Assembly: GCF_014652875.1 (NCBI RefSeq)
Contig: NZ_BMZQ01000001.1
Span: forward strand, 434,001 to 498,000
Direction of reading: 5' to 3'
Length of the DNA: 64,000 bases
DNA from: Tianweitania populi
Lineage (GTDB): Bacteria > Pseudomonadota > Alphaproteobacteria > Rhizobiales > Rhizobiaceae
The translations under genes and the position numbers were made by a program. The notes under the pieces are model-generated. The model was not told where the DNA came from and did not search any database. It saw nothing but the letters and a program-made list of their open reading frames with translations. Positions within the stretch are counted from its first letter, which is position 1. Each line of letters begins with the position of its first letter. Below, one piece after another: positions 1-64,000 of the stretch.

Positions 1-962
1 GAATCCTTGCGCGAAGTTTTGCCCTCATCGCAGGCACGCGCGACGGCATAAACGTAAGCGCGGCAGGCGTTGAGCGTCGTGTAGAGGTCGGCAAGCTTGC
101 CTTGAACGAGCTGAAACGAGCCGATCGGCTGGCCGAACTGCTTGCGCTCCTGAACATAAGGCACGACGGTATCCAGGCAGGCGGCCATGATGCCCAGCGG
201 CCCGCCGGATAGCACCACGCGCTCGTAATCGAGGCCGGACATCAGCACTTCGACGCCACGTCCTTCTTCGCCGAGCACGTTGTCGTAGGGAACTTCGACA
301 TCTTCGAAGACCAGCTCGCCGGTGTTGGAACCGCGCATGCCGAGCTTGTCGAGCTTCTGCGCGATGGAGAAACCGGCCATCGATTTCTCGATCAGAAAGG
401 CTGTGATGCCGCGGGAATTCCGCTCCGGATCGGTCTTGGCGTAGACCACCAGCGTTTCTGCATCGGGACCATTGGTGATCCACATCTTGGTGCCGTTGAG
501 CACGAATCGGTCGTTGCGCTTTTCTGCGCGCAAGGTCATCGAAACCACGTCCGAACCCGAGCCGCTTTCCGACATGGCGAGCGCGCCGACATTCTCGCCA
601 GAACACAGCTTCGGTAGGTATTTGCTTTTCTGCTCGGCCGTGCCCCAGCGATTGATCTGGTTGACGCAAAGGTTGGAATGGGCACCGTAGGACAGGCCGA
701 CGGAAGCGGAAGCGCGGCTGATTTCCTCGATCGCCACGACATGGGCGACGTAGCCCAGCCCAGAGCCGCCGTAATCGGGATCGGCGGTCATGCCGAGAAG
801 GCCGAGCTCCCCCATTTCCTTCCAAAGCGGCGCGGGAAACTCGTTCTCACGGTCGATCGCGGCTGCCTGCGGCGCGATGCGATCCTGCGCGAAGCGGCGG
901 ACCGTATCGCGAAGGGCCTCAACGTCTTCGCCAAGGCCGAAGTCCATGCTGGTCGTATACAT
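1..962 (-). CDS. ivd: Isovaleryl-CoA dehydrogenase, C-terminus cut by window edge
   Basis: FAD flavoenzyme that oxidises isovaleryl-CoA to 3-methylcrotonyl-CoA in leucine breakdown. The ATG at 962 follows a GGGAGG ribosome site, and 320 codons are visible of the usual 385-390. The acyl-CoA dehydrogenase fold is clear: an [13 protein letters not shown]/substrate loop near residues 129-138, WITNG near 161-165, and LGMRGSNT near 207-214. The catalytic glutamate lies in [12 protein letters not shown] (about Glu247). That is its position in isovaleryl-CoA dehydrogenases, whereas most relatives carry it nearer the C-terminus. The neighbouring TetR gene is probably its regulator. Later liu genes would lie beyond the left edge. 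Confidence 0.93.
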
Positions 963-976
963 GCTGCCTCCCAGGT

Positions 977-1588
977 TCAGTCTGTGTGATCGTGTGCGGC
1001 GCCGACAAGGCGCAAGGTCATGATGCGGTAATGGGCAATCAGCTGGTCGACGGACAAACGGTCCTGCGGACGATACCAGACGATCACGCCGGTGATCATC
1101 TGAATGATCGCCATTGTGGTGAGCGCCGTGTCCTCAATCGCGAAACAGCCGACATCGGAGCCTTTCTGCAGGATCGCGCGTAGCTCCGCTTCATAACGAG
1201 CGCGCAAGCCAAGGATCGGCGACAGCTGCTCTGGCGAAAGGCTGCGAAGCTCGAGATTGCTGACATGCGTTGTTTCGCGCCGCTCAAGATGAAAGCGGAT
1301 GTGATGCTCCACGAAGGCCGCCAAGCGATCATCCGGCTGGTCCGCATGTCTGTTTGCTGCATCGTCCCAGGAAGACAGAAGCTCTTCCATGTGGCGGGAC
1401 ATCAGCTTGAAGAGCAGGTCCTGCTTGGTCGGGAAATAGCGGTACAGCGCTGCCGCTTGAACGCCGACCTCGCTGGCCAGCTGGCGCATGGTGACCGCTT
1501 CGAAGCCGTGGCGCGCGACGAGACCGGCGGCCGCCATGCGGATAGCCGCTTCCGTTTTTCCCCCGTCTGATCCGATCGTTCGCGCCAT
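977..1588 (-). CDS. TetR/AcrR-family regulator, likely of leucine catabolism
   Basis: 203-residue TetR protein. The N-terminal helix-turn-helix spans about residues 15-60 and includes [22 protein letters not shown]; a variable ligand domain follows. Two ATGs stand in tandem at 1591 and 1588. An AGGAGG ribosome site ends 1 nt before the first, so I chose the second. It lies 14 bp upstream of the isovaleryl-CoA dehydrogenase gene on the same strand. TetR regulators called LiuQ are known to control branched-chain and isovalerate catabolism in proteobacteria, so a LiuQ-like role is inferred from context and not proven. A perfect palindrome upstream may be its operator. Confidence 0.85.
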
Positions 1589-1612
1589 CATTCCTCCTGC
1601 CGCAAGGAATAA

Positions 1613-1622
1613 AACGATCGTT
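1613..1622. promoter_or_regulatory. Palindrome AACGATCGTT, candidate TetR operator
   Basis: Perfect 10-bp palindrome lying 22-25 bp upstream of the two tandem TetR start codons, in a short AT-rich stretch where the promoter should be. TetR proteins commonly bind such repeats in their own promoters. Function is inferred from position. Confidence 0.35.
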
Positions 1623-1756
1623 CATTTAATTCAAGCGAAATGCAGGTCGTGTCGATGTTCCCGCCGGCTACAAAGATTAGCGCACCGTTGTATTCTTGCA
1701 CTTCTTTGATCGTGAGCAGCTTGTTACGGTCGAATCAATCACTTGGGGAGGGGCTT

Positions 1757-3001
1757 ATGACGACACGCGCCGTGACAACTTTGGTGTCAGCCGGTATCGC
1801 ATCCATTCTGCTCGCTTCGTCTTCGCAGGCGGGCGGCTTCAATCGCGGCATCGCGAACCTTGATCCGCTTTATTATACCACCGGCTTCGGTCTCACGAGT
1901 TCTGTGACTTACGTATCGCCGGCGCGATCGTTTTCGAGCGTGTCGGGAGCGCGCATCGTTGGCGGCCGTCCTGGGCTTTATACGCAGGGTGAAACCGACA
2001 TCGTCGAGGATTTCACCGTTCCGTCCGTGACCGTCGGCGGCCGCATCATCGGCGATCTGAGCTGCGCCGGTTCCTACACGCAGCCTTACGGCGTGGAAGC
2101 AAATTACGATGGCGCGATCCGCTTCAACATCGCGCAGCAGAAGCTCGACACCGATGAATACGGTCTGACCTGCGGCTACGGCTTCGACTTGTCCAAGGGT
2201 CGCCTGCTGCTGATCGGCGGCGTGTTCTATGAAACAGTCGATTTCACGCAGGCGAGAGATTTCACGCAGGCATTCCCATTTCCGTTCGCTGGGGAAAGCC
2301 GGATCAGGGTAGAGTCCGAGGACTTTGGCTACCGTCTAGGGGTTGGCTACGAGATTCCTGAAATCGCGCTGAAGGCGCAACTCCTGTATCGGTCGGAAAC
2401 GCACCATGATGCGACGGGCGACTATACCAACACGCCGTTTGCGGTTCTGACTTCTGCCCTGTCAGGCGGACGGATTTCTCTTGCAGCTGCTCAGGCAATC
2501 TACGGGAATTCCCTGACGGCTTCCGCAAGCACATCAGCAACCCTGCCGCAAAATCTTGAGTTTAGTTTGCAATCGGGCATTGCCCCGGGTTGGTTGGCGT
2601 TTGGATCTGTCAAGTGGACGGATTGGAGCGTGCTAAAGCGTCTTCAGGTGGTTGAAGGCATCGCAGGCCAGACCTTTTCCTCCACCAACTTCTACTTCGA
2701 GGACGGTTGGACGGTGACTGGCGGGGTTGGACATAAGTTCAACGACAAGCTGGGCGGTTCCCTGTCGGTTACCTGGGACAAAGGCGTATCCACTGGTTGG
2801 GATACGCTGACCGACACCTGGAGCTTCGGCGGCGGCGTTGCCTACGACTTCACGGATAAGTTCCAGCTGCGGGCCGGCGGCGCGGCGATCTACTTCACCG
2901 ATGGTGACAAGGACAAGGTCTCCAGCGCGCTCGACTATACCGCGACATCCGACAACGAATGGGGCTACGCCCTTTCGCTGAGTGGTACGCTGAAGTTCTA
3001 A
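1757..3001 (+). CDS. OmpP1/FadL/TodX-family outer-membrane transporter
   Basis: 414-residue outer-membrane beta-barrel of the FadL type, which passes long-chain fatty acids or other hydrophobic compounds. The ATG at 1757 has a strong GGGGAGGGG ribosome site; longer in-frame starts upstream lack one. A signal peptide of about 25 residues ends near SSQAGG. The mature N-terminus is rich in Gly and Asn, as is usual for the FadL hatch. The C-terminus ends in YALSLSGTLKF, with the terminal Phe typical of barrels. It stands alone between the TetR gene and a convergent aminotransferase gene. The real substrate is unknown; the nearby acyl-CoA dehydrogenase is only suggestive. Confidence 0.85.
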   Translation: MTTRAVTTLVSAGIASILLASSSQAGGFNRGIANLDPLYYTTGFGLTSSVTYVSPARSFSSVSGARIVGGRPGLYTQGETDIVEDFTVPSVTVGGRIIGDLSCAGSYTQPYGVEANYDGAIRFNIAQQKLDTDEYGLTCGYGFDLSKGRLLLIGGVFYETVDFTQARDFTQAFPFPFAGESRIRVESEDFGYRLGVGYEIPEIALKAQLLYRSETHHDATGDYTNTPFAVLTSALSGGRISLAAAQAIYGNSLTASASTSATLPQNLEFSLQSGIAPGWLAFGSVKWTDWSVLKRLQVVEGIAGQTFSSTNFYFEDGWTVTGGVGHKFNDKLGGSLSVTWDKGVSTGWDTLTDTWSFGGGVAYDFTDKFQLRAGGAAIYFTDGDKDKVSSALDYTATSDNEWGYALSLSGTLKF

Positions 3002-3008
3002 CCTAAAA

Positions 3009-4115
3009 CTAGGCTTTGCCGGCCGCTTCCAAGGCGGCCGGCAAAGCCTGCGCAAACAGGTCGATTTCCACATCGGGGCCGCAGCTGACGCGGATGTAGT
3101 GGTCGAGGCCGGGAGTCATCGGCTTGCGCACGAAGATGTCGCGTCGGCCGAGTTCCTGCAGAACGCGCAAGGCATAAGCGCCATCTGAGCCGCAGTCGAT
3201 CGCCACGAAATTCGTGGCCGAGGGCAGGGCGGAAAGACCGTTCTCTTCGGCGATGCGGGTCAGTCGCTCGCGGCAGTGCTCCACCTTTTTCACCGTTTGG
3301 GCGAGATGCGCCTGGTCTTCGAGCGCCGCCAGCGCTGCGACTTGCGTCATACGTGACATGCCGAAGTGGTTGCGCACTTTATCGAACGCACGGATCACCT
3401 CCGCATCGCCGATGGCATAGCCGCACCGCATGCCGGCAAGGCCGTAAGCCTTGGAGAAGGTGCGCATGCGCAGCATGTTCGGCCGGATCAGGTCGATCGG
3501 CGGCAGCGTGCCGGCCGGCGCGAACTCGCCATAAGCTTCGTCGAGGATGAGCATGACATCATCCGGCACGCCCTTGATCAGGCGCACCACGTCTTCAGCT
3601 GGCCAGAAGGTGCTCATCGGATTGTCGGGGTTGGCAAAATACACCATCGCCGGCTTGATCTTCAGCACAGCCGCCAGAAGCGCTTCGGGATTTTCGTGGT
3701 TGCCTTTGTAAGGCACCGTATGCAGTTGCGCGCCAAAGCCGGCGACATGGTAGTTGAAGGTCGGATAACCGCCCAGCGAGGTGACGACGGTGCCGCCGGG
3801 CTCCACGAAGAGCCGCACGGCAAGGCCGAGGAGGCCGTCTATGCCTTCACCCACGGCAATCTGGTCGGGCTTGATGCCGAGATGCCGGGCCAGTGCTTGT
3901 GTCAGATCGTAGTTTTCAGGATCGCCGTATTTCCACATATCATCCGCGGCGGCGGCCATCGCTGCAGCCACTTTCGGCGACGCGCCAAAGCCATTCTCGT
4001 TGGCGCCAAGGCGCGCCCTGAAGGGCCGTCCGTTGTTTCGTTCCTGGGTTTCCGGGCCGACAAACGGCACGGTGGACGGCAACGAGTCGGCAAGCGCAGT
4101 GAGATGGGGCGGCAT
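3009..4115 (-). CDS. PLP-dependent aminotransferase, histidinol-phosphate aminotransferase-like
   Basis: 368-residue fold-type I aminotransferase of the HisC / aromatic aminotransferase group. Visible landmarks are the substrate arm RLGANENGFGASP (residues 35-47), the cofactor aspartate in LDEAYGEF (about Asp192, Tyr195), and the Schiff-base lysine in TFSKAYGLAGMR (about Lys222). A C-terminal arginine sits in YIRVSCG. Size and motifs fit HisC, but no his genes are near. In rhizobia such stand-alone paralogues often act on aromatic amino acids, so the substrate is open. Its 3' end nearly meets that of the convergent FadL gene. Confidence 0.85.
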   Translation of the reverse strand: MPPHLTALADSLPSTVPFVGPETQERNNGRPFRARLGANENGFGASPKVAAAMAAAADDMWKYGDPENYDLTQALARHLGIKPDQIAVGEGIDGLLGLAVRLFVEPGGTVVTSLGGYPTFNYHVAGFGAQLHTVPYKGNHENPEALLAAVLKIKPAMVYFANPDNPMSTFWPAEDVVRLIKGVPDDVMLILDEAYGEFAPAGTLPPIDLIRPNMLRMRTFSKAYGLAGMRCGYAIGDAEVIRAFDKVRNHFGMSRMTQVAALAALEDQAHLAQTVKKVEHCRERLTRIAEENGLSALPSATNFVAIDCGSDGAYALRVLQELGRRDIFVRKPMTPGLDHYIRVSCGPDVEIDLFAQALPAALEAAGKA

Positions 4116-4203
4116 GGGAAAACCTGTCTAACAGTCGATCTGGCTTACCGAGGATTGCCGCTTGCCGCAACAAACCTGTCCGTCGATCGAAGGTTTGACC
4201 GTC

Positions 4204-5190
4204 TTAGAACTTGTGCTCGAAGCGCAGCACGCCCGACCAGTCTTGCGAGGCCGTGTTGTAGACGACCTCGGGCGTGACGGCCAAACCCCGCACGGGCGTG
4301 AGTTCAAGATCGCCGCTGAATTCCCAGGCATCCGTGTCGAAGTATTGCGCGGTGCCTGACAGCGCCACTTTCGGCGTGAGTTCGGCGGACACGCCGATCA
4401 AACCCGACCATTCCGTGCGCTCGTAAACCGGATCGAGGATCGTGTAATCGCCGGTTTCACCATCCGGGCTGGAATAGAAGCCGTGCAGACCGATATTGAT
4501 CTGCGTATGGGGAACCTTGAAGCGGACGGTTGCGCGGGCGCCCCATGAGTCAGCGACACCGTCATAGCCGGCAACGGCGCCGAGAGTGAAGTCGTCGCGC
4601 TTGTACCGCGCGCCGGCTTCCGCATTGGTTTCCCAGTCGCTCGACGCCTCATTGTCGATCGCCGCAACGATGGCAGTAAAGCCATTGTTGTTATCGTAGG
4701 TATAGCTGATCTCGCCGCCCTGATTATAGGCGTAGCGGCCCTCGAACAGGGTTGGGCCGGCCGAGTCGAGAAAGCGGGCATAAGGTGTTTTCGTCAGGCC
4801 GACGAGAAAGCCATTCAGCTCGACGTAGCTGTAGAGCAGCCGGCTCGATGTGCCGCCGTCCGCGTACCAGTCCATTTCGGCTTCGACATAGCCGGTGAGG
4901 GTGCCGAGTTCGGTTTCGGACTTCACCGAGAACGTCGGAGCAAAGCGGGCATAGTTGAAGTAACCGTCGAAGTCGTCACCAGTGGACGCCACTTCATAAC
5001 GATAGTAGCCGCCGATCTTCAGACAGGTCTCCGTGCCGGGCAGGTAGAAGAAGCCTTGACCGTAGAGGTCGCAGATCCGGACATAATCGACCGGTTCTGC
5101 TTCCGGGATGACAACGGCATCGGACGCGCTCGCGATGGAAGCACCGAAAAGACCGGCGATGGCGGTAAGCAGAACAAAACGGATTTTCAC
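4204..5190 (-). CDS. Rhizobial-type porin (Porin_2 family), copy A
   Basis: Trimeric outer-membrane general porin of the Omp2/RopA family, 328 residues from a GTG at 5190. This start aligns with the MTIK and MNIK starts of the other two porins, and AGGGGC stands 6 nt upstream. A signal peptide ends at ASASD. The mature protein opens with the family block VRICDLYGQGFFYLPGTETC, then LKIGGYYRYE, and ends in VLRFEHKF with a terminal Phe. The two cysteines of the N-terminal block are conserved. Copy B downstream on the same strand has the same length and a related leader, so this is a tandem duplication. Confidence 0.92.
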   Translation of the reverse strand: MKIRFVLLTAIAGLFGASIASASDAVVIPEAEPVDYVRICDLYGQGFFYLPGTETCLKIGGYYRYEVASTGDDFDGYFNYARFAPTFSVKSETELGTLTGYVEAEMDWYADGGTSSRLLYSYVELNGFLVGLTKTPYARFLDSAGPTLFEGRYAYNQGGEISYTYDNNNGFTAIVAAIDNEASSDWETNAEAGARYKRDDFTLGAVAGYDGVADSWGARATVRFKVPHTQINIGLHGFYSSPDGETGDYTILDPVYERTEWSGLIGVSAELTPKVALSGTAQYFDTDAWEFSGDLELTPVRGLAVTPEVVYNTASQDWSGVLRFEHKF

Positions 5191-5233
5191 GACGTGCCCC
5201 TGAAGCAAGATGCCGTAGCGCTACTTTGCTTTC

Positions 5234-5249
5234 GTTCTTCCCCAAGAAC
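5234..5249 (-). promoter_or_regulatory. Conserved leader hairpin of porin A (GGGG loop)
   Basis: On the minus strand the leader carries GTTCTT-GGGG-AAGAAC, a 6-bp stem with a 4-nt loop, 43 nt before the start codon. Porin B has the same loop, but its stem differs at a paired position (GCTCTT/AAGAGC): U-A here is C-G there, a compensatory change. This supports selection on an RNA structure. A shared box lies about 42 nt further upstream. Confidence 0.5.
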
Positions 5250-5290
5250 GGTGAAGCAGTTCACCCTAGGTACAGCAACTACATACATCT

Positions 5291-5306
5291 TTGTTGCACT
5301 ACGCAA
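5291..5306 (-). promoter_or_regulatory. Shared upstream box of porin A
   Basis: Minus strand TTGCGTAGTGCAACAA, an imperfect TTGC..GCAA dyad. Porin B carries TTGCGCAGTACAA at 6575-6587 at almost the same distance from its hairpin (42 versus 45 nt). It may be part of the promoter or an operator. I see no convincing -10 box at exact spacing, so the role is open. Confidence 0.3.
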
Positions 5307-5425
5307 TGCGTCGGATGTTGAAAGCCTGTGAATGGATGATCTTGTCGCAGCCTTGTTGCGGAAAATGTGCGACATTAGTGATCTTGGATGCCTTGGCAGG
5401 GGAGGCTGGTGCGCGGCCGCGCGTC

Positions 5426-5458
5426 GGCAGGCGCGCAGCTATTCACTGCGCACCTGCC
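5426..5458 (-). terminator. Stem-loop after porin B, possible terminator
   Basis: A 13-bp stem (one G-U pair when read on the minus strand) with a 7-nt loop begins 22 nt past the porin B stop. No U-tract follows on the minus strand, so termination would be weak or Rho-assisted. Read on the plus strand it is followed by a short TGTTTTC. Confidence 0.4.
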
Positions 5459-5480
5459 TGTTTTCGGATGTTGAATGATG

Positions 5481-6467
5481 TCAGAAGTTGCGCTGGAAGC
5501 GCAGCACGCCGGACCAATCCTCGGAAGCCGTATTGTAGATGACTTCCGGCGTAATCGCCAAACCGCTCACGGGCGTGAGTTCAAGATCGGCGCTGAACTC
5601 CCATTCGTTGGTGTCGAAATACTGCGCGGTTCCTGCCAGCGCGACCTTCGGGTTCAACTCCGCCGAAGCACCGATCAATCCCGACCATTCCGTGCGCTCA
5701 TCGACGGGATCGAGGATCGTGTAAACGCCTTCATCACCGTCCGGGCTCGAATAGAAGCCGTAGAGGCCGACATTCAGCACTGTGTTCGGAACCTTGAAGC
5801 GTAGCGTCGCGCGAGCGCCCCACGAGTCTGCCACGCCGTCATAGCCGGCGATGGCACCGAGGGTGAAATCGTCCTTCTCGTATTTGGCGCCTGCTTCGCC
5901 GTTGGTTTCCCAACTAGTGTTGGCGGTATTGTCGACGGCCGCGATGATGGCGGTGAAGCCTTTGCCATTGTCGTAGGTGTAGCTGATTTCGGTCGCTTCG
6001 TTCGACCCATACCGGCCTTCGAAGAGGGTCGGCCCGGCGAAATCCAGGTAGCGCAAGTACGGTGTTTCGGTCTTACCGGCCAGGAAGCCGGCCAGTTCGA
6101 CATAGGCATAAAGCAGGTTGAAAGAGTTGCCTTCACCGGAGTCCCAAGTGAACTCTGTCTCGGCATAGCTGGTCAGCGTGCCAAGCTCGGTTTCCGACTT
6201 GACCGTGAAGCTCGGAGCGAAGCGCGCGTAGCTGGTATAGCCGTCGAAGTCCTCGCCGGAACTGTTGACCTGGAAGCGGAAATAACCGCCGACCTTCAGG
6301 CAGGTTTCTGTTCCCGGAATGTAAAAGAAGCCTTCACCATAGACGTCGCAGACGCGAACATAGTCCAGCGGCTCCGGTTCGGCGATCACGACGGCATCGG
6401 CAGCAGTGGCGATGTTGGCGACGCACAATGATGCGACGGTTGCGAGCCATACGGCCTTGATAGTCAT
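5481..6467 (-). CDS. Rhizobial-type porin (Porin_2 family), copy B
   Basis: 328-residue porin, the same length as copy A. The ATG at 6467 (MTIKAVWLATVASL) is chosen over upstream in-frame ATGs because it aligns with the other porin starts and has GGGGCG just upstream. The signal peptide ends at ATAADAVV. The mature protein carries the family block VRVCDVYGEGFFYIPGTETC, then LKVGGYFRF, and ends in VLRFQRNF. It is closest in sequence to copy A, with a related leader. The two lie head to tail with about 290 bp between them, and the structured leader suggests post-transcriptional control of each copy. Pore selectivity cannot be read from the sequence. Confidence 0.93.
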   Translation of the reverse strand: MTIKAVWLATVASLCVANIATAADAVVIAEPEPLDYVRVCDVYGEGFFYIPGTETCLKVGGYFRFQVNSSGEDFDGYTSYARFAPSFTVKSETELGTLTSYAETEFTWDSGEGNSFNLLYAYVELAGFLAGKTETPYLRYLDFAGPTLFEGRYGSNEATEISYTYDNGKGFTAIIAAVDNTANTSWETNGEAGAKYEKDDFTLGAIAGYDGVADSWGARATLRFKVPNTVLNVGLYGFYSSPDGDEGVYTILDPVDERTEWSGLIGASAELNPKVALAGTAQYFDTNEWEFSADLELTPVSGLAITPEVIYNTASEDWSGVLRFQRNF

Positions 6468-6514
6468 AAAGCGCCCCATGATAGACATGATAATTGCCTG
6501 GGCACCTTCTCGCC

Positions 6515-6530
6515 GCTCTTCCCCAAGAGC
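6515..6530 (-). promoter_or_regulatory. Conserved leader hairpin of porin B (GGGG loop)
   Basis: Minus strand GCTCTT-GGGG-AAGAGC, a 6-bp stem with a GGGG loop, 47 nt before the start codon. It is the partner of the porin A hairpin, with a compensatory base-pair change in the stem. The loop could present G residues to a C-rich regulatory RNA; that is inference. Confidence 0.5.
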
Positions 6531-6929
6531 GTCGACGTCGTGAACCGTGGGTGCAAGAACCACATACCTGTTTTTTGTACTGCGCAATATGTCACGACAC
6601 TTTGAACGCTGCTTGGATCGGATTGTTGAGCATTGTTGCTCGAATGTAACGACGCTGCCATCCGGCGCTGCGCACTGTTTGTCTTTAAGCAAGGTTCAGC
6701 ACAGCCTTGCATCCTTGATCCAAGCCGCATCGGGAACCTGTGGGCACTTTGCGGATTAGCAGCCAGTAGTCGCGATCTTCGTGCCTGCCACCACGCACTT
6801 GACCAATCGACGGGCGCAGCTGGCGCGTGGTCGAGGAACGCAGCCCGCCCTTGAAGCTGGCAACGCCTCGGTCCGCCTCCGGATTTTCCACAGCGATGCG
6901 CCCATTTCGCAAGAGATACCGAGGATCGG
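6531..6929. other. Intergenic region between divergent porin B and the Pao operon
   Basis: About 400 bp with no credible gene. It must hold the porin B promoter, including the shared TTGCGCAGTACAA box at 6575-6587 on the minus strand, and the plus-strand promoter of the molybdenum hydroxylase operon. Short open frames here overlap on both strands and look random. I see no strong terminator or riboswitch. Confidence 0.4.
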
Positions 6930-7451
6930 ATGGATCACATCACCGGCTCACAGGATTTATCGGCGGGCACGGACCTGCCGGGCATTCCAATCACGCTTAC
7001 TATCAACGGCCGGGTTCGCGAGCTGAGCGTCGCGCCCTGGGTGACCCTTCTGGATTTGCTGCGCGAGCGGCTGGATCTGACCGGCACCAAGAAGGGTTGC
7101 GATCATGGCCAGTGCGGCGCCTGCACGGTGCTGGTAGACGGTAAGCGCATCAACAGCTGCCTAAAGCTCGCCGTTGCTTATGACGGCGCCGAGATCACTA
7201 CGATCGAGGGGTTAGCGCAGGGCGAGGCGCTGCATCCGCTGCAGCAGGCGTTCATCGACCGCGATGCCTTTCAGTGCGGCTACTGCACGCCTGGGCAGAT
7301 CTGCTCAGGCATCGGCTTGATGAATGAAGGCCGCGCAAGTACGCGCGACGAGGTCCGCGAGCTGATGAGCGGCAACATCTGCCGCTGTGGTGCCTACACC
7401 AACATCACCGATGCCGTGATGGACGTGCTGGAGAAGGAGAGCGTGAAATGA
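6930..7451 (+). CDS. paoA: Aldehyde oxidoreductase, [2Fe-2S] subunit (PaoA/YagT type)
   Basis: 173-residue small subunit of a xanthine-oxidase-family molybdenum enzyme; it carries electrons from the molybdenum centre to FAD. A plant-type ferredoxin cluster uses Cys57, 62, 65 and 77 (GCDHGQCGACTVLVDGKR). The all-helical second domain uses Cys116, 119, 151 and 153 (CGYCTPGQ and ICRCGAY). E. coli PaoA is exported by a Tat signal. Here the N-terminus is short and lacks a twin-arginine motif, so a cytoplasmic enzyme is more likely. Its stop overlaps the next start by 4 bp (ATGA). Confidence 0.9.
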   Translation: MDHITGSQDLSAGTDLPGIPITLTINGRVRELSVAPWVTLLDLLRERLDLTGTKKGCDHGQCGACTVLVDGKRINSCLKLAVAYDGAEITTIEGLAQGEALHPLQQAFIDRDAFQCGYCTPGQICSGIGLMNEGRASTRDEVRELMSGNICRCGAYTNITDAVMDVLEKESVK

Positions 7452-8461
7452 ACCGCTTCTCTTATCACCGCGCAGGTGACGTTGCCGAAGCGGCCCAGAT
7501 GGGCGCTGAAGCCGACACACGCTTTCTTGCAGGCGGCACCAATCTCGTTGACCTTATGAAGGCGAATGTCGAGCGCCCGACGCGGCTTGTCGACATTTCG
7601 CGTTTGCCGCACAACAAGATCGAGGAACTGCCGGAAGGTGGTTTGCGTCTAGGTGCGCTCGTCACCAACGCAGACACCGCCTACGATGCACGAGTGGAAC
7701 AGCGCTATCCGCTGCTGAGCTCCGCCATTCTGGCCGGCGCCAGCCCGCAGCTGCGCAACGCTGCTACCAATGGCGGTAATCTTAACCAGCGTACCCGCTG
7801 CTATTACTTCTATGACACGGCAACTGCCTGCAACAAGCGCGAGCCGGGCTCAGGTTGCGGCGCGATCAACGGCGTCAACCGCATCCATGCGATCCTTGGC
7901 ACGAGCGAAGCCTGCATCGCAACGCATCCATCGGATATGTGCGTGGCGCTGGCCGCTCTTGAAGCCGAGGTCCGTGTGGAAGGTCCGGGCGGCGCGCGCG
8001 TGATCCCGTTTGCCGACTATCACCGGCTTCCGGGTGACGAACCGTCCAAGGACAACACCTTGCAGCCCGGCGAGATCGTCACCGCCATTGACTTGCCGGC
8101 AGACAGCTTCACCGAGAACTATACCTATCTGAAGCTGCGCGACCGCCTGTCTTATGCCTTCGCACTGGTGTCTGTTGCAGTCGGGCTGACGATGGAAGGC
8201 GGCAAGATCGCCAAGGCTCGCATTGCGCTAGGCGGCGTCGCCCACAAGCCTTGGCGCGTTCCGGCCGCAGAAGCGCTGCTTGAAGGGCAGGCCCCATCGC
8301 CGGAGCTGTTCGGGCGAGTGGCTGACGCGCTGCTTCAAGGCGCGGTTGGCCAGGGCACCAATGACTTCAAGATCGACCTGGCACGCCGCGCGATCCGACG
8401 GGCGCTCCGTCAGGCGGCTGCGGGAACGCCGCAGTCGCAAACCGACAAGCACGTGGCCTGA
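7448..8461 (+). CDS. paoB: Aldehyde oxidoreductase, FAD subunit (PaoB/YagS type)
   Basis: 337-residue medium subunit with the CO-dehydrogenase flavoprotein fold. The FAD loop FLAGGTNLVDLMK lies near residues 26-38 and ATNGGNLNQRTRC near 106-118. Cysteines 118, 128, 137, 156 and 165 fall in an insert that in PaoB binds an additional [4Fe-4S] cluster. This insert separates the PaoABC group from ordinary xanthine dehydrogenases. The gene overlaps paoA by 4 bp and lies 11 bp before paoC, so the three are almost certainly co-translated in fixed ratio. Confidence 0.9.
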   Translation: MNRFSYHRAGDVAEAAQMGAEADTRFLAGGTNLVDLMKANVERPTRLVDISRLPHNKIEELPEGGLRLGALVTNADTAYDARVEQRYPLLSSAILAGASPQLRNAATNGGNLNQRTRCYYFYDTATACNKREPGSGCGAINGVNRIHAILGTSEACIATHPSDMCVALAALEAEVRVEGPGGARVIPFADYHRLPGDEPSKDNTLQPGEIVTAIDLPADSFTENYTYLKLRDRLSYAFALVSVAVGLTMEGGKIAKARIALGGVAHKPWRVPAAEALLEGQAPSPELFGRVADALLQGAVGQGTNDFKIDLARRAIRRALRQAAAGTPQSQTDKHVA

Positions 8462-8472
8462 GGAGAGCGGCT

Positions 8473-10725
8473 ATGAACACACATGTAAATCCACCCGCCC
8501 GCATCGGCGAACCGCTGAGCCGCGTCGACGGCCGTTTGAAGGTGACCGGTCACGCTCGTTACGCTGCCGAGCATCCGGTGGCAGATCTGCTTTATGGCTG
8601 GGTTGTTTCAAGCAGCATTGCGAAAGGCCGCATCACTGCCATCCATGAAGACGCCGCTCGGGCGGTCGCTGGCGTTGTCGAGATCATCACCCACAAGAAC
8701 AGGCCTGATCTCGCAAAGGCCGACAGCGCCTATCAGGAGCAGGTCGCTCCTCCAGGAAAGCCGTTCCGCGCGCTGTATGATGACGAAGTTCAGTACAGCC
8801 TTCAGCCAGTTGCGCTCGTCGTGGCTCAGGATCTGGAAACTGCCCGCTATGCGGCATCCCTGATCAAGGTCGACTACGAAGCGGCTAAACACAACACAGA
8901 CTTCCGCATCGCGCAGGGCGAGCGCTTCATGCCTCGCCGCAAGCGCGCCGCCTACCAGCCTCCGAAGAACCGCGGTGACGTCGATACCGCCTTCGCAGAA
9001 GCTGCACACCAGATCGCCGGCACCTACCATCTGGCGACGCATGTCCATAATCCCATGGAGATGCATGCCACGACGGTCGTGTGGGAAGGCGATGAGCGCA
9101 TCACCGTTTACGACAAGACACAAGGCTCGCAGAACACGCAGACCTATCTGGCCAATGTGTTCGGCTTCAAGAAAGAGAACATACGCGTTCTGAACCCGTT
9201 TGTTGGCGGCGCCTTCGGTTCCGGCCTGCGTCCGCAATACCAGGCTTACCTGGCCACGATGGCGGCCAAGATGCTGGAGCGGTCGGTGCGCTTGGTGATG
9301 ACCCGTCCGCAGATGTTTAGCCACGTCCATCGTCCGGAGGCACTTCAGGCCGTGTCGCTGGCTACCGATTCTCAAGGCCACCTGACCGGAATGCGTACCG
9401 AGGCCACGACGGCAACCTCTCGCTTCGAAAACTACATGGAGACCGTCGTAAACTGGGGGCTCATGGCATATGCCTGCCCTAATGCCGAGGCCGACTACAC
9501 CATCGCTCCGGTCGACAGCTATACGCCAGGCGACATGCGCGCGCCCGGTGCTGCAACGGGCATGACGCTTTTCGAAATCGCGATGGACGAGATGGCTTAT
9601 GAGGCCAACGTCGATCCGCTCGAGTTCCGCCTTATCAACTATTCCGAAAAGGATGCGATGCACGACACGCCCTACACCTCAAAGGCCTTGAAAGAGGCCT
9701 ATGCGGAGGGGGCGGCGAAGTTTGGTTGGGATAGCCGCAGCATGGCGCCGCGCTCGATGCGTGATGGAAGCGAGCTCGTAGGCTGGGGCGTCGCCACAGG
9801 CATGTGGGACGCCATGTTCCAGAAGACGTCTGCACGCGCGCGCTTGTCGGCCAACGGGGATCTGCTCCTCGAAACGGCAGCATCGGATATCGGCACGGGC
9901 ACCTACACGATCCTCGCGCAGATCGCCTCGGATACGCTCGGCATTCCGGTCGAGCAGATCTCCGTGAAGATTGGCGATAGCGATTTGCCGATGTCGCCTA
10001 TCGAGGGCGGTTCCTGGACTGCGGCCTCCGCCGGCGCAGCAGTCGAAGCCACCTGTCAGAGCCTCGGCAAAAAGCTGTTCGAGGCAGCGCAGAAGGTGAA
10101 GAACTCACCGCTTGCCGACGCGAAGATTGATGATGTCCGCTTTGATTATGGACGCCTTCTTTCGAAGACGGATCCCGACAAGTCCGTTTCCTACGGCGAA
10201 GCGATGGCCGCTGCGGGAGAAGTCAGCATCGAAGCCGAGGAAACCGTGTCGTCCGGCATCTCCGGTATGATCAGCCAGATGCGCAAGTCGCGCAACACGC
10301 ACAGTGCCGTCTTCGCCGAAGTGAAGGTTGATGAAGAACTTGGTGTGGTTCGTGTCACCCGAGTGGTCTGCGCCGTCGCCGCCGGCCGCATCATCAATCC
10401 TAAAACAGCACGCAGCCAGATCCTGGGCGGCGTGGTGATGGGCATCGGCATGGGACTTCATGAAGAGACGTTCGTCGATCACCGTCTCGGTCGCATCATG
10501 AACCATGATCTTGCCGAGTATCACGTGCCCGCCAATGCCGACATTCACGACATCGAGGTGATCTTCGTGGACGAGCCTGATCCGGAGGTAACGCCAATGG
10601 GCGTGAAGGGCGTGGGCGAGATCGGCATTGTCGGAACAGCGGCAGCGGTAGCCAACGCCATCTTCCATGCGACCGGAAAGCGGCTTCGCGATCTGCCGAT
10701 CACCATCGACAAGATCTTGGAATAG
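8473..10725 (+). CDS. paoC: Aldehyde oxidoreductase, molybdenum subunit (PaoC/YagR type)
   Basis: 750-residue catalytic subunit that binds the molybdopterin (cytosine dinucleotide) cofactor and hydroxylates the substrate. Visible features are an N-terminal Ald_Xan_dh domain (GRLKVTGHARYAAEH), cofactor-binding segments such as FVGGAFGSG (near 243-251) and GAATGM, and the catalytic glutamate in GVKGVGEIGIVG (about Glu716). The substrate is probably an aromatic or other aldehyde, by analogy with PaoABC. No PaoD/XdhC cofactor-insertion chaperone gene follows: the operon ends in a strong terminator. That chaperone must therefore be encoded elsewhere. Confidence 0.9.
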   Translation: MNTHVNPPARIGEPLSRVDGRLKVTGHARYAAEHPVADLLYGWVVSSSIAKGRITAIHEDAARAVAGVVEIITHKNRPDLAKADSAYQEQVAPPGKPFRALYDDEVQYSLQPVALVVAQDLETARYAASLIKVDYEAAKHNTDFRIAQGERFMPRRKRAAYQPPKNRGDVDTAFAEAAHQIAGTYHLATHVHNPMEMHATTVVWEGDERITVYDKTQGSQNTQTYLANVFGFKKENIRVLNPFVGGAFGSGLRPQYQAYLATMAAKMLERSVRLVMTRPQMFSHVHRPEALQAVSLATDSQGHLTGMRTEATTATSRFENYMETVVNWGLMAYACPNAEADYTIAPVDSYTPGDMRAPGAATGMTLFEIAMDEMAYEANVDPLEFRLINYSEKDAMHDTPYTSKALKEAYAEGAAKFGWDSRSMAPRSMRDGSELVGWGVATGMWDAMFQKTSARARLSANGDLLLETAASDIGTGTYTILAQIASDTLGIPVEQISVKIGDSDLPMSPIEGGSWTAASAGAAVEATCQSLGKKLFEAAQKVKNSPLADAKIDDVRFDYGRLLSKTDPDKSVSYGEAMAAAGEVSIEAEETVSSGISGMISQMRKSRNTHSAVFAEVKVDEELGVVRVTRVVCAVAAGRIINPKTARSQILGGVVMGIGMGLHEETFVDHRLGRIMNHDLAEYHVPANADIHDIEVIFVDEPDPEVTPMGVKGVGEIGIVGTAAAVANAIFHATGKRLRDLPITIDKILE

Positions 10726-10747
10726 GCGAGTCAGTCACACAATGAGA

Positions 10748-10780
10748 ACAGGGGCGCTTCGGCGCCCTTGTTTGTTTTGG
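10748..10780 (+). terminator. Rho-independent terminator of the Pao operon
   Basis: 10-bp stem (one G-U pair) with a TTCG tetraloop, then TGTTTGTTTT, starting 23 nt past the paoC stop. Confidence 0.85.
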
Positions 10781-11127
10781 CGCGTTTGCCCCTCGATTCG
10801 TCGGACAAAGCCTCTGATTCCGCCAATTTGCGAGAGCTGGGATGATCTAAAAGGCTGCGCTCAAGCGATCGGACAGCCTCATTCGTTAACCAAACCTTAC
10901 CCACCCCCCTCAATTCGTGTCTTTTGTGCAACAAGGTGTTCTCATAGGGGCGACTTCAAGGTCCCTCAGCCACAATCCCAGTTGAACGGGCCGACAGGGG
11001 GAGTAAACGTCTTTCCAGAAGAAGGGGCGAACAACGCAGCTTTTTCGGCCATAGGGGATGGGGCAGGGAACGCTGTCCTTCAGCAAAATACCCAGACCCA
11101 CTATCAACTTTGACTGGAGGTCAGAAA
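10781..11127. other. Upstream region and probable leader of porin C
   Basis: About 350 bp without a credible gene between the Pao terminator and porin C. It contains a CtrA-like half-match at 10886-10900 and a GTGCAACAAGG stretch near 10926 that resembles part of the box upstream of porins A and B. I see no GGGG-loop hairpin like theirs. A strong porin promoter is expected here but I cannot place it. Confidence 0.4.
10886..10900 (+). promoter_or_regulatory. CtrA-like box, one mismatch
   Basis: TTAA-N7-TTAC, one base off the TTAA-N7-TTAA consensus of the cell-cycle regulator CtrA, about 230 bp before porin C. It could be chance. Confidence 0.2.
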
Positions 11128-12156
11128 ATGAACATTAAGAGCCTGCTTCTCGGCTCCGCAGCGGCCATGATCGCTGTCTCCGGCGCTCGCGCTGCTGACG
11201 CTGTCGTGATCGCAGAACCAGAGCCCGTTGAATACGTTCGCGTTTGCGACGTCTACGGCACCGGTTACTTCTACATTCCGGGCACCGAGACCTGCTTGAA
11301 GGTCGGCGGCTACGTCCGCTTCGAAGTTCGCAACATCGGTGGCGACGACGAAGACTTCAACAACGACGGCTACGACACTCGCGCCCGTTTCGCTCCGACC
11401 TTCACCGTGAAGTCGGAAACCGAGCTCGGCACCCTGACCGGCTACGGCCGTATTTTCGCTCAGTACGACTCCAACGGCGCTAACGACACCACGATCGAGC
11501 ATGCTCAGATCTCGTTGGCCACTGCTACCGGCACGTTCCTGGTCGGCTACGGCGATACGCCTTACTCGCGCTTCCTCGACTACGGTGGTCCGACCATCAA
11601 CGACGGTTCGTACGGCGACACCAACGCTTCCGAAATCTCCTACACCTTCACCGGTGGTAACGGCTTCTCGGCAATCATCGCTGCCGTCGACAACGACGTG
11701 AACGGCGATTGGGACACGAACTTCGAAGGCGGCGTGCGCTTCACGCAGGCTTGGGGCTGGATCGGTGGTCTCGCCGGTTATGACGGCGTTGAAGAAGAGT
11801 TCGGCGCTAAGGTTGGCGTTGGCTTCAAGATCCCGAACACGGCTATCGAGCTGACCGTTCAGGGCTTGTACTCCAGCGAAGACGACTTCGGTCACTTCTA
11901 CTCGATCCGCGACAACGGCGACGCATACGGCGACTTCGATTACGCTGAATGGGCTGTTCTTGCTGGCGCTTCGGTTGCCTTCAACGAGAAGGTCGGCCTG
12001 GCTGGTACGTTCCAGTACTTCGACACTGAAGAGTTCTTCGCAGCTGTTTCGCTGCCGATCTCGCCGGTTGCTGGCCTCTCGATCACTCCGGAAGTCAACT
12101 ACGTCTCCCGGAACGAAGAGTTCAACGGCATCCTGCGCTTCCAGCGCTCGTTCTAA
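11128..12156 (+). CDS. Rhizobial-type porin (Porin_2 family), copy C
   Basis: 342-residue porin with the best expression signals of the three: a TGGAGG ribosome site 8 nt before the ATG, codon use rich in GGC, GAC and GTC, and a strong terminator behind it. The signal peptide ends at GARAADAVV. The family block VRVCDVYGTGYFYIPGTETC and LKVGGYVRF follow, and the C-terminus is ILRFQRSF. A longer in-frame TTG start at 11110 falls upstream of the ribosome site and is rejected. It is more diverged from copies A and B than they are from each other. It is probably the main outer-membrane porin of the set. Confidence 0.94.
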   Translation: MNIKSLLLGSAAAMIAVSGARAADAVVIAEPEPVEYVRVCDVYGTGYFYIPGTETCLKVGGYVRFEVRNIGGDDEDFNNDGYDTRARFAPTFTVKSETELGTLTGYGRIFAQYDSNGANDTTIEHAQISLATATGTFLVGYGDTPYSRFLDYGGPTINDGSYGDTNASEISYTFTGGNGFSAIIAAVDNDVNGDWDTNFEGGVRFTQAWGWIGGLAGYDGVEEEFGAKVGVGFKIPNTAIELTVQGLYSSEDDFGHFYSIRDNGDAYGDFDYAEWAVLAGASVAFNEKVGLAGTFQYFDTEEFFAAVSLPISPVAGLSITPEVNYVSRNEEFNGILRFQRSF

Positions 12157-12180
12157 TCCACTCGCAAGAGTTGGTTACAG

Positions 12181-12215
12181 AAAGCCCGGCGATTTCGCCG
12201 GGCTTTTTTGTTTTT
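12181..12215 (+). terminator. Rho-independent terminator of porin C
   Basis: AAGCCCGGCG-ATTT-CGCCGGGCTT, a 10-bp perfect stem followed by TTTTGTTTTT, 25 nt after the stop. Confidence 0.92.
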
Positions 12216-12613
12216 GGGGTGCGCGTCTTCGCAACGGATAGCGGCCCGCATTAAGGCTCTGAAGGTAGCGCGAGTTGTTCTGCTGGATGCGTAAAGTCGT
12301 TCACGCCCAGCTTTGATAGCGATTGTACAGCTGCCTGAGACTGATAGACTTAGGTTCGCTGTTCGCAAGCAGCGGGTTGTTTTCATCGTCAGGAACGTCT
12401 GACGCACTACAGCCTCAAGTTACCCCAGCAGTTAGATAATCGTGGGATGAACGGCTCGCCTAGGAGACGTCAGCTGTAGCGAGGTACGCAAGCCTATGAC
12501 AGCGCACATCATGCTGCATCGAGGGCGGAGAAGGGTGAGCTGTCCCTTAGCAGGGAACTTGAGCCGAGCAGCGAAGGCATCTCTGCTTCTTACGTCAGGC
12601 CTTCCTCAGCACA
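12216..12613. other. Intergenic region with no recognised gene
   Basis: About 400 bp between the porin C terminator and the terminator of the convergent transglycosylase gene. Open frames on either strand have no ribosome site or recognisable product. A small hairpin CGCTG/CAGCG lies near 12360-12375. No tRNA or known RNA motif was recognised. Confidence 0.35.
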
Positions 12614-12639
12614 CAGCAAAACGCCCCTATGAAGGGGCG
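12614..12639 (-). terminator. Rho-independent terminator of the lytic transglycosylase gene
   Basis: On the minus strand CGCCCCT-TCAT-AGGGGCG followed by TTTTGCTG, 28 nt past the stop codon. Confidence 0.8.
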
Positions 12640-12666
12640 CCATGATGGTCAGATGCTGAAGGTGCT

Positions 12667-14748
12667 TTAGCGGCCGCGTGAGAGATCGCCGGCGATGTCC
12701 ATCGAGCCGGCAAGCCGCATCTTGTAGATCTGGTAGTTTTCCATAACGCGCTGCACATAGTTGCGCGTTTCGGTGTAGGGAATGCGCTCTACCCAATCCA
12801 CGACCATGTCGATGTTCTGGCCGCGCGGATCACCATAGCGCTTCGCCCACTCGGCAGCGCGAGAAGGGCCGGCATTGTAGCCCGCGAACGTCATCACATA
12901 GGAGCCGTCGAATCGATCGAGTTGAGTCGCGAGATAGGCCGCGCCAAGCGTTGCGTTGTATCCCGCATCCGTTGTGAGACGATCGGCGGAGTACGCAAGG
13001 CCGCTCTTGCGGGCCATCTCTTTGGCCGTGCCGGGAAGAAGCTGCAAAAGACCGCGGGCGCCGGCACCGGAAACAGCGCTGGCATTGAACTCACTCTCCT
13101 GCCGCGCGATCGCGTAAGCCAAAGCCTTGCCGGCAGTCGACATCTTTGCAGAAGCCGGAATCGCGCCAGTTGGATGGGCGAGGGAGCCGATGTCGAGGCC
13201 CCGCTGTCCAGCGATCTTGCCGACACGCAGAGCCAGATAATGGTTGCCGCGCTTTTCCGCTTGCACAGCCAGCAATGCCAACTCGCCTGGGCTGGTCAGC
13301 TGTTCGGCGAGATCGCGATAAAGACCATCGGCACGCCAGGCATGGCCAGCTGCTTCCAGCCGCTGAATGGCCTGAACGGCTTCGCGACCGGCAAAGTTCT
13401 GACGATCGGTCAGGGTAGGCGAGGGGTAGTCAGCTGTAATCGTGTGACGGCCAAGCTTGGCGGATGCCAGCTGTCCGTAATAGGTCGCGCCGTACCGCGC
13501 GGACTGCTGGTAATAGGTCTGCGCGCTGCCAGGCCCGCCAGCTTCCGCCGCGCGTCCCAGCCAGTAGTAAGCGCGCGACAACGAGATCGGCGTGCTGGAA
13601 ATTTTTGCGATGCGCGCGAAATGGGCCGCCGCAGTCTTCGGGTCGCCTAGGCTGCGCAGAGCGTACCAGCCGGCATGGAACTCCGCATCGGCGGCACTCG
13701 ATGCACTTTCGGCCGAGTGAGCAGCGGCGACACGGTAGGCGAGGTCGGGCTTGCCGAGGTCGAGCAACTCGCGCGACAAAACCCGCCGCTCGATCCACCA
13801 TGCATCCGGGTCGACCAGCGCGGCACGGTCTTTAGGTGCACGCAGCATTGCAGCTGCCGCCAGCGTGTACTTTTCCGCACGGCGCAGGCTCAGTGCCTGT
13901 GCGTAATAGAAGCCGGTCTCGCGCTGTGCGGCAGGAACGGATTCCAGCAAGCGCGTCGCGCTGCCGTCTTTCTTGATCACGGCAGACCAAGCCTTGAACA
14001 AAGCCGGCGCGCCGCTCAAGCCGGCGACGCGCTCAGCGGACGAGACGCGTTCGTTATAGAGCATCTGCTCCATGCGAGCGCGATGGTCTGAAGTCGTCAG
14101 GATCTTGCCAAATTCGCGGATGATCGCCTGTTCGTCGGCGGCTTCCAGCTTTTCAGATCGCCAATAAGGTGCCAGCACGGCACGTGCACCTTTGGCGTCG
14201 CCCAGCGCAACATGGGCGCGCGTCAGCAGCAAGGTGCCGTCCTTGGTTAGCGGCGGCGTACCACCAAAGGCGTTGACCACGATCTGTGGAGCCGGCTTTT
14301 CACGAGCGAGTGCCCGTTCGCTGTTGCGGCGCAGAGCAGCCATGCCCGGCCAGTTCGGTAGCATTGCCGCGGAATTAGCGATCTCGTCACTGCCGACACC
14401 CGGATCAGCCGACAAGGCGATTGCCCAGGCGAGGATGTGCCGGTCCAGCGAATTGGAAGGCAGGCTGTCGCGAACAGTGCGGGCGCGCGGAATGTTCTTG
14501 GACGAAATCGCATCCAGCCCGCTCTTCAGCACGGTCACGCTGCCGCCGCGCTCGAGCTTGCCCGACAGATCGACGTTGGAGGTCAGCGAACCCGTCTTGA
14601 TCTTTGTGTCGACAAAGGCATTGACACCCGGTCGGCTGGTAGGCTTGGGCGTCTTGAAAAGGTCGAGCGCATGCGCAGGCTGGAAAGCCGGGAGCGTGGC
14701 GAGCAGGACGCCGGTAAAGGCCAAAGGCAGGAGCGAACGAGGCTTCAT
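12667..14748 (-). CDS. Soluble lytic murein transglycosylase (Slt70-like)
   Basis: 693-residue periplasmic enzyme that cleaves peptidoglycan glycan strands to 1,6-anhydromuramyl ends. A signal peptide of about 27 residues ends at PAHALD. A long helical superhelix (U- and L-like domains) fills residues 60-520. The C-terminal SLT domain has the catalytic glutamate at about Glu551 in AIARQESEFNASAVS, then GARGLLQLLPGTA and the AGYNAGPSR motif. Length and order fit Slt70. It is transcribed alone, with its own terminator. It faces away from dapA, so the 229-bp gap between them carries both promoters. Confidence 0.93.
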   Translation of the reverse strand: MKPRSLLPLAFTGVLLATLPAFQPAHALDLFKTPKPTSRPGVNAFVDTKIKTGSLTSNVDLSGKLERGGSVTVLKSGLDAISSKNIPRARTVRDSLPSNSLDRHILAWAIALSADPGVGSDEIANSAAMLPNWPGMAALRRNSERALAREKPAPQIVVNAFGGTPPLTKDGTLLLTRAHVALGDAKGARAVLAPYWRSEKLEAADEQAIIREFGKILTTSDHRARMEQMLYNERVSSAERVAGLSGAPALFKAWSAVIKKDGSATRLLESVPAAQRETGFYYAQALSLRRAEKYTLAAAAMLRAPKDRAALVDPDAWWIERRVLSRELLDLGKPDLAYRVAAAHSAESASSAADAEFHAGWYALRSLGDPKTAAAHFARIAKISSTPISLSRAYYWLGRAAEAGGPGSAQTYYQQSARYGATYYGQLASAKLGRHTITADYPSPTLTDRQNFAGREAVQAIQRLEAAGHAWRADGLYRDLAEQLTSPGELALLAVQAEKRGNHYLALRVGKIAGQRGLDIGSLAHPTGAIPASAKMSTAGKALAYAIARQESEFNASAVSGAGARGLLQLLPGTAKEMARKSGLAYSADRLTTDAGYNATLGAAYLATQLDRFDGSYVMTFAGYNAGPSRAAEWAKRYGDPRGQNIDMVVDWVERIPYTETRNYVQRVMENYQIYKMRLAGSMDIAGDLSRGR

Positions 14749-14977
14749 GTCATTGATTTCCCAGAACCAGACGAGAAACAGGGGTGGTGAGGGTTAGCTA
14801 GAAGTAAGCACGCAGGATGAAGAGAGCGTAAACATCCCCGTCCTTTCCGGTTCTGTCTTGTCTCCAGCCGGGGTGAACGAGCTCCGTGTCAAGACTATGG
14901 TGCCGGCCGATGCAATCGTCTAGAAGTCCTCGCGCCCGCCGCTTGTTAGCGGGCTTGCCTTTGTTTGGAGCAGGAAG

Positions 14978-15859
14978 ATGTTGAGAGGCTCGATTACGGC
15001 GCTCGTGACCCCGTTCGCACAGGATGGTCGCTTCGACGAGAAAGCCTTTCAGGATTTCGTTGCCTGGCAGATAGCCGAAGGCACGCATGGTGTCGTGCCG
15101 GTGGGCACAACGGGCGAAACGCCGACTCTCTCGCATGAAGAGCATCGCCAGGTCGTGAAGGCCTGTGTCGCAGTCGCGAAGGGCAAGGTGCCTGTCATTG
15201 CGGGGGCGGGGTCCAACAACACGCGTGAAGCCGTCGAACTGGCGCAGTTTGCGGAAAGCGTCGGGGCCGACGCCGTTCTGGTCGTGACGCCCTACTACAA
15301 CAAGCCGCCGCAGCGCGGGTTATATGCCCACTTCAAGGCGGTTGCCGAAGCGACTTCACTGCCGATCTTGATCTACAACATCCCAGGACGATCGGTGATC
15401 GACATGACGCCGGAAACGATGGGGCAGTTGGCGCATGACTTCAAGAACATCGTCGGTGTGAAGGACGCGACCGGCAAGATCGAGCGCGTTTCGGAACAGC
15501 GCATCACCTGCGGCAAGGACTTCATCCAGCTTTCGGGTGAAGACGCATCCGCTCTCGGGTTCAACGCGCATGGCGGCGTTGGTGCGATCTCGGTCACGTC
15601 CAATGTCGCGCCGCGGCTCTGCTCGGAGTTCCAGGAAGCATGCCGGGCCAATGACATGGAGCGCGCCCGCGAGCTGCAGGATCGCTTGATGCCGCTGCAT
15701 AAGGCGATCTTCATCGAGCCGGGCGTTTCCGGCACGAAGTATGCCTTGTCGCGTCTCGGCAAGATCGAAAACGTCGTGCGCTCCCCGCTTGTGACGATTG
15801 AAAACAGCACGGCCGAGAAGATCGATGCTGCTTTGAAGCATGCCGGCCTGATGAATTAA
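14978..15859 (+). CDS. dapA: 4-hydroxy-tetrahydrodipicolinate synthase
   Basis: 293-residue class I aldolase that condenses pyruvate with aspartate semialdehyde, the first committed step to lysine and diaminopimelate. The Schiff-base lysine is Lys162 (GVKDATGK). Tyr133 of YNIPGRS and the Thr44-Thr45 pair of GTTGETPTL complete the proton relay. An SD-like GGAG...AGGA stretch precedes the ATG at 14978. smpB follows 26 bp after the stop; dapA-smpB is a common alphaproteobacterial pair, so they probably share a transcript. Confidence 0.97.
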
Positions 15860-15885
15860 GGCGGCTTCGGCCCTACTTACCCGCC

Positions 15886-16362
15886 ATGAGCCAGAAGAAG
15901 CACGACCCCAACAACAAGATCGCAGCCGAGAACCGCAAGGCGCGCTTTTCCTATGAGGTTCTCGATACGCTGGAGGCCGGGCTCGTTCTCACGGGCACCG
16001 AGATCAAATCGCTGCGCGAAGGGCATGCCACGATCGGCGAATCCTACGCGTCGGTGGAAGGCGGCGAAATCTGGCTGATCAACTCTTATCTGCCGGAATA
16101 TTTGCAGGCGAACCGCTTCAATCACGAGCCGCGCCGACGGCGCAAGCTCTTGTTGAACAAGCGCGAAATGGCTCGCCTGTCGCAAAGCATCGAGCGTGAA
16201 GGCATGACGCTGGTGCCGTTGAAGATCTATTTCAACGATCGCGGCAGGGCGAAGCTGCAGCTCGCCGTTGCGCGTGGCCGCAAGCTGCATGACAAGCGCG
16301 AAGCCGCAAAGCAGCGGGATTGGGGCCGCGAAAAGGCGCGGCTCATGAAGGACCGTGGTTGA
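15886..16362 (+). CDS. smpB: SsrA-binding protein SmpB
   Basis: 158-residue tmRNA-binding protein required for trans-translation rescue of stalled ribosomes. It shows the SmpB core: [20 protein letters not shown] near the N-terminus, [14 protein letters not shown] near residues 39-52, and the basic tail [14 protein letters not shown] that mimics mRNA in the ribosome channel. Its stop codon shares a base with the next start (TGATG), suggesting coupling to the following small periplasmic protein. Confidence 0.97.
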
Positions 16363-16742
16363 TGAAACGACTTCTGCTAGGGCTGGCCTTTCTGACTGCG
16401 GCGATGCTGCCGGCCCATGCCGCCGAAACAGATGCGGAATTCGCGCAGCGCTTGCACCAGCATCTGATGACGGTGCGGGCTGACGAGCGCGTTATCGCGG
16501 TTGCACGTGACGCTTCGCCCAGCAATGTGACGGTCGAGTTTCGGCTTGATCCAGAAGGCAAGGTCGGCAAGCCGAAGATCGTGCATTCGATCCTGTCTCA
16601 GGACGCGCAGAAGGCGATCCTGGCAGCGCTCGGCGATCTGCCGCCAATCTTGCTCAACGGTTATGTCGCAGAGGCCACTTACCAACTGCCGCTGCGGCTC
16701 GAATATACCGAGCCGGTGCCGCCGGCAGCACCGGCGCAATAA
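16362..16742 (+). CDS. Small exported protein with a TonB C-terminal-like domain
   Basis: 126-residue protein with a signal peptide of about 20 residues ending at AHAAET. The remainder resembles the TonB C-terminal / energy-transducer fold: VTVEFRLDPEGKVGKPKIVHS followed by a helix and a final strand. A Pro/Ala-rich tail ends the protein. There is no proline-rich spacer or membrane anchor as in true TonB, so it is a free periplasmic protein of unknown role. It overlaps the smpB stop by one base. Similar small proteins next to smpB are seen in rhizobia; no function is assigned. Confidence 0.75.
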   Translation: MKRLLLGLAFLTAAMLPAHAAETDAEFAQRLHQHLMTVRADERVIAVARDASPSNVTVEFRLDPEGKVGKPKIVHSILSQDAQKAILAALGDLPPILLNGYVAEATYQLPLRLEYTEPVPPAAPAQ

Positions 16743-16744
16743 GC

Positions 16745-17413
16745 TCAGCCTGCCGAATCGATCACGCTACGGGCGAGCCTGAACACGTCATGGAACATGG
16801 GCGTGGTCAGCACGCCTGTGTTCGTGTTGTAGCGCGAGCAGTGGTAGCTCGAGATGATCGTTGGCCCACCCGGCACATCAGCCGGCAGCCCGTGCTTGAA
16901 CGGGTAATCCTTGATCTTCAGACCATAGGCGCGAATCGTCGACTGGTGTGCGATGGAGCCCAGCGTCACAACCACGCGCAACGATTCGGGTTGATCAAAC
17001 ATCGGCGTAAGAAATTGCCGGCAGGTGCGGATTTCTTCCGGCGTCGGCTTGTTTTCCGGCGGCACGCAGCGAACGGCATTGACGATCGCTGTGTCCACCA
17101 GCTGGAGACTATCATCGGGCCGTGCTTCGAACTGGCCGGTGGCAAAGCCAAACTTCAGCAGCGTGCTGTAAAGCAGATCACCGGCATAATCGCCCGTAAA
17201 AGGCCGGCCTGTGCGGTTTGCGCCGCGCACCCCAGGTGCCAGGCCGATGATCAGCAGCTTGGCCGACGCTATTCCCTCAACCGGTAGGAAAGGGGGAACC
17301 GGCGCGTTGAACCAGCTTGGTTCGCGCTGGCGCCAACTGGCGATGAAGTCGTGCAGGCGAGGGCAGAAATTGCAGTCGGGCGAAGGCTCCGGCCGCCGGA
17401 TGGCATCAGACAA
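16745..17413 (-). CDS. Family 5 uracil-DNA glycosylase (UDGb)
   Basis: 222-residue DNA repair enzyme that removes uracil and other deaminated bases. Motif A is GLAPGVRGANRTGRPFTGD, diagnostic of family 5. The HCSRYNTNTG block corresponds to the second active-site motif. Four cysteines (CNFC near the N-terminus, then VRC and RTC about 120 residues later) should bind a [4Fe-4S] cluster. I start it at a TTG (17413) overlapping the end of the NYN gene by 8 bp, with GGAAG just upstream. A longer open frame to 17539 would lie wholly inside that gene. Confidence 0.88.
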   Translation of the reverse strand: MSDAIRRPEPSPDCNFCPRLHDFIASWRQREPSWFNAPVPPFLPVEGIASAKLLIIGLAPGVRGANRTGRPFTGDYAGDLLYSTLLKFGFATGQFEARPDDSLQLVDTAIVNAVRCVPPENKPTPEEIRTCRQFLTPMFDQPESLRVVVTLGSIAHQSTIRAYGLKIKDYPFKHGLPADVPGGPTIISSYHCSRYNTNTGVLTTPMFHDVFRLARSVIDSAG

Positions 17414-17993
17414 GATCGTCTTCCGGTTCAAGCTCAACCGGATCTGGGCGACGAACCGGCCGCTCGGAAGGATCACGCCCCACCTCAGCGCGCAAGGTTT
17501 GAAGGTCGATGAAATGATCAGCCTGACGACGCAGCTCATCGGAAATCATCGGCGGCTGCGAGGACATGGTAGAAACCACACTGACCTTTCGGCCGCGACG
17601 CTGCAGTGCTTCCACCAGCGTACGGAAGTCGCCGTCGCCTGAAAAGATCACGTAGTGGTCGACAACATCGGCGAGCTCAAGCGCATCGATCGCGAGCTCG
17701 ATATCCATGTTGCCCTTCACCTTGCGGCGGCCGGTGGCGTCGGTAAATTCCTTGGCTGGCTTGGTGACGACGCGGTAGCCGTTATAGTCGAGCCAGTCGA
17801 TCAGCGGGCGGATCGAGGAATACTCCTGATCCTCGACCAGCGCCGTGTAATAGTAGGCCCGCAGGAGGTAGCCGCGCTTCTGAAAATTGGCGAGCAGCTT
17901 GCGGTAATCAATGTCGAAGCCGAGGGAACGCGACGTGGCGTAGAGGTTGGCTCCGTCGATGAACAAAGCGATCTTTTCGCGCGGGTCGAACAT
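17406..17993 (-). CDS. NYN-domain (LabA/DUF88-type) putative RNase
   Basis: 195-residue PIN-like nuclease domain of the NYN family. The metal-binding acidic residues are visible: Asp in ALFIDGANLYA (near 9-19), Asp in KGNMDIELAIDA and the pair in FSGDGDFRTL. A C-terminal low-complexity stretch is rich in Pro, Arg, Asp and Glu. The ATG at 17993 is chosen because GAAGGA precedes it; an upstream in-frame ATG at 18020 lacks a ribosome site. It is probably an RNA-processing enzyme. It overlaps the uracil-DNA glycosylase, so both come from one transcript. Confidence 0.88.
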   Translation of the reverse strand: MFDPREKIALFIDGANLYATSRSLGFDIDYRKLLANFQKRGYLLRAYYYTALVEDQEYSSIRPLIDWLDYNGYRVVTKPAKEFTDATGRRKVKGNMDIELAIDALELADVVDHYVIFSGDGDFRTLVEALQRRGRKVSVVSTMSSQPPMISDELRRQADHFIDLQTLRAEVGRDPSERPVRRPDPVELEPEDDLV

Positions 17994-18199
17994 TGGAAAA
18001 GTCCTTCTACGAAAATTCAAAGTCGAAACATCTTGAAGAAACTGACGGCACGAAAAAGCGTTGCACTATGATCAAGCCGTAATCACATTTCTGCCGAAAA
18101 GCGATGATTGCGAAGCGCGGCACTTTGCCTTGTTTTTTCCGCCTTTTCCGGCTAAGCACGCCTCAAATTCCGACATCCATCGATAGGAAAGGGGCATTC

Positions 18200-18589
18200 A
18201 TGGCCCGCGTAACCGTTGAAGATTGCATCGACAAGGTGAACAACCGCTTCGAGCTGGTTCTGCTTGCCGGTCATCGCGCCCGCCTTATTTCGCAGGGTGC
18301 GCCGATTACTGTCGATCGCGACAACGACAAGAACCCGGTCGTGGCTCTGCGCGAAATCGCCGACGAGAAACTGTCGCCAGGCGATCTCAAGGAGGATTTG
18401 ATCCACTCGCTACAGAAGCATGTGGAAGTCGATGAGCCGGAAGCCGATGCCGGTCAGGTCGAAGCCAACGCCAATGCCCCGGCTGACGACGTCGAAGAAG
18501 AAAACATCACCTTCGACCGCATGACGGAAGAAGATCTGATCGCTGGCATCGAGGGTCTCGTAGCTCCGGAAAAAAGCGACGATTTCTGA
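18200..18589 (+). CDS. rpoZ: RNA polymerase omega subunit
   Basis: 129-residue omega subunit. The core [20 protein letters not shown] and [12 protein letters not shown] are unmistakable, and an acidic C-terminal extension (residues 85-129) is typical of alphaproteobacteria. GGAAAGGGG precedes the ATG at 18200; the longer in-frame start at 18104 is rejected. It stands directly upstream of the (p)ppGpp synthetase gene. Omega is known to take part in ppGpp binding on RNA polymerase, so the adjacency makes functional sense. Stem-loops between the two genes may uncouple their expression. Confidence 0.97.
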
Positions 18590-18599
18590 TTGCTTGGTT

Positions 18600-18629
18600 C
18601 AATCGCCGCCTCTTTCATGAGGGCGATTT
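18600..18629 (+). other. Stem-loop just after rpoZ
   Basis: AATCGCC..CCTC pairs with GAGGGCGATT (10 bp with a 2-nt bulge, 6-nt loop), starting 11 nt past the rpoZ stop. No U-tract follows, so it may protect the 3' end rather than terminate. Confidence 0.4.
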
Positions 18630-18640
18630 GATGCTACTTG

Positions 18641-18680
18641 AGGGGTATCGGCGCAGTTCGGCGGCGGTACCCCTTTTCTT
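18641..18680 (+). terminator. Terminator/attenuator between rpoZ and rsh
   Basis: AGGGGTA pairs with TACCCCT around a 20-nt loop that can form a further CGC/GCG pairing, and TTTCTT follows. It ends 24 nt before the rsh ATG. It would terminate rpoZ transcripts, or attenuate read-through into the stringent-response gene. Confidence 0.6.
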
Positions 18681-18703
18681 GTTCGGCTTTGGAGCTTCCG
18701 CCC

Positions 18704-20923
18704 ATGATGCGTCAGTATGAGCTTGTCGAGCGCGTCCAGCGCTACAAGCCTGACGTCAACGAAGCGCTGCTCAATAAGGCCTATGTTTATGCCATGCAGA
18801 AGCATGGCCACCAGAAGCGTGCTTCGGGCGATCCATACTTCTCGCACCCGCTCGAAGTAGCGGCCATCCTCACCGACATGCATATGGACGAGGCGACGAT
18901 CGCCGTCGCATTGCTGCATGACACGATCGAAGACACGTCGGCGACGCGCCAGGAAATCGACGCGCTGTTCGGCCAGGATCTAGGCCGCCTCGTCGAAGGC
19001 CTGACCAAGCTCAAGAAGCTCGATCTCGTTTCCAAGAAGGCGGAGCAGGCAGAGAATCTGCGCAAGCTCCTGCTGGCGATTGCGCAGGACGTGCGCGTTC
19101 TCCTCGTGAAGCTCGCCGACCGCATGCACAATATGCGGACCCTCGATCACATGGCTCCGGAAAAGCGCCTGCGGATCGCGGAAGAAACCATGGATATCTA
19201 TGCGCCGCTGGCCGGCCGCATGGGTATGCAGGGCGTGCGCGAAGAGCTCGAAGAACTCGCCTTCCGCCACATCAATCCGGAAGCCTTCGAAACTGTCACC
19301 CACCGCCTGGCCGACATCTTCGAGCGCAACAAGACGACGTTGACCGACATCGAAAAGCTGCTGTCGGAGCTGTTTGCGCGCTTCGGCATCACGGCCAGCG
19401 TGAAAAGCCGCCAGAAAAAGGCGTGGTCGGTTTTCCGCAAGATGGAAACCAAGGCGCTGTCCTTCGAGCAGCTGTCCGACATCTTCGGTTTCCGCGTGCT
19501 CGTAGGAAGCGTGGAAGATTGTTATCGCGTGCTCGGCCTGATCCACACGACCTGGTCGATGGTGCCGGGGCGGTTCAAGGACTACATTTCGACGCCCAAG
19601 CAGAACGATTACAGCTCGATCCACACCACGATCGTCGGTCCGGCGAAGCAGCGTATCGAGCTGCAGATCCGTACCGACGACATGAACAAGATCGCCGAAT
19701 ATGGCGTCGCCGCGCATGCCCTTTACAAGGATGGCATGACCAAGGCGCCGGCTGGTCACGGCGTGTCCAAGGACACCAACGCTTATGCCTGGCTGCGGCG
19801 CACGATCGAGGCGCTGGCGGAAGGCGACAGCCCGGAAGACTTCCTTGAAAATACCAAGCTTGAGCTGTTCCAGGACCAGGTCTTTTGCTTCACGCCCAAG
19901 GGCAAGCTGATCGCCCTGCCGCGCGGCGCGACGCCAATCGACTTCGCTTATGCCGTGCACACCGATGTCGGAGACACCTGCGTCGGCGTGAAGGTCAACG
20001 GCCATGTCATGCCGCTGATGACCGAGCTGAAAAACGGTGACGAGGTCGAGATCATCCGCTCCAAGGCGCAGGTTCCGCCTGCTGCGTGGGAATCGATGGT
20101 GGTGACGGGCAAGGCGCGCGCGGCGATCCGGCGCGCCACCAAGAACGCGATCCGCAAGCAATATTCCGGTCTCGGCATCCGCATTCTGGAACGTGCCTTC
20201 GACCGCAGCGGCAAGACCTTTTCCAAGGAAAAGCTGAAGCCGGTTCTGCATCGTCTCGGGCAGAAAGAGATCGACGACGTATTGGCAGCGGTCGGTCGCG
20301 GCGAGTTGCCATCGCAATATGTCATCAAGGCGCTGTTTCCCGACTACAAGGACGAGCGCGTTCCGCCGGTGCCGCGTCAGCGCGAAGAAGGCTGGTTCAA
20401 CATCCGCAACGCTGCCGGCATGCTGTTTCAGGTTCCGGGCCGTTCTTCTTCCTCGCGCAAAACGAGAACCGATGGTGCGCTGCCGATTCGCGGTGTGCAG
20501 GGCGACTTGCCGGTAAAGTTCGCGCCCGAAGGTGCCGTGCCCGGCGATCGTATTGTCGGCATTCTTGAGCCGGGGCAGGGCATCACGATCTACCCGATCC
20601 AGTCGCCCTCGCTCACCGCCTTCGATGATCACCCGGAGCGATGGATCGATGTGCGCTGGGATATCGACGAGGCGACCGCAGAGCGCTTTCCTGCCCGAAT
20701 CTCGGTCACGCTGATCAACGCGCCGGGTTCGCTTGCAGAGATCGCCGGGGTCATTGCGGCCAACGATGCCAACATCCACAATCTCTCGATGGTCAGCACC
20801 GCACCCGATTTTACGGAGGTGCTGATCGATCTGGAAGTGTGGGATCTTAAGCATCTCAACCGGTTGCTGTCGCAACTCAAGGATACATCCAGCGTTAGTG
20901 ACGCACGCCGCGTCAATGGCTGA
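18704..20923 (+). CDS. rsh: Bifunctional (p)ppGpp synthetase/hydrolase (RelA/SpoT homologue)
   Basis: 739-residue stringent-response enzyme. Domain order: HD hydrolase with intact HDTIEDT near residue 70; synthetase domain with PGRFKDYISTPKQNDYSSIHT near 285-305; TGS domain with FTPKGKLIALPRGATPIDFAYAVH near 395-420; C-terminal ACT domain with RISVTLINAPGSLAEIAG near 665-685. The intact HD motif means it can hydrolyse as well as make (p)ppGpp, as expected for the single Rsh of alphaproteobacteria. I chose the ATG at 18704; an earlier in-frame TTG lies before the terminator hairpin. Confidence 0.97.
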   Translation: MMRQYELVERVQRYKPDVNEALLNKAYVYAMQKHGHQKRASGDPYFSHPLEVAAILTDMHMDEATIAVALLHDTIEDTSATRQEIDALFGQDLGRLVEGLTKLKKLDLVSKKAEQAENLRKLLLAIAQDVRVLLVKLADRMHNMRTLDHMAPEKRLRIAEETMDIYAPLAGRMGMQGVREELEELAFRHINPEAFETVTHRLADIFERNKTTLTDIEKLLSELFARFGITASVKSRQKKAWSVFRKMETKALSFEQLSDIFGFRVLVGSVEDCYRVLGLIHTTWSMVPGRFKDYISTPKQNDYSSIHTTIVGPAKQRIELQIRTDDMNKIAEYGVAAHALYKDGMTKAPAGHGVSKDTNAYAWLRRTIEALAEGDSPEDFLENTKLELFQDQVFCFTPKGKLIALPRGATPIDFAYAVHTDVGDTCVGVKVNGHVMPLMTELKNGDEVEIIRSKAQVPPAAWESMVVTGKARAAIRRATKNAIRKQYSGLGIRILERAFDRSGKTFSKEKLKPVLHRLGQKEIDDVLAAVGRGELPSQYVIKALFPDYKDERVPPVPRQREEGWFNIRNAAGMLFQVPGRSSSSRKTRTDGALPIRGVQGDLPVKFAPEGAVPGDRIVGILEPGQGITIYPIQSPSLTAFDDHPERWIDVRWDIDEATAERFPARISVTLINAPGSLAEIAGVIAANDANIHNLSMVSTAPDFTEVLIDLEVWDLKHLNRLLSQLKDTSSVSDARRVNG

Positions 20924-20945
20924 TCATAAGGATTGGAGGGGCTCC

Positions 20946-21536
20946 ATGGACACGGATGAAGTGATTGAGGTATTTCGCGAGGCTGGTGCCATCCTCGAAG
21001 GTCACTTCATCCTGACCTCCGGCTTGCGCAGCCCGATTTTTCTGCAGAAGGCACGCGTGTTCATGCATGCCGACAAGACGGAAAAGCTCTGCCGGGCGCT
21101 GGCCGAGAAGATCCGTGAGCAGTTCCCGGATGGCATCGATTATGTCGTCGGTCCGGCGATCGGCGGCCTCATTCCATCCTACGAGACCTCCCGTCATCTC
21201 GGCGTGCCCTCCATCTGGGTCGAGCGCGAAAACGGCGAGTTCCGACTGAAGCGCTTCGACATCGACGAGGGCGCGCGGATCGTGATCGTCGAGGATATCG
21301 TTACGACCGGCTTGTCGATTCGCGAGACAGTGACGGCCATGGTGAAAGTCGGTGCCAACGTTCTTGGCGCGGCCTGCATCATCGATCGCTCCGCCGGCAA
21401 GGCGGATGTCGGCGTGCCGCTGGTGGCCCTCGCTCAATATGAAGTGCCGGCCTATCCGCCGGATCTGATGCCTGAAGAACTGGCCAAGATTCCGCCGGTG
21501 AAGCCCGGCAGCCGCTACACCAACGCGCCGGCCTGA
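20946..21536 (+). CDS. pyrE: Orotate phosphoribosyltransferase
   Basis: 196-residue pyrimidine enzyme that transfers phosphoribose from PRPP to orotate. The PRPP loop VIVEDIVTTGLSIRE lies near 114-128 and the flexible loop near 85-95. TGGAGGGGC precedes the ATG at 20946, 22 bp after the rsh stop. The acpS start follows 9 bp after its stop. It is in the conserved rsh-pyrE-acpS-lepB-rnc-era-recO order of alphaproteobacteria. Confidence 0.97.
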   Translation: MDTDEVIEVFREAGAILEGHFILTSGLRSPIFLQKARVFMHADKTEKLCRALAEKIREQFPDGIDYVVGPAIGGLIPSYETSRHLGVPSIWVERENGEFRLKRFDIDEGARIVIVEDIVTTGLSIRETVTAMVKVGANVLGAACIIDRSAGKADVGVPLVALAQYEVPAYPPDLMPEELAKIPPVKPGSRYTNAPA

Positions 21537-21545
21537 TAGCGCGCC

Positions 21546-21944
21546 ATGATCATCGGCATTGGCAGCGATCTTATCGATATCAGGCGGATCGAAAAAACGC
21601 TTGACCGGCATGGCGAGCGTTTTCGCGCGCGGGTCTTCACCAAGGTCGAGCAAGCAAAGTCTGAACGGCGCAAGGAACGTGCGGCGTCCTATGCCAAGCG
21701 CTTCGCGGCCAAGGAAGCCTGTTCCAAGGCGCTGGGTACGGGGCTTTCACGCGGTGTGTTCTGGCGCGACATGGGTGTCGTGAACCTGCCGGGCGGCAAG
21801 CCGACGATGGAGCTGACGGGCGGTGCCGCGGATCGCCTTGCGCAGATGATGCCGGCAAAGCACCGGGCGGTGGTGCATCTGACGATCACCGACGATTACC
21901 CGCTGGCTCAAGCCTTCGTGATCATTGAGGCTTTGCCGGAATAA
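21546..21944 (+). CDS. acpS: Holo-[acyl-carrier-protein] synthase
   Basis: 132-residue phosphopantetheinyl transferase that activates acyl carrier protein for fatty-acid synthesis. The N-terminal motif [18 protein letters not shown] and the magnesium/CoA motif [15 protein letters not shown] (near 52-66) are both intact. Placed between pyrE and lepB on the same strand in the usual cluster. Confidence 0.97.
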
Positions 21945-22053
21945 GCGTCGTTAAAGCCGCTTTGCCGCCTGCATTGCCCACGATCACTCTAGCGGATAAG
22001 AGATGGCAGAATGACCTGCGGCGCTCATGCTCGAGTGCCGGACCGGAGACGGA

Positions 22054-22803
22054 TTGAGCGTGGCAGACAAGACTGACAAGAAAAGCGGCGGCTTTGGTGA
22101 AACCATCAATGTGATCGCCCAGGCGCTGATCCTCGCTCTCATTATCCGGACGCTGTTCTTCCAGCCATTCTCGATCCCCTCGGGTTCGATGCGTCCGACG
22201 CTGCTGGAAGGCGATTACCTCTTCGTGACGAAGTGGGCTTACGGCTATTCCAAGCATTCGCTGCCCTTCAGCCCCAACCTGTTCGAGGGCCGGATCTGGG
22301 GTTCGCAGCCGGAGCGCGGCGATGTTGTCGTGTTCAAATATCCGCCGAACCCAGCGCTCGACTACATCAAGCGCGTGATCGGCCTGCCGGGCGATCGCAT
22401 CCAGGTGCGTCGCGGCGTACTCTACATCAACGATCAGGCGGTTCCGCGCGAGCAGGTCGGTCAGATCAACAATCCTGACATCACGGAAGAGAATCGACCC
22501 GTCGACGTCTATCGCGAAACGCTGCCGAACGGCGTGTCTTACAACACGCTCGATCTGTCTCCGAACGCGGTTGGCGATGACACCCGTGAGTTTGTCGTGC
22601 CGCCCGCGCATTACTTCATGATGGGCGACAATCGCGACAACTCTACCGACAGCCGCTTCACGGTCGGCTATGTGCCGGAAGAAAATCTGGTCGGTCGCGC
22701 CAACATCATCTTCTTCTCCATCGCCGATGGCGCTAGCCCGCTCGAAATCTGGAAATGGCCGACCGAGTTGCGCGCTTCGCGCCTCCTCAACGCCGTTCGA
22801 TAG
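22054..22803 (+). CDS. lepB: Signal peptidase I
   Basis: 249-residue inner-membrane protease that removes signal peptides. One membrane segment covers about residues 17-37. The catalytic serine is Ser45 (IPSGSMRPTL) and the general-base lysine is Lys106 (YIKRVIGLPGD). The GDNRDNSTDSR box is also present. I prefer the TTG at 22054, with GGAG 5 nt upstream, giving a serine-valine N-terminus after Met. A GTG at 22060 and an ATG at 22027 are alternatives. Only one base separates its stop from the rnc ATG. Confidence 0.95.
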   Translation: MSVADKTDKKSGGFGETINVIAQALILALIIRTLFFQPFSIPSGSMRPTLLEGDYLFVTKWAYGYSKHSLPFSPNLFEGRIWGSQPERGDVVVFKYPPNPALDYIKRVIGLPGDRIQVRRGVLYINDQAVPREQVGQINNPDITEENRPVDVYRETLPNGVSYNTLDLSPNAVGDDTREFVVPPAHYFMMGDNRDNSTDSRFTVGYVPEENLVGRANIIFFSIADGASPLEIWKWPTELRASRLLNAVR

Positions 22804-22804
22804 T

Positions 22805-23527
22805 ATGCCGCGTCGAAAGCAAGGGGAGCCGACAGGCAGGGCACTGGAAGACCGGATCGGCTACACGTTCAACGATCCGGCAAGGCTGGAAGGCGCGCTT
22901 ACGCATGCCAGCGCGCGGCCTGCTGGCGGCACGGACTATCAGCGGCTCGAATTTCTGGGCGATCGCGTGCTTGGCCTGGTCGTCGCCGATTGGCTCTACG
23001 CAGATTATCCGACGTCGAACGAAGGCGAGATGTCGGTCCGGCTCAACGCACTGGTCAATGCCGAAACGCTGGCGGCGATCGCGGAAGACATCGGATTGTC
23101 CGAGTGGATCAAGGCCGGGCGTGAGTTGCGTGGTGTCACCGGTCGCAAGCGCGTCAACATGCGCTCCGACGTCATGGAAGCGCTGATCGCAGCGATCTAT
23201 CTGGATGGCGGCTTCGAGCCGGCGCGGACGTTCATCCGCACCTTCTGGAAGGAGCATGCGACCAAGGCGCAGTCAGCCCGGCGCGATGCCAAGACCGAAT
23301 TGCAGGAATGGGCGCATCAAACCCGCGCCGTCACGCCGAGCTATAGCGTTGCAAGCCGCACCGGCCCGGACCATGATCCCGTTTTCGTGGTCAAGGTGGC
23401 GATTGCCGGTGTCGCCGAAGAACAAGGAACCGGCCGCTCCAAGCGTGAAGCGGAACAGGCGGCTGCCCGCGCTGTTCTGATCCGTGAGGCTGTTTGGGCG
23501 GCCGACGAGGAAACAGTGAATGCCTGA
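22805..23527 (+). CDS. rnc: Ribonuclease III
   Basis: 240-residue double-stranded-RNA endonuclease for rRNA and mRNA processing. The catalytic signature RLEFLGDRVLGL lies near 42-53, and the second acidic site is in SDVMEALIAAIYLDGG near 119-134. A C-terminal double-strand RNA-binding domain (DAKTELQEWAHQ to AEQAAARAVL) fills 160-228. The ATG at 22805 follows the lepB stop by one base. Its 3' end overlaps era by 8 bp, the classic rnc-era coupling. Confidence 0.97.
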   Translation: MPRRKQGEPTGRALEDRIGYTFNDPARLEGALTHASARPAGGTDYQRLEFLGDRVLGLVVADWLYADYPTSNEGEMSVRLNALVNAETLAAIAEDIGLSEWIKAGRELRGVTGRKRVNMRSDVMEALIAAIYLDGGFEPARTFIRTFWKEHATKAQSARRDAKTELQEWAHQTRAVTPSYSVASRTGPDHDPVFVVKVAIAGVAEEQGTGRSKREAEQAAARAVLIREAVWAADEETVNA

Positions 23528-24455
23528 GACCGAAGCTTCGACCGACAACGCGTCGGCCACGCCCGATACCCGCTCTGGGTTCGTGGCACTGATCGGTGCG
23601 CCGAACGCTGGCAAGTCGACGCTGCTGAATCAGCTCGTCGGCTCCAAAGTCTCGATCGTTACGCATAAGGTGCAGACGACGCGGGCCATGGTTCGCGGCG
23701 TGGTCACGCAGGACAAAGCGCAGATCGTGTTCGTGGACACGCCCGGCATTTTCCGCCCACGTCGCCGCCTCGATACCGCGATGGTCACGACCGCTTGGCG
23801 CGGCGCCAAAGATGCCGACCTGATCGTTCTGCTGATCGATGCCGAACGCGGCATTCGCGGCGATGCTCAGGCGATCCTGGAAAGCCTCGCCGAGGTACAG
23901 CAGCCCAAGATCCTGCTTTTGAACAAGGTCGATCGCGTCAACCCGGAAGCGCTGTTGAAGCTGACCGCGGAAGCCAACGAGAAGGTCGCCTTCACCCGCA
24001 CCTTCATGATTTCGGCGCTGACGGGTTCCGGCTGCAAGGACTTCCTGAACTATCTCGCCGAAACGCTGCCCGCTGGCCCCTGGTATTATCCGGAAGATCA
24101 AATTTCGGACCTGCCGATGCGACAGCTGGCCGCCGAAGTAACCCGCGAAAAGCTGTATCTGCGCCTGCACCAGGAACTTCCCTATTCCTCCACGATCGAA
24201 ACGGAGAAGTGGGAAGAAAAATCGGACGGCTCGGTTCGCATCGAGCAGGTGATCTATGTCGAGCGCGACAGCCAGAAGAAGATCGTGCTTGGCCACAAGG
24301 GCGAAACGATCCGGGCCATCGGTCAGGCGGCTCGGCGCGAGATCGGCGAAATGCTGGAACAGACCGTGCATCTCTTCCTGTTCGTGAAAGTGCGCGAGAA
24401 CTGGGGCGACGATCCCGAGCGCTATCGCGAGATGGGGCTTGAGTTCCCGTCCTAG
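23520..24455 (+). CDS. era: GTPase Era
   Basis: 311-residue essential GTPase for 16S rRNA maturation and 30S assembly. The G1 loop GAPNAGKST lies near residues 27-35, the G3 motif DTPG near 74, and G4 NKVD near 137. The C-terminal KH domain ([20 protein letters not shown]) binds the 3' end of 16S rRNA. It overlaps rnc by 8 bp and precedes recO. Confidence 0.97.
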
Positions 24456-24474
24456 GGAGCTCACACACGCGTTT

Positions 24475-25230
24475 ATGGAATGGCGCGACGAAGGCATCAT
24501 CCTCGCAACCCGTAAGCACGGCGAAACCAGCGTCATCCTTGAAGTGATGACGCGTGGGCGCGGGCGCCATCTCGGCATGGTGCGCGGCGGACGTTCGCGA
24601 CGCATGCGGCCGTTTCTTCAACCCGGCAACCGTGTCGACGTTTCTTGGCGGGCCAGGCTCGATGAGCAGCTCGGCACCTTCCAGGTCGAACCGATCGAAC
24701 AGAATGCTGCACGGCTGCTGGAAAGCGCCACTGCCGTTCACGGCCTGCAAACGCTGGCCGCCCATCTGCGCCTTCTGCCGGAACGCGATCCGCATGCCCG
24801 TCTATACGAGACGCTGGGCCTGATCATCGCCCACCTCAATGATGCGACGGTGGCCGGCGCGCTGCTTGCTCGCTTCGAGATCATGGTGCTGGATGAACTC
24901 GGCTTCGGCCTCGATCTGCTGCAATGCGGTGCCACCGGAACACGCGACAACCTCACCTATGTCTCGCCAAAAACCGGCCGTGCGATTTCGGCCGAAGCCG
25001 GTGAACCATGGGCCGACAAACTCCTGCCGCTGCCGCCGTTCCTGAAAAGCGGTGCCGAGATCAGCGGCGACGTTCAGGCGGTCAGCGCCGCCTTCCGCCT
25101 CAGCGGCTATTTCCTGGCGCGGCATGTCTACGAGCCGCGCGGCATCACCGCGCCCGAATCACGTGCGAGCTTCCTTGCCGCTTTGTTGAAGGCGCTGGAT
25201 CGGCAGGCGCCGACGGCACCCACTGTCTGA
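24475..25230 (+). CDS. recO: DNA repair protein RecO
   Basis: 251-residue RecF-pathway mediator that loads RecA with RecR. It has the N-terminal OB-fold start [19 protein letters not shown] and the [15 protein letters not shown] stretch, then the helical C-terminal domain. The ATG at 24475 matches the family's usual MEWRDEG start. It is last of the rsh-to-recO run and converges on the MFS gene with only 2 bp between their ends. Confidence 0.95.
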
Positions 25231-25232
25231 CC

Positions 25233-26471
25233 TTACTCCGCTGCGGCGAGGGCAGGGCGCTCCACAGGCTTTTCCCGTATGGGCAAATGCATCACGGCGG
25301 CAAACAGGCCAAGCACGACACCCAGCCACCAGACGGGATCGTAGCTGCCGATGCGGTCGTAGAGATAGCCGCCAAGCCAAACGCCGAGAAACGAACCGAT
25401 CTGATGCGAGAAGAAGGCGATGCCCCCCAGCAGTCCGAGGTGCCGCGTGCCGAACATGATTGCGACCAATCCATTTGTCGGCGGCACGGTCGATAACCAA
25501 AGCAGACCCATCAGCACCGCAAAGACGATCACCGATACGGGCGTTTGCGGCAAAAGCAGGAAGGCCGTCACCAGCACTGAGCGCCCGAAATAGATCCAGG
25601 CCAGGAAGTGCGGCTTGGAATAACGCTGCGCGATCACACCGGCGCTGAGCGATCCGATAATGTTGAAGAAGCCGATCAGCGCCAAAGCCAGAACCGCATA
25701 GCGCGCGTCGATGCCGAGATCGGCGATATAGGCCGGGAAGTGCGCGGTGATGAAAGCCACCTGGAAACCGCAAACGAAGAAGCCGGCGACCAGCAGATTA
25801 TAGGAGCGGTGCCCTAGCGCTTCCTTGAGCGCAGCGCCCATCGTCTGCTCATACACCGCCTGCTGAGCCAGTCCGCTCTTGGAGTTGCCGCGCAACGGAA
25901 TGGCGATGAAGGGCAGCAGAAGCATCATGCCAGCCATGATCAGCAGCGATTGATACCAGCCATAGGCTTCGATCAGCCCTTGGCTGAGCGGCGCAAACAG
26001 GAACATGCCGGCCGAGCCAGCGGCCGTTCCCAGCCCGAACACGAAGCTGCGTCGCTCAGGCGCCACATTGCGCGCGAACGCGGCCAGAACGATGCCGAAG
26101 GAACCCGACGCAATGCCTAGTCCAACCATGATGCCGCCGCCCAGATGCAGCATGCCTGGGGAAGTCGCGGTCGCCATCATCACGAGGCCCGCGCAGTAGA
26201 TGATTCCAGACAGCGCTAGAACGCGCCACGTGCCATAGCGGTCTGCCAGCGCGCCGAAGATCGGCGTTCCAAAGCCCCATGCCAGGTTCTGCAGCGCCAT
26301 GGCCAGGCTGAACGTGGTGCGGTCCCAGCCTTTCTCGGCCAACAAAGGCAGCTGGTAGAAGCCCATTGCCGAGCGTGGCCCGAAGGTCAGCGCAGCAACC
26401 AGACAGCCGCAGATGATGATCAGCCAGGGAAGGCTGTCTTGTTGTGCTTGAACAGCCGAGGCGCGGGACAT
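25233..26471 (-). CDS. MFS transporter, 12 membrane helices
   Basis: 412-residue major-facilitator protein with about twelve hydrophobic segments. A loop-2 motif FGALADRYGTWRVLALSG lies near residues 72-89, and a related half-repeat sits in the second half. Related proteins are annotated as monocarboxylate or oxalate/formate-type carriers. The substrate cannot be told from the sequence. GGAGCT lies upstream of the ATG. It appears to be transcribed alone; the mechanosensitive-channel gene begins separately 97 bp behind it. Confidence 0.88.
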   Translation of the reverse strand: MSRASAVQAQQDSLPWLIIICGCLVAALTFGPRSAMGFYQLPLLAEKGWDRTTFSLAMALQNLAWGFGTPIFGALADRYGTWRVLALSGIIYCAGLVMMATATSPGMLHLGGGIMVGLGIASGSFGIVLAAFARNVAPERRSFVFGLGTAAGSAGMFLFAPLSQGLIEAYGWYQSLLIMAGMMLLLPFIAIPLRGNSKSGLAQQAVYEQTMGAALKEALGHRSYNLLVAGFFVCGFQVAFITAHFPAYIADLGIDARYAVLALALIGFFNIIGSLSAGVIAQRYSKPHFLAWIYFGRSVLVTAFLLLPQTPVSVIVFAVLMGLLWLSTVPPTNGLVAIMFGTRHLGLLGGIAFFSHQIGSFLGVWLGGYLYDRIGSYDPVWWLGVVLGLFAAVMHLPIREKPVERPALAAAE

Positions 26472-26567
26472 GGGCGGAGCTCCGAAGGAAACGGCAAACT
26501 ACGCGCTTTGTCCGCGGCTTCAAATGAATTGATGAAACCGGTGCTTCAGCAATCTTGATGGATGCGA

Positions 26568-27377
26568 TTACTTGATCGCGATGCCCTTGTTGCGCAGCGC
26601 TTCTTCCAGCGCGCGGTTAAGGTCGAAGCGCGCAGCCGTGAAGTCCGTCGTCGCCGTCCAATAGCGCGCTGCCAGCGTCAGTCCCGCACCGCTGAGTTCG
26701 GAAACATACACGGCCGGTGCAGGATCGTTGATGACGCGCGGATCAGCATCGAGCAGGCCGCGAAGAACGGCCTGGGCTTCTTCAAGATTGGTGTCGCCGC
26801 CGATCTTGACGGTCAACTCGTTGCGGCGCGTGGCGTTGCGGGTGTAGTTTTTGACCGGTGTGTTCCAAAGCGAGCTGTTCGGCGCGAGCACATAGATGCC
26901 CTCCTTGGTCTGCAACTCGGTGGCAAACAGGCCAACATCGCGGATAGTGCCCCCGATCGCGGAGGTCTCGATATACTCGCCGACCCGGAAAGGGCGCAGG
27001 AACAGCAGCATCAGGCCCGCCGCGATGTTCTGCAGCGTGCCTTGCAGCGCCAGGCCAACCGCCAGACCGGCGGCACCCAGCGCTGCGATGATGCTGGTGG
27101 TTTGCACGCCGAACTGGGACAGAACGGTGATGGCGACCAGGATCAAGACGCCGTAGCGCAGGCTCTTGGACAGGAAGCGCTTTACCGTCTCGTCGACATG
27201 GCCGAAGGCGCCCATGGCGCGATAGGACCAACGTTCGGCCAGACCGGCGATCAGCCAGCCGATGATCAGGATCAGGATCGCACCCACCGCGGAGAAGGAA
27301 TAGGCGACCACCAGCGCAATCAGCGCCTGCCACGTATCACCTGCTGCAGCAAAGAAGTCGGGTGTCGAACCATTCAT
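26568..27377 (-). CDS. Small-conductance mechanosensitive channel (MscS family)
   Basis: 269-residue inner-membrane channel that opens under osmotic downshock. Three hydrophobic segments occur at about 18-45, 65-90 and 93-125. The pore helix has the Gly/Ala-rich pattern ALGAAGLAVGLALQGTLQN, followed by the PFRVGEYIE signature of the beta domain near 133-141. The ATG at 27377 is chosen; a TTG two codons upstream has the better-spaced GGAG and is an alternative. It is probably monocistronic. Confidence 0.93.
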   Translation of the reverse strand: MNGSTPDFFAAAGDTWQALIALVVAYSFSAVGAILILIIGWLIAGLAERWSYRAMGAFGHVDETVKRFLSKSLRYGVLILVAITVLSQFGVQTTSIIAALGAAGLAVGLALQGTLQNIAAGLMLLFLRPFRVGEYIETSAIGGTIRDVGLFATELQTKEGIYVLAPNSSLWNTPVKNYTRNATRRNELTVKIGGDTNLEEAQAVLRGLLDADPRVINDPAPAVYVSELSGAGLTLAARYWTATTDFTAARFDLNRALEEALRNKGIAIK

Positions 27378-27473
27378 AATCAAGACATCTCCATCATTCG
27401 GCGGCTATCGTTTCAGCCTAGGGCGCCATTCACCAACCGAATGCGGCAGGGGGAAGGCCGGAAGGGGCGGAAC

Positions 27474-28076
27474 TCAGTTCCGCCAGATCGCGGCATGGCG
27501 TTGAAGAAAGGCTTCCTGCACGGCAAGCGCTGGCATTGGCGTCAGACCGAAACGGTCAGCCGACAGGCCGCGAGGCCGACCAAAGAACGCGGCCGCTTCC
27601 TTTTCGCTGAAGCCGGCCAGTTGTGTGGCCTCGAAATAAGCTGCGATGTGGTCAGCGCGCTTGATCAGCGTTTTGACGGGCGCGGGTAGAACGGGAGCCA
27701 GCCCAAAACGCAGGTGAATGGCCGTTTGCAGGCGATGTTCGACGGCCTTGTAGTCACCGCCCACCGCCGCCTTGAAGGGCGAGATCATGTCGCCGATGAC
27801 ATATTCCGGCGCGTCGTGGAGGAGGGCGGCAAGGCGGATCGCATCATGCGCTTCGGGCTGCAAGGTCGACATGATGTCTTCGACAAGCAGCGAATGCTGG
27901 GCGACAGAGAACGCATGATCGCCCACGGTTTGGCCATTCCAGCGCGCGACTCGGGCAAGTCCGTGCGCAATATCAGTGATTTCGACGTCAAGAGGGGATG
28001 GATCAAGCAGATCCAGCCGCCGCCCAGACAACATGCGCTGCCAGGCACGCGCCTTGAGTGCAGATCGCACGGGCAT
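27474..28076 (-). CDS. HD-domain hydrolase (YfbR-like)
   Basis: 200-residue HD-superfamily phosphohydrolase. Metal ligands are visible in HAFSVAQHSLLVEDIM (near 53-68) and LAALLHDAPEYVIGDM (near 83-98), with the closing aspartate in KRADHIAAYFE. Relatives of this size include 5'-nucleotidases such as YfbR, so nucleotide dephosphorylation is a fair guess but not shown. Its ATG shares a base with the stop of ygfZ (TGATG), so the pair is translationally coupled. Confidence 0.85.
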   Translation of the reverse strand: MPVRSALKARAWQRMLSGRRLDLLDPSPLDVEITDIAHGLARVARWNGQTVGDHAFSVAQHSLLVEDIMSTLQPEAHDAIRLAALLHDAPEYVIGDMISPFKAAVGGDYKAVEHRLQTAIHLRFGLAPVLPAPVKTLIKRADHIAAYFEATQLAGFSEKEAAAFFGRPRGLSADRFGLTPMPALAVQEAFLQRHAAIWRN

Positions 28077-28927
28077 CAGTCTTCCGCAGCAGTGGCTTCG
28101 GGAAAACCGAACGTCGCCCAGGCGGGAATGGAAAGCGTGATGCTGGTTTCGCCCGCGAGCACCGGCACAACGCGATCGATCGCGCTCTTCACCTTATCGA
28201 GCCGCACCAAAGCCAAACCGGCTGAGCCGGCGGACGAGCCCATGGTGCCGATCGGTCGGCCATCAACCGTGATCGGCGTACCGGAAGCGGGCAGGGCGGT
28301 ATCGGCTTTCGCAATCAGCATGCGGCGGCGCGCGGTTCCCCGATGCTGCATGCGTGAGACGACTTCCTGACCGACATAGCAGCCCTTCTTGAAGCCTACG
28401 CCGCCGTTCTGGTCGAGCAGAACGTCATGCGGGAAAGCGTCGGAAAGTTCGTAATCCGACCCGCTTTCGGCCACGCCTTGCGCGACGCGATAGGCAGTCC
28501 ACTCGTCCATGGTTGCAGAAGCCGAAAGGTCGGCATCGTAGAAACGACGCACAAATCCATCCGCAAAGCGGCGATCCGGAACAGATGATTCTAATTGTGA
28601 AGAAGCGGACTCTTCGCCCCAGGAAATGTGCACAAGCGATTCATCGTCAACGGTGATTTCGACCTTTGCGCGCAGGCGGTACATCATCAATCGCCGAGCG
28701 AAATCAGCGGCGATGTCACTCCGGCATTCCAGGCGGAAGCCGCCATTCATGCGCGAGATGAGGAAGTCGAACAGAATCTTGCCCTGCGGCGTCAGCAGCG
28801 CGCCCGGCCTCGCTTCGCCGGGTTGAAGCGTATGGAGGTCCAGCGTCAGGATGTTTTGCAGAAAGTCCTCGGCCTCCGGGCCGGTGACGAGAATAGAGGC
28901 GCGGTCGGGAAGGGATACAACAGGCAT
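28076..28927 (-). CDS. ygfZ: Folate-binding iron-sulfur maturation protein YgfZ
   Basis: 283-residue tetrahydrofolate-dependent protein of the GcvT fold that helps repair or assemble certain [4Fe-4S] enzymes. The family motif KGCYVGQEVVSRMQHRG, with its redox cysteine, lies near residues 188-204. I use the ATG at 28927 rather than a GTG three codons earlier. It is divergent from the dihydroorotase gene 63 bp away and coupled to the HD hydrolase downstream. Confidence 0.93.
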   Translation of the reverse strand: MPVVSLPDRASILVTGPEAEDFLQNILTLDLHTLQPGEARPGALLTPQGKILFDFLISRMNGGFRLECRSDIAADFARRLMMYRLRAKVEITVDDESLVHISWGEESASSQLESSVPDRRFADGFVRRFYDADLSASATMDEWTAYRVAQGVAESGSDYELSDAFPHDVLLDQNGGVGFKKGCYVGQEVVSRMQHRGTARRRMLIAKADTALPASGTPITVDGRPIGTMGSSAGSAGLALVRLDKVKSAIDRVVPVLAGETSITLSIPAWATFGFPEATAAED

Positions 28928-28990
28928 GGTCTTCACTTGTCACAAGGCTGCCCATTACGTAAGCCCGGCCATCAACGGGGACAAGTTGCG

Positions 28991-30322
28991 ATGACAGCGA
29001 GCTACGATCTGATCCTGGCAGGCGCCACGGTGGTGAACCATGATGGTGAAGCCGTCCGAGACATCGGCGTCACGTCAGGGCGTATCGCTCATATCGGCGA
29101 TCTGACTCGAGCAGATGCCGGGGAGCGCGTCGATTGCACGGGCCTGCACATCCTGCCGGGTGTGGTCGACAGCCAGGTTCATTTCCGCGAGCCGGGCATG
29201 GAACACAAGGAAGACCTGGAAACGGGTTCGCGCGCGGCGGTGCTGGGCGGGGTGACGGCTGTATTCGAGATGCCGAACACCAATCCGCTGACCACCAGCG
29301 AAGCCGCTTTGGCCGACAAGATCAAGCGCGCCACCAACCGCATGCATTGCGACTTCGCCTTCTGGGTCGGCGGAACGCGCGAGAATGCGGGCGACGTGGC
29401 AGAACTGGAGCGCCTGCCGGGAGCCGCGGGAATCAAGGTTTTCATGGGGTCATCGACTGGCGATCTGCTGGTGGAAGACGACAATGGCGTCTACGAGATC
29501 CTGAAGAACACGCGCCGCCGCGCAGCCTTCCATTCAGAAGACGAGTTTCGGTTGCGCGAGCGGTTGGGCGAGCGGGTGGAGGAGGATCCGTCCTCGCATC
29601 CAGTCTGGCGCGATGCGATCGCGGCTTTGCAATGCACGCAGCGACTGGTGTCAGTTGCCCGAAAGGCGCGGGCAAAGATCCACGTTTTGCATATCTCCAC
29701 TGCCGACGAGATCCCATTCCTTGGCGAAAACAAGGATGTCGCGACTTGCGAGGCGACGCCGCATCATTTGACGCTGTCGGCGGACGATTATGCTCGTCTC
29801 GGCACCCTCATCCAGATGAACCCGCCGGTGCGCGATGCGCATCATCGCGATGGCGTCTGGGAGGGTATCAGCCAAGGCATCGTCGATGTGCTGGGGTCCG
29901 ATCATGCGCCGCACACCTTGGAGGAGAAGGCCAAACCCTATCCGGCATCGCCCTCAGGCATGACCGGCGTGCAGACGCTGGTGCCTATCATGCTCGATCA
30001 CGTCAATGCCGGGCGCCTTAGTCTGCAGCGTTTCGTGGACCTATCGAGCCACGGCCCGAATCGCATCTTCGGCATGGCGCGCAAGGGACGCATTGCGGTC
30101 GGCTATGATGCCGACTTCACGATCGTCGATATGAAGCGCACAGAAACGATCACCCATGCGCAGGCCGGCTCAAAGGCGGGTTGGACGCCTTATGACGGCA
30201 AGCAGGTGACAGGCTGGCCGGTCGGCACTTTCGTGCGCGGAACGCGTGTGATGTGGGAAGGCGAGATCGTCACGCCACCGACCGGACAGCCGGTGCTGTT
30301 CTCGGACGCGCTCCCCGCCTGA
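28991..30322 (+). CDS. pyrC: Dihydroorotase (class I amidohydrolase)
   Basis: 443-residue amidohydrolase for the third step of pyrimidine synthesis. The carboxylated lysine is Lys149 (GIKVFMGSS). Metal histidines stand in HVLHIST and CEATPHHLTL, and the catalytic aspartate in LGSDHAPH. The first metal motif reads SQVHFREPG: Gln62 replaces the first histidine of the usual HxH. I recall the same Q-x-H form from other class I dihydroorotases, so the enzyme is probably active with altered metal binding. The ATG at 28991 is used; the long open frame upstream runs antisense through ygfZ. Substrate assignment is family-level. Confidence 0.85.
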   Translation: MTASYDLILAGATVVNHDGEAVRDIGVTSGRIAHIGDLTRADAGERVDCTGLHILPGVVDSQVHFREPGMEHKEDLETGSRAAVLGGVTAVFEMPNTNPLTTSEAALADKIKRATNRMHCDFAFWVGGTRENAGDVAELERLPGAAGIKVFMGSSTGDLLVEDDNGVYEILKNTRRRAAFHSEDEFRLRERLGERVEEDPSSHPVWRDAIAALQCTQRLVSVARKARAKIHVLHISTADEIPFLGENKDVATCEATPHHLTLSADDYARLGTLIQMNPPVRDAHHRDGVWEGISQGIVDVLGSDHAPHTLEEKAKPYPASPSGMTGVQTLVPIMLDHVNAGRLSLQRFVDLSSHGPNRIFGMARKGRIAVGYDADFTIVDMKRTETITHAQAGSKAGWTPYDGKQVTGWPVGTFVRGTRVMWEGEIVTPPTGQPVLFSDALPA

Positions 30323-30347
30323 GGGAGCGCTATCGGCTGGAGGTCGC

Positions 30348-31118
30348 TTATTCGCCGGCGACGAAGAACGACCAGCGGCCTTCCGGTGTGATGCCAACGC
30401 GGTAGAAGATGTAGGCGCCGATGCTCTTCATTTCTTCGAAGTCGCCCGCCGTCACGATGCGGAACAGCTCGACACGTTGCGCCGGCGTCAGCTTGTCCAG
30501 CGGCAAGGCGAAGAAGTAGGGCCAGACGTAAAGCTCTTCCGGCGTTCCGGCATCCACATGGACATAGCCGGCTTCCAGAATCTCTTCGAGGATCGCGAGA
30601 ATTTCCTGACCCTGATCGTCGCCGGCCAGCTGGCGGATGAAGTCGATCGGATCGCCGTCGATTTCGCCCAGCGTCAACTGCGTCTGCGAATCACCATTGC
30701 CAATCAGCGACCGCAGCTTTTCCAGGTCGCCGCTCTTGCAGGCGTCGATGATCAGCTGGTGCATGCGCTTCACTGGCTCCGGCAAACGCTGCAGATCATA
30801 AACGATCTCCGGCGGCGGGCTGTCGGGATCGGCGCGAGGATGAACGGCGGAGGGGGAGGTTTGCGGCTCGTCGCCGCTGTCGTCGGGATCATCCTGCCCG
30901 GGCTGCGCATCCGGCGCGGTCGTCTCGCCATCATTGACGTTGGGCAGCGGCAGAGGCGTGCGCTGGATCGACGGCGTCGATGGCTCGCTCGGCGCACCTT
31001 GCGGGATTTCGCTCAAGGCGAAGGCCGGCACACTGAAGGTGACTAAGGCCGTCGAAGCAAGAAGGGTGCCGCCGAGGACAAGCCCCAGCGTAGGGAGCAG
31101 GCGTTGTGCACGCATCAT
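30348..31118 (-). CDS. Conserved exported rhizobial protein of unknown function
   Basis: 256 residues. A signal peptide of about 33 residues ends at VPAFALSE. A disordered Pro/Asp-rich linker (about 35-100) leads to a conserved C-terminal domain with repeated motifs such as LIIDACKSGDLEKLRSLIG, YVWPYFFALPLDKLTPAQ and TAGDFEEMKSIGAYIFYRVGI. The ATG at 31118 has GGAAGGA upstream; longer frames extend into the promoter. I recognise it as a type seen across Hyphomicrobiales but know no function. The aromatic C-terminus suggests a small globular periplasmic domain. Confidence 0.8.
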   Translation of the reverse strand: MMRAQRLLPTLGLVLGGTLLASTALVTFSVPAFALSEIPQGAPSEPSTPSIQRTPLPLPNVNDGETTAPDAQPGQDDPDDSGDEPQTSPSAVHPRADPDSPPPEIVYDLQRLPEPVKRMHQLIIDACKSGDLEKLRSLIGNGDSQTQLTLGEIDGDPIDFIRQLAGDDQGQEILAILEEILEAGYVHVDAGTPEELYVWPYFFALPLDKLTPAQRVELFRIVTAGDFEEMKSIGAYIFYRVGITPEGRWSFFVAGE

Positions 31119-31194
31119 CGGGTTCCTTCCAAGCGAATCGGGTGTCCAGCCTTTCGAACAGCCGGATAAAACGCTTTCGGGACTTAATTCAGGA

Positions 31195-31476
31195 CTAATG
31201 GCGGGATTGGTTGGCGTTGAACTCGCCGGCCTCGACGCGCTCACGCATGCGCTCAAGAAGCGCCAGAGCAGCCTCGTCACCAGACACGCGAAGCAGTTCT
31301 TCCAACGCGGTAGCCAACGCTGTTTCGGCCATGATCTCGGGCTCGATGCCGGCGGAAATGCCGTCGGCCCAAGCTTCGCTATGGCTTTCAACAGCCGTGA
31401 GCCGCTTTTCCTCACGGATCATGGCGTCGATGTCGCTACGGCCTGGTTCCATGATTGCCATTCTTCCCGTCTGCAT
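31195..31476 (-). CDS. Small conserved hypothetical protein, possible CtrA target
   Basis: 93-residue, acidic, helix-rich cytoplasmic protein with no signal peptide or membrane segment. The ATG at 31476 has GGGAG 8 nt upstream; the longer frame to 31563 lacks a ribosome site. The C-terminal half (EELLRVSGDEAALALLERMRERVEAGEF) looks like a short coiled helix pair. I do not recognise the family. A perfect CtrA-type box lies about 45 bp upstream of its start, which hints at cell-cycle control. Confidence 0.7.
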   Translation of the reverse strand: MQTGRMAIMEPGRSDIDAMIREEKRLTAVESHSEAWADGISAGIEPEIMAETALATALEELLRVSGDEAALALLERMRERVEAGEFNANQSRH

Positions 31477-31520
31477 GTGTGTCTCCCGGGCGCAACACCG
31501 GGCGAACTTGATGCTTTCTT

Positions 31521-31535
31521 TTAATGTCCCATTAA
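31521..31535. promoter_or_regulatory. Perfect CtrA-type box TTAA-N7-TTAA
   Basis: TTAA-TGTCCCA-TTAA, embedded in the wider inverted repeat TTTAATG-TCC-CATTAAA. It matches the CtrA full-site consensus and sits 45-59 bp upstream of the 93-residue protein gene on the minus strand. Binding is inferred. Confidence 0.5.
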
Positions 31536-31594
31536 AGTTTAGCACAGTCCGTCGAGTCGTCATCCTGCGAGATGGTTAAAAAGTAAACTGTGTC

Positions 31595-31966
31595 TTAATT
31601 GCCGAAACGTGCGGCAGTCTGGTTGGCAAGGTCCTGACCCTCGCTGCGATAGCGCTGAAGCGCGGTTTTCGCCGACGCCGTGCAGGTCGTGTAAACGCTC
31701 GCAAATGAGCGATAGCCGCGGTTGAAGCTAGCGATGAACCTGGCCTTTCGGACCTCGTCAGGCGCTTCGGCACTCACCAGTTTTTCCATCAAGCCGCGCC
31801 ATTGCGGGCCGTCCTCTTTGCACAGCGTGGTAAGGTAGTGCAGGGAGCCCAACACTTCCGACAAGCGCAGCAAAGACGGCTCGAACGGCGCTTCGGCCGC
31901 ACGAACGGGCTGGCCGACTGAGAGGGCAGCGACAAGCACAAAAGCGGGGAGGGCGCGGCGGATCAT
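31595..31966 (-). CDS. TIGR02301-family exported protein
   Basis: 123 residues with a signal peptide ending at VRAAEA. The mature part fits the TIGR02301 family of Hyphomicrobiales: LSEVLGSLHYLTTLC near 36-50, WRGLMEKL, and FNRGYRSFASVYTTCTASA near 83-101, with two conserved cysteines likely to pair. Function is unknown. Its ATG overlaps the NUDIX gene stop by 4 bp, so the two are coupled. Confidence 0.85.
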   Translation of the reverse strand: MIRRALPAFVLVAALSVGQPVRAAEAPFEPSLLRLSEVLGSLHYLTTLCKEDGPQWRGLMEKLVSAEAPDEVRKARFIASFNRGYRSFASVYTTCTASAKTALQRYRSEGQDLANQTAARFGN

Positions 31967-32400
31967 TGGTCCGATCCTGCACTTTCAACATGGTCGCTTG
32001 AAGGCGCGGCCTCAAGAATCTCTTCGGCGATCTCGATCGTGGACGGCGTCACCTGCATCACTGCCATGTCGCTCAGGCTGAACCAGCCCGCATCGGCGGC
32101 ATCATCAGCAGCCACCGCGTTCGTGTTGCCGCAAGCAATCGCGCTGAAGATATGCAGGTCGAACGATCCCCATTCGCCGGACAGGGTGATCATCCTGATC
32201 ATGCGATAATCAGCGGCAACGAGGCCGGTTTCCTCGGCAAGCTCGCGCTGCACCGCTTCGTCGAGCGTCTCACCTGATTCGACGCGCCCGCCTGGAAATG
32301 CCCAGTAGTCCTTGCTCGGCGCGCGGCCGCGCTTCACGAGCAGGAAGCGGTCCTTGTCGCGCAAAGCAACGGACACTGCGGGAATCGGTGCATTTGCCAT
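31963..32400 (-). CDS. NUDIX hydrolase
   Basis: 145-residue NUDIX pyrophosphohydrolase. The Nudix box is intact: GGRVESGETLDEAVQRELAEETGL near residues 36-59, with the catalytic REL-EE core. Substrates may be oxidised nucleotides or ADP-ribose-like compounds. It overlaps the TIGR02301 gene by 4 bp and is divergent from the SRAP gene, a possible DNA-damage neighbourhood. The ribosome site is weak. Confidence 0.9.
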   Translation of the reverse strand: MANAPIPAVSVALRDKDRFLLVKRGRAPSKDYWAFPGGRVESGETLDEAVQRELAEETGLVAADYRMIRMITLSGEWGSFDLHIFSAIACGNTNAVAADDAADAGWFSLSDMAVMQVTPSTIEIAEEILEAAPSSDHVESAGSDQ

Positions 32401-32486
32401 TACGAGCGACTATCTAGGCTCAAGAAAGCAAGTCAAACGCCGCCGCGATCCAGAACGAGAAATACACGAGGAAATAGGCCAAGCGC

Positions 32487-33245
32487 ACGTGCGGACGCTT
32501 CACACTCATCGCGACGCCGAACGAGGTCGAAGACATTTTCGCCTTGATCGACCTGGAGCCGTTTCCGCCGCGCTACAACATCGCGCCGACACAGCCGGTG
32601 CTCGTTGTCGTTTCCGCACCGCCGCGCGAGCCGGGCTCCAACCTGCCGGACCGGCAGGCCGCCCTTGTGCGCTGGGGCCTGATTCCGTCTTGGACGAAGA
32701 ACCCGGCGGACATGCCACTGATGATCAATGCGCGCGCCGAGACCGTTCTGGAGAAGGCAGCCTTCAAGACGGCCATGCGCCATCGCCGCATACTTGTGCC
32801 CACGACCGGCTTCTACGAATGGCGGCGGGAGGGCAAAAGCAGGCAGCCTTTCTTCATCCGCCCGAAGAGCGGCGGGCTGATTGCCTTTGCGGGGCTGATG
32901 GAAAGCTTCAGCGAACCGGGTGGCTCGGAGATCGATACCGCCGCCATCCTGACCACGTCAGCCAATGAAACATTGGCTCCGATCCATGACCGCATGCCGG
33001 TGGTGATCAAACGAGAGGATTTTGCGCGCTGGCTCGACTGCCGCACGCAGGAGCCGCGCGATGTGCTCGACCTCTTGAAGCCGGTTCAGTCGGATTTCTT
33101 CGAAGCGATTCCGGTATCGGATCGCGTCAACAAGGTCGCTAATCTCGGCCCGGACCTGATCGAGCGGGTCGAGGCACCGGCAGCAGTGCCGAAGCCGAAG
33201 GTGTTGAAGAAGGGCGAAGAACCGGATCAGCTTCGCCTGTTCTGA
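32487..33245 (+). CDS. SRAP/HMCES (YedK) abasic-site protein with an ACG start
   Basis: 252-residue SOS response-associated peptidase-like protein that cross-links to abasic sites in single-stranded DNA through Cys2. All key residues are present: Cys2 (CGRF), Asn81 (INARAE), Glu111 (TGFYEW) and His167 (IHDRMP). The codon before Cys2 is ACG, an in-frame TAG lies only four codons upstream of it, and no ATG, GTG or TTG lies between. The next in-frame start, a TTG at 32544, would delete the catalytic cysteine. So either ACG initiates, or a T-to-C change has damaged the gene or the read. GAGGAAA lies upstream at long spacing. Confidence 0.85.
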   Translation, partial: TCGRFTLIATPNEVEDIFALIDLEPFPPRYNIAPTQPVLVVVSAPPREPGSNLPDRQAALVRWGLIPSWTKNPADMPLMINARAETVLEKAAFKTAMRHRRILVPTTGFYEWRREGKSRQPFFIRPKSGGLIAFAGLMESFSEPGGSEIDTAAILTTSANETLAPIHDRMPVVIKREDFARWLDCRTQEPRDVLDLLKPVQSDFFEAIPVSDRVNKVANLGPDLIERVEAPAAVPKPKVLKKGEEPDQLRLF

Positions 33246-33248
33246 AAC

Positions 33249-33425
33249 TCAGGCCGCCTGGCGCGAACGCTTCTGGCCATTGTCGCTCTCGGCCTGTTCC
33301 TGCTTCATCCTGGCTGCGAGCGCGCCGAGAATCGCGGCGGATCCAATCTGACGATACTGGTCGGCGAGTTCGACATCTTGGCGCCCTTGCGATTGAGCGG
33401 CTTGGGCAGGCTTGATTTGCGGCAT
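33249..33425 (-). CDS. Small conserved hypothetical protein, 58 residues
   Basis: The ATG at 33425 has an excellent GGAGG ribosome site 7 nt upstream. The protein is hydrophilic, Gln/Ala-rich, with the ordered core QGRQDVELADQYRQIGSAAI, and no signal peptide or membrane helix. I believe similar short proteins occur in other Hyphomicrobiales, but function is unknown. It converges on the SRAP gene, with only 3 bp between the ends. Confidence 0.65.
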   Translation of the reverse strand: MPQIKPAQAAQSQGRQDVELADQYRQIGSAAILGALAARMKQEQAESDNGQKRSRQAA

Positions 33426-33835
33426 CTTGATACCTCCAACTGATGATGAACGTGCTGTCGACCGATGCTGGCCGATTAGGACCAAAGCGTGTCGGGCGAC
33501 GGGGATCGGTCACTTCATCCCGGTAACTCTTTGCTTCTATGTTTAATAAAACCCTAGCGATCGTCGCCGCCCGATCTTCGCTAATCGCAGGGCATGATCG
33601 CTGTTGCGATTGGGCAACGGCCGACCTGCGCATCATCTTGCTTTTCGCAGGGGCAGGCGGCATAAACCCTCCCATGAAAACGGCTTTCGCAATCTGCGGG
33701 ATTTGCATTATCGGCTAGCGCTCAGCTGGTCCGGTCGTTTTCGCCTTCTTCCATCAAGACGAGACAAACGCCCCGGCCAGCAGGCAGGTCGGCGCACGGT
33801 GAAAATCCGGGGTCATGCGAGGGGAAGGAACAGAA
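33426..33835. other. Intergenic region upstream of cysS
   Basis: About 410 bp with no credible gene. It holds the promoter of the small minus-strand gene (AT-rich TTTAATAAAA near 33541-33550) and that of the cysS operon. GCCCCGG near 33770 could pair with CCGGGGT near 33808 in the cysS leader. I see no known riboswitch core. Confidence 0.35.
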
Positions 33836-35250
33836 ATGGCGGACACGCAGCTCAGGCTCACCAACACGCTCACGCGGTCGAAGGACGTGTTTACGCCCAT
33901 CGATCCAAACAATGTGCGCATGTATGTCTGCGGCCCGACGGTCTACGACTTCGCCCATATCGGCAATGCGCGGCCGGTCATCGTGTTCGACGTGCTGTAT
34001 CGCCTGCTGCGCCATGTCTATGGCGAGGATCATGTCACCTATGTCCGCAACATCACGGATGTGGACGACAAGATTAACGCGCGGGCCCTGCGCGATTATC
34101 CCGCCTTGCCGCTGAACGAGGCGATCCGCAAGGTCACCGAGAAGACCGCCAACCAATTCCATGCCGATGTAGACGCGCTGGGCTGCCTGCCGCCGAAGCA
34201 TGAGCCGCGTGCCACGGAATTCGTTCTGCCGCGCGACGACGGCAAAACGGACATGGTGAGCCTGATTCAGATCCTCATCGATCGCGGCCATGCCTATGCA
34301 ACCGAAGGCGAAATCCTGTTCGACACCGCCTCGATGCAGGACTACGGCAAGCTGTCCCGCCGCCCGCTCGACGAACAACAAGCCGGAGCGCGCATTGCGG
34401 TCGACGCCCACAAGAAGAACCCTGGCGACTTCGTGTTGTGGAAGGCCTCATCCGCCGAGGAGCCGGGTTGGGACGCGCAGTTCACCGTCGGCGAAAAGGC
34501 GCTTGCCATTCGCGGCCGCCCCGGATGGCACATAGAATGCTCGGCCATGTCGGCGGCCTATCTCGGCGAGGTGTTCGACATCCATGGCGGGGGGCTTGAC
34601 CTGATCTTCCCGCATCATGAAAACGAGATCGCCCAATCCTGCTGCGCCCATGGCCGGGATGTGATGGCCAATATCTGGATGCATAACGGCTTCGTGCAGG
34701 TCGAAGGCCGCAAGATGTCGAAGAGCGAAGGCAACTTCGTTACCATTCACGACCTGCTGCATACGGATACGTTCGGCGGGCGCAAGTGGCCCGGCGAGGT
34801 GCTGCGGCTGGCGATGCTCAAGACCAACTATCGCGAGCCGATCGATTTCACCGTCGCGAAGCTCGAAGAGGCGCTACGTGAAATCGAGCGTTGGGAGCGC
34901 TTTGCGGGGGATGCCGTCCCCGCCGATGCGCCGGATAGCATTGTGCTCGAAGCACTGGCTGACGATCTCAACCTCAACGAAGCCTTTGTGCGCATCCACG
35001 CGTTGATGAATGATGGGCAAGCCGGCGCCGCGCTCGCTTCCTTGCATCTGCTCGGCATCGATCCCGTGCGAAAGGATGCTGGCGATGTCGATTTTGCGGA
35101 GATCGTTCAGCGCCGCCTCGATCTCATTGCGGCCAAGAACTGGGCCGAAGCCGACAAGATCCGCGACGAACTTCTTGCGAAAGGCATTCAGCTCAAGGAC
35201 GGTAAGGATCCCGCAACGGGCGAGCGCATCACGACATGGGAGGTCAAACG

Positions 35251-35254
<4 letters not shown>
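33836..35254 (+). CDS. cysS: Cysteinyl-tRNA synthetase
   Basis: 472-residue class I synthetase that charges tRNA-Cys. Zinc-ligand Cys32 lies in [10 protein letters not shown] and the HIGN motif in FAHIGNARP directly after. The active site includes HHENEIAQS, and the second signature KMSKSEGNF is near residue 300. The ATG at 33836 has GAAGGA upstream; an in-frame ATG at 33815 overlaps that ribosome site and is less likely. First gene of a chain joined by 4-bp ATGA overlaps. Confidence 0.97.
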
Positions 35255-36816
<1,562 letters not shown>

Positions 36817-36820
<4 letters not shown>

Positions 36821-38436
36821 CCGGAAGAGAGCGACTGTTCCTGTTCGACACGACTTTGCGCGACGGCCAGCAAACGCCGGGCATCGACTTTTCCGTCGAG
36901 GACAAGATCGCGATTGCCGGCATGCTGGACGCGTTTGGGCTGGACTATGTCGAAGGTGGCTATCCCGGTGCAAATCCGACCGACACGGCTTTCTTTACGA
37001 AGAAGCGCACGGCGCGGGCGAAGTTCGTCGCGTTCGGCATGACCAAGCGCGTCGGCGTTTCGGCCTCGAACGATCCTGGGCTGGCGGCGCTGGTGCAGGC
37101 ATCATCGGACGCGATCTGCTTTGTGGCGAAGAGCTGGGACTATCATGTCCGCGTCGCGCTCGGCTGCACGAATGACGAGAACCTCGACGCGATAAAGGCG
37201 TCCGTCGAAGCAGCAATGGCGGCCGGCAAGGAAGCGCTGGTCGATTGCGAGCACTTCTTCGACGGCTTCAAGGCCAATCCCGATTACGCGCTCGCTTGCG
37301 CCAAAACGGCTTTCGAGGCTGGCGCGCGCTGGATCGTGCTGTGCGACACCAACGGCGGCACCCTGCCGTCGGAAGTGCGCGCGATCGTCGGCAAGGTCAT
37401 CGAAGGCGGCGTACCCGGCGATCATCTCGGCATCCACGCGCATGACGATACGGGGCAGGCTGTCGCGAATTCGCTGGCAGCGGTGGAGGCCGGGGCGCGA
37501 CAGATCCAGGGTACGCTGAACGGCATCGGCGAGCGCTGCGGCAATGCCAATCTGATCAGCCTGATCCCGACCCTGATGCTGAAGCCGGCTTTCACAGAGC
37601 GCTTTGAACTAGGCATCACGCATGAGGCGCTGAGCGGCATCTCGCGCCTGTCGCATGCCTTCGACGAATTGCTGAACCGGGCGCCGGATGAGCAGGCGCC
37701 TTATGTCGGCTCCTCTGCCTTTGCCACCAAGGCCGGCATCCATGCTTCGGCGCTGCTGAAAGAGCCGGAAACCTACGAGCATGTGCCCCCGGAAACGGTC
37801 GGCAACCGCCGCCGCGTCATGGTTTCGGATCAGGGCGGCAAAGCCAACTTCATCGCCGAGTTGAAGCGCCGCGGCGTTCATGTCGCGCGCGATGACAGCA
37901 GGCTGGATACTCTGATCGCGCTGGTAAAGGATCGCGAAGCGCAGGGCTATGCCTATGAGGGCGCGGATGCGAGCTTCGAGCTTCTGGCGCGCCAGATGCT
38001 GGGCCATGTGCCGAACTTCTTCGCCGTCACCAGCTTCCGCTGCATGGTCGAGCGCCGTTTCGATTCGGTCGGGCAACTGAAGACCGTTTCGGAAGCCGTC
38101 GTGAAGGTCATGGTGGACGGCGAGGAGAAGATGTCGGTCGCCGAAGGCAACGGTCCCGTGAACGCGCTCGACATCGCCTTGCGCAAAGATCTCGGCAAAT
38201 TCCAGGACGAGATCGAGGATCTGGAACTGGTCGACTACAAGGTCCGCATCCTGAACGGCGGCACGGAGGCCGTGACCCGCGTTCTGATCGAATCGCAGGA
38301 TGGGCAAGGCTCGCGCTGGCGCACGGTGGGCGTGTCGGACAATGTCATCGACGCCTCGTTTCAGGCGCTGATGGATTCCATCACCTTCAAGCTGATGAAG
38401 AACCGCGAGCTGGCAGGTTTGGTGGCAGCCGAATGA
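36817..38436 (+). CDS. cimA: (R)-citramalate synthase / 2-isopropylmalate synthase family protein
   Basis: 539-residue HMG-CoA-lyase-like synthase matching the CimA type (TIGR00977). The catalytic TIM barrel opens with LFDTTLRDGQQTPG (near 8-21), and the metal motif is GIHAHDDTG (near 204-212). NGIGERCGNANL follows, and a C-terminal regulatory domain of the LeuA dimer type lies near 400-530. It condenses pyruvate or a 2-ketoacid with acetyl-CoA and gives a threonine-independent route to isoleucine; this substrate is by family. The ATG at 36817 overlaps the micro-ORF stop. Confidence 0.9.
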
Positions 38437-38523
38437 ACTGCCGAATGAGCCATGCACGGCAAGCGGGTGGTCCAGCATCAGCCGCCTGTGGCGTCGATGC
38501 GCGGTCCGGCGCATAGCCAGACC

Positions 38524-39468
38524 ATGTCCAGCCTTCCACCATCCCCGAAGCCCGCACCCTCCGCTGAAACGCGCGGCTTTATCTATGCCGGTTCGGCCTA
38601 TCTCATCTGGGGCTGTTTGTTCCCGCTTCTGATGAAGCTGGTGGCGCATATTCCGTCCGCCGAGGTGATCGCGCATCGGGTAATCTGGGCCGTGCCGATT
38701 GCCGCCATCGTTGTGTTGTGGCTGGGGCGAACGGCCGATATTCGTGCGGCCCTCCAGTCTCCGCGAACCCTGTTGATGGCGACGGTCACTGCGGCGGCGG
38801 TGACGGTGAACTGGGGCGTTTATGTCTGGGCCATTTCCGTCAACCGCACGGTTGAAGCAGCGCTTGGTTATTACATCAATCCGCTGGTCACCGTAGCGAT
38901 CGGCGCGCTGATCATGGGCGAGAAGCTCGACCGCCTGCAACTCGTCGCCATCGCACTGGCAACGATCGGCGTCGCGCTCGTGGCAATCGAAACTGGCGGA
39001 CTTCCCTGGATCTCGCTGCTTCTGGCCTTTTCCTTCGCCATCTACGGCTTCCTGCGCAAGACACTGCCGATCGGGCCAAGCCAGGGCTTCTTTCTGGAAA
39101 CGATGATTCTGCTCATTCCCGCGCTGCCCTATGTCATCTGGCTCGCGGCAACGGGGCAGGGGCACTTTCTTGCCGGAAGCGCGTCCGACACGTTCTGGCT
39201 GCTCGTTTGCGGCCCGGCGACGGCAGCGCCGCTTCTGCTTTATGGCTTCGGCGCCAAGCTGCTGCGCATCACCACCATCGGCATCATGCAATATATCGTG
39301 CCGACCGGCCTGTTCCTTCTTGCGGTCTTCGTGTTCGGCGAACCCTTCGGCTGGCACCGCGCGATCGCTTTCGCCTTCATCTGGGTCGCCCTCATCATCT
39401 ACACCGCGTCCCTGCTGATGAAGCGCAGAGCCTTGACGGAACTGCCGCTGACCCCGGCCTCGTCCTGA
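38524..39468 (+). CDS. rarD: EamA-family transporter RarD, copy 1
   Basis: 314-residue inner-membrane protein with ten hydrophobic helices in two EamA repeats. RarD hallmarks are VNWGVYVWAISVNRTVEAALGYYINPL and LPIGPSQGFFLET. I use the ATG at 38524 (MSSLPPSPKPAPSAETRG); an upstream in-frame ATG at 38452 has no better signal. RarD is linked to chloramphenicol resistance in E. coli, but the natural substrate is not known. Copy 2 follows 75 bp downstream. Confidence 0.88.
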   Translation: MSSLPPSPKPAPSAETRGFIYAGSAYLIWGCLFPLLMKLVAHIPSAEVIAHRVIWAVPIAAIVVLWLGRTADIRAALQSPRTLLMATVTAAAVTVNWGVYVWAISVNRTVEAALGYYINPLVTVAIGALIMGEKLDRLQLVAIALATIGVALVAIETGGLPWISLLLAFSFAIYGFLRKTLPIGPSQGFFLETMILLIPALPYVIWLAATGQGHFLAGSASDTFWLLVCGPATAAPLLLYGFGAKLLRITTIGIMQYIVPTGLFLLAVFVFGEPFGWHRAIAFAFIWVALIIYTASLLMKRRALTELPLTPASS

Positions 39469-39543
39469 TCGTTCATGAAAAGCAAAGCGTTCATCAATGC
39501 TTTTCGATAGTCGCCGCTCCGCAGCCGGCTCATAGAGCCCGGC

Positions 39544-40452
39544 ATGTCAAATCAGATCACACCCATCGCCCCGCGTGAATCGTCCACCCGCGGCTTCGCC
39601 CTTGCGATAACCGCCTACCTCCTGTGGGGCTTCCTGCCGCTCTACATGAAAGCCGTCGGTCATATCCCTGCGGTTGAGGTTGTTGCGCACCGCGCTTTGT
39701 GGTCGGTGCCGATCGCTGCATTCGCGCTGTTCTGGGCGGGGCGTATGGGCGATTTGATCACCGCGCTGCGTACGCCGCGCATGCTCGGCATGGCCGTTGT
39801 CACCGCCGCCATCATCTCGGTGAATTGGGGCATCTATGTCTGGGCCATTGCGGTTGGCCGCACGGTGGAAGCCGCGCTCGGCTACTACATCAATCCGCTC
39901 TTCTCGGTCTTTCTGGCCGCACTATTCCTCGGTGAGCGGCTGAAGCGGGCGCAGCTCGTGGCCATCGGTCTTGCCATCATCGCTGTTTCCATTCTTGCTT
40001 GGGAACGCGGCGGCCTGCCGTGGGTGTCGGTTGCGCTGGCTGTGAGCTGGGGCTTCTACGCCATGTTCAAACGGTCCCTGCCGATCGGACCCAACCAGGG
40101 CTTCTTTCTGGAAGTGTTGATCATCAGCGTGCCCGCGCTGGCTTACCTGATCTGGATCGGCATGACCGGCGGGTCGCATTTCTTCGGCGGTCCAGGCGGA
40201 GCCAATCCCTGGCTGCTGGCAGCATCAGGCCTCGTCACGGCCGTACCGTTGCTGCTTTACGCCAATGGCGCGAAACTGCTGAAGCTGTCGACCATCGGCA
40301 TGATGCAGTATATTGCGCCGAGCATCGTCTTCCTGCTCGCTGTGTTCTGGTTCCGCGAGCCCTTCACCTTCACCACCTTGGTGGCTTTTCTGTTCATCTG
40401 GTCGGCGCTGGTGGTGTTCACCGCCTCGGCCTTCCTGTCGCGCCGGACGTGA
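39544..40452 (+). CDS. rarD: EamA-family transporter RarD, copy 2
   Basis: 302-residue paralogue of copy 1, sharing VNWGIYVWAIAVGRTVEAALGYYINPL and LPIGPNQGFFLEV at the same places, with ten predicted helices. Divergence is spread along the whole length, so the duplication is not recent. The pair may form a heterodimer or serve two substrates; neither is shown. It converges on the LOG gene, 21 bp from its end. Confidence 0.9.
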   Translation: MSNQITPIAPRESSTRGFALAITAYLLWGFLPLYMKAVGHIPAVEVVAHRALWSVPIAAFALFWAGRMGDLITALRTPRMLGMAVVTAAIISVNWGIYVWAIAVGRTVEAALGYYINPLFSVFLAALFLGERLKRAQLVAIGLAIIAVSILAWERGGLPWVSVALAVSWGFYAMFKRSLPIGPNQGFFLEVLIISVPALAYLIWIGMTGGSHFFGGPGGANPWLLAASGLVTAVPLLLYANGAKLLKLSTIGMMQYIAPSIVFLLAVFWFREPFTFTTLVAFLFIWSALVVFTASAFLSRRT

Positions 40453-40473
40453 TGCCAGCGCAGGTGGCGAAGC

Positions 40474-41073
40474 CTACATCTGCTCGATAACGGCTTCGTC
40501 GCCTTCCGAGGCGTTGCCTGCCGCAACGATCGCCGGGATGATGTCCTCGACCTTGTCCACGAAGATCGGCCGCACCTGATGCGCGCTGTGGATGAAGCCC
40601 TCGGCCGTCATATGGTCGATCAGCGCGCGCATTGGCTCCCAGAAGCCGTCGATATTGGCGAAGATCATCGGCTTGCGGTGCTGACCCAGTTGGCCCCAGG
40701 TCATGATCTCGATGATTTCCTCAACCGTGCCGATGCCGCCGGGCAGGGCGACGAAGGCGTCCGACCGCTCGAACATCATGTGCTTGCGCACATGCATCGT
40801 GTCGACAACGTGAAGCTCGTCCAGACCGCTCGGCGCGCCGTCCTTGGCTTCCTTGGACAGGAGAAAGGTCGGGATGATACCGGTGACCTTGCCGCCGGCA
40901 GCCACGGCCGCGGCTGACACTGCGCCCATGATGCCGCGCGTGCCGCCGCCATAGATCAGCCGCAGTCCGGCTGCCGCCAATGCGGTGCCCAGCGCCTCGC
41001 CGCTCTCGATGTAAATGGGGGAACGGCCGGTTGAGGAGCCGCAATAAACGCAGACGGATTGAATCGAAGACAT
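40474..41073 (-). CDS. LOG-family phosphoribohydrolase (TIGR00730)
   Basis: 199-residue Rossmann-fold protein with the LOG signature PGGIGTVEEIIEIMTWGQLG (near 107-126) and an N-terminal VCVYCGSSTG. The family cleaves nucleoside 5'-monophosphates, including cytokinin riboside monophosphates, to the free base and ribose phosphate. In bacteria the main substrate may be AMP-like nucleotides. It is monocistronic. Confidence 0.92.
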   Translation of the reverse strand: MSSIQSVCVYCGSSTGRSPIYIESGEALGTALAAAGLRLIYGGGTRGIMGAVSAAAVAAGGKVTGIIPTFLLSKEAKDGAPSGLDELHVVDTMHVRKHMMFERSDAFVALPGGIGTVEEIIEIMTWGQLGQHRKPMIFANIDGFWEPMRALIDHMTAEGFIHSAHQVRPIFVDKVEDIIPAIVAAGNASEGDEAVIEQM

Positions 41074-41178
41074 GCCGTGGAGTGCACCTTGGGGATAGTT
41101 CAGGTCAAGCCGCCGTCAAGGCCACGCGCTGCCTTTTTCTTGTGACGCTTCGAAAAACAGGCTAATGCCTTGGAGAAC

Positions 41179-42699
41179 ATGGGGTTGGAGATTGCTGTGA
41201 CACCGGCGCGCGTCGTTTTGTTCCTGATCGGGCTGTTCTTTGCGGGCGGGCTGGTCGCTTATGGCTCCGGCGCCTTCGATTCTCAGCAGGCGCAGCCGCA
41301 AACAGCCGCGGCCATAACCTCGACGCCAGTGCCCGCGACGCCAGCGCCCACGACGCCCAAGCCGGCAGTTCAACCGCAGTCCCAGGCCGCCATTCCCTCA
41401 TCCATCACCGGCCAGCCGAACTCTGTCGCGCAGCAGAGTGCTGCCCTCGAAAATACCAAGGCTGCTCTGGAAGAAGCGAAATCCACGCGCAGCGACCGCG
41501 TAACGCCGAGCTTCGACATTCTGCGTGTGGAAGCCGACGGCTCGACCGTCGTAGCAGGCCGAGCCAAGCCCGGCGCTGATGTTGAAATCGTCTCGGACGG
41601 CACGGTTCTCGGGCAAACCAAGGTCAGCCCGAACGGCGACTTCGCCATCGCGCTGGAGTCTCCACTGCGGGCCGGCGATCACACGCTGGTTCTGCGCTCC
41701 AAGGGTGAGGGCGGATCGGCGTCTTCAACCGAGATGGCCATTGTTTCCGTTCCGGCAGACAAGAAGGGCCAGGTTCTCGCCATGGTGCAGGAACCCGGCC
41801 AGCCCAGCCGCTTGATCAGCCTGCCGGAAGCGGACGAGACGACGAATAAGCCGGCGATGTCCGATCAGCCATCCACGAGTGCGACCGCCTCGACCACTGC
41901 GCCCGCTCAGGACAACCAGGCTCCAGCGGCCGCGTCTCAGCCTGCGGCAAACACCCAGACGGCAGCTGTGAGCGGCCAGGCACCAGCACCGGCAGCGCAG
42001 CAAGACGGTAACGCAAACACCGCGCCAACGGTAGAAGCCGTCGAAATCGAAGGCAGCATGATCTATGTCGCCGGCCGGTCCGCTCCGGGCGCCAAGCTGC
42101 GCGCTTATGCTAATGACGATTTCCTAGGTGAGGCGACCGCTTCGCCCGATGGGCAGTTCCTGGTGGAAGCCAAGCGCGATCTCGCCGTCGGCAAATACAC
42201 GATCCGCATTGATGCCATCGGCGCTGATGGTGCGACGGTAACGCAGCGTGCCGCCGTTCCGTTTGAGCGCGAAGCGGGTGAAGCCGTGGCTGCAGTCGCG
42301 CCAACGCAGGAAAGCGCCGCGCCAAGTTCGGACGCCACTGCCGCTGCCAGCGCTCTACCGCCCGCTGCTACAAGCCCGGCAGCCGCTTCGGCCAGCACAA
42401 CGCCAACCGCCAGCGCTGCCGCCGACCCTGCTGCGGCAGCCGTGCAGACCACCGCTCCAGCACTGCAGACAGCAAAAGGCGCCGTCATCATCCGTCGCGG
42501 CGACTCGCTGTGGCGCATATCCAAGCGCGCTTACGGACGAGGCGTTCGTTATTCCACGATCTACCTCGCCAATCAGGACCAAATCCAGAATCCGAACCGC
42601 ATCTGGCCCGGCCAGATCTTCCATATGCCGGACAGCACCACCGAAGGTGAAAAGGCGGATATGACCCAACTCGGCGACCAAGCCACGACGCGCGACTGA
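41179..42699 (+). CDS. Membrane-anchored LysM protein with two Ig-like domains
   Basis: 506-residue envelope protein. One N-terminal membrane helix is followed by long Ala/Pro/Thr/Gln-rich linkers. Two related beta-domains occur near 110-180 (TVVAGRAKPGADVEIVSDG) and 285-355 (IYVAGRSAPGAKLRAYANDD). A C-terminal LysM domain at about 434-484 (IIRRGDSLWRISKRAYG) should bind peptidoglycan. The start is uncertain: the ATG at 41179 has GGAG 4 nt upstream, and an in-frame GTG at 41197 has a better-spaced GGAG. Probably a cell-wall-associated structural protein. Confidence 0.85.
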   Translation: MGLEIAVTPARVVLFLIGLFFAGGLVAYGSGAFDSQQAQPQTAAAITSTPVPATPAPTTPKPAVQPQSQAAIPSSITGQPNSVAQQSAALENTKAALEEAKSTRSDRVTPSFDILRVEADGSTVVAGRAKPGADVEIVSDGTVLGQTKVSPNGDFAIALESPLRAGDHTLVLRSKGEGGSASSTEMAIVSVPADKKGQVLAMVQEPGQPSRLISLPEADETTNKPAMSDQPSTSATASTTAPAQDNQAPAAASQPAANTQTAAVSGQAPAPAAQQDGNANTAPTVEAVEIEGSMIYVAGRSAPGAKLRAYANDDFLGEATASPDGQFLVEAKRDLAVGKYTIRIDAIGADGATVTQRAAVPFEREAGEAVAAVAPTQESAAPSSDATAAASALPPAATSPAAASASTTPTASAAADPAAAAVQTTAPALQTAKGAVIIRRGDSLWRISKRAYGRGVRYSTIYLANQDQIQNPNRIWPGQIFHMPDSTTEGEKADMTQLGDQATTRD

Positions 42700-42730
42700 C
42701 AGCAGGGGCAGGCCCTTCCTGCCTTGCCAG

Positions 42731-42774
42731 TTGAACTTGCGTGTCACACATTCATCGTATATCGCCGATAAACG
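42731..42774 (+). promoter_or_regulatory. Probable promoter of arsR, possibly leaderless
   Basis: A TTGAAC box at 42731-42736 and a TCGTAT-like box about 18 bp downstream would start RNA near 42766-42770, only a few bases before the ATG. No Shine-Dalgarno sequence is visible, so leaderless translation is likely. Confidence 0.35.
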
Positions 42775-42779
42775 ATGAA
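42751..42779. promoter_or_regulatory. 29-bp palindromic operator overlapping the arsR start codon
   Basis: Two 14-bp arms around a single central C, with only one mismatched pair. The arms read TTCATCGTATATCG and CGATAAACGATGAA. The second arm contains the ATG of the ArsR gene. Position and symmetry fit an autoregulatory ArsR-family site. Confidence 0.7.
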
Positions 42780-43110
42780 CAACATTGCCTCGGATCATCG
42801 ATGGGAGCATGACGAGCGGATTGCGGCGGGGCTGTCGGCCCTTTCGCATCCCGCCCGTTTGCGCATACTGCGTGAGCTTTCGCGAAGCCGGGCTTGTTGC
42901 TGCAAGGATGTTGTTGGTCGGCTGGACCTTGCCCAATCGACTGTGTCGCAACATCTAAAGGTTCTCGTGGATGCCGGTCTCGTGGTGTGCTCACCCGACG
43001 GCCAGCGTTCGCGCTACAGACTTGATACTGCCGCGCTCAAAGATCTGGCTGACAGCCTGTCCTGCCTTTCCGGCGCCTGCGCGGCTTCTTTAAACGAACT
43101 CTGCGGATAA
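42775..43110 (+). CDS. ArsR-family transcriptional repressor with a CCC motif
   Basis: 111-residue winged-helix regulator. The recognition helix is in LAQSTVSQHLKVLVDAGLV (near 52-70). Three successive cysteines, Cys41-43 (RACCCKDVV), precede it where ArsR sensors carry their metal- or thiol-binding site. Two more cysteines sit near the C-terminus (SCLSGAC). It probably senses a soft metal or a thiol-reactive compound and represses itself and the exporter that follows 5 bp downstream. Confidence 0.88.
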   Translation: MNNIASDHRWEHDERIAAGLSALSHPARLRILRELSRSRACCCKDVVGRLDLAQSTVSQHLKVLVDAGLVVCSPDGQRSRYRLDTAALKDLADSLSCLSGACAASLNELCG

Positions 43111-43115
43111 TTCTT

Positions 43116-45008
43116 TTGGCTGACAAAACTGTTTCGGCCGACTCCGGATCGCTGTTCCGGACGCTCGGCAATCTTTGGCCCTATATGTGGCCCGCCAACC
43201 GGCCGGACCTGCGTCAGCGTGTGATCTGGGCGAGCTTCTATCTCGTTCTGTCCAAGCTGATCCTGATCGGCGTTCCCTATTTCTTCAAATGGGCGACCGA
43301 CGCGCTGAACGGGCAGCTTACCGTGTCGCAGATCGTTCCGGCCTTGCTGGTCGGGCCGATCATGCTGGTGATCGCCTATAACGTCGTGCGTCTCGTGCAG
43401 CTTGGCTTGAATCAACTGCGCGACGCTCTGTTCGCACGCGTCGGACAGCATGCCGTTCGGCAGCTTGCCTACCGTACCTTCGTCCACATGCATCAACTGT
43501 CGCTGCGGTTCCATCTGGAGCGGCGCACAGGGGGCCTGTCGCGCGTCATCGAACGCGGCACGAAGGGCATCGAAACGATCGTGCGCTTCACGATCCTCAA
43601 CACGATGCCAACCGTGCTCGAATTCGTGCTCACGGCCGCCGTTTTCGCCTGGGCGTATGGCTGGAGCTACGTCGCGGTCATCAGTGCGACCGTGGTGCTC
43701 TATGTCTGGTTCACGGTTAAGGCGAGCGACTGGCGTATCACGATCCGCCGCGAGATGAACGACTCGGATACTGACGCCAACTCCAAGGCAATCGACTCGC
43801 TGCTCAACTTCGAAACCGTCAAATATTTCGGCAATGAGCGCATGGAAGCCGAGCGGTTCGATCGCTCCATGGCGCGATACGAGGACGCGGCAACCAAGAC
43901 ATGGACATCACTTGGCTGGCTGAACTTCGGTCAGGGCGTCATCTTCGGTCTTGGCACTGCGATCGTCATGGCGATGTCGGCGCGCGAGGTCATGAACGGC
44001 ACGCAGACGATCGGCGACTTCGTTTTTGTCAATGCCCTGTTGATGCAGCTATCCGTCCCGCTCAACTTCATCGGCTTCGTGTATCGCGAAATTCGTCAGG
44101 CCGTGACCGACATCGAGCAGATGTTCGGCCTGCTGGATATGAAGCAGGAAGTGACCGATGCTCCGGGTGCCCCGCCCCTGGCCATCACCAACGGCACGGT
44201 ACGCTTTGAGGACGTGCATTTCGCTTATGATGCCAACCGGCAGATCCTGAAGGGCGTCAGCTTCGAAGTGCCAGCCGGCAAGACGGTGGCGATCGTCGGC
44301 CCATCCGGTGCCGGCAAGTCGACGATCTCGCGCCTGCTGTTCCGCTTTTACGATGTCCAGAAGGGCCGCGTGACCGTGGATGGCCAGGATGTCCGCGAGA
44401 TCACGCAGGAAAGCCTGAGGGCGGCGATCGGCATGGTGCCGCAGGATACGGTGCTGTTCAACGACACCATCGCCTACAACATCCGCTATGGTCGCCCCGA
44501 TGCCTCGGCGGAGGAGGTGGAGCGTGCCGCCGAGCAGGCGCAGATTTCCGGCTTCATCACGCGTCTGCCGGAAGGCTTTGACAGCATGGTTGGCGAACGC
44601 GGCTTGAAGTTGTCGGGCGGTGAAAAGCAGCGCGTTGCAATTGCCCGCACCATCCTGAAGGCGCCGCCGCTCCTGATTCTGGATGAAGCGACATCCGCGC
44701 TGGATACACAGACCGAGCAGTCGATCCAGGCATCCTTGGACGAGGTCAGCCGTGGGCGCACCACGATCGTAATCGCGCATCGGCTGTCCACTGTCATCAA
44801 GGCCGATCAGATCATCGTACTGCGCGACGGCACGATCGCAGAGCGCGGCACTCATGCGGAGCTGATGGACGAAAACGGTCTCTACGCCTCCATGTGGATG
44901 CGCCAGCGTGAAGCTACCGAAGCCGAAGAGCGGCTGCGTCGTGCCCGCGAAGCAGCCGAGATGGAAGAGGGTTCGGTGCGCATCGAGCCTCAACTGGTTG
45001 AAAGCTGA
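43116..45008 (+). CDS. Atm1/HMT1-type ABC exporter (half-transporter)
   Basis: 630-residue ABC exporter with six membrane helices (about 25-320) fused to an ATPase domain. Walker A is GPSGAGKST (near 394), the signature is LSGGEKQR (near 500) and Walker B is LLILDEAT. It belongs to the Atm1/ABCB7/HMT1 group, known to move glutathione-bound metal or persulfide species. The start is a TTG at 43116, 5 bp after arsR, with a weak ribosome site, so coupling is likely. Pairing with a Cys-rich ArsR supports a metal or glutathione-conjugate role. Confidence 0.9.
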   Translation: MADKTVSADSGSLFRTLGNLWPYMWPANRPDLRQRVIWASFYLVLSKLILIGVPYFFKWATDALNGQLTVSQIVPALLVGPIMLVIAYNVVRLVQLGLNQLRDALFARVGQHAVRQLAYRTFVHMHQLSLRFHLERRTGGLSRVIERGTKGIETIVRFTILNTMPTVLEFVLTAAVFAWAYGWSYVAVISATVVLYVWFTVKASDWRITIRREMNDSDTDANSKAIDSLLNFETVKYFGNERMEAERFDRSMARYEDAATKTWTSLGWLNFGQGVIFGLGTAIVMAMSAREVMNGTQTIGDFVFVNALLMQLSVPLNFIGFVYREIRQAVTDIEQMFGLLDMKQEVTDAPGAPPLAITNGTVRFEDVHFAYDANRQILKGVSFEVPAGKTVAIVGPSGAGKSTISRLLFRFYDVQKGRVTVDGQDVREITQESLRAAIGMVPQDTVLFNDTIAYNIRYGRPDASAEEVERAAEQAQISGFITRLPEGFDSMVGERGLKLSGGEKQRVAIARTILKAPPLLILDEATSALDTQTEQSIQASLDEVSRGRTTIVIAHRLSTVIKADQIIVLRDGTIAERGTHAELMDENGLYASMWMRQREATEAEERLRRAREAAEMEEGSVRIEPQLVES

Positions 45009-45033
45009 ACGCGCACACACACGGATGACAATG

Positions 45034-45060
45034 GGTTGCGTTGAAAGGCGCAACCCTTTC
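45034..45060 (+). terminator. Terminator of the arsR-exporter operon
   Basis: GGGTTGCG-TTGAAAGG-CGCAACCC, an 8-bp stem followed by a short TTTCC, 25 nt after the stop. Confidence 0.65.
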
Positions 45061-45063
45061 CGC

Positions 45064-45081
45064 TAATCACAGCTGCGATTA
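45064..45081. promoter_or_regulatory. 18-bp near-palindrome upstream of psd
   Basis: TAATCACAGCTGCGATTA, two 9-bp arms differing by one pair, 14 bp before the psd start codon. A candidate operator or leader hairpin. Confidence 0.3.
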
Positions 45082-45095
45082 ACGGGACCTGACGC

Positions 45096-45794
45096 ATGAC
45101 CCTGGCGGACACTATCCGCAATACGCTGACGCCGATCCACAAGGAGGGCTACCCCTTCATCGCTGGTTTCGCGGTTGTCACCATCATCATCGGCTTTCTT
45201 TGGGCGCCGCTGTTCTTTGTCGGCTTGGTGCTGACGGCCTGGTGCACCTACTTCTTCCGCGATCCGCAGCGCGTGACGCCGATCGACGACGGGCTGGTGG
45301 TGAGCCCTGCAGATGGCCGCATCTCCGCCGTTGGTCCGGCCGTGCCGCCACGCGAGCTCGGCTTGGGCAATGCCGAGATGACGCGCATTTCCGTGTTCAT
45401 GGACGTGTTTTCCTGTCATGTGAATCGCGCGCCGGTGCGCGGTCTCGTCAGCAAGATCGAATATCGTCCTGGCAAGTTCCTGAATGCCGATCTCGACAAG
45501 GCCAGCGCCGAAAACGAGCGCAACGGCCTGCTGATCGAAAGCCCGCATGGCACGATCGCCTGCGTGCAGGTCGCCGGCCTCGTGGCCCGCCGCATCCTCT
45601 GCTGGGTTGATGAAGGCAGCCAGATTTCGACCGGTGAGCGCTTCGGCCTGATCCGCTTCGGTTCGCGCCTTGATGTTTACCTGCCGGGCAACGCCACGCC
45701 GCGCGTGGCTGTCGGGCAGACGGCCATCGCCGGCGAAACCATCCTGGCTGATTTCGATAGCGGGCTGACGACGCCGCTCGTGCGGATTGCCTGA
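45096..45794 (+). CDS. psd: Phosphatidylserine decarboxylase proenzyme, short type
   Basis: 232-residue inner-membrane enzyme that makes phosphatidylethanolamine. Two hydrophobic segments lie near 22-55. The pyruvoyl group is formed by self-cleavage at Gly-Ser in [13 protein letters not shown] (about Ser189). The length is that of the short, archaeal-like PSD-A type common in rhizobia. pssA follows after 6 bp, giving consecutive pathway steps in one operon. Confidence 0.95.
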
Positions 45795-45800
45795 TCACCC

Positions 45801-46598
45801 ATGCTGGATCCCGTCAATCATCAAGACGAGAATGGGCTGGAGGCAGAGCCGCGCATGCGCCGCATCTCCATCCGCCTGCTGATCCCCAACCTGCTGACGC
45901 TGCTGGCGATCTGCGCCGGCATGACGGGCATCCGGCTGGCTTTCGAAGGGCGCTTCGAGATCGCCGTCATCATGGTGCTTGGCGCTGCCTTCCTCGACGG
46001 TATCGATGGGCGCGCCGCACGCATGCTGAAGGCGACATCGAACTTCGGCGCGCAGATGGATTCGTTGGCCGACATCGTCAATTTCGGCGTCGCGCCGGCG
46101 CTGGTGCTTTACGCCTATCTCCTTGATCAGGCAGGATCCTTCGGCTGGATCGCCGCGATGCTCTACGCCATCGCCTGCGGACTGCGCCTCGCGCGTTTCA
46201 ACGTCATGCTGGATGATCCCAACCGCCCGGCCTGGAAGACCGCCTATTTCGTTGGCGTGCCGGCACCGGCTGGGGCAGGGCTGGTGATGCTGCCGATCTA
46301 TCTCGGCTTTCTCGGCGTGGAGCCGGATCGCAGCTTTGCCATGGGCGCTGTGGTCTTCACGCTGATCGTCGCCTGGCTTCTGGTCAGCCGCTTGCCGGTT
46401 TATTCTGGCAAGACGGTGGGGCAGCGGATCGGCCGTGATGCCGTCATCCCGCTGACGCTGGGTGCCGTTGCCTATGTGCTGTTTCTCACAAGCTATACCT
46501 GGGAAACGCTGGTTGTTTCAGCTGTTGCTTACGCAGTATTCCTGCCGCTCAGCGTGCGCGCGTACCGCCGCCGCGCCGCCAAGGAAGCTCGGGCTTAA
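45801..46598 (+). CDS. pssA: CDP-diacylglycerol-serine O-phosphatidyltransferase
   Basis: 265-residue membrane enzyme that makes phosphatidylserine, the substrate of Psd. The CDP-alcohol phosphotransferase motif DG..AR..G...D...D is complete in DGIDGRAARMLKATSNFGAQMDSLAD (split across residues 70-95). About seven hydrophobic helices follow. It is the membrane type II enzyme, as in other rhizobia. Confidence 0.96.
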   Translation: MLDPVNHQDENGLEAEPRMRRISIRLLIPNLLTLLAICAGMTGIRLAFEGRFEIAVIMVLGAAFLDGIDGRAARMLKATSNFGAQMDSLADIVNFGVAPALVLYAYLLDQAGSFGWIAAMLYAIACGLRLARFNVMLDDPNRPAWKTAYFVGVPAPAGAGLVMLPIYLGFLGVEPDRSFAMGAVVFTLIVAWLLVSRLPVYSGKTVGQRIGRDAVIPLTLGAVAYVLFLTSYTWETLVVSAVAYAVFLPLSVRAYRRRAAKEARA

Positions 46599-46607
46599 AC
46601 GCAGGGC

Positions 46608-46646
46608 GGCGCCGCCTCAAAAAGCGTGCGGCGCCTTGATCGTTTT
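46608..46646 (+). terminator. Terminator after pssA
   Basis: GGCGCCGC pairs with GCGGCGCC around a 12-nt loop, then TTGATCGTTTT. It overlaps the 3' end of the convergent HAD gene. Confidence 0.6.
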
Positions 46647-47318
46647 AAGCAGATCCGGCAGCTGCCGCATGTCCGTAAATACGGCATCCGGTTGAAGCCG
46701 CTCGAACGCCTTCAACAACCCGCCGAGTTCGGCATGCGCGCCGCCGGCAAAGCCGAGAACCTTCATGCCAGCGCTCTGCGCGGCCTGGATGCCGGCCGGG
46801 CTGTCTTCCACCACGATGCAGTCCGAGGGCTCCACGCCCATTTGACTGGCTGCATGCAGGAACAGGTCGGGGAAGGGCTTGCCGCGCTTCACCATGGTCG
46901 AACTAAAGATGTTGGGCTCGAACAAGTCGAGCAGACCGGTGACGCCCAGCGACAGCCGGATACGGTCGGGCTGGCTCGAAGACGCCACGCAGAAGGGCCG
47001 CTTCAGCGATAGCAGCGCATCGCGGATGCCGGGGATCGGCGTCAGCTCATCCGTGAAGCGCTGACGCATATCCACACGGATCGCTTCCATGTGGTCGTCG
47101 CTGAAGTCGACGGCATGGCTCTCGCGCAGTAGCTCGCGGATCGTCGCCATGCTGCGGCCGAGAAAGGCTTCGTAGGCGAGGGCGGTGGACACGTCGCCAC
47201 CGGCGCGGGCGATATGATCGACAAGCACGCCGATTGACAGCGGCTCGCTATCCACCAGAACCCCGTCACAATCAAAGATGACGAGGCCCGGGTAAGCCGG
47301 AACAGAGAGATCGGTCAC
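46617..47318 (-). CDS. HAD-superfamily sugar-phosphate phosphatase-like protein
   Basis: 233-residue HAD hydrolase. The nucleophile motif is VIFDCDGVLVDSEP (near 13-26), with the motif-II serine in CVASSSQPDR, and the magnesium aspartates are in CIVVEDSPAGIQAA near 158-171. The cap type fits beta-phosphoglucomutase-like phosphatases. It starts 2 bp after mtlK in the polyol operon, so it probably dephosphorylates a polyol or ketose phosphate that arises in that pathway. Confidence 0.87.
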   Translation of the reverse strand: MTDLSVPAYPGLVIFDCDGVLVDSEPLSIGVLVDHIARAGGDVSTALAYEAFLGRSMATIRELLRESHAVDFSDDHMEAIRVDMRQRFTDELTPIPGIRDALLSLKRPFCVASSSQPDRIRLSLGVTGLLDLFEPNIFSSTMVKRGKPFPDLFLHAASQMGVEPSDCIVVEDSPAGIQAAQSAGMKVLGFAGGAHAELGGLLKAFERLQPDAVFTDMRQLPDLLKTIKAPHAF

Positions 47319-47320
47319 GC

Positions 47321-48799
47321 TTAGTGCTGGCCGGCCAGATAGCGCTCGACGGTCGCGCGTGTGCCGTCAGCCCACAACGCCTTCAGGCTCTTGGCGAAGG
47401 CCGCCGCAAAGACTTCGGACTTGGCGACGTCGCCATAGATGTCGCTCATGGCAAGCCAGGCCGAAGGATCGCTCTTGGCAGCCCGCGCAGTCTCCTGCAG
47501 GCGGTCCCAGGACGGATCGTTCGGCTCGGTCACCGCGCCGGAGTCGGTCGTGCCCTCGCAATACCGGCACCACAAAGCCGATTCGAATGCGAGGCCGTCC
47601 ACCGAGGCACCCGCCTTGAGGCGGTCGGCGATGGTCGGCACGATGAACTTCGGCTGGCGGTTGGAGCCGTCGAGGCAGAGGCGGCGGATGGTGTCGCCGA
47701 TCTTCGGGTTCGAGAAGCGGCGTACGATCAACTCGTAATACTCGTCGAGCACCACGCCGGGTACCGGCGGCACGGTGGGGATGATCTCGTCGCGCTCCAC
47801 CTTGTCGAGGAAGCGTGCCACCAGCGGCTCGGCCATGCCTTCATCCACGAAATGGATGTCGAGCAGACCAGCGGGATAGGCGATCGTCGCATGCCCGCCA
47901 TTGAGGATGCGGATCTTCATCAGTTCGAAGGGCGAAACATCCGGCACGAACTGAACGCCGACTTTCTCCAGCGCGGGGCGCCCGGCCGTGAACTTGTCTT
48001 CCAGCACCCACTGCTTGAAGGGTTCGCAGAACACCGGCCAGTTGTCTTCCACGCCGAAATCATCGCGCAAAAGGGTGCGCTCACGATCCGACGTTGCCGG
48101 CGTAATGCGATCGACCATGCCATTCGGGAAGGCCACGGTTTCGCGCACCCATGCCGCAAAATCTGTATCGAACAGCTCAGCCAGACCCGCCACCGCATCG
48201 CGCGTGACATGTCCGTTATGGGGAATGTTGTCGCAGGACATGACCGTGAAAGGTACGGCTCCTGCCTCGCGGCGCTGCTTCAAGCCGGCCAGGATCAAGC
48301 CGAACACGGTGGTCGGCGCGTCCGGTGATGCGGCGTCGGCCACGATCGCCGGATGCTTCGGGTTGAACTTGCCGGTCGACGCGTCGATGAAGTAGCCGCC
48401 CTCGGTGATGGTCAGCGATACGATGCGGATTGCCGGATCGGCCAGCGTGGCGAGGATCCGAGCCGTGTCGCCCGGCGCAATAAAGTCGATCATCGCACCC
48501 GTGACGCGGGCTTCCATATGTCCGGTGTCCTGCTCAACCACAGTGGTCAGCCAATCCTGCGCGCCGAGCTTCTCATGCATGGCGGCTTCGGACGGCAGCA
48601 CGCCGGCACCGATGATCGCCCAGTCATGATCCGCACCCGTGGCGAACAGATCGTCGAGGTAAACCGCCTGATGCGCGCGATGGAAGTTGCCGACGCCGAA
48701 ATGCAGAATACCCGCCTTCAGGTCGGAGCGGTCATAACGGGGAGCAGGGACCTTGGCCGGCAGATCGGACAGCGCGGCAGCAGACAATTTCACAGACAT
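47321..48799 (-). CDS. mtlK: Mannitol/polyol 2-dehydrogenase
   Basis: 492-residue long-chain mannitol dehydrogenase (NAD-dependent; mannitol to fructose, often arabitol or sorbitol too). The Rossmann start ILHFGVGNFHRAHQA lies near 31-45. The family signature KIRILNGGHATIAYPAG, with the catalytic lysine, lies near 296-312. The ATG at 48799 has GGAAG upstream; the longer frame to 48865 is rejected. It sits between the ATPase gene and the HAD gene of the operon. Confidence 0.92.
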   Translation of the reverse strand: MSVKLSAAALSDLPAKVPAPRYDRSDLKAGILHFGVGNFHRAHQAVYLDDLFATGADHDWAIIGAGVLPSEAAMHEKLGAQDWLTTVVEQDTGHMEARVTGAMIDFIAPGDTARILATLADPAIRIVSLTITEGGYFIDASTGKFNPKHPAIVADAASPDAPTTVFGLILAGLKQRREAGAVPFTVMSCDNIPHNGHVTRDAVAGLAELFDTDFAAWVRETVAFPNGMVDRITPATSDRERTLLRDDFGVEDNWPVFCEPFKQWVLEDKFTAGRPALEKVGVQFVPDVSPFELMKIRILNGGHATIAYPAGLLDIHFVDEGMAEPLVARFLDKVERDEIIPTVPPVPGVVLDEYYELIVRRFSNPKIGDTIRRLCLDGSNRQPKFIVPTIADRLKAGASVDGLAFESALWCRYCEGTTDSGAVTEPNDPSWDRLQETARAAKSDPSAWLAMSDIYGDVAKSEVFAAAFAKSLKALWADGTRATVERYLAGQH

Positions 48800-48878
48800 G
48801 GCAGTTCTTCCAGATTTCGCTAGGGCATCTTGGCCATAGGCGATGGTCGTTTCATGACAAGGCAACGCCGCCTTGTGC

Positions 48879-49889
<1,011 letters not shown>

Positions 49890-49945
49890 ATGTCTCCCCT
49901 TCAAGCCCTGCGCCACTTACGCGGCACGGCGGCCCTTGTCTTTGT

Positions 49946-50770
49946 TTACTTCACCGCACCGAAGGTCAAACCGCGAACCAGCTGACGCTGGGAGAACCAG
50001 CCCATGATCAGGATCGGCGCGATCGCCATGGTGGATGCGGCCGACAGCTTTGCCCAGAACAGACCTTGCGGGCTGGAAAAGGACGCGATGAAAGCGGTCA
50101 GCGGCGCGGCGTTGGTGGTGGTCAAACGGATCGTCCAGAACGCTTCGTTCCAGGCGAGAATGATGTTGAGCAACAGCGTCGAGGCAATGCCCGGCACCGC
50201 CATCGGCGTCAGCACATAGATGATCTCGTTCCACAAGGACGCGCCGTCCATGCGCGACGCTTCCAGGATCTCGCCGGGGATCTCGCGGAAATAGGTGTAA
50301 AGCATCCATACAACGATCGGCAGGTTGATCAGCGTCAGCATGACGGTCAGACCGATGCGGCTGTCGAGCAGACCCCAGTCGCGGAACAGAAGATAAATTG
50401 GCACGAGAACCGCGACCGCCGGCATCATCTTGGTGGACAACATCCACATCAGGATGTCCTTGGTGCGGCGCGTCGGCGAAAACGCCATCGACCATGCGGC
50501 CGGAATGGCCACGATCAGAGCCAGCACCGTCGATCCCAGCGAGATGATCACCGAATTCATGAAGGGCCGGAAGTAATCGCGCTGGGTTTCCACGTCGATA
50601 TAGTTCTGGAACGTGCCCGACGGAATTAGGCTGATGCCGGCAATGGCTTCCGGCTCCGTCTTGAAGCTGGTGATAATCGTATAAAGGATCGGGAAAAAGA
50701 TCACGAGGGCGATCACCCAGGCGACCACGGTCCAGGCGATCTTCTGTCCGGTTGAGGCAGTGCGAGCCAT
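49946..50770 (-). CDS. smoG: Polyol ABC transporter, permease SmoG-like
   Basis: 274-residue MalG-type permease with six membrane helices. The coupling EAA loop is EILEASRMDGASLWNEIIYVLTPMA, near residues 167-191. It follows smoF by 10 bp. Confidence 0.88.
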   Translation of the reverse strand: MARTASTGQKIAWTVVAWVIALVIFFPILYTIITSFKTEPEAIAGISLIPSGTFQNYIDVETQRDYFRPFMNSVIISLGSTVLALIVAIPAAWSMAFSPTRRTKDILMWMLSTKMMPAVAVLVPIYLLFRDWGLLDSRIGLTVMLTLINLPIVVWMLYTYFREIPGEILEASRMDGASLWNEIIYVLTPMAVPGIASTLLLNIILAWNEAFWTIRLTTTNAAPLTAFIASFSSPQGLFWAKLSAASTMAIAPILIMGWFSQRQLVRGLTFGAVK

Positions 50771-50780
50771 GATCGTTTCC

Positions 50781-51653
50781 TCAGCGGTCCAGGTTCTTGC
50801 CGACCGCGCGCATCACGAACAGCGCGACGATATTGGCAAGCACGATTGCAATCACACCGCCGGCCGAAGCACCGCCGACATCATAGCCGAGCAGCGCGGT
50901 GCGGTAGATCAGGAAGGGCAGGTTGGTGGAAGCGTAGCCGGGGCCGCCGTTGGTGGTGACCAGGATCTCGGCATAAACGCTGAGCAGGAAGATGGTCTGG
51001 ATCAAGATCACGACAGTGATCGCGCGCGCCATATGCGGCAGCGTCAAATGCCAGAAGCGCGCCACAAGGCCTGCGCCATCCATTTCGGCTGCTTCCTTCT
51101 GCTCGCCATCGAGTGACTGCAGCGAAGTCAGCAGGATCAGCGTCGCGAAAGGCAACCACTGCCAGGCCACGATGATGATGATCGACAACAGCGGAAATTG
51201 CGCAAACCAATCGATCGGGGTCGCGCCGAACACCTTGAATAGGTCGGCCAGCACCCCGTAGCCTGGATGCATGATCATGTTCTTCCAGATCAGCGCGGCC
51301 ACCGGCGGCATGACGAAGAAGGGCGAGATCACGAGAATGCGCACAATGCCCTGACCGAACATCGGTTGGTCGAGCAGAAGAGCCAGCGCGATACCGCCGA
51401 CGATCGTGATGAAAAGGACGCCGCCAACGATCAGCAGCGTGTTCCAGATCGACTGGAAGAAGGCGGGGTCGGTGTAGAAGAACTGGTAGTTGAACAGACC
51501 AGCCCATGACACATTGGCGGGGTTGAGGAGATTGTAGTTCTGGAACGAGAACCACAGCGTCATCGCCAGCGGCACGATCATCCAGACAAGCAGCAAGAGC
51601 ACCGAAGGCATCATCATGATGCGGGCGAGCGTCCGGGTCTGTCTCGTAGCCAT
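50781..51653 (-). CDS. smoF: Polyol ABC transporter, permease SmoF-like
   Basis: 290-residue MalF-type permease with six membrane helices. The coupling loop is EQKEAAEMDGAGLVARFWHLTLP near 189-211. The ATG at 51653 has GGGGAG upstream; the longer frame to 51725 runs into the untranslated gap. It pairs with SmoG to form the channel. Confidence 0.88.
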   Translation of the reverse strand: MATRQTRTLARIMMMPSVLLLLVWMIVPLAMTLWFSFQNYNLLNPANVSWAGLFNYQFFYTDPAFFQSIWNTLLIVGGVLFITIVGGIALALLLDQPMFGQGIVRILVISPFFVMPPVAALIWKNMIMHPGYGVLADLFKVFGATPIDWFAQFPLLSIIIIVAWQWLPFATLILLTSLQSLDGEQKEAAEMDGAGLVARFWHLTLPHMARAITVVILIQTIFLLSVYAEILVTTNGGPGYASTNLPFLIYRTALLGYDVGGASAGGVIAIVLANIVALFVMRAVGKNLDR

Positions 51654-51786
51654 TGCGTCTCCCCAGTCTGTGCTTCGCAAACGGCACAGTACATCTATCA
51701 GATAGAAGAAAATCGCCCGACACAAGCCGGGCGATGAAGGTTGCCGAAACCAACTGATTTCGGCAACACAAGTATTGGGCAGGCGC

Positions 51787-53103
51787 TTACTTGATGTAGC
51801 CGCCGCGGGTCATTTCGCGGGTGCTGACCTGCTGGGCCTGTGCAAGCGCGTCATCGACGCTGGACTGACCGGCAAGCGCTGCCGAGAACAGCTGGCCAAC
51901 GGTGGTGCCGAGGCTCTGGAACTCGGGGATCGAAACCCACTGGCCACCGATATACGGAACCGGCTTCACGGTCGGCTTGGTGATGTTGGCAGCCTGGATC
52001 GCCTTGAAGGTCGGGCCGGCAAACGGCGTCTTCTTGTATTCCGCATTGTCGTAGAGCGAGGTGCGCGTGCCGGGAGGAACGGCGGCCCAGCTTTCCTTGG
52101 ATGCGACGAGCTCGGTATAGCCCTTGCTGGTTGCCCAGCCGATGAACTTCTGTGCAGCCTCAGCCTTGGTCGAGCCGGCCGGGATTGCGAGGTTCCACGA
52201 CCACAGCCAGTTGCCGTGATTGTCGACGCCTTCCTTGGACGGGAAGATCGCATAGCCGACCTTGTCGGCAACCGTCGAGTTCTTCGGGTCGGCGACGAAG
52301 GAAGCGGCAACCGTCGCATCCATCCACATGCCGCACTGGCCCTGCTGGAACAGCGTCAGGTTCTCGTTGAAGCCGTTGGAAGAGGCACCGGACGGGCCGG
52401 CATCCTTCATCAGGTCGACATAGAACTGCAGAGACTCCTTCCACTCCGGCTGGTCGAACTGGGGCTTCCAGTTCTCGTCGAACCAGCGGCCGCCGAACGA
52501 GTTGTTGAGCGCGGTGAGGAACGCCATGTTCTCGCCCCAGCCGGCCTTGCCGCGAAGGCAGATGCCGCTGAGATTGGCGTTGCGGTCGGTGATCTTGCGC
52601 GCAGCGTCGGCGATGAACTCCCAGGTCGGGTTTTCCGGCATAGTCAGGCCGGCCTTCTCGAACAGGTCGGTGCGATACATCAGCATCGCGGATTCGCCGT
52701 AGAACGGCGCAGCATAAAGCTTGCCTTCCATCTGGAGGCCGCTGCGGATGGACGGGAGCAGGTCGTCGGCATCGTAGTCGGCGCCCAGATTGTCGAGCGG
52801 CAGGAGCCAGCCCTGCTTGGCCCAGATTGGCACTTCATAGTTGCCGATGGTCATGACGTCGTACTGACCGCCCTTGGTGGCGACATCCGTGGTCACGCGC
52901 TCGCGCAGAACGTTTTCTTCCAGCGTCACCCAGTTGAGCTGGATGTCCGGGTTCTTCGTGGTGAAATCTTCCGTCAGCGACTGCATGCGGATCATGTCGC
53001 CGTTGTTCACGGTCGCAATGGTCAGCGTGGTCGATTGTGCCTGCGCAGTGCCGGCGATTGCCAGCAGCGAACATGCGCCGAGCATCAGTGTTTTCAGCGT
53101 CAT
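51787..53103 (-). CDS. smoE: Polyol ABC transporter, periplasmic binding protein
   Basis: 438-residue family 1 extracellular solute-binding protein with a signal peptide ending at GTAQAQS. The mature part is Trp- and Asn-rich, as in sugar-alcohol binders. With smoFGK and mtlK it matches the sorbitol/mannitol uptake operon of rhizobia and Rhodobacter. GGGAGG lies upstream of the ATG. A gap of about 130 bp separates it from smoF, common where the binding protein is made in excess. Confidence 0.9.
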   Translation of the reverse strand: MTLKTLMLGACSLLAIAGTAQAQSTTLTIATVNNGDMIRMQSLTEDFTTKNPDIQLNWVTLEENVLRERVTTDVATKGGQYDVMTIGNYEVPIWAKQGWLLPLDNLGADYDADDLLPSIRSGLQMEGKLYAAPFYGESAMLMYRTDLFEKAGLTMPENPTWEFIADAARKITDRNANLSGICLRGKAGWGENMAFLTALNNSFGGRWFDENWKPQFDQPEWKESLQFYVDLMKDAGPSGASSNGFNENLTLFQQGQCGMWMDATVAASFVADPKNSTVADKVGYAIFPSKEGVDNHGNWLWSWNLAIPAGSTKAEAAQKFIGWATSKGYTELVASKESWAAVPPGTRTSLYDNAEYKKTPFAGPTFKAIQAANITKPTVKPVPYIGGQWVSIPEFQSLGTTVGQLFSAALAGQSSVDDALAQAQQVSTREMTRGGYIK

Positions 53104-53192
53104 CCTGTACCTCCCGTTTGGGGCTTTTCAGCAAATGCCTTCGCCTTGGGCGAATGTCCGAAGCTTGGCGTCTAAGTCAATAAAAATCTGTT

Positions 53193-53205
53193 GCTGCAAT
53201 GCAGC
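53193..53205. promoter_or_regulatory. Palindrome GCTGCA-A-TGCAGC upstream of smoE
   Basis: A perfect 13-bp palindrome about 90 bp before smoE, just upstream of a minus-strand TTGACT box with an ACATTC-like box 17 bp further on. Candidate operator of the polyol operon. Confidence 0.35.
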
Positions 53206-53206
53206 G

Positions 53207-53228
53207 AAAGCGCGGGTTTCCGCGCTTT
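53207..53228 (-). terminator. Hairpin after the LysR gene
   Basis: AAAGCGCGG and CCGCGCTTT form a 9-bp stem with a 4-nt loop, 14 nt past the LysR stop. On the minus strand only the UUU of the stem itself is U-rich, so it is a weak terminator. Confidence 0.5.
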
Positions 53229-53242
53229 TCCAGAAGCATCCA

Positions 53243-54141
53243 CTAGGTAGGTCCAGCTTTGAACTGGTCCAGTAGCCATTCGCGGAATGCTTTGATTTTA
53301 GCAACATTCCTGCGGCTTTCGGCATGAACCAGCCAGTAATTCTGGCCATCGCTGCCCAAATGCTCGAAAGGCTGCACCAAAGCTCCGCTACGTAAAGCTT
53401 CTCCAAAGAAGGCTGGCGTCAGCATGGCAACAGCATTGCCGGCAAGCGCAGCACTCGCGGCGATGGCCTGTGACTCCAGATCGTTGCGCGGCCGTGTCGC
53501 CAGACTGTCGGGCGGCAGGCCGACGCTTTCCAGCCAGCTCGCCCACCAGGGATCGAAGGCGTCGATGATCGGCAGGCGAAGCAGGTCGGCGGGTTCGTTC
53601 AACGGCCCTGCGCGATTGAGAAGGAGCGGGCTCAGCATCGGCGTGAAGGTGATCGGCATGAGCTTGTGTGCTGCCAACCCTGGCCATTTCCCGAAGCCGC
53701 CACGAATGCCGACGTCGACCTGCTCGCGCGTGAAATCGCGGTTGCGCGATTCGGTATCGAGGCGAACCGCGATATGCGGATGCTCGAGTTGAAAAAGCCC
53801 AAGCCGCGGCGCCAGCCAGTTCGAAGCAAAGGTCGCGACACTCGACAACGCCAACACGGACCGGCTTTCACCGCGCGCATCCTTATAGGCCTCGCGCAGA
53901 CGCTCGAACGCATCGCTGACCGACGGGCTGAAGCGCGCGCCGACCTCCGTCAGTTCCACCTGGCGCGGTCGGCGCAGAAAGAGGGGGCGCCGATGCGGTC
54001 TTCCAGCACCTTGATCTGGTAGCTGACGGCCGCCTGCGTCATGCCGAGCTCTTCCGCCGCCTTGGTGAAAGACAGCAATCGCGCAGCCGCTTCGAACACC
54101 CGCAGAGCCGCAAGCGGAGGCAGATCCGACGCGTCAGGCAT
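53243..54141 (-). pseudogene. LysR-family regulator (GcvA-like) broken by a one-base deletion
   Basis: The N-terminal 63-residue frame has the helix-turn-helix LSFTKAAEELGMTQAAVSYQ and should continue IGAPLFLRRPRQVELTEVG. Instead a run of five C (minus strand, 53983-53987) shifts it to an early stop. The rest, ELTEVGARFSPSV to the C-terminus, is intact in another frame. One extra C restores a 299-residue protein of normal length. It could be a recent pseudogene, a sequencing error or slippage at the C-run. It lies beside the polyol operon but could also serve other genes. Confidence 0.8.
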
Positions 54142-54233
54142 AAACGCTCCTTATGCATCCTGATCGAGGTTCGATTGGATCAATAAGCGCCGAACGATCA
54201 CCTTTCTGCAAGATGCAGATTGGGAGAAAGATC

Positions 54234-54458
54234 ATGAGAAGCGACGGTGTTGTCCTAGGTACAGTTGAAGTTTCGCTGCTGGCGCGCGCTATCGCGGCAG
54301 CTTTGGCAATGATGAAGCGCGGAAGAACCGCTTCCAGACCGCCCCATCTCCGCCGCGAAGACCTCACGCCTCATCTGGCGCGCGATCTCGGTCTCACTGA
54401 TGGTATGGAAAAGCCCAGCCTATCGCCGGGCATCATCGAGCAGGCGCCGCGCCTTTGA
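54234..54458 (+). CDS. Small DUF1127-like protein
   Basis: 74-residue basic protein. GGGAG precedes the ATG at 54234. The C-terminal half LRREDLTPHLARDLGLTDG resembles the arginine-rich DUF1127 motif of rhizobial stress and phosphate-linked small proteins. It is divergent from the LysR gene, an arrangement typical of a LysR target. The match is short, so family assignment is tentative. Confidence 0.55.
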   Translation: MRSDGVVLGTVEVSLLARAIAAALAMMKRGRTASRPPHLRREDLTPHLARDLGLTDGMEKPSLSPGIIEQAPRL

Positions 54459-54480
54459 AGCGCCTGCCATCCGCTATCCG

Positions 54481-55242
54481 TCACTCCGGCAGGCGGAACG
54501 TCTTGAAGCGGTTGTCGCGAACGTGGAACAGCTGACCGGTCTCGGTCCGGTCCGGTCCGGTGATCGCCACGATGCGCGCCGCGACTTCGCTGGCGGTCGG
54601 CAGGGTGGACGGGTCTTCGCCAGGAACGGCCTGAGCGCGCATGGCAGTACGCGTCGCGCCGGGATCAACGGCGTTGACGCGCAGTGCCATGTTCTTGGTT
54701 TCGTCAGCCCAGCTGCGCGCCAGCGCCTCAACCGCAGCCTTCGACGCCGCATAAGGACCCCAGAAGGCGCGCGGGTTGGCAGCAGCCCCTGAGGATAGCA
54801 GCAGCGCGCGGCCAGCTTCCGACTGGCGCAGCAGCGGATCCACCGAGCGGATCAATCGCCAGGTCGCGTTGACGTTGAGCGTCATGACCTGCTCGAACAC
54901 TTTCGCTTCGACGTGGCCGAGCGGTGCAATGACGCCGAGAACGCCGGCATTGGCGATCAGGATGTCCAGCTTCTTCCAACGCTCGAAGATCGCGCCACCC
55001 AGGCGGTCGATGCCAGCCATGTCGCCCAGATCGAGCGGCACGAGGGTGGCTTCACCCTTGCCGGTCCGCGCGCGTTCTTGGCGGATGTCGTCGTCCAACT
55101 CTTCGAGGCCGCCGACGGTGCGTGCCACCGCGATGACATGCGCACCGGCTGCCGCCAACTGCTTGGCGAGATGATAGCCGATGCCGCGCGAAGCGCCGGT
55201 TACCAGCGCGACCTGTCCGGTCAGATCAGGGGCAGTGCTCAT
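54481..55242 (-). CDS. Short-chain dehydrogenase/reductase
   Basis: 253-residue classical SDR. The cofactor motif is TGASRGIGYHLAKQ (near 17-30), with NAG near 98, the catalytic Ser in LLSSGAA and the YAASK pair near 165-169. The ATG at 55242 is chosen over an upstream in-frame ATG at 55305, since it starts the usual N-terminus. Substrate unknown. It is divergent from sugE and its riboswitch. Confidence 0.9.
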   Translation of the reverse strand: MSTAPDLTGQVALVTGASRGIGYHLAKQLAAAGAHVIAVARTVGGLEELDDDIRQERARTGKGEATLVPLDLGDMAGIDRLGGAIFERWKKLDILIANAGVLGVIAPLGHVEAKVFEQVMTLNVNATWRLIRSVDPLLRQSEAGRALLLSSGAAANPRAFWGPYAASKAAVEALARSWADETKNMALRVNAVDPGATRTAMRAQAVPGEDPSTLPTASEVAARIVAITGPDRTETGQLFHVRDNRFKTFRLPE

Positions 55243-55361
55243 GGGCCTGTATCCAGCTCCCGATTGTTGAAAACTGAGCGCTGATAGCGGGATTTCGGCG
55301 CTCACGGAACCCCGCCCGCTCAGCCACCTTGTCGCGTGCAGCCAGGTCGCCTAGGTAAGAG

Positions 55362-55425
55362 CGGCCGGGACGACCCGGCTTATCACAGACATGGATGGGG
55401 ACGACCTCATCGCCTCTCATAGGAG
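55362..55425 (+). promoter_or_regulatory. Guanidine-II (mini-ykkC) riboswitch
   Basis: Two hairpins with identical ACGA loops: GCCGGG-ACGA-CCCGGC at 55364-55379 and GATGGGG-ACGA-CCTCATC (one G-U pair) at 55394-55411, joined by a 14-nt linker. The AGGAG ribosome site of sugE follows at 55421-55425. Paired stem-loops with ACGR tetraloops define the guanidine-II class, known to turn on guanidinium exporters of the SugE/Gdx type. Confidence 0.92.
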
Positions 55426-55433
55426 ATCGGGCG

Positions 55434-55751
55434 ATGGCCTGGATCATTCTCATCATTGCCGGCCTGTTTGAAGTCGGCTGGGCCGTTGGCCTCAAATTCA
55501 CCGAAGGTTTCACCCGCATGGTGCCGACGGGTCTGACGGTTGTTTCCATGGTCATCAGCCTTGGCTTGCTGGGCATCGCCTTACGCACCCTGCCGCTCGG
55601 CACGGCCTACGCAATCTGGACCGGCGTTGGCACAGTCGGCACTGCCATTCTCGGCATGGCGCTGTTCGGCGAGCCGGCGCAAGCGATGCGGCTCGTTTGT
55701 ATCGGCCTGATCGTTGCGGGTATTGTCGGGCTGAAGCTCGTCACCCATTGA
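55434..55751 (+). CDS. gdx: Guanidinium exporter of the SMR family (SugE/Gdx)
   Basis: 105-residue small multidrug-resistance-type membrane protein with four helices. The conserved glutamate is in [15 protein letters not shown] (about Glu13), and the sequence follows the SugE rather than the EmrE pattern ([14 protein letters not shown]). The guanidine-II riboswitch directly upstream makes guanidinium export the likely role, with the gene switched on when guanidine builds up. AGGAG stands 8 nt before the ATG. Confidence 0.94.
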
Positions 55752-55755
55752 GCAA

Positions 55756-55784
55756 AGAAAAAGGCCGGTTTGATCCGGCCTTTT
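55756..55784. terminator. Bidirectional terminator between gdx and purF
   Basis: GGCCGG-TTTGAT-CCGGCC flanked by an A-run on one side and TTTT on the other. It can stop transcripts from both convergent genes. Confidence 0.85.
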
Positions 55785-55806
55785 GCTGCACCTGCCTAAG
55801 GGCGGC

Positions 55807-57315
55807 TCAACCGTTGCTGGCCAAAAGCGACAACTTGTTGCCCATGGTCTCGCCATCCTTGTCGAGGAGGCGAGTCGGATAATCGCCGGTGAAATAGTGG
55901 TCGGTGAACTGCGGCCGCGCATTGTTGCGCGGCATGCCGCCGACTGCACGATAAAGCCCATCGATCGACAGGAACTCAAGCGAGTCGGCGCCGATATAGC
56001 GGCACATCGCTTCCAGGCTGTCATACTGGTTGGCCAGCAGCTTCTCGCGATCCGGCGTGTCGATGCCGTAATAATCCGGATAATAGATCATCGGGCTGGC
56101 GACGCGCAGATGCACTTCGCGCGCGCCGGCATCGCGGATCATCTGCACAATCTTCAGCGAAGTCGTGCCACGCACGATCGAATCATCGACCAAGACGACG
56201 CGCTTGCCCTCGATCATCGCGCGATTGGCCGAATGCTTCAGCTTTACGCCAAATGCTCGGATCTGCTGCGTCGGCTCGATAAAGGTGCGGCCGACATAGT
56301 GATTGCGGATGATGCCGTATTCAAACGGAATACCGCTTTCCTGCGCATAGCCGAGGGCTGCCGGCGTGCCGCCATCGGGCACCGGCACGACGACATCGGC
56401 CTCAACCGGTGCTTCCCGCGCGAGGTTGATGCCCATGTTCTTGCGCGCAACATAAACGCTGCGTCCGCCCACGACCGAATCCGGCCGGGCGAAATAGACA
56501 TACTCGAACAGGCACAGCCGCTCCGGCTGCCCGTTGCCAGCCTTGCGCGCATCGATCGAAATCGAGCCATCCGGCTGGATCTCGCAGATGATGACTTCGC
56601 CATTCTCGACATCGCGGACGAACTTCGCCCCAATGATGTCGAGTGCGCAGGTCTCGGAAGCAAAGATCGGCTTGCCGTCGAGTTCGCCCATCACCAGCGG
56701 CCGAATGCCGGTGGGGTCGCGCGCGGCAATCAGCTTGGTCCGGGTAATCGCTACCATCGAATAGCCGCCTTCCATCTGGCGGATCGCATCGATGAAGCGG
56801 TCGGCCGTGGAGGAATAGCGCGAGCGGGCGATCAGGTGCAGAACCACTTCGGTGTCCGACGTGGACTGGCAGATGGCGCCGCCGGCAATCAACTGGCGCC
56901 GCAGCGTCAGACCGTTGGTGAAGTTGCCATTATGCGCAATTGCAATGCCGCCGACTTCCAGCTCGGCAAACAGCGGCTGCACGTTGCGCAGGGCCACTTC
57001 GCCGGTGGTGGAATAGCGCACATGGCCCATTGCGATCGTGCCGGGCAGCTTCGCCAGCGTGACCGGATCGGTATAATGATCGCCGACCAGGCCCATGCGG
57101 CGCTCGGAATGGAAGCGCAAACCGTCGAAGGACACGATGCCGGCCGCTTCCTGCCCGCGATGCTGCAGGGCGTGAAGGCCAAGCGCCGTCAGAGTGGCCG
57201 CGTCGGGGTGGCCGAGGATGCCGAAGACGCCGCATTCCTCATGCAACTCGTCGCCGAAAACATCATCGACCTCGGAACGGTGATCGTCCGAGGAAAGGTC
57301 CGCACCATGCATCAT
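55807..57315 (-). CDS. purF: Amidophosphoribosyltransferase
   Basis: 502-residue first enzyme of purine synthesis. A propeptide of about 27 residues precedes the nucleophile Cys28 (EECGVFGI) of the glutaminase domain. The phosphoribosyltransferase loop is VVLVDDSIVRGTTS near 360. Four cysteines typical of [4Fe-4S] forms are not obvious. It is last of the dnaB-alr-radA-cvpA-purF run, 68 bp after cvpA. The cvpA-purF order is widely conserved. Confidence 0.97.
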   Translation of the reverse strand: MMHGADLSSDDHRSEVDDVFGDELHEECGVFGILGHPDAATLTALGLHALQHRGQEAAGIVSFDGLRFHSERRMGLVGDHYTDPVTLAKLPGTIAMGHVRYSTTGEVALRNVQPLFAELEVGGIAIAHNGNFTNGLTLRRQLIAGGAICQSTSDTEVVLHLIARSRYSSTADRFIDAIRQMEGGYSMVAITRTKLIAARDPTGIRPLVMGELDGKPIFASETCALDIIGAKFVRDVENGEVIICEIQPDGSISIDARKAGNGQPERLCLFEYVYFARPDSVVGGRSVYVARKNMGINLAREAPVEADVVVPVPDGGTPAALGYAQESGIPFEYGIIRNHYVGRTFIEPTQQIRAFGVKLKHSANRAMIEGKRVVLVDDSIVRGTTSLKIVQMIRDAGAREVHLRVASPMIYYPDYYGIDTPDREKLLANQYDSLEAMCRYIGADSLEFLSIDGLYRAVGGMPRNNARPQFTDHYFTGDYPTRLLDKDGETMGNKLSLLASNG

Positions 57316-57383
57316 GAAGGCCCTTCAGCTCGCGCTCGCTGGCTTAAAGCGCGCATATAATGAAAGTCTGCGCGCTTCGCCAC

Positions 57384-58034
57384 TCAGTTGTTCGTGACGC
57401 CGTTATTTTGAGCCGGCTCACCTTCCGGCGTAGAGTCAGGGCCAGGCGCTGCATCAAGGCCCGGCGCCGTGTCGCTCGCCGAAGGCTCCGCAGGCGTCTC
57501 AGGCGCCGGCGTCGCTTCTTCTTCCTGGCCGCGAATGCGATCGAAGATCGAATTGTCGGGATCGGACGGCAGCAGCGCTTCGATCCGCGCACCGATGTTT
57601 TCCAGCATCGGACGCGACTTCGCGAATGTCACCCAAGCCGGCGGATTGGCGCCAACGAGCCAGTTGAAGAACAGCAGGGCCACGGCGACGACAAGGATGC
57701 CGCGCGCCGCGCCGTACAGGAAGCCGAGCGTGCGATCCAGCGCTCCAACGCGGCTGTCGATAATGAAGTCGGCGATCTTCATCGTGATCACCGTCACCAG
57801 GATCAGGGCGAGCACGAAGATCACGGCTGCCGAAGCGGCCAGCGCGAGCTTCTCATTGTCGATGTAAGGCGTGAGATAGGGCAGGGCGACGGGATAGAAG
57901 AAGTAGGCCGCTGCAGCCGCCGCGATCCAGGATGCGATCGACAGGATTTCGCGCGAGAAACCGCGCACCATGGCGAGCAAGGCGGATACGAGGGTGAACC
58001 CGATGAGGATTCCGTCGAGCAATGTGATCGGCAT
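57384..58034 (-). CDS. cvpA: CvpA-family membrane protein
   Basis: 216-residue inner-membrane protein with four hydrophobic helices in the first 135 residues, including ALDRTLGFLYGAARGILVV, which marks the family. A Pro/Glu/Ala-rich tail follows. The ATG at 58034 has AAGGGGA upstream. The family is linked to colicin V production and envelope stress, with no firm molecular role. Confidence 0.93.
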   Translation of the reverse strand: MPITLLDGILIGFTLVSALLAMVRGFSREILSIASWIAAAAAAYFFYPVALPYLTPYIDNEKLALAASAAVIFVLALILVTVITMKIADFIIDSRVGALDRTLGFLYGAARGILVVAVALLFFNWLVGANPPAWVTFAKSRPMLENIGARIEALLPSDPDNSIFDRIRGQEEEATPAPETPAEPSASDTAPGLDAAPGPDSTPEGEPAQNNGVTNN

Positions 58035-58082
58035 GGTTCCCCTTAAGTCGCCGTCGAAACAGTTTCCGCCCAACGCGGGCTG

Positions 58083-59483
58083 TTAGTCGCCATCAGTGCT
58101 TCCACGCTTCGTTGCCGCGATGCGTGCGACGAGATCGGCAAGAACGGAAGGCTGAAAAGATCGGGCGGAGAACGCGCCGGCGGCATCGTCACCAACGACC
58201 GGCATCGCTGCTTGTCGAAAACCGAGCTTTTCTGCTTCTTTCATCCGCTGCGACGCATGCGCCACGGGCCTGATCGCACCCGAAAGGCTAATTTCGCCGA
58301 AATAAACGCAATCGGCAGGCAGAGCAAGGCCGGTCAGGGATGAGACGAGGGCGGCAGCGACGGCCAAATCGGCCGCGGGCTCGGTGATGCGGTAGCCGCC
58401 GGCGACGTTGAGATACACGTCATGCTGCGCAAAGCGCACGCCGCAATGGGTTTCCAGCACTGCCAGAACCATGGATAGCCGCGATGAATCCCAGCCGACA
58501 ACGGCGCGGCGCGGCGTGCCGAGCGGCGAAGGGGCAACCAGCGCCTGGATTTCCACCAGCACCGGCCGCGTGCCTTCCATACCGGCGAACACCGCCGCAC
58601 CCGGCGACTTGATGCTGCGCTCGCCTAAGAAAAGCTCGGACGGATTGGCGACCTCACGCAAACCCTTGTCCGACATCTCGAACACGCCGATCTCGTCGGT
58701 AGGCCCGAAGCGGTTTTTCACCGTGCGCAGAATGCGATAATGGTGGCCGCCTTCGCCTTCGAAATACAGCACGCCATCCACCATGTGCTCAACCACGCGC
58801 GGCCCGGCGATCTGCCCTTCCTTGGTGACGTGGCCGACCAGCACGATCGCAGCGCCCGTGGATTTTGCGTAGCGAATCATCGCTTGCGCAGAGGAGCGCA
58901 CTTGCGTGACCGTGCCCGGCGCAGAGTCGGCCGTGTCGGTCCACAGCGTCTGGATCGAGTCGAGAATGACGAGGTCGGGCCGCTTGCCGTCCGCGATCGT
59001 CGCCAGAATGTCCTCGACATTGGTTTCGGCGGCCAATTCGACCGGCGTGGATGCGACGCCGAGGCGCTGGGCGCGCAGCCGGATCTGCGCAACAGCTTCT
59101 TCGCCCGACACGTAAACGATGCGGTGCCCTTTGGAGGCCAATGCGGCTGCGGCTTGGGTCAGCAGGGTCGACTTGCCGATGCCAGGATCGCCGCCGACAA
59201 GGAGCGCAGAGCCACGCACGAAGCCGCCGCCGGTCGCACGATCCAACTCGCCTATGCCTGAAATGATGCGCGGCGCATCTTCGATCTCACCATCGAGCGA
59301 GGTTAGGGTGACGGCACGACCCTTGCGCGCCGAGCGCATAGAAGACGGGCCGCTGCCGATGCCGCCGGCAGTGCCTTCCTCGACCAGCGTGTTCCATTCA
59401 CCGCAGCCGTCGCATTTGCCGGCCCAACGGGAGTGAACCGTGCCGCAGTTCTGGCAAACAAATTGCGAGCGCGCCTTTGCCAT
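58083..59483 (-). CDS. radA: DNA repair ATPase RadA
   Basis: 466-residue RecA-like branch-migration ATPase. The N-terminal zinc finger is CQNCGTVHSRWAGKCDGCG (near 9-27), Walker A is GGDPGIGKST (near 96), the RadA-specific KNRFG motif is near 255, and a C-terminal Lon-like domain (GYRITEPAADLAVAAAL) follows. The ATG at 59483 shares a base with the alr stop, showing coupling. Confidence 0.97.
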   Translation of the reverse strand: MAKARSQFVCQNCGTVHSRWAGKCDGCGEWNTLVEEGTAGGIGSGPSSMRSARKGRAVTLTSLDGEIEDAPRIISGIGELDRATGGGFVRGSALLVGGDPGIGKSTLLTQAAAALASKGHRIVYVSGEEAVAQIRLRAQRLGVASTPVELAAETNVEDILATIADGKRPDLVILDSIQTLWTDTADSAPGTVTQVRSSAQAMIRYAKSTGAAIVLVGHVTKEGQIAGPRVVEHMVDGVLYFEGEGGHHYRILRTVKNRFGPTDEIGVFEMSDKGLREVANPSELFLGERSIKSPGAAVFAGMEGTRPVLVEIQALVAPSPLGTPRRAVVGWDSSRLSMVLAVLETHCGVRFAQHDVYLNVAGGYRITEPAADLAVAAALVSSLTGLALPADCVYFGEISLSGAIRPVAHASQRMKEAEKLGFRQAAMPVVGDDAAGAFSARSFQPSVLADLVARIAATKRGSTDGD

Positions 59484-60639
59484 CAAGCGGCTCCAATGAT
59501 GCGGCGATGGTAGCGTGAGCCTAGAGAGGTGAGGATCTCGTAGGGGATCGTGCCGGCCGCCTTGGCAACGCGCTCGATTGGAATGTTCTCTCCGATCAGT
59601 TCGATCTGGTCGCCGACCTGCACGCGGTCGACGCCAACGTCCGTCACATCGAAGATCGTGAGATCCATCGTAACACGGCCGACCACCGGCACATGCCGCC
59701 CATGCAGAAAGCCCCCGCCACCCGCCGCTTCCACACCGCGCAAGGGGACGCCGGCACCGGAGCCCGCCCGCAGATAGCCGTCGGCATAGCCGACCGACGC
59801 GACGGCCAAAATGCTGTCGCGAACGAGCACGGCCGAGCCATAGCTCACGCCTTCACCTGCCGACGCCGCCCGAACCTGAACGACGCGCGCCTTCAACGTC
59901 ACCACCGGCTTCTGCGAAGCGGCGTCCGGCAGACCGATGTAAAGCGCGATGCCCGGACGCGTCAGCGACTGATGGAAGTCATCACCCAGAAAGATGCCGG
60001 CCGAACTAGCCAGGCTTGAATCAATATGCGGAAAAGCGTCGCGAACCCGTTGAAAGGACTCGAGCTGGCGCTGGTTCAGCGGATGCTCCGGCTCATCCGC
60101 ACAAGCCAGATGGCTCATCACGAGCACGATGTTCAACGCGCCGCGACGGCTTTCGTTCTCAGCCAAGGCGAGGGCTTCGGGAACGGTCAGACCCAGCCGT
60201 GTCATGCCCGTATCGACGTGCAGCGCACATGGACGCTGTTCGCCGATCGTCGCGCAAAAATCCGACCATATGGCAACGTCCTCAAGCGAGTTGAGGACGG
60301 GGGTCAGATCCAATGCAGCGTAAAGTCGAGCGACGTCTTCGCTGACGAGCCCAGCCAGAACGAAGATCCGGGCGTCATCAGCGTATTGCCGTACGATCAA
60401 GCCTTCTTCCGGCATCGCCACGAAGAAGTCGCGGCAGCCTTCCGACAACAAGGCCGGAACCACCACGTCGCTGCCAAGGCCATAGGCGTTGGCCTTCACG
60501 ACACCCGCGGTCCTGGCGGGATGGGACGCCTGCGCCAAAGCGCGGTAATTGGCCTTGAGGGCGTCGAGGTCGATGATCAGCTCGCCGCCCGCGATCCGGG
60601 GATCGACGCCGTTGCCCGCGTCCCGCTTTGTGCTTGTCA

Positions 60640-60640
<1 letters not shown>
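59483..60640 (-). CDS. alr: Alanine racemase
   Basis: 385-residue PLP enzyme that makes D-alanine for peptidoglycan. The cofactor lysine is Lys49 in VVKANAYGLG. The second catalytic tyrosine is probably that of GEGVSYGSAVLV, with the C-terminal beta-domain starting near residue 240. The start is a GTG at 60640 that shares its first base with the dnaB stop (TAGTG), so it is coupled to dnaB upstream and radA downstream. Confidence 0.95.
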
Positions 60641-62130
<1,490 letters not shown>

Positions 62131-62464
62131 TTGCCTCGTGCCCCTGCTTATGTCGGTCTAGGTATCAGAACGCGTCAGCCAGATACGCATGACCTTGCGC
62201 TTCCACCCATGATCCACAGCATGTGAACAGCCGGCCATAAAGACATTGACCGTTGCACCCCGTCAGCCATAACTGAGTCGAGAACAAGAACAAAACAGGA
62301 ATTGGTTGGCGTGGTTCGGAACCACGCGTTTCGTTTTCGAAGGCAGAAGCAGCAGCGCCAGCCAGCCGGCGCACCGGGGAAGATGGGCTTCCTCGGCTGC
62401 GGCAACAGCCTTGCCTTCGGATGGAGGTGACGATGATGTGGTTTATACCACTAAACGTCAGCTT
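62131..62464. other. Non-coding region upstream of dnaB
   Basis: About 330 bp without a credible gene. An open frame at 62175-62405 on the minus strand has no ribosome site and resembles nothing. A 9-bp inverted repeat GCGTGGTTC/GAACCACGC lies at about 62309-62327. The dnaB promoter should be here unless transcription comes from the strong promoter at 62567-62595. Confidence 0.35.
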
Positions 62465-62562
62465 TGAGATGAAGAGGACCCGGAGCGGCTGGCATGTCGT
62501 ACTCCGGGTCCGTATACTTCTCTAAGCACAACGGGAGGTAGGCAGCAACCTGCCTCCCACCT
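62465..62562 (-). ncRNA. Candidate small RNA (or dnaB leader) with two stem-loops
   Basis: Starts just downstream of a consensus promoter. The first hairpin (62533-62558) pairs GGGAGG with CCTCCC and has an alternative AGGCAG-GTTG-CTGCCT form. The second (62476-62511) has a perfect 10-bp stem GGACCCGGAG/CTCCGGGTCC with a 16-nt loop, then UCUUC. The RNA holds a CCUCCC stretch of the kind rhizobial antisense-SD small RNAs use. The 3' end is uncertain because the U-tract is weak. I could not match it to a named family. Confidence 0.5.
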
Positions 62563-62566
62563 CCAT

Positions 62567-62595
62567 ATTATAGTGGCGATCTCTGAAAACGTCAA
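62567..62595 (-). promoter_or_regulatory. Consensus sigma-70 promoter TTGACG-N17-TATAAT
   Basis: On the minus strand the -35 TTGACG (62590-62595) and -10 TATAAT (62567-62572) are exactly 17 bp apart. It lies 21 bp past the cfa stop. The start point should be near 62560-62562. No start codon with a ribosome site follows, which points to a non-coding RNA or a long dnaB leader. Confidence 0.75.
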
Positions 62596-62616
62596 AGTGC
62601 CGCTAAGCTGCCGCGC

Positions 62617-63891
62617 CTACTTCTGGCCCGCCCGCTTTCGGGTCCGCTGCCTTCGCGGGCTGATGCTTTCCGGCAGGAGCGGCAAGGGCGCCGCGTGGTC
62701 GCGTTCGTAGATGTAGTCGCGCGTTACCGGCAGCACGTCGTTACGCTTGGTGATCTGGATCTGGAACACCATCATGTCCTGCCAGCGGAAGGCGGCTTCG
62801 GACCCTGACAGGTAGAACTCCCACATGCGGCAGAAGCGCTCGTCATAGATCGCTTTCGCCCTCTCTCGGTTGAGGAGGAAGCGCTCGCGCCAGACCTTCA
62901 GCGTGTCGGCGTAATGATGGCGCAGGATTTCGATGTCGGTCACCATCAAGCCGGCGCGCTCGATATGCGGCAGCACTTCCGACAGCGAGGGAACGTAGCC
63001 GCCAGGAAAGATATATTTGCGGATGAAGGCGTTCGTGGCGAGCGGCGGCGCGTTGCGGCCGATTGAATGCAGGACCATCACGCCATCGGGCTTCAGCAGC
63101 GTTGCAGCAGTGTCGAAGAAGGTCTTGAAATGATTCACGCCGACATGCTCGAACATGCCGACCGAAACGATCCGGTCGAAACGCTCGGACAGGCTGCGAT
63201 AATCGCGCAGCTCGAAATGCACATGGTTCTCCAGGCCTTCGCTTTGCACGCGCTCGGTTGAAACAGCATGCTGTTCGGTGGACAGGGTCACGCCCAGCAC
63301 ATCCACGCCGAAGTCGCGCGCAAGATAGAGCCCCATCCCGCCCCAGCCCGAACCGATGTCGAGCACGGTCTGCCCTGGCTTCAGGTCGAGCTTGGCCGCG
63401 ATATGCCGCTTCTTCGCCGCCTGCGCTTCTTCCAGCGTCATGTCCGGACGCTCGAAATAGGCGCAGGAATACTGCATGTCCTCGTCGAGGAAGAGTTTGT
63501 AGAGCTCGCCTGAAAGGTCGTAATGGCGATGGACGTTCTCGCGTGAACGCTTCTCGGTATTCAGCTGCTGAAAGCGCTTGAACAGGTTGCGGAACGCATC
63601 GAGCGACCGGCCGGACTGCGAGTTGCTCCAGGCGGAATTGTTGTAGACCAGCCGAAGCAGCGCCAGCATGTCGCCGCGCAAAAAGTCCACTTCCTCGTTC
63701 ATGAAGGCTTCGCCAACATGCAGGGTGGGATCGAGCGCGATAGCACGCTCGGCCTGCTTGGTCTTGATCCAGACATGAACCGGATCACCGGTTCTGTCCC
63801 CGAAGTGGTGAATGATGCCGGACGGGTCGGTGATGGCGAGATCACCGATTTTGACCACGCGTTCGATAACACTGCGCAGAAGTCTGTTCAT
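62617..63891 (-). CDS. cfa: Cyclopropane-fatty-acyl-phospholipid synthase family protein
   Basis: 424-residue SAM-dependent enzyme that adds a methylene bridge to unsaturated membrane phospholipids. The SAM loop VLDIGSGWGGMGLYLA lies near residues 181-196. Family blocks include YDLSGELYKLFLDEDMQYSCAYF near 127-149 and the FIRKYIFPGGYVPSL stretch near 300. The ATG at 63891 (MNRLLRSVIERV) is the usual start; the frame open to 63969 is rejected. Its ribosome site is weak. Confidence 0.93.
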   Translation of the reverse strand: MNRLLRSVIERVVKIGDLAITDPSGIIHHFGDRTGDPVHVWIKTKQAERAIALDPTLHVGEAFMNEEVDFLRGDMLALLRLVYNNSAWSNSQSGRSLDAFRNLFKRFQQLNTEKRSRENVHRHYDLSGELYKLFLDEDMQYSCAYFERPDMTLEEAQAAKKRHIAAKLDLKPGQTVLDIGSGWGGMGLYLARDFGVDVLGVTLSTEQHAVSTERVQSEGLENHVHFELRDYRSLSERFDRIVSVGMFEHVGVNHFKTFFDTAATLLKPDGVMVLHSIGRNAPPLATNAFIRKYIFPGGYVPSLSEVLPHIERAGLMVTDIEILRHHYADTLKVWRERFLLNRERAKAIYDERFCRMWEFYLSGSEAAFRWQDMMVFQIQITKRNDVLPVTRDYIYERDHAAPLPLLPESISPRRQRTRKRAGQK

Positions 63892-63973
63892 TCTTGAAAC
63901 CCAAGTGCCGTTGCCGGGTGCTCGAACTCGAAGAATAGCCAGAATGATCCCTGTGACATTGCGCCACAAGACA

Positions 63974-64000
63974 TAAAAAAAGCCCGGGACAACAATCCCG
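63974..64000 (-). terminator. Terminator of a gene beyond the right edge, cut by the window
   Basis: On the minus strand the visible part is GGGA-TTGTTG-TCCC plus GGGC and a run of seven T. The rest of the left arm lies outside the window. It insulates cfa, so the cfa promoter must lie in the 82 bp between. Confidence 0.75.

Follow-up and report, generated by a model that had tools for sequence, protein, structure and literature searches.

The window analysed here, a stretch of 64,000 nucleotides of the Tianweitania populi genome, contains a 487-bp gap between cfa and dnaB, for which an earlier note had proposed a small RNA gene. The two strands of this gap carry the following features.

62336..62421, plus strand: structured 5′ leader of the sense mRNA, with P1 (62336–62345 paired with 62412–62421), P2, P3 and a pseudoknot (covariation in 55 leaders)
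62423..62427, plus strand: Shine–Dalgarno (SD) sequence GGAGG of the small ORF (sequence; an SD-like motif is seen in 108 of 110 homologous units)
62433..62525, plus strand: small ORF with 30 codons when counted from the first ATG and 29 when counted from the second (62436), encoding the peptide MMWFIPLNVSFEMKRTRSGWHVVLRVRILL followed by a stop codon (family profile)
62558..62564, plus strand: CACCTCC, complementary to the SD sequence and closing the predicted 5′–3′ lock of the sense mRNA (fold of window positions 62337–62564, z −8.3)
62567..62595, minus strand: TTGACG-N17-TATAAT, the sigma-70 promoter from which the antisense RNA would start (matching the consensus at 11 of 12 positions)
62462..62560, minus strand: predicted antisense RNA of about 95–99 nt (median predicted length 96 nt in 93 units)
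62533..62558, minus strand: stem-loop 1, which opens the antisense RNA as its 5′ hairpin and closes the sense mRNA as its 3′ hairpin (fold)
62476..62511, minus strand: stem-loop 2, a hairpin within the ORF that is terminator-like on this strand, with its U-rich tail opposite 62470–62475

The earlier note had seen no coding signal in this region, but the plus strand has an SD sequence and a 30-codon ORF (62423–62525), and the homologous ORFs vary in the way that protein-coding sequences do. A profile search of 82 stretches, made up of a hand-chosen set of 80 from the profile matches (four of them from T. populi), the window and locus L006, has yielded 111 family ORFs. A start codon is present in 110 of them (ATG in 107, GTG in two and TTG in one), and counts over these 110 units are non-independent because the units were found by their peptide and close tandem copies are included. 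The ORF of the second copy in the T. populi genome starts with GTG. The peptide is exactly 29 residues long in 71 of the 110 ORFs. Diversity at the first, second and third codon positions is 0.38, 0.27 and 0.49, respectively, among the 106 ORFs of 26–36 residues, so that the third position is the most variable and the second the least, and a dN/dS-like ratio is 0.35 over 672 non-independent ORF pairs. As judged from this comparison of sequences, the overlooked small ORF is a gene under protein-level selection.

The 70 distinct peptides encoded behind the leader pattern in genomes and viral contigs have a mean length of 29 residues, a charge of +4.8 and a GRAVY value of 0.32. AlphaFold2 modelling of the peptide with 38 sequences gives a β-hairpin with strands at residues 6–16 and 19–28 (mean pLDDT 83, pTM 0.33). 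By its GRAVY value, its charge and this model, the peptide lies outside the membrane class of type I toxins, which is defined by a hydrophobic α-helical transmembrane peptide. There is no significant match to the peptide in Pfam or NCBIfam (best NCBIfam E 0.21, 38 peptides scanned) or in PHROGs (best E 0.26, five peptides scanned), and there is no sequence match to it in the PDB. The start of the ORF (62438–62451, plus strand) also forms a small hairpin, GTGGT..ACCAC, which encodes WF-P and is visible by eye in other copies too; the N-terminal motif of the peptide may partly reflect a constraint on the RNA.

The leader upstream of the ORF has a structure in which the loop of P3 pairs with the strand just before the 3′ side of P1 to form a pseudoknot. 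In an alignment of 55 leaders, 87.5% of the cells are paired, 215 cells are compensatory compared with 61.8 after shuffling, and two-sided changes are found at 24 of the 26 pairs. When the structure is slid along the alignment, at most 51% of the cells are paired, a comparison that somewhat favours the unslid version because the window copy served as the template for the structure. The pseudoknot itself covaries: one of its pairs is GC in 36 leaders and AU in 18, and another is CG in 29 and UA in 12 and is unpaired in 11 of the 55. R1, a covariance model of the leader, finds exactly the six copies of the unit in the T. populi genome. Just 5′ of the leader, the window copy has a perfect palindrome, GCGTGGTTCGGAACCACGC followed by GTTTCGTTTT (62309–62336, plus strand), which is terminator-like and may shield or silence this copy.

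Searches with the leader show what lies behind it in other genomes. A search with the RNA alone picks out 25 of the 397 genomes of the order, including T. populi. The peptide is found behind the leader (E < 1e-3) in 17 of the 22 leader loci outside the family, including one that is frameshifted (L153) and one that is cut short (L164); the other five comprise three loci with a divergent 29-residue peptide (L157, L159 and L166), one with a weak match (L161) and one with none (L155). The three divergent peptides, MSRxRWxLEVxLxKxADRWxxTVRIxF in shorthand, share the same leader and represent a second peptide type. A leader DNA pattern of low sensitivity (it recovers 22 of the 110 known units) is present in 101 stretches of public genomes, 80 of which were used, and in 13 viral contigs. 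The peptide lies behind this pattern in 64 of the 86 genome matches and in all 14 viral matches. Among the 22 matches that lack the peptide, 13 are outside Hyphomicrobiales by record title, and the covariance model accepts three (L193 and L225, which are cut by the stretch end, and L194, which has a broken peptide), the rest having E values of 0.1 or worse. A class-wide search matches, beyond T. populi, one of 385 genomes, and only weakly (E 4e-4). Pattern and peptide also occur together on three contigs of one Maricaulis MAG and on one contig of another (L209, L210, L226 and L252), outside Hyphomicrobiales, possibly through transfer or a binning error. The compact pseudoknotted fold and the conserved loops would suit a ligand-binding riboswitch with the peptide merely as its small regulated product, but the RNA-only searches place the leader before either this peptide or a relative with the same number of residues, no convincing leader precedes another gene (leaving aside L155 and those sites that a stretch end interrupts) and no ligand is known, which makes a riboswitch quite improbable.

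The SD sequence appears to be concealed by the other end of its own mRNA. In the fold of the window mRNA with its proper end, GGAGGU is paired with ACCUCC, and at least three-quarters of the SD bases are paired with the last 10 nt in 54 of 76 folded units, a count for which the automatic end point is too short in some units, that of the window among them. The probability that the SD sequence is unpaired is 0.20, rising to 0.54 without the last 6 nt and to 0.36 when these are shuffled; variation is too small for covariation between the SD sequence and the 3′ motif to be seen by eye. An mRNA fold that hides the ribosome-binding site, which is common although not universal in type I systems, is thus found here in silico. 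Of 107 units, 42 have a −10-like site 22–24 nt upstream of AAGCAG, compared with 8–15 for eleven other 3-nt windows, and no conserved −35 is visible on the sense strand, so the sense promoter looks weaker than the antisense promoter. No TATA-like −10 is seen by eye at the usual distance in the window copy, which may therefore be silent.

The near-consensus TTGACG-N17-TATAAT that the earlier note had called rare is present at 62595–62567 on the minus strand and is the sole match to TTGACN-N16..18-TATAAT in the window, where 0.01 would be expected per shuffled window. The two strong stem-loops that it had placed in the roughly 100 nt downstream of this promoter are borne out as well, with an MFE of −48.8 kcal/mol that is far lower than that of shuffled sequences (z −4.0, none of 200 shuffles as stable). 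When the antisense promoter is defined as minus-strand TTG-N19..22-TANNNT, at most 110 nt downstream of the stop codon and shortly before a GGAG-like start, it is found in 95 of the 110 units, whereas 20 dinucleotide shuffles average 1.4 and never exceed 4, and both control placements have none. Five of the six copies in the T. populi genome have it; as so defined it is absent from 15 units, including the sixth copy. The spacer between the hexamers has almost no information content, and the match between the window copy and the second copy begins about 5 nt upstream of the predicted antisense transcription start. An antisense RNA ended at the second stem-loop would be 91–114 nt long, with a median of 96 nt over 93 units, and would lie opposite the second half of the small ORF and the hairpin downstream of it; a G+C-rich inverted repeat at the place of stem-loop 1 is visible by eye in most of the units printed. 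The short antisense RNA from the promoter at 62567..62595 looks real as a prediction.

The hairpin within the ORF is conserved beyond what the encoded amino acids demand. Pairs between two third codon positions are Watson–Crick in 268 of 306 cells, compared with 170 ± 7 under a codon-preserving null in which codons are permuted among sequences with the same amino acid, and one pair of this hairpin is GC in 57 sequences and CG in 45, unbroken in 102. On 46 antisense sequences, 95% of the cells of the helix are paired, and 50 cells are compensatory against 15.5. The arginine codons just outside the stem are AGA or AGG in 63 of 82 cases, whereas the rest of the ORF sequence has them at 37 of 333 arginines and four genes of the window at 7 of 135, and therefore a U-rich stretch follows the stem on the antisense RNA; 83 of 105 antisense RNAs have at least four U residues in the first 7 nt past the stem. 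The hairpin and its U-rich tail match the needs of an intrinsic terminator on the antisense strand, where transcription would probably terminate. Both parts of an antisense RNA with a promoter of its own, the promoter and the terminator-like hairpin, are thus conserved at the level of sequence. The overlapping stretch folds more stably as sense than as antisense RNA (mean z −6.4 versus −4.9, with the antisense MFE lower in 13 of 93 units), and so the hairpins may serve either strand. At one pair there is one sense G–U where 12.8 are expected and 16 antisense G–U compared with 31; these wobble counts are only suggestive of the antisense strand, and fold stability points the other way.

The small RNA of the earlier note survives as a predicted short RNA of about 90–110 nt, which probably ends at stem-loop 2 and lies outside Rfam, but not as an independent trans-acting sRNA, since it is cis-antisense to a conserved ORF and the unit recurs at other loci. 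The strong conserved promoter and the short two-hairpin RNA would fit a trans-acting sRNA to which the ORF is incidental, and the antisense RNA could pair with sister copies too; such a reading is very improbable given an ORF with an SD sequence under protein-level selection and a strongly covarying sense leader. The Rfam comparison that the note suggested has been carried out: among Rfam families, none reaches its gathering score in this region or in nine sister loci, and two permissive scans, the first of which gave four hits in the region, return sub-threshold hits only. A weak plus-strand hit to the HDV ribozyme, with 25.6 bits where the gathering score is 50, was rejected by eye because its 5′ strand falls outside the part common to the sister copies. 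Coding selection and leader covariation rule out a plain RIME/REP palindromic repeat. At 55362–55409 on the plus strand, the window has a Guanidine-II (mini-ykkC) riboswitch with 37.4 bits, above the gathering score.

Six copies of the unit are present in the T. populi genome, and a search with the stretch and a protein search with the ORF (E ≤ 0.005) find the same six. A profile of five copies has matches (E ≤ 0.01) in 55 of the 247 genomes from this family, T. populi among them, and tandem units on the same strand with a spacing of 310–425 bp, typically around 350 bp, occur in 20 of the 82 stretches of the chosen sample. The gap between cfa and dnaB is only about 200 and 230 bp long in two congeneric genomes, G001 and G002, and contains no leader match. 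The earlier note had offered a structured 430-nt dnaB leader as its alternative; the conserved unit is not a dnaB leader because these two genomes lack a copy between cfa and dnaB, and the other five copies lie elsewhere. Its place and direction in the window are what would favour a dnaB leader or a cfa 3′ element, whose probability we regard as almost negligible for the same reasons; read-through into dnaB is possible.

The consensus peptide is encoded in 44 plasmid records, mostly of Sinorhizobium, Roseibium/Labrenzia, Agrobacterium and Rhizobium and also of Microvirga, and in 16 phage records, 14 of which cover at least 80% of the query. Other named carriers are Phyllobacterium, Aureimonas and environmental Brucella/Ochrobactrum. 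Laboratory material with a copy includes S. meliloti GR4 with its plasmid pRmeGR4a, and Rhizobium etli CFN42 once infected by the phage RHEph10. Among 40 of the 44 plasmid matches, for which the gene table is incomplete, nothing is annotated under the peptide in 39 and one record has no annotation; among the 16 phage matches, nothing is annotated in 13, another comes from an unannotated record, and the remaining two, weak matches in Myxococcus (E 7), lie in a hypothetical protein. At two loci (L175 and L177), a short hypothetical CDS has been called over the leader instead. The full leader is present in 13 of 14 fetched plasmid or phage loci; the fourteenth, on pSymA of S. meliloti T073 (L173), has an intact ORF with a truncated leader (R1 17.9 bits) and represents a natural state of decay. 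Neighbours of the plasmid and phage copies include RepC, ParB, a Tn3 transposase, and phage terminase and portal genes, and a freshwater phage contig (L170, MW462191.1) has two tandem leaders between its portal and terminase genes. By these searches, the unit is shared by the chromosomes, plasmids and phages of Hyphomicrobiales and is lineage-specific at cfa–dnaB.

These features lead to the hypothesis that the self-contained unit of about 285 bp is a type I toxin–antitoxin-like module, in which a toxic peptide would be kept off by an antisense RNA. We consider this reading probable, with the toxicity predicted from the arrangement of the locus: a weak sense promoter and a strong convergent antisense promoter, overlap at the 3′ part of the ORF, the SD lock, tandem copies, and presence in plasmids and phages. 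Like type I loci, it has a short ORF with a ribosome-binding site. The usual type I toxin is a hydrophobic helix, and the unit is called type I-like, outside the membrane class, because its architecture fits type I but such a helix is missing. The architectural criteria come partly from PMC8309996. An antisense-controlled peptide of the same anatomy could instead have a regulatory or accessory role by binding a target in the host or in a phage, as might happen in phage–host or plasmid–host conflict. The cationic and non-helical nature of the peptide, its presence in phages and plasmids, and an elaborate conserved leader that could sense a signal are in line with such a non-toxic role, which nevertheless seems rather unlikely, as tandem arrays, mobility, the predicted SD lock and a strong convergent antisense promoter are more like type I loci.

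In the type I-like module, the plus strand would give an mRNA about 230 nt long. This mRNA would combine a knotted leader with an SD sequence paired to its own 3′ end and would encode a cationic β-hairpin peptide of about 29 residues. The strong sigma-70 promoter just downstream would give an antisense RNA of about 95 nt, reaching from the 3′ hairpin across the second half of the ORF to a terminator formed by ORF codons. Together, this RNA and the fold of the mRNA would hold the peptide off by pairing, and loss of the locus or a drop in the antisense RNA would release the peptide, which in excess would most likely inhibit the cell at the membrane or at nucleic acids. Somewhat short of an even chance is the fuller proposal of a new module family with a cationic β-hairpin toxin, a leader acting as sensor or timer and an antitoxin terminator within the toxin codons, shared by phages, plasmids and chromosomes of Hyphomicrobiales. 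If the type I-like reading is true, rhizobia and their relatives (Sinorhizobium, Rhizobium, Phyllobacterium, Aureimonas and environmental Brucella/Ochrobactrum), together with plasmids and phages, would have an RNA-controlled toxin family, and type I toxins would extend past membrane helices. A new pseudoknotted mRNA leader would become available for study, and a single stretch of DNA would be under simultaneous selection for its protein code, for an RNA hairpin and probably for an antisense terminator. A literature search of titles and abstract openings, with preprints, supplements and most subscription papers outside its scope, returned no type I system in Hyphomicrobiales, and PMC5082802 deals with different sORFs, sRNAs and REPs.

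Parts of this arrangement are found in known systems. The rhizobial alpha-r sRNA families are short RNAs transcribed from sigma-70 promoters in Rhizobiales, and the predicted antisense RNA is like them in length and promoter, but the region matches no Rfam family at gathering score. In the Bacillus type I systems TxpA/RatA and BsrG/SR4, the antitoxin RNA converges on the toxin mRNA and overlaps its 3′ part, and the toxins are membrane helices; the convergent 3′ overlap, predicted for the rhizobial unit, is the point of likeness, and the systems are set side by side here by architecture alone. In Hok/Sok and AapA1/IsoA1, which are multi-copy, pairing between the 5′ and 3′ parts of the mRNA holds translation off. 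The rhizobial unit shares the multiple copies and, by prediction, the 5′–3′ pairing with these two systems, whereas its peptide belongs to another class and its leader is pseudoknotted and covarying. According to PMC8309996, the Hok mRNA refolds following processing of its 3′ end, and the E. coli type I system ZorO/OrzO has a 29-residue peptide, duplicated loci, an RNA antitoxin and a 5′ UTR structure that conceals the ribosome site. ZorO/OrzO and the rhizobial unit are alike in peptide length and multiple loci and, by prediction for the rhizobial unit, in a concealed ribosome site and an RNA antitoxin. ZorO is a hydrophobic membrane peptide, whereas the rhizobial peptide is a predicted cationic β-hairpin, and, unlike in ZorO/OrzO, the predicted rhizobial antisense RNA is convergent and seems to end inside the ORF.
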